From positions 1 through 21,109 of the IMG/VR virus record IMGVR_UViG_3300002231_001774: a stretch of DNA of 21,109 nucleotides. The stretch is one strand, 5' to 3'. A program made the translations under genes and the position numbers. The notes under the pieces are model-generated. The model searched no databases and was not told the DNA's origin. It saw nothing but the letters and a program-made list of their open reading frames with translations. This stretch comes from a virus. Shown one piece after another: positions 1 through 21,109 of the stretch (positions are counted from its first letter, which is position 1; the number at the start of each line of letters is the position of its first letter).

Positions 1-2793
1 GGTTTCAGTTATTGTGTAACCCTTTAGTCTTGAATGAGCGAATTCGTTTTTGTCATGTCTGAATGAAACACTATTCCGTGATGATGAATCATAGCCATCG
101 ATAGGGAGTATAAATCCGAGCATTCTGGAATTAGTATCGTCTGTATCAAGTGTACCTGCGACACTCATATTACCGCTAGCATCTAAAGAGAACCCATTAC
201 CAACCGATGATGCAGTGAATAATGTGGAACTTATATCTGTTGTTGAGCCTGTGATCGAAACATCTCCACCTGCAATAGTTAGATCACCTTCAAAAGTTGC
301 AGGGCCAACACAAGGTAAGTGATAATCTTTTGCATTAGTAGGTAGAGCAAAATCGGGCTTCTCAGAATTATGATACATTATCAAGAAAGGTTGCACGTTT
401 TGTGGTGATGTAGTTGGACTTGTAGGCATTGTACCAGATACAACGCTAAACGATCCTGCGATACTATCATCATTGACGTTGCTATTTCGACCTTTGTAAA
501 CTGTGAATGAGCCTCCACCAACCCAATCATTTAGTCCAAATGTTACTCTGTAATCTAATGCTGATCCCGTTAGCTCTGTTTCGCTATTTAGCGGTACGTG
601 ATAGAGCGTATTATCGGGGTCAGCATTAGTTATAGCCAAAACGCCTTCTTCTATAAGTGTGTTTACACCACCACTTATTTGATAGATAGATACTCTCATG
701 TTAGCAGTAGCCCCTACTGCTAGGTTATTTCCATTAACAGGTACGGCAATATGCGTTATTTTTGTTCTTTGCCCAATTACTGTACAGATCCTCATATTAC
801 CATTATTGACGTTATAAGAACCGTTTATATCTAAGTAATCTGAAGTAGCTATATTTGTGTAAGTATCCAGCTGTAACGATTCATTAGCACCTGGATTATT
901 TACTGATAGTACAGTCGCCCCACCTTGCACAATTTTATCTGATAAGTAACCTGCTGTGGTATCGTTTGCGGAAACTAAAGTCTGCCCGGGAACGGAACTA
1001 CTATTTAAGTCAATCTTAATGTTCCTGATATTTTGCTCGGTACCTGTACGTGTCTCAGTAATTGAGATCTCGGACCCAGCTTGGAATTGTATATAATCAT
1101 CACCAGTCCAGCTATTACGATTCCAGTTAACCCATACGGTTTGAGATAAGTCTGTTAATTCTATATATCTTAATGGATCAGTACCAACAGTACCGCCTAT
1201 CCATGTAATGTTAGACACTACAACAGAAGGTATTTCTAATCTTTCAGTCCAGAATTCTACTCGATCAGAACCACTTTCATTCTGAACGGTTGTAGCTGGA
1301 GCACCTTGAAATGTTAATTTGTTTTCGAATAATATTCTATTAGCACCTGCAACTAATGGGTTAAATACTACTGTGCCATTCAAGCTTATAGTCATGCCGG
1401 GATTTTGAATAGTATTGTTACCGTACACATCAATAGTAGCGTTTGTCCAGCTTAAGTCACCTCCAGTGTATATAATTGTTTTATTAGCTAAAGCAGTTTC
1501 TAATGCTACTTCTAGCTCAGCTTGAGTATTGGCATTTAAAACGTTAGACGCAAGCTGCATCCACATACCATTCTCATAAAACTGATGTTTACCATCAAAG
1601 TATGCATGAGCACCTTCTACTGGGGCAGCACTACCGTCACCTACTTTAATACCTTTGTCAAAAGATGAAAAAGATTCAGAGTTGATGTTTACGTTAGGCA
1701 TGAATAGTGTCTGACCTGATCCCTTAATAGAGGATAGAGTAACTTGACCATCATCTGATATTAAGCCTAATGAGGCATTACCATCTTGTGCCCTTAAGTC
1801 ATATGAACTATCTAGTGTAGAGTCAGTGTTAGTGTGAGTACCAGTATGTTTAGCATTACCATCAACTCCATCAGCCACTAAGTCTACAGTATCAGTGTTT
1901 AGAGCTTGTTTAGTAGTACCTACATTTCCTACGTTGATCTGAGTGTTTACAAAATCACCGGCTCCGCTATTTGCTACGATTGAACTCTTATCCATAACGA
2001 TAGCTTGTGCGCTGCCTAATGAGTCTTCTACTCGAAGTGCAGGAGTAGATGTGTTATCTATACGAGCTTGACCTTTTACATCGATCCCTAAATCATTTAG
2101 AGTAAAGACCTTAGTAGTACTAGAAGATTGCTCAAAAGTAACATTAGTACCACCACTAAGCTTATAAGTTGACTTAGCATTATCATCTGATACACCACCT
2201 ACTTCTGAAAGAGTTGAGGCGCTTATAGCGCTAGTGTTTACTTTTATATCTACAGAAGATCCTGCGTCAACTATATTGATCGACCCATCACTTGAGGTAA
2301 GTTTATTTACTAGAAAGTCTGGAGTTACATCAGCAGCACTTGCTAATACTTTACCATCAAGCACTACGTTCACCGTTAAGGTATCTCCAGAGGGATCTGT
2401 TGTGATGTCTAGTGTACAGTTATCACCTGCTAACAGTTTGTCGCTTAAAAAGCCTGATACGGGGTCAAGTGCTGATATGAATACCTGGCCAAGAGATGAA
2501 GCTGCGCCGCCAGTCGCATTAGCAACTACATTATCTGCACTATATCGAGGCACATCATTGGCATCTTTTACTATGATGTTATAAGGTAAACCATCTGCTA
2601 ACCAAATATCAGCAGAACCCTCAGCATCTAAGATTACTGGGTTATCGTTTGTGTCTGATTCTACTTGATCGATATAAGTAACACGAGGTACTGTTACAGA
2701 CCCTGCTTCATATGTGTAAACCTTGCCACCGCTTAATGGTGCATTGTTCGCTGTAAAAAATCTTGCTCTAATTCTTGGAAGTAAACTTGCCAT
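1..2793 (-). CDS. Tail fibre / receptor-binding appendage, partial (C-terminus beyond window)
   Basis: The frame is open from ATG at 2793 to the window edge (931 codons, no stop). A stop lies directly upstream at 2794-2796 and there is a good ribosome site (AGGAGA). Residues 1 to about 90 form a virion-anchor domain: RARFF at 9-13, PLSGGKVYTYEAG at 19-31, NPVILD at 51-56, then IWLADGLPYNI. This is the type seen at the N-terminus of many podovirus tail fibres and spikes. A motif of the form (F/Y)L-x-x-K(L/I) recurs at 115-120, 160-165 and 616-621, each followed by a short Gly/Asn/Thr-rich beta segment. A stretch near 384-411 and one near 420-500 look like beta-solenoid fibre sequence. Residues around 830-880 resemble the GDLTIAGGDVSITGS repeats common in fibre shafts. 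The role inferred is host binding at the tail. No catalytic motif is visible, and the missing C-terminus could hold a chaperone or receptor-binding tip. The gene follows the tailspike with an 11-base gap. Confidence 0.85.
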   Translation of the reverse strand, partial: MASLLPRIRARFFTANNAPLSGGKVYTYEAGSVTVPRVTYIDQVESDTNDNPVILDAEGSADIWLADGLPYNIIVKDANDVPRYSADNVVANATGGAASSLGQVFISALDPVSGFLSDKLLAGDNCTLDITTDPSGDTLTVNVVLDGKVLASAADVTPDFLVNKLTSSDGSINIVDAGSSVDIKVNTSAISASTLSEVGGVSDDNAKSTYKLSGGTNVTFEQSSSTTKVFTLNDLGIDVKGQARIDNTSTPALRVEDSLGSAQAIVMDKSSIVANSGAGDFVNTQINVGNVGTTKQALNTDTVDLVADGVDGNAKHTGTHTNTDSTLDSSYDLRAQDGNASLGLISDDGQVTLSSIKGSGQTLFMPNVNINSESFSSFDKGIKVGDGSAAPVEGAHAYFDGKHQFYENGMWMQLASNVLNANTQAELEVALETALANKTIIYTGGDLSWTNATIDVYGNNTIQNPGMTISLNGTVVFNPLVAGANRILFENKLTFQGAPATTVQNESGSDRVEFWTERLEIPSVVVSNITWIGGTVGTDPLRYIELTDLSQTVWVNWNRNSWTGDDYIQFQAGSEISITETRTGTEQNIRNIKIDLNSSSVPGQTLVSANDTTAGYLSDKIVQGGATVLSVNNPGANESLQLDTYTNIATSDYLDINGSYNVNNGNMRICTVIGQRTKITHIAVPVNGNNLAVGATANMRVSIYQISGGVNTLIEEGVLAITNADPDNTLYHVPLNSETELTGSALDYRVTFGLNDWVGGGSFTVYKGRNSNVNDDSIAGSFSVVSGTMPTSPTTSPQNVQPFLIMYHNSEKPDFALPTNAKDYHLPCVGPATFEGDLTIAGGDVSITGSTTDISSTLFTASSVGNGFSLDASGNMSVAGTLDTDDTNSRMLGFILPIDGYDSSSRNSVSFRHDKNEFAHSRLKGYTITET

Positions 2794-2804
2794 TTAAAAA
2801 TCTC

Positions 2805-5624
2805 CTAGGTCGGGAACGTGTTTGCTACGGGCTGAGTTCTAGCTTCACGCTGCATAGTACTTGTCTTAAACGATGCTATAATATCACCTGCAAAATCAGG
2901 ATCAGTAGCACCTTGATTTGTTATTCTAAAATCGATATCGATTCTAGGTGCTGCAAAGTTTGCTCTGAATTTCCAGAAGTCGATACCTGTTGTATCAGTA
3001 CCAGTATTACCGCCGTTATCACAATTAAGTGTAGCATCTGCGGGTGTACTTGTGTTACTGAATAAAATGAATTGCATTACATCATTAGAAGCATCTAAGT
3101 CTGATTCTGCTAGGTTTAGTGTGATCAGATAATCACCGCTAGACCACGTTGTCTGTCCTGATAACTTATCAAGTGCTACGTTAATGTGTGTAGTACCCAT
3201 GTACAGATAAGATAAGTTTCCGTAGTTCTCACTAACATCACACCAATCTTGCCCACTGTTTGTATTAGTCTTACCTACAGCAATGTATGGAGTCCTAGTA
3301 CTAGGATCACTAACACCATCACTAAACTCGTTATACTTACACACAAGTCCCACAGTATTACGAGGTGTAGCTGCTGTAAAATGTATTCGCGAGTCAAAGT
3401 TATCATCAGTTACGATCTTATTACCTGTAACCACTGTACTACCAGTGTTTAAAATCTCGATAGAACCTTTGTTTAAATAGTTATCTTTTATCGATCCTGA
3501 ACCAGTAGTGTAAATACTACAGGACTCTAGATGGTTATTAGAAACATCAGATAATGTAGCATCTAACCTGATAGCACATACAGCAGTACCAGATGCCTTT
3601 GTTCTAATGAATTCATTGTTCTTAACTGAGCTGTTTTGGCCATTATGCTTAATAAAATCGTAAGTAGTCAGGTCAGCACTAGTAATTTCAAACTCACAGT
3701 TATTAATTGCGAGTCTGCTTGTAGATGTTGAATCGACTACATCAGCTTTAGATTTTAGATCACAATTAGTAAATCCTATCTGACCACGTTCAGACTCGAT
3801 AAGAGTCATACCAGCAGCTCTAGACTCAAGTACCAAATTCTTACCTACAATACCGTGAGGAAATGAAAGCAGTGGTCCTGTAACAGCAGCATCACCCCAG
3901 ATCACACCATCAATCACAGGTACTTTTTTAGGAGTTACTATACCTAAGCTTGAAAGGATTGGGGTAGTTTTAAATGTACCACCACATAGATCTAATGATA
4001 CACGTTGAACATATCTAAAATTAGATGAATCGTTTGATAAAGCTACTTGTGAATAAGCGGATCTTATAGCATTCTGATTAGCAGTCTCAGATGTATTACC
4101 AGATACTGCACCGAACCACGGAAGTTTAACGTCATTTATGAAAGACATTTTATAATCAGCAGATACTAAGGGTGAGAATACTGGATAATTACCAGCACTT
4201 ACGTACCCAAACTCGATAAGGGAGGCAGTGGTAAATAATGATCCTTTCTCGAAAGACCAGTTAAACCTTAGGTGATAGTCGTTACCACGATCAGATGAGT
4301 TAACACCGAATGATAAGTTATATAAACCTTCAGCTACTTCGAACTCAAAATCAGTTGTACCGTTGTTAGTATTGTTAGTTATAAAGTTATTAAGAGCTGG
4401 TAGTACTTCATAGTTAGGATTACCATCAGTGATCTGAATCCACTTTGTACTAGCAAACAGCTCAATAAACTTAACTAGGTCCCAATCATCACCTACAATA
4501 ACAGGAGATGTAGATTGTACCTCAACATCTCCTAATATCCAATCAGCTCCTCCCATCGATACTGTAGTATCAGGTTTGAAAAGTACTGAGTATGGACTGA
4601 AATCCACAGATGAACTTAATAGTGCGTAATTTCCTTCTAGAACTATTCTATGTTGAGTACCCAAATTGTTTGTAAGGCTACCAAATAAGAAGGCTGAGTC
4701 TGTAGCTGCTGTGTCATCAGCATTCCACCATTCAGGGCGGACATCTGAAGGTTCTTTACAATCGATCTCTAAACCCATAGAAGGTCCTAGAGGTGTAGGA
4801 TTTACAAGATTAGTAAGCCCTTTAATGTTAACTGACTGGCAGTTAAATATCATTGTAGAGAAACCAGCTGCGTTTCTAAACACAACACCAGGGTATATCG
4901 TTACAGATAAGTCATTAACGAATGTAGTAGTAGAGTTTACCCAATAATCGCCGGCTAAATCTATCTCGATCTCTTTATAAGCTGATGAATCGCACCAGTT
5001 AATCATAGAACTAAACTGAGAGGCTACGACAAGAGAGCCATCGGAAGGAAACGCACCGAAAAGCTGAGGAGTAACTTTTTCTGATACTTGAGGTAACCAT
5101 TCCCACCTTCCGAAGGCTGGATCTCCACCGGGTATGATAATAGTTCCACCATTATCATTTACCCCAGAGGTACTATTCCATTTCATCCAGCGAGCTCCTC
5201 CGTCTCCACCTTCATAATATCCTGATACGAATACTAACTGGAATGTGCCTGCTCCAAGAGCTTTTAAATCTGCAATTGTTTCAACGAACTGAGTCGTTAA
5301 GATGTTTGAGTCAGCAGAACCAGGAGCTCCATCGACATCTGGATAGTTCCAATAATCTGCATATGTTGTAAGCCCAGTTCTTTCTTGAACTAGGATATCA
5401 TATAAACCTTCACCTAAGTGTATGCCCGTTTGACTTTCTACGAAACCTTCAATATCTAGGTTCTGAGGATTATCTGCAGGGACATCACCCGCTCTAGTAG
5501 TATAAACATCTTTAAGGGTAGTGTAATTTGTACCAGCCTCATAGAACCACACACGGCCTTCAAGTGGTTCACCGTTTTTGTCGAAGAATCTAGCACGTGG
5601 ATTTGTAAAGTTTTTAGTTGCCAT
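2805..5624 (-). CDS. Tailspike with N-terminal virion anchor and right-handed beta-helix
   Basis: 939 aa. Residues 1 to about 95 are the same anchor type as in the downstream fibre (RARFF 10-14, YEAG 28-31, DNPQNLD 51-57). Residues 114-178 match the linker found in many phage spikes: ETIADLKAL, then a GYYEGGDGG segment, NDNGGT and FGRWEWLP. Three beta-helix entry motifs follow: VTPQLFGA (184-191), VRPEWWNA (295-302) and LPWFGA (501-506). From about 610 to 805 there are short rungs ending in Asn-rich turns (NNCEF, KNNEF, SNNHL, KDNYL, TGNKI, KYNEF), typical of pectate-lyase-like solenoids. The role inferred is binding and probably cleaving a surface polysaccharide, as the P22 gp9 slot suggests. 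No catalytic residues can be assigned by eye. The ATG at 5622-5624 has a strong AGGAGG that abuts the conserved 31-base element. The TAG stop is embedded in the ribosome site of the next gene. Confidence 0.88.
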   Translation of the reverse strand: MATKNFTNPRARFFDKNGEPLEGRVWFYEAGTNYTTLKDVYTTRAGDVPADNPQNLDIEGFVESQTGIHLGEGLYDILVQERTGLTTYADYWNYPDVDGAPGSADSNILTTQFVETIADLKALGAGTFQLVFVSGYYEGGDGGARWMKWNSTSGVNDNGGTIIIPGGDPAFGRWEWLPQVSEKVTPQLFGAFPSDGSLVVASQFSSMINWCDSSAYKEIEIDLAGDYWVNSTTTFVNDLSVTIYPGVVFRNAAGFSTMIFNCQSVNIKGLTNLVNPTPLGPSMGLEIDCKEPSDVRPEWWNADDTAATDSAFLFGSLTNNLGTQHRIVLEGNYALLSSSVDFSPYSVLFKPDTTVSMGGADWILGDVEVQSTSPVIVGDDWDLVKFIELFASTKWIQITDGNPNYEVLPALNNFITNNTNNGTTDFEFEVAEGLYNLSFGVNSSDRGNDYHLRFNWSFEKGSLFTTASLIEFGYVSAGNYPVFSPLVSADYKMSFINDVKLPWFGAVSGNTSETANQNAIRSAYSQVALSNDSSNFRYVQRVSLDLCGGTFKTTPILSSLGIVTPKKVPVIDGVIWGDAAVTGPLLSFPHGIVGKNLVLESRAAGMTLIESERGQIGFTNCDLKSKADVVDSTSTSRLAINNCEFEITSADLTTYDFIKHNGQNSSVKNNEFIRTKASGTAVCAIRLDATLSDVSNNHLESCSIYTTGSGSIKDNYLNKGSIEILNTGSTVVTGNKIVTDDNFDSRIHFTAATPRNTVGLVCKYNEFSDGVSDPSTRTPYIAVGKTNTNSGQDWCDVSENYGNLSYLYMGTTHINVALDKLSGQTTWSSGDYLITLNLAESDLDASNDVMQFILFSNTSTPADATLNCDNGGNTGTDTTGIDFWKFRANFAAPRIDIDFRITNQGATDPDFAGDIIASFKTSTMQREARTQPVANTFPT

Positions 5625-5634
5625 GAGGCCTCCT

Positions 5635-5665
5635 ACTACTGTTAATCAGTATTAAGTTTAGTTAA
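5635..5665 (-). promoter_or_regulatory. Conserved 31-base element, copy A (tailspike unit)
   Basis: Read on the minus strand, this shares with the copies at 15872-15902 and 19794-19824 the invariant blocks TTAAC (positions 1-5), AAACT (7-11), AATA (13-16), TT (21-22), ACAGT (24-28) and T31. It differs from copy B at only four of 31 positions (6, 18, 19, 23). It lies in the 57-base gap between the largest ejection protein and the tailspike, four bases after a UUCG-loop hairpin. It ends exactly where the tailspike AGGAGG begins. I infer a phage promoter. If transcription starts just after the element, the leader would be only about 10 bases long. No sigma-70 -35 box can be placed consistently across the three copies. 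Confidence 0.6.
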
Positions 5666-5669
5666 GGAC

Positions 5670-5683
5670 AGGGCCGAAGCCCT
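5670..5683 (-). other. Hairpin with UUCG tetraloop at end of ejection-protein gene
   Basis: On the minus strand, AGGGC-TTCG-GCCCT forms a five-base-pair stem around a C(UUCG)G tetraloop, extendable by a U-G pair. The TAG stop of the 946-aa gene (5682-5684) overlaps its 5' arm. No U-tract follows, so it is not a standard intrinsic terminator. A 3'-end stabiliser or a transcript processing boundary is more likely. The promoter-like element starts four bases downstream. Confidence 0.6.
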
Positions 5684-8522
5684 ACCTCTCACCAGCTAGA
5701 GTATCTGCGTATCCACCTTTACCTCTTCCGAGTTTAGACTTCATTCCCTTCATAACTTCTAGCATCCTTGGATCGCTCATAAGACCTTCGACCTCCGATA
5801 CGCTCTCTTCTAAGTCCGGCCTTCTCTTAGCCTTTTTCTGGCGGACCTTAGTGGGGTCTTCCTCCCTCAGTACCTGCTTAGATACCTCTGCAAGTAGGCT
5901 CCTTACCTTGCCTTTCATAAGAGATGTTTTTGTAATATCCTTAGCCAGGATAGCTGCCTTAGTTACTAACCCTGGAGCACTGGCTGACCCTAGATAGTCT
6001 TTCCAAAAAGACCTGCTTTGTATCCTTCTAAGTACCGCAGGAGTAATGTAATCTACATTAGATCCTGTAACAGCCTGAATCTCTTTTTGTAACTTAACAG
6101 CATCTTCGAAAGCATTAGCTTTAGTAGAGATATCCATCCTACTAGATCCGATATTATCTAACCAGTCATCAACAGCAGCACCATCAGACAGATCAGGTAA
6201 CTTACCTTGTAATCCAGCAGACCTGTTAAGTTGTTCTAATTTAGATGCTATGTTTCTACCAGCAGGAGTTTTCTGTAGGAAGCCATTCACTGCTCTTTTA
6301 CGCATAGCAGATTCAGGAGTTACAGGAGAACCTGGGTAAGACTCTTTTAAGACATCAGCAGTTCTTACAGGCTCTTTAACAGCTCGTCCTGGAAATGGGT
6401 AATCGACCGGTAAATCTCCTGTAGATGATGTTACTGACTGTCCTGGATAACCAGACTTGATATCGCTTAAGATATCAAGTAGTCCAGTTTTAGAAGAAGC
6501 TCTAGCGATACGCTCTTTTAAAGTCTTATGATCAGCAGCGGATATTGTTGATGGTTGGAAACTATCAGACCATTCTTTGTACTCAGGACGGCCACTAAAC
6601 TGCGAGATTTTACCAGTGCCACCTAGTGGAGGCACATTATCACTTACAGCGTCCCTTAACTCATCTAGTGTTATATTGGCGCCCGTTAAGTCAGCAGTAG
6701 ATTCTAATGCGCTTTCACGAGCTGGTCTTGGTAAATTAAGAGACTCTTCAGCATACCTTAAAGGCATATTCTGGGTCGATACAAGCTCTGGACTAGCAAT
6801 CATACCTCGATTAGCAGCTCGTCCTGGGTGGTCGTAATCAGCAAATAGCCCCCACTCATACTTTACCTGATCTCTTACTTGATCGCGAAGAGCATAAGGT
6901 ACAGGAGCGCCCTCAACTAATTGTTCTTTTAGTCTCCTCTCTACTTCACCTTCCACTTGACCTCTAAGCTTATTCTTCTTAAGGATCTCAGCATACTCAT
7001 CTCCGACTCTAGTATCAAAACCGGATGCTAATCTATCAACATCAGATGTTAGTTGATCAGATCGAGTAGAAAGCTGACCTGATAAATCACTTAACTGATT
7101 CCTTCCGCCTGTTGAGGACACCTGACTTGGAGGAAGCATAGCTTTTGCAAGTTTCAACTCTTCATTTAGTGCGGCAGGGCTACCTGCGAGGATCTCCCTG
7201 TATAAGTCTGACCCTCCTGTTACTTTGTCTAACAACTTCCTAGTACCTGCAGATGCTAATGGAGCTGCAAGCGCGCCTAAACCACCCCCCAAGAGAGCGC
7301 CGGCAGTACTGCTTACTTCATCATCTGGCCGAGTGCCTTCGTAAGCTACATCTAGTCCTATGTTAGGTAGCTCTTTTACGAGAGACCCTAATAACTTGTT
7401 GCGAAGCGGCGCTGAAGCGCCGGCAGTCCTATTTATAATAACTTCCGCAGGTTCTATGAACTTAGCATAGCGGTTAATGCCACTCGCTATTGCCGGCATT
7501 AGTTGGCCAGCTTTTGATAGCCCGTATTTAGCAGCTCCGCCGCCAAAACCTTGGAACCCTACAAGCTCATCTACTAATTCTTGAGCACCTGTCTTATACT
7601 TATCTGGACGTGCGAACTCTTCCCAATAATCTAAACCCGGTGCATCTATACCCATAACTTTCTCAGCTATAGGCCTTAATGCTCGACCGGGTAAACGTAA
7701 TAAATCCTTAGCTCCGCCTACACCCTGTGAAAACCCTGAGCTCCCTTCTCGTTCGCGTCTTGAGTACTCAGGAAAAAATGCCTCACTCTTATCTGGTGAC
7801 CTTCCTGCTAATTCTAAAGCTTTATATTCAGCAGAAGGCATTATCTGTTTAAGGAATGGGCTTTCATATTCAGCTGAATATGAAGGAGTCCACATACCTT
7901 TCTGTTGTGGTGCAAGTCTTTTGTAACCTTCAGGATCCTGCTCTTTAAACTCTTCCAAGGTTTTAGGGCCTACTATTCGTGAAGGTATTTTGCCCTCAAT
8001 CAAGAGATCCATATCTCTATCACTTCTGGCAGCATCAATACCTTTAAAGGTATCTATTAACTTTAGGCCTTTTAGTAGGTTGTCTAGCTTCTTATTGTCT
8101 TCCATAGACTTAGTAGTACTAACGTTTCCGCCAGCAGCTATTTCCCCCCTAATAGCACTAATCATTCCTGGCAAATTCTCTCTGTTATTCCACAGTTTAT
8201 CGAAATCACCTCTATACAGACCTTTTAAGCTCTCTTTAGCGGTCTCCCTCATATCATGCCTCTGCTTACCCGTATACTTGGTTTTAACGGCTATAGCATC
8301 AGCTAATGACTGATAGTTAGGGAACTTCTTCTTAAAGCTCTTACTGATATTACCTTGGCCTTTCAATACTTTCTCAACTAGATCTCCACCATATTCTGGA
8401 TCATCTAATGCTTCGTTGAAGTCCTCTAAGGTAGGGAACATACTACGGTACTTCCTACTTTCCTTAGTAGCAATACCATAAATCATCTCACGTAGTTCAG
8501 CACTTGTTCTTTGTTTTATCAT
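5682..8522 (-). CDS. Large ejection (pilot) protein, P22 gp16 slot
   Basis: 946 aa. I cannot recognise a named domain, and the assignment rests mainly on position: last of three consecutive genes between the gp10-like adaptor and the tailspike, where P22 has gp7, gp20 and gp16. The protein is soluble, charged and helix-rich at its N-terminus (1-210). A Gly/Ala-rich, partly hydrophobic centre follows, with small-residue segments near 264-271, 322-350 and 405-425 that could meet a membrane. The C-terminus contains a basic run (RQKKAKRRP). A PGRA motif recurs three times (LPGRALRP near 277, and later HPGRAAN and FPGRAVKEP). No lysozyme or transglycosylase signature was seen. The role inferred is packaging inside the capsid and ejection with the DNA to help it cross the cell envelope. 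The ribosome site is GAGGAA and the gene starts 11 bases after the preceding stop. Confidence 0.65.
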   Translation of the reverse strand: MIKQRTSAELREMIYGIATKESRKYRSMFPTLEDFNEALDDPEYGGDLVEKVLKGQGNISKSFKKKFPNYQSLADAIAVKTKYTGKQRHDMRETAKESLKGLYRGDFDKLWNNRENLPGMISAIRGEIAAGGNVSTTKSMEDNKKLDNLLKGLKLIDTFKGIDAARSDRDMDLLIEGKIPSRIVGPKTLEEFKEQDPEGYKRLAPQQKGMWTPSYSAEYESPFLKQIMPSAEYKALELAGRSPDKSEAFFPEYSRREREGSSGFSQGVGGAKDLLRLPGRALRPIAEKVMGIDAPGLDYWEEFARPDKYKTGAQELVDELVGFQGFGGGAAKYGLSKAGQLMPAIASGINRYAKFIEPAEVIINRTAGASAPLRNKLLGSLVKELPNIGLDVAYEGTRPDDEVSSTAGALLGGGLGALAAPLASAGTRKLLDKVTGGSDLYREILAGSPAALNEELKLAKAMLPPSQVSSTGGRNQLSDLSGQLSTRSDQLTSDVDRLASGFDTRVGDEYAEILKKNKLRGQVEGEVERRLKEQLVEGAPVPYALRDQVRDQVKYEWGLFADYDHPGRAANRGMIASPELVSTQNMPLRYAEESLNLPRPARESALESTADLTGANITLDELRDAVSDNVPPLGGTGKISQFSGRPEYKEWSDSFQPSTISAADHKTLKERIARASSKTGLLDILSDIKSGYPGQSVTSSTGDLPVDYPFPGRAVKEPVRTADVLKESYPGSPVTPESAMRKRAVNGFLQKTPAGRNIASKLEQLNRSAGLQGKLPDLSDGAAVDDWLDNIGSSRMDISTKANAFEDAVKLQKEIQAVTGSNVDYITPAVLRRIQSRSFWKDYLGSASAPGLVTKAAILAKDITKTSLMKGKVRSLLAEVSKQVLREEDPTKVRQKKAKRRPDLEESVSEVEGLMSDPRMLEVMKGMKSKLGRGKGGYADTLAGER

Positions 8523-8533
8523 AAGTTCCTCGA

Positions 8534-9661
8534 TTAAAGATCCGCATAGGGGTCAACATATGTTCCGCCGCCTTTAGGCTTATCTAAGTCACCGAAGACT
8601 ACGCCGCCTGCAAAATCTGGGCGTTGGTCCTCAGTAGGCATTCTTACTCGGTACCTACCTAACTTAGAGTTTACTAAATCATCAATGGACTCTTGATAAC
8701 TAGCACCATCTCCTACTCTGTTAGAAGCCTCTGCTATGTTCATACGAGACTTAGCCTCATTCATAGCACCTTCATCTAAGGTATCTATAGCTGCATTATT
8801 AGCCTGAGCCACTGTTAGTAGGGAGTCATATAAATTATTCAACTGTCCTTCAGACATCTCAACTCCGCTAAATGCACCGTTGATAAAACCCTTGAACTTG
8901 CCCCACCAGCTATCACCAGCTATCTGAGCTATCTCGCCTTGCATTACAGCAGAGTCATCTAATGCTTTAACAAAGATCTTAATAGCCGCATTAACATTTG
9001 AAGGGTTGATAGTCTTATTACCTTCAGCATCAGTGCCAATAGATGTCTGCATCAAACGAATAGCTTTCTTAATCTCAGGAGAACCAGAGTTAAAAGCTTT
9101 GATATCCTCTCTTAGCGATTCCATAGACTTATCTACTACTTTTTGAACTGCTGCATAAGTATCATCTTCATCTGTTTCTAAGATGCCACGTTCTTTAGCT
9201 GCATTACGGATCATAGCACCAGTAATCTTAGTAGCCATTGCAACACCAGACTTAGCTTTGTATTCAGCCTCTAACAAACCCATCTCAGTAAGAAAAGGAG
9301 TTATTTTAGCCTTAGGGTTCTTTTCAAGAGCAGCCATTGCAGCTCTTGCTTGCTCTTTATAAGCTTCTAAGATCTGTGAAGGGCCTTCTGCAGATTGTGA
9401 ATCTCTTTTCATCTCAAATACTGACTTCTTACGTCCAGGTCCTTGCTTGCCGTACATCTCAAGAGCCTTCATAGGATCAACACCTGCTACGCCTGCTAAC
9501 ATCTTATTAATATCAGGCTTACCCGATGCGAATTGGTTAGCGAAGTCTTGCCTCAATCCATATGTCTTAGCTTCATCCATACCAGCTAAAAAGTTACCAG
9601 CAGTATTTATTGGGCCGGGACGCTTAACGCCGCCGGCAAGTAAATTATAATCGAAAGCCAT
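8534..9661 (-). CDS. Ejection (pilot) protein, P22 gp20 slot
   Basis: 375 aa, predicted largely helical, with no motif I can name. It begins with a Gly/Pro-bearing segment (GGVKRPGPIN at 10-19). A long Ala/Lys/Glu-rich helical body follows (about 90-330), and the end is short and Gly/Asp-rich (KPKGGGTYVDPYADL). There is no signal peptide or clear membrane segment. It lies between two other probable ejection proteins, with gaps of 8 bases upstream and 11 bases downstream, and has a good TAGGAGAG ribosome site. By synteny with P22 it is the middle ejection protein, which in P22 helps form the periplasmic DNA conduit. The assignment is by position and composition, not by a diagnostic motif. Confidence 0.6.
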   Translation of the reverse strand: MAFDYNLLAGGVKRPGPINTAGNFLAGMDEAKTYGLRQDFANQFASGKPDINKMLAGVAGVDPMKALEMYGKQGPGRKKSVFEMKRDSQSAEGPSQILEAYKEQARAAMAALEKNPKAKITPFLTEMGLLEAEYKAKSGVAMATKITGAMIRNAAKERGILETDEDDTYAAVQKVVDKSMESLREDIKAFNSGSPEIKKAIRLMQTSIGTDAEGNKTINPSNVNAAIKIFVKALDDSAVMQGEIAQIAGDSWWGKFKGFINGAFSGVEMSEGQLNNLYDSLLTVAQANNAAIDTLDEGAMNEAKSRMNIAEASNRVGDGASYQESIDDLVNSKLGRYRVRMPTEDQRPDFAGGVVFGDLDKPKGGGTYVDPYADL

Positions 9662-9669
9662 GTTCTCTC

Positions 9670-10659
9670 CTAAAGATTAAGTCTTAAGTTGTTAGAGGGT
9701 GCACCAGCATACCCGACACTTGCTGGATTATAAGGCAAAGGCATTGCTCCACCAGCAGGCATTACTCCACCGCTTGCAGCACCAGCACCTATATTACCAG
9801 CAGCAGCTAATTGCTCTGGAGTATATTGAGTAGGTTGATTAAGTGCTCCATAAATGTTTCCACCAGCTTTAACTACTCCGCCTAGGCCGCCTATAAGATC
9901 CTCTTGCCAAGACCCAGTATTCATTTGAGCCTTAGCTTTAATATTAGCTTCGTCAGCAGCTAACTTAGCCATATTAGTACCATATCCGGTAGTTAAGCCT
10001 GATTGGGCACCAGAAGCATTATAACCCAGCGTGTTTGTACCGCTAAGCCTATTCATCTTATCTCGGAACCTAGCATATCTACTGTCGACAGCAGCCTTAG
10101 ATGCTTCAAATTTGTTTAGATAATCTTGATAGTCAAATGATCTATCAGTATTCATTCTGTTAAATGCGTTTGCATAGTCTGTTTGAGCTAGATTAGATGC
10201 GTTTGATTGAAGATCTTTTAAAGTCTTACCGCTGAGTAATCCTCCAGCAGCTGCCGCAGATCCTTGTGTAGCATCTAGCATCCTTTGTTGTTGATAGTCC
10301 ATAGAAGGATCTAGGTAATCCTGCACACCCTTACCAAACCCACCATACTCAAACTTATCGTAAGCATAATCTTCAGGCTTGTAGTCGTTTTCAAGCTGTA
10401 GCATCTTATTTTGAGCATCTAAACCGGCGTCTCTATAAGGATCATACAAAGCCATAGAGGTACCATAAGTACCGGTCCCTACGCCCGTATCGGAGTCATA
10501 GTCACCATAAAGGTCTCTAGCCTTATTTACTCCAGCAAGTAAGCTGTTCTTAGCATCTCTTATTCTGCGTCTCTTTGCTGCACCACCAAACATATCACCA
10601 GCTAAGTCTATTGCTGATCCTGCTCCTTGTGCGATCGCATATGCTGTTAACGGATCCAT
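9670..10659 (-). CDS. Ejection / DNA transfer protein, P22 gp7 slot
   Basis: 329 aa. The N-terminus (5-25) is Ala/Gly-rich and weakly hydrophobic, followed by KRRRIR (29-34). Residues 128-250 hold a pattern I recognise from phage DNA-transfer proteins: an Ala/Gly-rich segment with LLSGKTLKDL, then LAQTDYANAFNRM (158-169), a LSGTNTLGY stretch, Gly/Thr-rich turns and a second Ala-rich helix (231-246). The C-terminus (254-329) is Gly/Ala/Pro-rich and probably flexible. It is first of three adjacent genes in the order gp7, gp20, gp16. The predicted role is a small internal virion protein released into the envelope with the DNA. The ribosome site AGGAGT overlaps the end of the preceding gene, so translation is probably coupled. 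Confidence 0.7.
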   Translation of the reverse strand: MDPLTAYAIAQGAGSAIDLAGDMFGGAAKRRRIRDAKNSLLAGVNKARDLYGDYDSDTGVGTGTYGTSMALYDPYRDAGLDAQNKMLQLENDYKPEDYAYDKFEYGGFGKGVQDYLDPSMDYQQQRMLDATQGSAAAAGGLLSGKTLKDLQSNASNLAQTDYANAFNRMNTDRSFDYQDYLNKFEASKAAVDSRYARFRDKMNRLSGTNTLGYNASGAQSGLTTGYGTNMAKLAADEANIKAKAQMNTGSWQEDLIGGLGGVVKAGGNIYGALNQPTQYTPEQLAAAGNIGAGAASGGVMPAGGAMPLPYNPASVGYAGAPSNNLRLNL

Positions 10660-10660
10660 A

Positions 10661-11107
10661 TTATACTCCTATACTTTTAATTAACTGTCCAGATATTAAT
10701 ACATTATCAGTTGAGATAGTATCTGGTAGCTCAAATTGTGAATCTTTTACAAAAAGGTTTACGACAGAGACTATTAAGCCTGCATCGTCGTACTCGGTCA
10801 TCGTTAAAGGACCATCAAGCACACTAAATCTGTCTTCTAATGATACTATCGCATCTACTGTAGTTAATCCATTATATCTCAAATAGATAGAGACAGTAGT
10901 GCCTTGTAATATCACCTTGTTTACTATATCATTAGGATTAGTAGTTGTTATACCAGCAATCTCTAATGAGTTATTAATATTTCCCCAGTACCCTGCTGTA
11001 GCTTCTGCAAGTTCTGCAACATACTGTAACCACACTTTCTCAAGAGTTAAGTCACTGTACAATACAGGCTGCTTCAGAGGAGCTTCTGTTAATCTTACAA
11101 GTGCCAT
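10661..11107 (-). CDS. Virion-associated protein of unknown function (P22 gp26/gp14 slot)
   Basis: 148 aa, not recognised. A short helical N-terminal region (about 20-40, containing TLEKVWLQYVAELAE) is followed by a beta-rich body (about 60-148) with alternating hydrophobic residues. There is no coiled coil, so it does not resemble the trimeric needle gp26 of P22 although it lies where gp26 and gp14 are encoded. Its start overlaps the stop of the gp10-like gene by one base (TAATG), and it ends just before the first ejection gene. This tight coupling supports a structural role at the head-tail interface or as a head-assembly factor. Function is open. Confidence 0.75.
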   Translation of the reverse strand: MALVRLTEAPLKQPVLYSDLTLEKVWLQYVAELAEATAGYWGNINNSLEIAGITTTNPNDIVNKVILQGTTVSIYLRYNGLTTVDAIVSLEDRFSVLDGPLTMTEYDDAGLIVSVVNLFVKDSQFELPDTISTDNVLISGQLIKSIGV

Positions 11108-12594
11108 TATCTTTTACGACTCCTCACACTGTCTAAAGTCTCACCTAGCAGCACTACTTTAACAGGATCTGTGATAGTAAGCTCGTATACCCTGTTGCGA
11201 GCTCGTCCTAGCTTGTTAAACTTAAGACGGGTACCAAACTTACCTATCTTACCGATCGTGGCTGTACGCTCAAAAGACCAAGTATGTCCTGAGTCATCTG
11301 ACCACCTTAATACTGCTTGAGGATCATATCCTTGGTCAGCTGAATCTACAAGACCAACACCTGTCTCCATATCGATGATCAGACTCTTATGAAATACTTC
11401 ATATAAATCATCCCACAATACAGGACCTATTCTCTGACGCTTAATAGCTCTTCCGTCATACTCGTTATAAGTATCTAGATCGAGTTCAAGTATTTGAGGT
11501 ACTACTCCATTACCTGTTAAGACTCTATCATATGCATATACGCAGTATAACGGTTCCCAACGGTTCTCTTTATTAAATACCGGATCTCTAGTGCTTCTCT
11601 CATGCCACTGCCCGATAGTATCATATACTAGAGTCTTGTTAGCTTGTAAGAAGTTCATCACATAAAAGATGTGACCTTCTTGTTGATATGTAAATCCCAC
11701 ACAATCTGAAGTAGTATTTACCAGGTCATTAGGAGCAGATATATCTAACTCACCTAATAAGTTACTGATTGCTGGATTACTAATCGGTACAGCATTATAC
11801 CCCTGTAACATAAATACCTGATTCTTACCAGCGGTAGAACTACCTAGCCAGTAGACAGAGGACATGATTTCAGCTACTGAGTTTGGAGCACCACAACCTA
11901 TATTTGTGAATGAACCATTTACCCTAGCAAAAGGAGCATCGTTATCAGGAGTAGGCCTGTGTACTTCATAAGACCTAGGCCCAAATAAGATAAGCTCACC
12001 ATCAGTCACTCCAATCGCTGTAATATTATCAGCAGAACCTTCAGCTGATGCAAACCCTGTACCTTCCCAAGTTAAGGGGGCATCAGGACCTACAGCAGAC
12101 CACCAGTATTGATTACTATCCTGGCCAAACGCTACGAACCTTGATGCGATGTATTTAACCATTACTGGTTTAGTAAATGGTAGACTATTTTGAGTAGTTA
12201 AGGTATCGGTAGCATATTCTAATAACCACATCTCTTGCCTATCTACGAATACTAAGTAGTTCTCATTATCCGCAAAGTAGATTGTAGATGAACCACCCGT
12301 ACCTGAAATAGTAAAAGTCGCGTCAGTAGTACCATCAGTATTAACTCTTATAAGCTGATCACCATATACCGCATACAAGACTCCTTTAGCTGTATAATGT
12401 AATCCTCTGCACCTACTAGAAGATGCAGCTGAAAGATCAGCAAACGACTTAGTACCAGGAGTATTTACAAGTATATACTTCTCTTTAGCCTCAGGATTAG
12501 AAATGATCTCAGGGTACAAGTTTAACGTACGTTGAGGGCTCACGTTCTTACTCAAGTGAGGATAAGTTTCACCTATGAAAGGGATCTTAGGCAT
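11107..12594 (-). CDS. Packaged DNA stabilisation protein, P22 gp10-like tail hub
   Basis: 495 aa, close to P22 gp10 (472 aa). The N-terminal SPQRTLNLYPE at residues 19-29 is highly typical of the gp10 family. A beta-propeller-like repeat body follows, with blades such as VLYAVYGDQLIRV, YLVFVDRQEMWLLEY and ILFGPRSYEVH, and a WWSAVGPDAPLTWEG segment near 164-178. In P22 the gp10 hexamer attaches below gp4, keeps DNA in the filled head and carries the tailspikes. The start overlaps the stop of the gp4-like gene by one base (TAATG), matching translational coupling of two proteins that bind each other. Confidence 0.92.
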   Translation of the reverse strand: MPKIPFIGETYPHLSKNVSPQRTLNLYPEIISNPEAKEKYILVNTPGTKSFADLSAASSSRCRGLHYTAKGVLYAVYGDQLIRVNTDGTTDATFTISGTGGSSTIYFADNENYLVFVDRQEMWLLEYATDTLTTQNSLPFTKPVMVKYIASRFVAFGQDSNQYWWSAVGPDAPLTWEGTGFASAEGSADNITAIGVTDGELILFGPRSYEVHRPTPDNDAPFARVNGSFTNIGCGAPNSVAEIMSSVYWLGSSTAGKNQVFMLQGYNAVPISNPAISNLLGELDISAPNDLVNTTSDCVGFTYQQEGHIFYVMNFLQANKTLVYDTIGQWHERSTRDPVFNKENRWEPLYCVYAYDRVLTGNGVVPQILELDLDTYNEYDGRAIKRQRIGPVLWDDLYEVFHKSLIIDMETGVGLVDSADQGYDPQAVLRWSDDSGHTWSFERTATIGKIGKFGTRLKFNKLGRARNRVYELTITDPVKVVLLGETLDSVRSRKR

Positions 12595-13331
12595 TAGTAA
12601 CCTACCCCGTAAGGATTATAGTCTGATAAAATGTCATAGTTTCGATCGCCTCTAGTAATAAAAGGGAGCTTAAGTTTTCTCGGTTGAATGTTCTGACGCT
12701 TAATTGTCGCTAACCTATTACTAGATATAGCGTTAAGTTCAGCTACTCTATCTTGAGGTACGCCATAATCGACTGCTAAGATAGCAGCTAATGCATACTC
12801 TAGATATCCTTGATAACCAGGAGGCAGAGTTAATTCATCATCAAGTGTGTACTCGATCTTCATATCTCTTGTCTGCATCTTAAGATCAAACACACTACTA
12901 GGAGTAGGGTATACTTCTAAAGTACCGACTGGTAAGTCAGGCCTATAAGTATAGATACTTGGAGTGTATTGGTTTAACTGTGGGTCTAAACGAGTAGTGT
13001 TCTGGAACTCAGTAGGGCTTACCTGCTTAAGTGGATACCAGACGTTAGCTTGCTTGAGTGTTAATGTAACGATCTCAGGTGGGCGAGGAGTCAAGAAATC
13101 CTCGTCACCAACTGTATCGCCAACGGAATAGATAGCCTTACCGGACTCTGTAGCTCCATCAACAAGAGTTACAGTATAATCCCATAAGTTGTCTAGCGAT
13201 AGCAGGGCAACTCGGTCATTAAACTTCTGCAACCCCCTAAATGATTCAGCTGCATTTGGTGGCTCTCCTACAGCTATACAATCGCAAGATATTAAAGCTG
13301 AAGTGATTAGATCTCTGACTGTTATTGCCAT
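12594..13331 (-). CDS. Head-tail adaptor, P22 gp4-like tail accessory factor
   Basis: 245 aa. The N-terminal helices (about 5-50, with a segment PNAAESFRGLQKFNDRVALL) fit the helical fold of gp4-type adaptors that dock under the portal. The middle has a beta-rich section (about 100-165) with conserved-looking Pro/Trp/Tyr positions. Residues about 168-215 form further helices (LPPGYQGYLEYALAAILA). It is longer than P22 gp4 (166 aa), so an extra domain may be present; I see no lysozyme motif. Synteny (after coat, directly before gp10) is the strongest support. A modest GAGGTAG ribosome site precedes the ATG. Confidence 0.8.
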   Translation of the reverse strand: MAITVRDLITSALISCDCIAVGEPPNAAESFRGLQKFNDRVALLSLDNLWDYTVTLVDGATESGKAIYSVGDTVGDEDFLTPRPPEIVTLTLKQANVWYPLKQVSPTEFQNTTRLDPQLNQYTPSIYTYRPDLPVGTLEVYPTPSSVFDLKMQTRDMKIEYTLDDELTLPPGYQGYLEYALAAILAVDYGVPQDRVAELNAISSNRLATIKRQNIQPRKLKLPFITRGDRNYDILSDYNPYGVGY

Positions 13332-13345
13332 GTACTACCTCATAT

Positions 13346-13720
13346 TTATTTTTTCTTTACTGCTTTCTTTACTGCTTTTTTCCTAGCTTTCTTCTTAGCT
13401 GGAGCAGCCTTAGGCTCAGCAATTTCTGCTTTGTCTAACTCTTGAGCTATTTGCTCTAATGAGTCGACTGATAAAGGTTCGTCATCTTCTGATACGTCTA
13501 TTGGCTCATCTACAATTAATGGTGGCTCATCGATCTCAGATACTTCTTCATCTACGTACCCAGGGTTTTTAGGATGATCAGCCGGTAAAATGCAGAATAC
13601 AGATGGGACTAAGTCGTCTCTGTTAAATGCTTCTTCCATCGGGATATCAACATACTCTAGTTCTAGATCATTTTCTCCAGGTACCCAGATTTGTCCTTTT
13701 TTATAAAATCTTGTTAACAT
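13346..13720 (-). CDS. Acidic protein with lysine/alanine-rich C-terminal tail
   Basis: 124 aa, not recognised. Residues 1-55 may be folded, with a Trp/Pro segment (QIWVPGEND at 10-18). Residues 57-103 are strongly acidic (repeated DE, EP and DD). Residues 104-124 are almost only Lys, Ala, Arg and Val, with KKAV repeated, like histone H1-type or HU-extended tails. A protein this charge-segregated is likely to be partly disordered. It sits just downstream of the terminator after coat and directly ahead of the head-tail adaptor, so a head-completion or DNA-contact role is possible, but only by position. A good GAGGAG ribosome site precedes ATG. Confidence 0.8.
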   Translation of the reverse strand: MLTRFYKKGQIWVPGENDLELEYVDIPMEEAFNRDDLVPSVFCILPADHPKNPGYVDEEVSEIDEPPLIVDEPIDVSEDDEPLSVDSLEQIAQELDKAEIAEPKAAPAKKKARKKAVKKAVKKK

Positions 13721-13751
13721 AATATTCTCCTCAGAATTGGTTAATTAAAGA

Positions 13752-13777
13752 AAGCCTCCTCACTTAAGAGGAGGCTT
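13752..13777 (-). terminator. Intrinsic terminator after coat gene
   Basis: A perfect ten-base-pair inverted repeat (AAGCCTCCTC / GAGGAGGCTT) with a six-base loop is followed on the minus strand by TTTCTTTAATT. It lies four bases after the coat stop codon and ahead of the 124-aa gene. It probably ends most scaffold-coat transcripts and lets a fraction read through to the head-tail genes. Confidence 0.88.
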
Positions 13778-13781
13778 AATG

Positions 13782-14972
13782 TTATACGTTTGGTTCTTGT
13801 AGTAAACAACCGAACTGTTCACGTAGCGTTCTGTAACCGAATAAGAAGTCGAAGCGAGATAACCACTCACCTTCCTTAATATCAAAGTCACGTACAAAAC
13901 GTAAGCTCATACCATCCATAACTTGACGTGAAGCCATGTCGGTGCCTTTAGGCGTTGGAAGATCGGCAGAAGCCATTGTAAATGCATCTTTATAGAAAGC
14001 GATGTTGTTACGGATAACTTCATCAGCAGCACCATTAACTACGATTGCAGAAGCAGCAGCAGGTAATACACTGATGTTTTGGCGAGCGCCAGAAGCAGCA
14101 GAGAATACAGGATGAATTTTAACTAATGCTTGTGTAGCAGCTACAGTCACATCCTCTAATACTACGAACTCGTAAAGATCAGCATATACTTTCTTAGTTT
14201 CAGCGTGAACTTTATTAGAACCAGCTACTTTGAAACGGAATCCACGTGGGATCACATCACCGTTAGTAAGACCAGCAATAGTTGCAGTAGATGCGCCTTC
14301 AGTAACAGTAACAGTACCGATAATATCAGTAGGGTTAACTGTATTAGGAATGATGTTAGACTCATAGAAATCGAATCCACTTGTACGTCCTAAAAGACCT
14401 TCTTTATATTGCTTAGAGATAGATGCAGAATCTTGGAACAATCCTTTTAACTCATCAACTAATTCAACAGAAGTAGCAGGGTTAAGGATCATGCACCATT
14501 TACCTGATGGGGTAAGTGATTCAAACAATTTCTGACGAGCAACTAATGTGTCTTTATAAACTAGTCCACCAGATTTATATACTGCGTTAGAAACGTTTTT
14601 AGCCATTTCAAGAGTTTCAGCTTCGATAGAAGTAGCAAGTTGAGACATTGCTGGCTTGATGAACTGTTCAGAGAAGTCATTCAATGAAAGAGTTAAGTCA
14701 AGGTCAGTAAAAGTTACATCGATACCTAGCTGTTTATCAACAGTAAGAGCGATTGATTGCTCAATGAAATCTTGTGCCGCATAAGTAGAACCAGAACGAA
14801 CAGAGAACTGTGCAGGTTTACGGACACGAAGAGTTTCACCAATCTTTGCACCTGAACGGGCAAATGAGGGATCATATTGTTTATTGATCTTGTTAGTAAA
14901 TACTAACATTTCATGAAGTACTTTAAGCGCTTCTTTTGTGATCATATCGATATTGAGAAGTGTATTAGGCAT
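13782..14972 (-). CDS. Major coat protein, P22 gp5 family (HK97 fold)
   Basis: 396 aa, slightly shorter than P22 coat (430 aa). The N-terminus (about 10-110) carries the family's pattern: a helical start with ALKVLHEMLVFTNKIN, then IGETLRVRKP, QDFIEQSIALTVDKQ and LNDFSEQFIKPAMSQLA. Residues about 150-215 continue the core (KLFESLTPSGKWCMILNP). A beta-rich section at about 218-300 matches the place of the inserted I-domain of P22 coat. Residues 300-396 finish the core (RQVMDGMSLRFVRDFD). It directly follows the scaffold gene (29-base gap, TAGGAGA ribosome site) and is closed by a terminator, as expected for the most abundant virion protein. Confidence 0.93.
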   Translation of the reverse strand: MPNTLLNIDMITKEALKVLHEMLVFTNKINKQYDPSFARSGAKIGETLRVRKPAQFSVRSGSTYAAQDFIEQSIALTVDKQLGIDVTFTDLDLTLSLNDFSEQFIKPAMSQLATSIEAETLEMAKNVSNAVYKSGGLVYKDTLVARQKLFESLTPSGKWCMILNPATSVELVDELKGLFQDSASISKQYKEGLLGRTSGFDFYESNIIPNTVNPTDIIGTVTVTEGASTATIAGLTNGDVIPRGFRFKVAGSNKVHAETKKVYADLYEFVVLEDVTVAATQALVKIHPVFSAASGARQNISVLPAAASAIVVNGAADEVIRNNIAFYKDAFTMASADLPTPKGTDMASRQVMDGMSLRFVRDFDIKEGEWLSRFDFLFGYRTLREQFGCLLQEPNV

Positions 14973-15002
14973 TTGAAAATCTCCTATAGTTAGCCTTAAA
15001 CA

Positions 15003-15812
15003 TTATTCTCCGTTTCTCCAGCGTGTAAACTCGTCCATATTCATTAAGTTTGGATCTTTAGCTCCACCTTTTCCGCCACCCATTTTTGGTGCAGGAGCAG
15101 GAGCCTTTGAAACGGCTTTTTTTGGTGCAGGAGCAGGAGCACTTTCAAGCTTAATCTCTAGCTTGGTAATGAACCTATCCCTGGCTCTTTGTGAAGTACA
15201 CCTTAAGTATTGTTCAGCTAACTTTTCATCCGTAGCAATCAAGTAAGCTATCTTGGGGCCTACCTCAGATTCCTTTATGGCTTCTACTGTGTCCCTGTCT
15301 AAATCGACAGGCATGTTAGCGACTTTCTCAGCGTAATCTGGTAACTCTTCAGAGAATGATCCGATCTTATCTTGCCAGTCTTTAGCAACTTGCTGCTGTG
15401 CTCGAACTTCTTGTGCTTGTTGAGCATAAGCTTGTTGCTGCGCAGCGTTCTGTGCTTTTAGTTTCTGATCTAGCTTGTGATCGAGGTAAGCCTCTTCGTC
15501 TTCACCGAAATCTTCACGAGTGTATTCTTGCTCAGGTTCCTTAGACATCTGTGCGACTTGAGCCTGTAACTTTGCAAGTTCATTTTGCATCGCATACTTC
15601 TCTCTAGTCATTTTAGCAAAGCGTTTCTTTACCCCTTTAGGTAAATCATCTTCTGCTGGTGCCTCGTTACCTTGTTCTGCTTCAGATTGTTCTTTGGGTG
15701 TACTTTCCTCGGAACCATGTTGTTCTGCAGATATATCCTGATTATTTTCTTGAGCTTCAGTTTGCTCTATGTTTGAAGCCTCTAAACTAGAGGTTATTTC
15801 CAAGTCTTCCAT
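15003..15812 (-). CDS. Scaffolding protein
   Basis: 269 aa. Residues 1-56 are very acidic and rich in Glu, Gln and Ser. Residues 60-145 form a probable long helix or coiled coil with a Gln/Ala-rich stretch (122-141). A further helical section runs to about 222. A Pro/Ala/Lys linker with two copies of APAPAPK (225-231 and 237-243) and a Gly/Lys segment follows, then a short end segment (MNMDEFTRWRNGE) that may be the coat-binding hook. P22 scaffold also binds coat through a charged C-terminal helix. The position between portal and coat and the composition are diagnostic. The gene is preceded by the conserved 31-base element and has GGAGA as ribosome site. Confidence 0.85.
   Translation of the reverse strand: MEDLEITSSLEASNIEQTEAQENNQDISAEQHGSEESTPKEQSEAEQGNEAPAEDDLPKGVKKRFAKMTREKYAMQNELAKLQAQVAQMSKEPEQEYTREDFGEDEEAYLDHKLDQKLKAQNAAQQQAYAQQAQEVRAQQQVAKDWQDKIGSFSEELPDYAEKVANMPVDLDRDTVEAIKESEVGPKIAYLIATDEKLAEQYLRCTSQRARDRFITKLEIKLESAPAPAPKKAVSKAPAPAPKMGGGKGGAKDPNLMNMDEFTRWRNGE
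15083..15140. repeat. Direct 22-base repeat within scaffold linker
   Basis: A 22-base sequence recurs perfectly at 15083-15104 and 15119-15140, spaced 36 bases (12 codons), encoding APAPAPK twice. It looks like a recent in-frame duplication in a flexible linker. Confidence 0.8.
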
Positions 15813-15846
15813 GTATTCTCCGTAAACTTGTAAAAGGATTTAGTGC

Positions 15847-15861
15847 CGCGAATACGTCGCG
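15847..15861 (-). other. Small GC hairpin in scaffold leader
   Basis: CGCGA and TCGCG form a perfect five-base-pair stem with a five-base loop, in the roughly 59-base leader between the conserved element and the scaffold ATG. It may shape leader stability, and it parallels the structured leader upstream of the small terminase. Confidence 0.45.
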
Positions 15862-15871
15862 TACGTTTTTC

Positions 15872-15902
15872 ACTACTGTCAATTCGTATTAAGTTTTGTT
15901 AA
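15872..15902 (-). promoter_or_regulatory. Conserved 31-base element, copy B (scaffold-coat unit)
   Basis: This has the same invariant blocks as the copies at 5635-5665 (27 of 31 identical) and 19794-19824. This copy includes TAATACGA, identical to the first eight bases of the T7 promoter consensus, followed by TTGACAGTAGTGAA, which resembles the SP6 promoter segment TGACACTATAGAA. It lies in the 121-base non-coding gap after portal. I infer a start of transcription near 15871, giving a leader of about 59 bases for scaffold. That gap holds only this element and two hairpins, with no gene. Confidence 0.65.
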
Positions 15903-15905
15903 ATA

Positions 15906-15923
15906 GCCCCCATTACAGGAGGC
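15906..15923 (-). other. Hairpin after portal gene
   Basis: On the minus strand, GCCTCC and GGGGGC pair (one G-U) around a six-base loop, followed by TATTTAA. It sits ten bases after the portal stop and three bases before copy B of the conserved element. It could be a weak terminator or a processing boundary. Confidence 0.5.
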
Positions 15924-15933
15924 CATTAACATT

Positions 15934-18099
15934 CTATTCCAACAGATCATCTATCGACTGAACTACTGTATCACCCTCTGATTCTAACTCAGATCCCTCG
16001 GTAAATGCTACAGGGCCTCCAGGCTTAGCTGTCTGATCCATAGCACCCTCAGCGTTTACTGAAACTACGTCACTTACAGAACCCGGAATATCATTCATAG
16101 ACTTATCCACCATAGATAGGATGTTCTTACGAGCATCAGCTGCGATCTTCTTGTTATCAGCATTAGCTTTTGAACCAGCTTTAATACGTTCTACCGCGAT
16201 CTTAGTCTCGTTATTCATCTCAGTAACAACAATATCTGTTTCTGCTTTGATTTGCTCAGCTTCGATCTTAGCTTTACGATCATTCTCGTTATCCAAGATT
16301 TGGGTCTGAAGATTCTCGATAATACCCTCATATTCTTCCAACATTGCTTGCATCTGTGCCATGTTTTGATCAGCAGATTGTAATGCCGCGATTGCTTGAG
16401 GTGAAGGAGCTTCGCCACCACCATCTTCTTCTTGTAGTAATTCAGGAGGAAGTGTTTTCTTAAGACGCTCAACAACTTCTCCAGAACCAGGAGCACCTAA
16501 GTTAGCTACAAGGATATCAGCGAATAAACCAAACTTCTCTGGCATTAAACGTCCTACTTCCATAAGCATTGCATTAGTCATATCCTTTTCATTCTGAAGC
16601 ATAGGTCCAGCTTCTACTTCTGTATCGAACTCAGCAGAAGGTCTACCAGATTCTTTAACATTACCATTGATCTCTAGGATAGATCCATCCTCACCGCGAA
16701 CACTAAGCTTACGCTCAACATCATAAATTGAGTTGATAAGATCTAGAGTGATTCTACCACATTGAGTAATAGACTTCATAAGATTATCGATATAGTGATA
16801 TGAAGTGATCGATGCGTTCTGATCCTTACGTGCAATAGCTATACCTGATTGGCCAGCGATATCTTCTTGACCCATTTGACTATCAAATATCCCAGTACTT
16901 CTTTGCATATCTGCAATAGCACTAGAACGAGCATTAGTAAGATGAGTGGTTTGAGCTGTATTATCTACCCTTTGTGGAGGAGGAGCAGGCTTATCACCTA
17001 ATGATACTGCTTTGTAAGGTAGATGGTCATGAGCGTCTGTATTAGCAGTACTCCATACATCTTCATACCCTTCGAGCTGACCTTCTTCGATTAACCATGG
17101 GCTAACAGGAGCAGATTGGATAAGTTGAGCTTCAGATGATGCATAGTAGTTGATCATTGACTGTGAATCTCTCACAAGTTTAACGATACCACCCCATCCT
17201 CTCCAGCTATCTTCGAAGATCGGATTACCGAAAACTGGTACGACCGGTATATATTCAGTCTCTAAACGAGTCTCTTCTACCTTCTTACCACCTACATACT
17301 TATAAACAAGTATGTACTTCTTCTCGATATCTCTCTGACCAGCAATAGCTTCTTCAGGGATTGATCCATCTACTTCACCGTCTATGAATGTACCATCTTT
17401 CATCCAGGTCCTTTTAACAGTATCTGATTCTATCGAATAGTAAATCATTTCAGGTATTGAGTTCTCAGGTACGACCCACTCTTTATAAAGGCCTGTGTAA
17501 TTGGATAGATGCTCAGTGTCATTCTCAAGATCATACATCCTATTCGCTTCATCTTTATCGATATACTTGATTCTGAAGGCATACTTCATATCACTTCCAT
17601 CAATCTTCTCACAGTTAGGATCTATATAAATACTTGTAGGGTCAGAGATTCTCTCGATTGAGATAGTCTGATTAAGTGTCTCAGTATCCTCATATGAAGT
17701 ATTTACGATGAAATAGCCGATACCTGTAGTAACAGCATTCTCGAAAGCAGTTTCAAAAGCTTCTGATGCATTAGATTTGTACTCGATATCTCTTATAAGA
17801 CCTTGGTACAACTCATTCATCGCTTTATCATTATGCTTAACTCTCATACCAAACGGATTCTTCCTAACAGGATTAACGACTCTGTTAATGATACCGCTAG
17901 TAAAATCCATAGTAAGCACAGGTTTATCGTATCTTAATGCTCTAGCCTTTAATGACCACTGGTCGCCGGAACCGAACCTAAGATCTTCTTGCATATTCTG
18001 GTACTGTCTTGTCCAGTAGCCTTGGACCTCTTGTAACCTTTTAGAGATCTCCATGTCTTGATCAGATTTCTCGTAAGTATTAGTCTTTTTTATGTCCAT
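15934..18099 (-). CDS. Portal protein, P22 gp1 family
   Basis: 721 aa, nearly the length of P22 portal (725 aa). The N-terminal half carries the family pattern: RFGSGDQWSLKAR near residues 41-53, LTMDFTSGIINRVVNPVRKN, a GIGYFIVNT strand and ISDPTSIYIDPN. Residues around 300-420 hold the crown and stem region (SWRGWGGIVKLVRDSQSMINYY, then SGIAIARKDQNAS). Residues 575-659 form a long charged helix or coiled coil, matching the C-terminal barrel of P22 portal. A disordered acidic tail ends in DDLLE. The protein forms the dodecameric ring at one capsid vertex through which DNA enters and leaves. Its first ten bases overlap the end of the large terminase gene, with AAAGGAAA as ribosome site. Confidence 0.94.
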   Translation of the reverse strand: MDIKKTNTYEKSDQDMEISKRLQEVQGYWTRQYQNMQEDLRFGSGDQWSLKARALRYDKPVLTMDFTSGIINRVVNPVRKNPFGMRVKHNDKAMNELYQGLIRDIEYKSNASEAFETAFENAVTTGIGYFIVNTSYEDTETLNQTISIERISDPTSIYIDPNCEKIDGSDMKYAFRIKYIDKDEANRMYDLENDTEHLSNYTGLYKEWVVPENSIPEMIYYSIESDTVKRTWMKDGTFIDGEVDGSIPEEAIAGQRDIEKKYILVYKYVGGKKVEETRLETEYIPVVPVFGNPIFEDSWRGWGGIVKLVRDSQSMINYYASSEAQLIQSAPVSPWLIEEGQLEGYEDVWSTANTDAHDHLPYKAVSLGDKPAPPPQRVDNTAQTTHLTNARSSAIADMQRSTGIFDSQMGQEDIAGQSGIAIARKDQNASITSYHYIDNLMKSITQCGRITLDLINSIYDVERKLSVRGEDGSILEINGNVKESGRPSAEFDTEVEAGPMLQNEKDMTNAMLMEVGRLMPEKFGLFADILVANLGAPGSGEVVERLKKTLPPELLQEEDGGGEAPSPQAIAALQSADQNMAQMQAMLEEYEGIIENLQTQILDNENDRKAKIEAEQIKAETDIVVTEMNNETKIAVERIKAGSKANADNKKIAADARKNILSMVDKSMNDIPGSVSDVVSVNAEGAMDQTAKPGGPVAFTEGSELESEGDTVVQSIDDLLE

Positions 18100-19379
18100 G
18101 ATGAACGTTTCCTTTTTGTTAACTTCTTAAGATCTACTTTATTCTGTCCTGCTTTCCTGAAGAAGGACATCGTAAAAGCATCTAAGTAATCCGGGGATAC
18201 ACCTAAACGCTTCTTTAACTCACTCTTAGCTTCTATCTGAAGCTGGTTCTTAGAGTTATACTTGTACTCTATGCTAGACATCTCTTTAATAAGCGATGGG
18301 TGGTTAGGCAAACAACCTCTATCCAACCACTTAAGTGCCTCATTATAAGTGTCTGCTCTAGCATTGAAGAAGTGTGGGTCGTTTGCTTTATAGCCTCCAT
18401 TGAATTCTATGATCCTACAGACCTTTCCAATGGATTTCTTGAGCATATCAACTAAGCCACCTCCTACACCAACACCATCAACTACCAAGAACTTAATACC
18501 TTTAGACATGATCTCATTTGCCACATTAACTGCTAACGTATCTAATGAGATCTTGCCCCAAGTTTTGAAGTCATCAACTTGATAGCCTCTTCTTACGCAT
18601 AATACTGATAAGTCCTCTCCATATCTTGAGACATCGAGAGCAGCAATAGCAGGTACTTCAATCTTAACTGATTCCCTACCTACTGATTCCCTTATCTTCT
18701 TATAAGGAAACATCTTATTATCACCGACGGATTCGAACTGTCCTTCATAAATATGGAGATATTTCTCATAGAAGTGTTCTTTCATATCGTTGATATCATT
18801 TAGCATACTTGTAGGCAGATACGGGTTTTGATCGTAATTAGCTCTCATAAGTATCATATCTCTTGGAGGGTGTTCTCCTAGAAATAATTCTGCTGTTGCA
18901 TCAGTGGGGAGCCTAGGATTAAATAAGACCCAAAGCTCCGCTTGTTTATTACGCATAATTGTCGGGATAAGGTATTTCCATGACTCAGCATTTACTGTCT
19001 CAGCTTCCTCTACGATTGTTATATCGATGTTAGCTATAGACTTGATGCTCGCTATGTTTCGTTCTAACCCCTTGAAAATCATCTCAGAACCAGTATCTAC
19101 GCATATGATCCTGGTCTTTTGTATATCAAACTCATCTTCAAGTCCGTAGTCATGTATTCTGTCGACTACTTGTTGGTAAGATGAATCAGCAATCGAGTTC
19201 ATAAACTGTCTTGCTTGTAAAATCTTAACTGTATACTCTCTCATAAAAAAGATTGCAGCGTCTGATGCTGCTACTGATTTACCAGATGCACGTCCTGAAA
19301 CCGCTACCTTGTAGCGATGCTTCTCCCAGAATCCTCTAAATTGAGGAAGTGGTTTCATGTCGACGTACTCTATACTCAT
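18090..19379 (-). CDS. Terminase large subunit (packaging ATPase and nuclease)
   Basis: 429 aa. The ATPase domain has a Walker A motif GRASGKS at 29-35, a Walker B IDITIVEE at 118-125 and an LFNPR coupling-type motif at 152-156. The RNase-H-like nuclease domain starts near 215, with acidic residues in expected contexts: D249 in AALDVSRYGED, D301 in FLVVDGVGVGGG, and D397 or D400 in SPDYLDAF. It pumps DNA into the procapsid at the portal and cuts the concatemer. It resembles the Terminase_3 type. Its ATG follows directly on the TAG of the small subunit gene (TAGATG), and its end overlaps portal by ten bases. Confidence 0.95.
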   Translation of the reverse strand: MSIEYVDMKPLPQFRGFWEKHRYKVAVSGRASGKSVAASDAAIFFMREYTVKILQARQFMNSIADSSYQQVVDRIHDYGLEDEFDIQKTRIICVDTGSEMIFKGLERNIASIKSIANIDITIVEEAETVNAESWKYLIPTIMRNKQAELWVLFNPRLPTDATAELFLGEHPPRDMILMRANYDQNPYLPTSMLNDINDMKEHFYEKYLHIYEGQFESVGDNKMFPYKKIRESVGRESVKIEVPAIAALDVSRYGEDLSVLCVRRGYQVDDFKTWGKISLDTLAVNVANEIMSKGIKFLVVDGVGVGGGLVDMLKKSIGKVCRIIEFNGGYKANDPHFFNARADTYNEALKWLDRGCLPNHPSLIKEMSSIEYKYNSKNQLQIEAKSELKKRLGVSPDYLDAFTMSFFRKAGQNKVDLKKLTKRKRSSWT

Positions 19380-19742
19380 CTATTCTTCTCTGTCACCAAA
19401 TGACACTCTTATCTTCTTCGTAATAGTAGTATCAATTTTCTGTTCGATCTCCCTCTTCTGAGTCTCGGACACTTGGAATGCAGCTGATAAAAAGAACTTC
19501 GCTTTATTAAGATCTAAAGCGTCACCTGAATTACCTTTTTCAGTCATTTTTGCCTCTGCAATAGACTTAGCTAGGTCGTATGCATCAGAAAACTCTGGAT
19601 GTACACCTCTCCATTCATGTAAAGTCTGCTTAGATACCATTAGATCTGCACACCACATAATGGGTAATTGTCCTTCTTTCGAAAGCTCTACTATTCTCTT
19701 ACAATAAGACTTCTTATATTTGCTAGGCCTACCTGCTGCCAT
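19380..19742 (-). CDS. Terminase small subunit (DNA-recognition)
   Basis: 120 aa. A basic GRPSKY start (4-9) is followed by a helix-turn-helix, with MWCADLMVSKQTLHEW at 29-44 and then a HPEFSDAYDLAK helix. The C-terminal half is charged and helical, suited to ring assembly. It is shorter than P22 gp3 (162 aa). It selects phage DNA and delivers it to the large subunit encoded directly downstream. A very strong AGGAGGA ribosome site precedes the ATG and lies within the palindrome CTCCTAGGAG. The leader upstream is structured and begins at copy C of the conserved element. Confidence 0.88.
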   Translation of the reverse strand: MAAGRPSKYKKSYCKRIVELSKEGQLPIMWCADLMVSKQTLHEWRGVHPEFSDAYDLAKSIAEAKMTEKGNSGDALDLNKAKFFLSAAFQVSETQKREIEQKIDTTITKKIRVSFGDREE

Positions 19743-19766
19743 ATAATCCTCCTAGGAGTAAGTAAC

Positions 19767-19795
19767 CCGCAAAACATGCAGTGCGGTCCCTGCAT
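19767..19795 (-). promoter_or_regulatory. Possible H-type pseudoknot in small-terminase leader
   Basis: On the minus strand, the order is ATGCAG (stem 1a), GGA, CCGCA (stem 2a), CTGCAT (stem 1b), GTTT, TGCGG (stem 2b). Stem 1 has six base pairs and stem 2 has five, with stem 2a inside the loop of stem 1. This is the connectivity of an H-type pseudoknot; otherwise the two hairpins are mutually exclusive. It begins two bases inside the 3' edge of copy C and ends about 24 bases before the ATG. It could tune small-subunit translation or protect the 5' end. Confidence 0.45.
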
Positions 19796-19824
19796 AACTG
19801 TTAAGTATTATTGAGTTTTGTTAA
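19794..19824 (-). promoter_or_regulatory. Conserved 31-base element, copy C (terminase-portal unit)
   Basis: This matches the copies at 5635-5665 and 15872-15902 at 22 positions shared by all three. It overlaps the last codons and the TAA stop of the 178-aa gene: the shared TTAACAAAACT encodes part of its final VNKTQ. I infer a promoter for terminases and portal with transcription starting near 19793. Confidence 0.55.
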
Positions 19825-20344
19825 CTGATTCTATGTTTGCTGGTGAATTACTTAAGTCTTTTAAGTAGGATACGAACTCTTTATCTAGTCCTCGATCCTT
19901 TAAGACATCTCTCATGATCATAGAGACGTATGCTGGTGCTATGCCATTTAAGTATGCTACTACTCGGTATTTAGGAGTTTGTACCGCTGACCCTACCACA
20001 GCTCGTATAGTAGGGTTTTTAGAGTACTTCTGTTCTATGTAGTCTAAGTTACGCTTTATAATAGAAGTACTGGGATATTGAAGCTCTGATAGCCACCTGA
20101 TAGCTTTCTGTATAGACTTTACTCTCTGTGCTATTGTGGGCTGCGGGATACCTAATATATTACTAGCAACTATCTGGGGCTTTGCATCGATATAAAGTGT
20201 TTGATATATACTTCTGTCTTTAGAAGTAAGCATAGTAGATAACTCTCTCATATAAGTTATCTCGTCTTCTCTTCTATCTATTGAGGACCACATCTCTTGA
20301 GCGTCTTCATTAGTTACTGTTCTGCAGATTATATTGTGATCCAT
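19808..20344 (-). CDS. Sigma-region-4-like helix-turn-helix protein, possible transcription regulator
   Basis: 178 aa. Residues 33-85 resemble sigma-70 region 4: a first helix with LSTMLTSKDRSIYQTLYID, then KPQIVASNILGIPQPTIAQR (55-74) as helix-turn-helix with the ILGIPQPTIAQRVKSIQKAI pattern (63-82). The rest is helical with a second possible DNA-binding turn (GIAPAYVSMIMRDVL at 134-148). Phage late sigma-like proteins such as T4 gp55 have similar size, but T4 gp55 is not obviously of this type. The gene sits alone between a terminator (upstream) and the first conserved element (downstream), ahead of all virion genes, so late gene control is plausible. AAGGA is the ribosome site. A plain DNA-binding repressor or packaging accessory is also possible. 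Confidence 0.75.
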   Translation of the reverse strand: MDHNIICRTVTNEDAQEMWSSIDRREDEITYMRELSTMLTSKDRSIYQTLYIDAKPQIVASNILGIPQPTIAQRVKSIQKAIRWLSELQYPSTSIIKRNLDYIEQKYSKNPTIRAVVGSAVQTPKYRVVAYLNGIAPAYVSMIMRDVLKDRGLDKEFVSYLKDLSNSPANIESVNKTQ

Positions 20345-20365
20345 AATATCCTTGTTAGTTTTGTT

Positions 20366-20391
20366 AGTCTAGACTGACATATAAGGATATG
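20366..20391. promoter_or_regulatory. Palindromic leader, possible operator for the regulator gene
   Basis: A perfect ten-base palindrome AGTCTAGACT (20366-20375) is followed after two bases by a CATAT-AAGG-ATATG inverted repeat (20378-20391). Both lie 22-47 bases upstream of the 178-aa start. They could be binding sites for a dimeric regulator or small mRNA hairpins. The rest of the gap 20345-20407 shows no gene. Confidence 0.3.
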
Positions 20392-20407
20392 GACTATTAA
20401 TCGATTA

Positions 20408-20437
20408 TTAAAAAAGGCTCCCTTGATTAAGGGAGCC
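20408..20437 (-). terminator. Intrinsic terminator after small-gene cluster
   Basis: On the minus strand, GGCTCCCTT and AAGGGAGCC form a perfect nine-base-pair stem with a four-base loop, followed by six T residues and AATAA. It separates the upstream small genes from the regulator and virion genes. Confidence 0.92.
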
Positions 20438-20442
20438 TCTTC

Positions 20443-20487
20443 GTGCTAGGTTGGTAAAATAGAGTGGACAATGGATGGTCCTAGCAC
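20443..20487 (-). repeat. 8-bp inverted repeat closing a 29-base loop before the terminator
   Basis: GTGCTAGG at 20443-20450 is the exact reverse complement of 20480-20487. The right arm touches the stop codon of the 53-aa gene and the left arm lies five bases before the terminator stem. The two structures could form a compact folded 3' end or a small RNA. Confidence 0.45.
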
Positions 20488-20648
20488 TATTTCTTCGAAT
20501 TGCCTTGTTTTAAAGCATTTTCGAAGAATTTCTTTAATGGTTTCTTTAACTGTCTTTTTTGAGCTCTAGAAAGATTTACAGGATCAAGTCCCTCTTCCTC
20601 GAACTTTCTATTTATGTCATTAAAGGAACTGTCTCTTACGTTACTCAT
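20487..20648 (-). CDS. Small basic protein, 53 aa, unknown function
   Basis: The frame runs from ATG at 20646-20648 to TAG at 20487-20489. It begins MSNVRDSSFNDINRKF, has an acidic EEEGLDPVNLS segment and then a Lys/Arg-rich helix (RAQKRQLKKPLKKFFENALK), ending GNSKK. The start overlaps the stop of the 95-aa gene by eight bases in a sequence ATGAGTAA, a common phage coupling arrangement, and AGAAG upstream could serve as a weak ribosome site. The overlap, the sensible composition and the terminator downstream make it likely to be real. The basic C-terminal half could bind nucleic acid; this is inference. Confidence 0.7.
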   Translation of the reverse strand: MSNVRDSSFNDINRKFEEEGLDPVNLSRAQKRQLKKPLKKFFENALKQGNSKK

Positions 20649-20928
20649 CTTCTTGTTCTTCTCGTTCTTCTTTTAAACGAGCTTTTAATACTTCTTTAAG
20701 CTCCATTCCTTTAAGTACTCCATCTTCAAGAGATACATTCTGAGCAAGCGGTAAGATATCTATGACCTTCTCTAAGACCTCTTTATCTTCTGTTCTAGGA
20801 TGTCTAGAGGTAAAATGGTCTTCCAGGTCTTTGATCGATACTTCTCCCTCAGCTGCTTCGATTAAGTAGCAATTAACGTACATGTAAGCTGATTCGTACA
20901 GGTTGATGAACTCGGTTTTGTTTGACAT
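20641..20928 (-). CDS. Small acidic protein, 95 aa, unknown function
   Basis: I do not recognise it. The N-terminal half has a helix with aromatic and hydrophobic spacing (FINLYESAYMYVNCYLIEAA at 7-26) and SIKDLEDHF. The C-terminus is highly charged, ending KARLKEEREEQEDE. There is no signal peptide or membrane segment. A strong AGAGGAG precedes ATG by about seven bases. It forms a two-gene unit with the 53-aa gene, bounded by a possible promoter upstream and a terminator downstream, so it belongs to the pre-virion part of the genome. Confidence 0.8.
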   Translation of the reverse strand: MSNKTEFINLYESAYMYVNCYLIEAAEGEVSIKDLEDHFTSRHPRTEDKEVLEKVIDILPLAQNVSLEDGVLKGMELKEVLKARLKEEREEQEDE

Positions 20929-20951
20929 ATAGTCTCCTCTTAGTTGATATT

Positions 20952-20980
20952 AATATAAAACTTATTAGTAGATAATTAAA
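20952..20980 (-). promoter_or_regulatory. Possible sigma-70 promoter for the small-gene pair
   Basis: TTTAAT and TATATT on the minus strand are spaced 17 bases and match the -35 and -10 consensus at three and five of six positions. The predicted start is about 20945, just upstream of the AGAGGAG of the 95-aa gene. The region is AT-rich, so chance matches are likely. Confidence 0.3.
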
Positions 20981-20981
20981 C

Positions 20982-21109
20982 CTATTTGTGTGTGATGCAT
21001 ACTCCAACCCTAAATCTGTCGGAAAATACATCATAATCTGACTTAGTAGATATCTTTAGATCTTTATCTTCTGCTAGTAATAAGAATGCTATCCTACTAC
21101 TAATTGAGT
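20982..21109 (-). CDS. C-terminal 41 codons of an unidentified gene
   Basis: One minus-strand frame is open from the window edge (first full codon 21105-21107) to TAG at 20982-20984; the other two frames hit stops within seven codons. It reads SRIAFLLLAEDKDLKI, then STKSDYDVFSDRFRVGVCITHK, a plausible protein end. The fragment is too short to name. It is co-directional with everything downstream. Confidence 0.55.
   Translation of the reverse strand, partial: SISSRIAFLLLAEDKDLKISTKSDYDVFSDRFRVGVCITHK

Follow-up and report, generated by a model that had tools for sequence, protein, structure and literature searches.

How the virion genes of P22-portal marine podoviruses are switched on was not found described in the literature, and the gene lying directly ahead of the terminase genes in this virus raises the question of whether its product is the switch. 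The window, the whole stretch of 21,109 nucleotides that was analysed, is part of a partial virus record of 21,521 bases. Its minus strand encodes terS, TerL, the portal, a probable scaffold, a P22-type coat and more structural genes, which is the virion set of a P22-portal podovirus. The type of source samples points to a marine lineage. Two small ORFs and a strong intrinsic terminator lie upstream of the gene in question, and the order at the locus is terminator, regulator candidate, copy C of a repeated DNA element, terS. The best explanation, at a probability of about 55%, is that this gene encodes the late-transcription regulator of the phage, a protein with tandem helix-turn-helix (HTH) domains of which the first has a sigma-region-4 fold. 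The features of the locus and the virion operon were as follows.

20411..20442, minus strand: intrinsic terminator at the end of the upstream operon of small genes (-21.8 kcal/mol, z -5.9, with TTTTTT after it)
19808..20344, minus strand: late-regulator candidate gene, sigma-4-like, 178 aa (ORF; ortholog at the equivalent place in viral contig L009, BLASTP E 7e-25)
19380..19742, minus strand: terminase small subunit, terS (phrog_309, E 1e-10)
18090..19379, minus strand: terminase large subunit, TerL (Terminase_3, E 3e-36)
15934..18099, minus strand: portal protein, P22 type (P22_portal, E 7e-112)
15003..15812, minus strand: probable scaffold (by position only, between portal and coat)
13782..14972, minus strand: major coat protein, P22 type (P22_CoatProtein, E 7e-35)

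The regulator candidate is a real gene. Its ORF has the positions given in the original prediction and runs on the minus strand, from an ATG at 20344 to a stop at 19808; the plus strand across the same positions is full of stops. Its predicted position, past a terminator and ahead of the virion operon, also held, with the terminator stem at approximately 20442-20411 upstream and terS, TerL, portal and coat downstream. Contig L009 was found in a scan of viral contigs with the coat protein, its coat being 70% identical. The L009 ortholog is a 5'-truncated protein of 155 aa encoded directly ahead of terS, with 29% identity to the window protein. The regulators are 29-30% identical compared to 58% for TerL, 59% for portal and 70% for coat.

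The original prediction had named an HTH resembling sigma region 4, with structure prediction and profile search as the check. The fold was recovered, solidly only through the L009 ortholog. The window protein alone gave weak matches (sigma-factor profile phrog_1740, E 0.0024; TIGR02937, 17.5 bits against a cut-off of 42.9) and a poor structure model (pLDDT 59.5). The ortholog scored above the curated cut-offs of Sigma70_r4_2 (33.0 bits against 25.7) and of the sigma70-ECF superfamily model TIGR02937 (46.2 bits against 42.9). Its structure model had a pLDDT of 82.5 and showed two helical HTH domains. Residues 8-78 of this model matched sigma region 4 structures at Z 8.8-10.8, and these made up nearly the entire top 50. 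In a structural search among viral proteins the best-ranked matches were mainly phage sigma factors, none of them at E <= 0.001. Taken together, the profiles and the model make the sigma-4 fold well supported through the ortholog. The two domains were placed on the window protein as follows.

20084..20269, minus strand: domain 1, approximately residues 26-87, predicted four-helix HTH of sigma region 4 type (ortholog profiles and ortholog model)
19847..20071, minus strand: domain 2, approximately residues 92-166, second predicted helical HTH (model helices and structural matches)

Domain 2, taken from the weaker window model, resembled sigma-4 and LuxR-type HTH structures at Z 5-6.5. An HTH_36 match in domain 2 of the ortholog had an E value of 7.5e-5, below the cut-off of that profile, and the structural match list of the ortholog was filled by domain 1, so that domain 2 was only weakly tested there. 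Approximately 25 residues precede region 4 in the window protein, leaving no room for region 2. Sigma70_r2 had no match at E <= 1 in the window record or L009, while its controls were positive. As the chain cannot accommodate region 2 and neither record yielded one, the protein is not a complete sigma factor. By profile and model it is a member of the sigma-region-4 domain superfamily, of DNA-binding type by its fold. The sigma-like reading of the original prediction stands for the fold, as seen in the ortholog, and falls for a sigma factor proper.

A DNA-binding protein of this kind could also be a second small-terminase-like protein, or another protein with no role in transcription. The gene adjoins terS, and the HTH matches of the ortholog include the small-terminase profile phrog_2538 (E 3e-4). 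Against this, a clear TerS is encoded right after it, and the matches to sigma-4 are much stronger and account for most of the structural list, making such a role very improbable.

What the regulator candidate would bind is a repeated element of 28 bp. The pattern TTAACWAAACTYAATANNNMTTRACAGT occurred exactly three times in the window, all on the minus strand, with 0 expected from shuffles. Each copy contains three direct TTAACA repeats at a spacing of exactly 10 bp. Written in tens, copy A is TTAACTaaac TTAATActga TTAACAgt, copy B is TTAACAaaac TTAATAcgaa TTGACAgt and copy C is TTAACAaaac TCAATAatac TTAACAgt. The 10-bp periodicity had a probability of 5e-5 under a column-permutation null which keeps the conservation between copies, and no other sites of equal strength at this period were found within the window. 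Repeats that are one helical turn apart would suit a protein, or proteins, bound on one face of the DNA. The shorter motif TAAC[AT]AAACT had exactly four sites in the window where approximately 0.18 were expected. These were copies A, B and C and a site in the leader of the regulator gene itself.

19797..19824, minus strand: element copy C, TTAACAAAAC TCAATAATAC TTAACAGT, 82 nt before the terS ATG, overlapping the last codons of the regulator gene
15875..15902, minus strand: element copy B, 90 nt before the gene in the scaffold position, just past a hairpin
5638..5665, minus strand: element copy A, immediately upstream of the AGGAGG of a tail-fibre-like gene (ATG at 5624)
20352..20367, minus strand: half-site CTAACAAAACTAACAA resembling the element, in the leader of the regulator gene itself, 22 nt before its ATG (TAAC[AT]AAACT match)
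20366..20375, minus strand: perfect 10-bp palindrome AGTCTAGACT beside the half-site, a possible operator

The predicted overlap of copy C with the end of the regulator gene was seen, its left half encoding the final codons V-N-K-T-Q-stop. The exact element was absent from L009, and an exact search of viral contigs was likewise empty. A diverged left part of the element, matching at 16 of 21 positions, is present in L009 at the identical distance of 82 nt before the terS ATG. None of 20,000 shuffles matched at that position and 0.1% did so anywhere. The right part of the element was not recognisable in L009. Between the window and L009 the regulator and the element have both diverged faster than TerL, portal and coat, as would a co-evolving pair. 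Copies A and B each directly follow a GC-rich hairpin that lacks a clear T-run (5666-5686 and 15902-15927, minus strand). The hairpin before copy B is strong (z -3.3), and these hairpins may be insulators or processing sites. Hairpins after copies B and C were rejected as part of the element as shuffled sequences folded equally well (z 0.3 and 0.0). The element was also set aside as a pac site given its three dispersed copies.

The half-site ahead of the regulator's own ATG suggests autoregulation. It is also compatible with a protein that represses the late genes early in infection, and itself, rather than activating them. The half-site and the palindrome lie in the leader of the regulator gene, and copy A overlaps the stretch where transcription of its gene would be expected to begin. 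The sigma-4 fold commonly serves to contact polymerase, which speaks against a repressor. In characterised phages with a comparable layout, a positive factor encoded at that position turns on the late operons (PMC13123087), and repression was judged quite improbable.

Copy A constrains where transcription would begin. Because AGGAGG directly follows it, transcription must begin within the element or at its end. No sigma-70 -10 box was found at a usable distance from copy A, and a sigma-70 promoter reading was rejected as the best -10 matches had only 2-3 of 6 positions. Promoter-like sites across the window were no commoner than in shuffles. Copy A is a poor fit for a simple activator working on a host sigma-70 promoter. 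The element would span approximately -33 to -5, nearer to a core promoter than to an upstream activator site. The start position at copy A leaves three versions, namely an activator with an unusual host promoter, a split or region-4-replacing sigma-like factor, and the promoter of another polymerase.

The last version takes the elements to be promoters read by a single-subunit RNA polymerase of the phage, whose gene would lie in the early half of the genome that is missing, with the sigma-4-like protein regulating, for example, early or middle genes. A start at the 3' end of the element, as copy A demands, is how promoters of single-subunit polymerases are read. From position 11 on (TAATAC..ACAGTAG) the element aligned with the T7 promoter (shuffle p 0.006 for copy A and 0.017 for copy B), and copy A aligned with the KP34 promoter (p 0.002; KP34 sequence from PMC6834552). 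The sequence TAATAC(G), with which the T7 promoter starts, is found in copies A and B, whether by chance or as a phage-polymerase signal. However, these promoter comparisons were post hoc, and for copy C the resemblance was not significant (p 0.19 for T7 and 0.12 for KP34). The conserved block begins approximately 10 bp before the T7-like part, and the part of the element that is kept best is also upstream of it. The left part alone recurs before the regulator gene and is what L009 keeps. The polymerase profile PF00940 had no match in the 21.5-kb record, which covers only part of the genome. It also matched none of 42 relatives with P22-type coat or portal proteins, approximately 27 of the 42 being longer than 30 kb (14 named P22-portal phages and 28 viral contigs with related coats). 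The T7 positive control was detected. The polymerase reading, the leading rival, was considered somewhat unlikely.

In a split sigma factor this chain would provide region 4, another protein of phage or host would provide region 2, and the element would be read as -35 to -10. Region 4 is present in the chain without region 2. Repeat 1, TTAACA, resembles the -35 sequence TTGACA, and the implied start at copy A is approximately 30-33 bp downstream. The arrangement has known precedents (SigO/RsoA in Bacillus and gp33/gp55 in T4). Against it, a region-2 partner was not found in either partial record and the chain carries a second HTH, which to our knowledge is not part of known split sigma factors. 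This arrangement was considered unlikely. It is one mechanistic version of the late-regulator explanation, and the two confidences overlap.

The late-regulator explanation draws on the ORF, its ortholog, the sigma-4 fold of that ortholog, the three element copies, their 10-bp periodicity and the position of the diverged element in L009. The regulator would read copies C, B and A and so turn on the late operons. It would bring in RNA polymerase, most likely that of the host, with transcription beginning close to the 3' end of each element. A more specific form, regarded as doubtful, is that the two tandem HTH domains with no region 2 read the three helically phased TTAACA repeats from approximately -35 to -10 and redirect the host polymerase by replacing or bypassing sigma-70 region 4. 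If true, this would be a sigma-like factor that recognises repeats and not a -35/-10 pair.

The distribution of the regulator was examined among relatives. A tblastn search of named phages with either protein gave no homolog, with one chance-level match at E 1. L009 was the only contig returned by scans of viral contigs with the window protein, the ortholog or the pair, and no coat relatives were found in GTDB genomes. No credible match was seen in 80 P22-coat loci with an HMM built from the pair. Sigma70_r4_2 had no match over its cut-off in 41 records from the set of P22-coat loci, and genes upstream of terS in several P22-portal phages had no sigma-4 profile match. Among the coat relatives examined the regulator gene was seen in L009 only, one other lineage, a count limited by the many contigs that end before the region upstream of terS. 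On present data the regulator looks confined to one small lineage. Of the relatives examined, those close to complete lack both a T7-type polymerase and this regulator. In MW202483 (L015 38634-38762, minus strand) a short unannotated ORF that does not adjoin terS matched sigma region 4 above the cut-off.

A number of other features were observed. A strong terminator-like hairpin lies directly 3' of the coat gene (13752-13777, minus strand), and the L009 coat gene is likewise trailed by a comparable GC hairpin with a T-run. The adjacent tail-fibre-like genes at 1-2793 and 2805-5624 (minus strand) start with a similar motif, RARFF...YEAG, which suggests a duplicated attachment module. At the equivalent place in L009 (13778-16504) the genes past the last forward-strand virion gene are on the opposite strand and include a peptidase-like lysis candidate; the tail-fibre-like genes of the window are on the same strand as its virion genes. 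A 17-nt perfectly complementary pair was found between the regulator gene (20063-20079) and the portal gene (16886-16902).

If the late-regulator explanation is true, a small sigma-4-type protein and a 28-bp repeat element would form a compact late switch, in which a sigma domain has been put to new use as a free-standing late regulator. Late promoters in uncultured phages could then be annotated by a signature of three TTAACA-like repeats with 10-bp spacing ahead of terS.

Compared to known systems, the regulator is best read as working like the Ltr/RinA activators, by analogy and with no claim to membership of that family. In the Ltr/RinA/ArpU late regulators of Gram-positive phages (e.g. 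Phi13 Ltr, PMC13123087) the gene of a small DNA-binding protein likewise lies just upstream of the packaging operon, and one factor serves the virion genes. Unlike these, the window encodes tandem HTH domains with a sigma-4 domain in a P22-portal podovirus, and has three dispersed element copies in place of a single promoter. The ArpU profile TIGR01637 had no match at E <= 10 in the window record or L009, and by this profile the protein is not ArpU. The T7 and KP34 promoters share with the element a TAATA-type core, a start at the 3' end and several copies before virion genes. The element differs in being longer upstream and in its 10-bp repeats, and their polymerase was not found in relatives. 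The sigma factors of phiEco32-like phages, such as 7-11 gp47, also have region-4 homology, and gp47 reads bipartite late promoters scattered over the virion genes (PMC8948821). It is a complete sigma factor that works with host core in vitro (PMC8948821), unlike the window protein which is without region 2 and has a second HTH. In T4 gp33/gp55 (PMC2988020) and Bacillus SigO/RsoA (PMC10141391) a region-4-like function is likewise on a separate polypeptide; unlike in these pairs, a region-2 partner was not found in the window record or L009. In the window element the upstream part is conserved best, in contrast to the late promoters of T4, which lack a conserved -35 element (PMC2988020).
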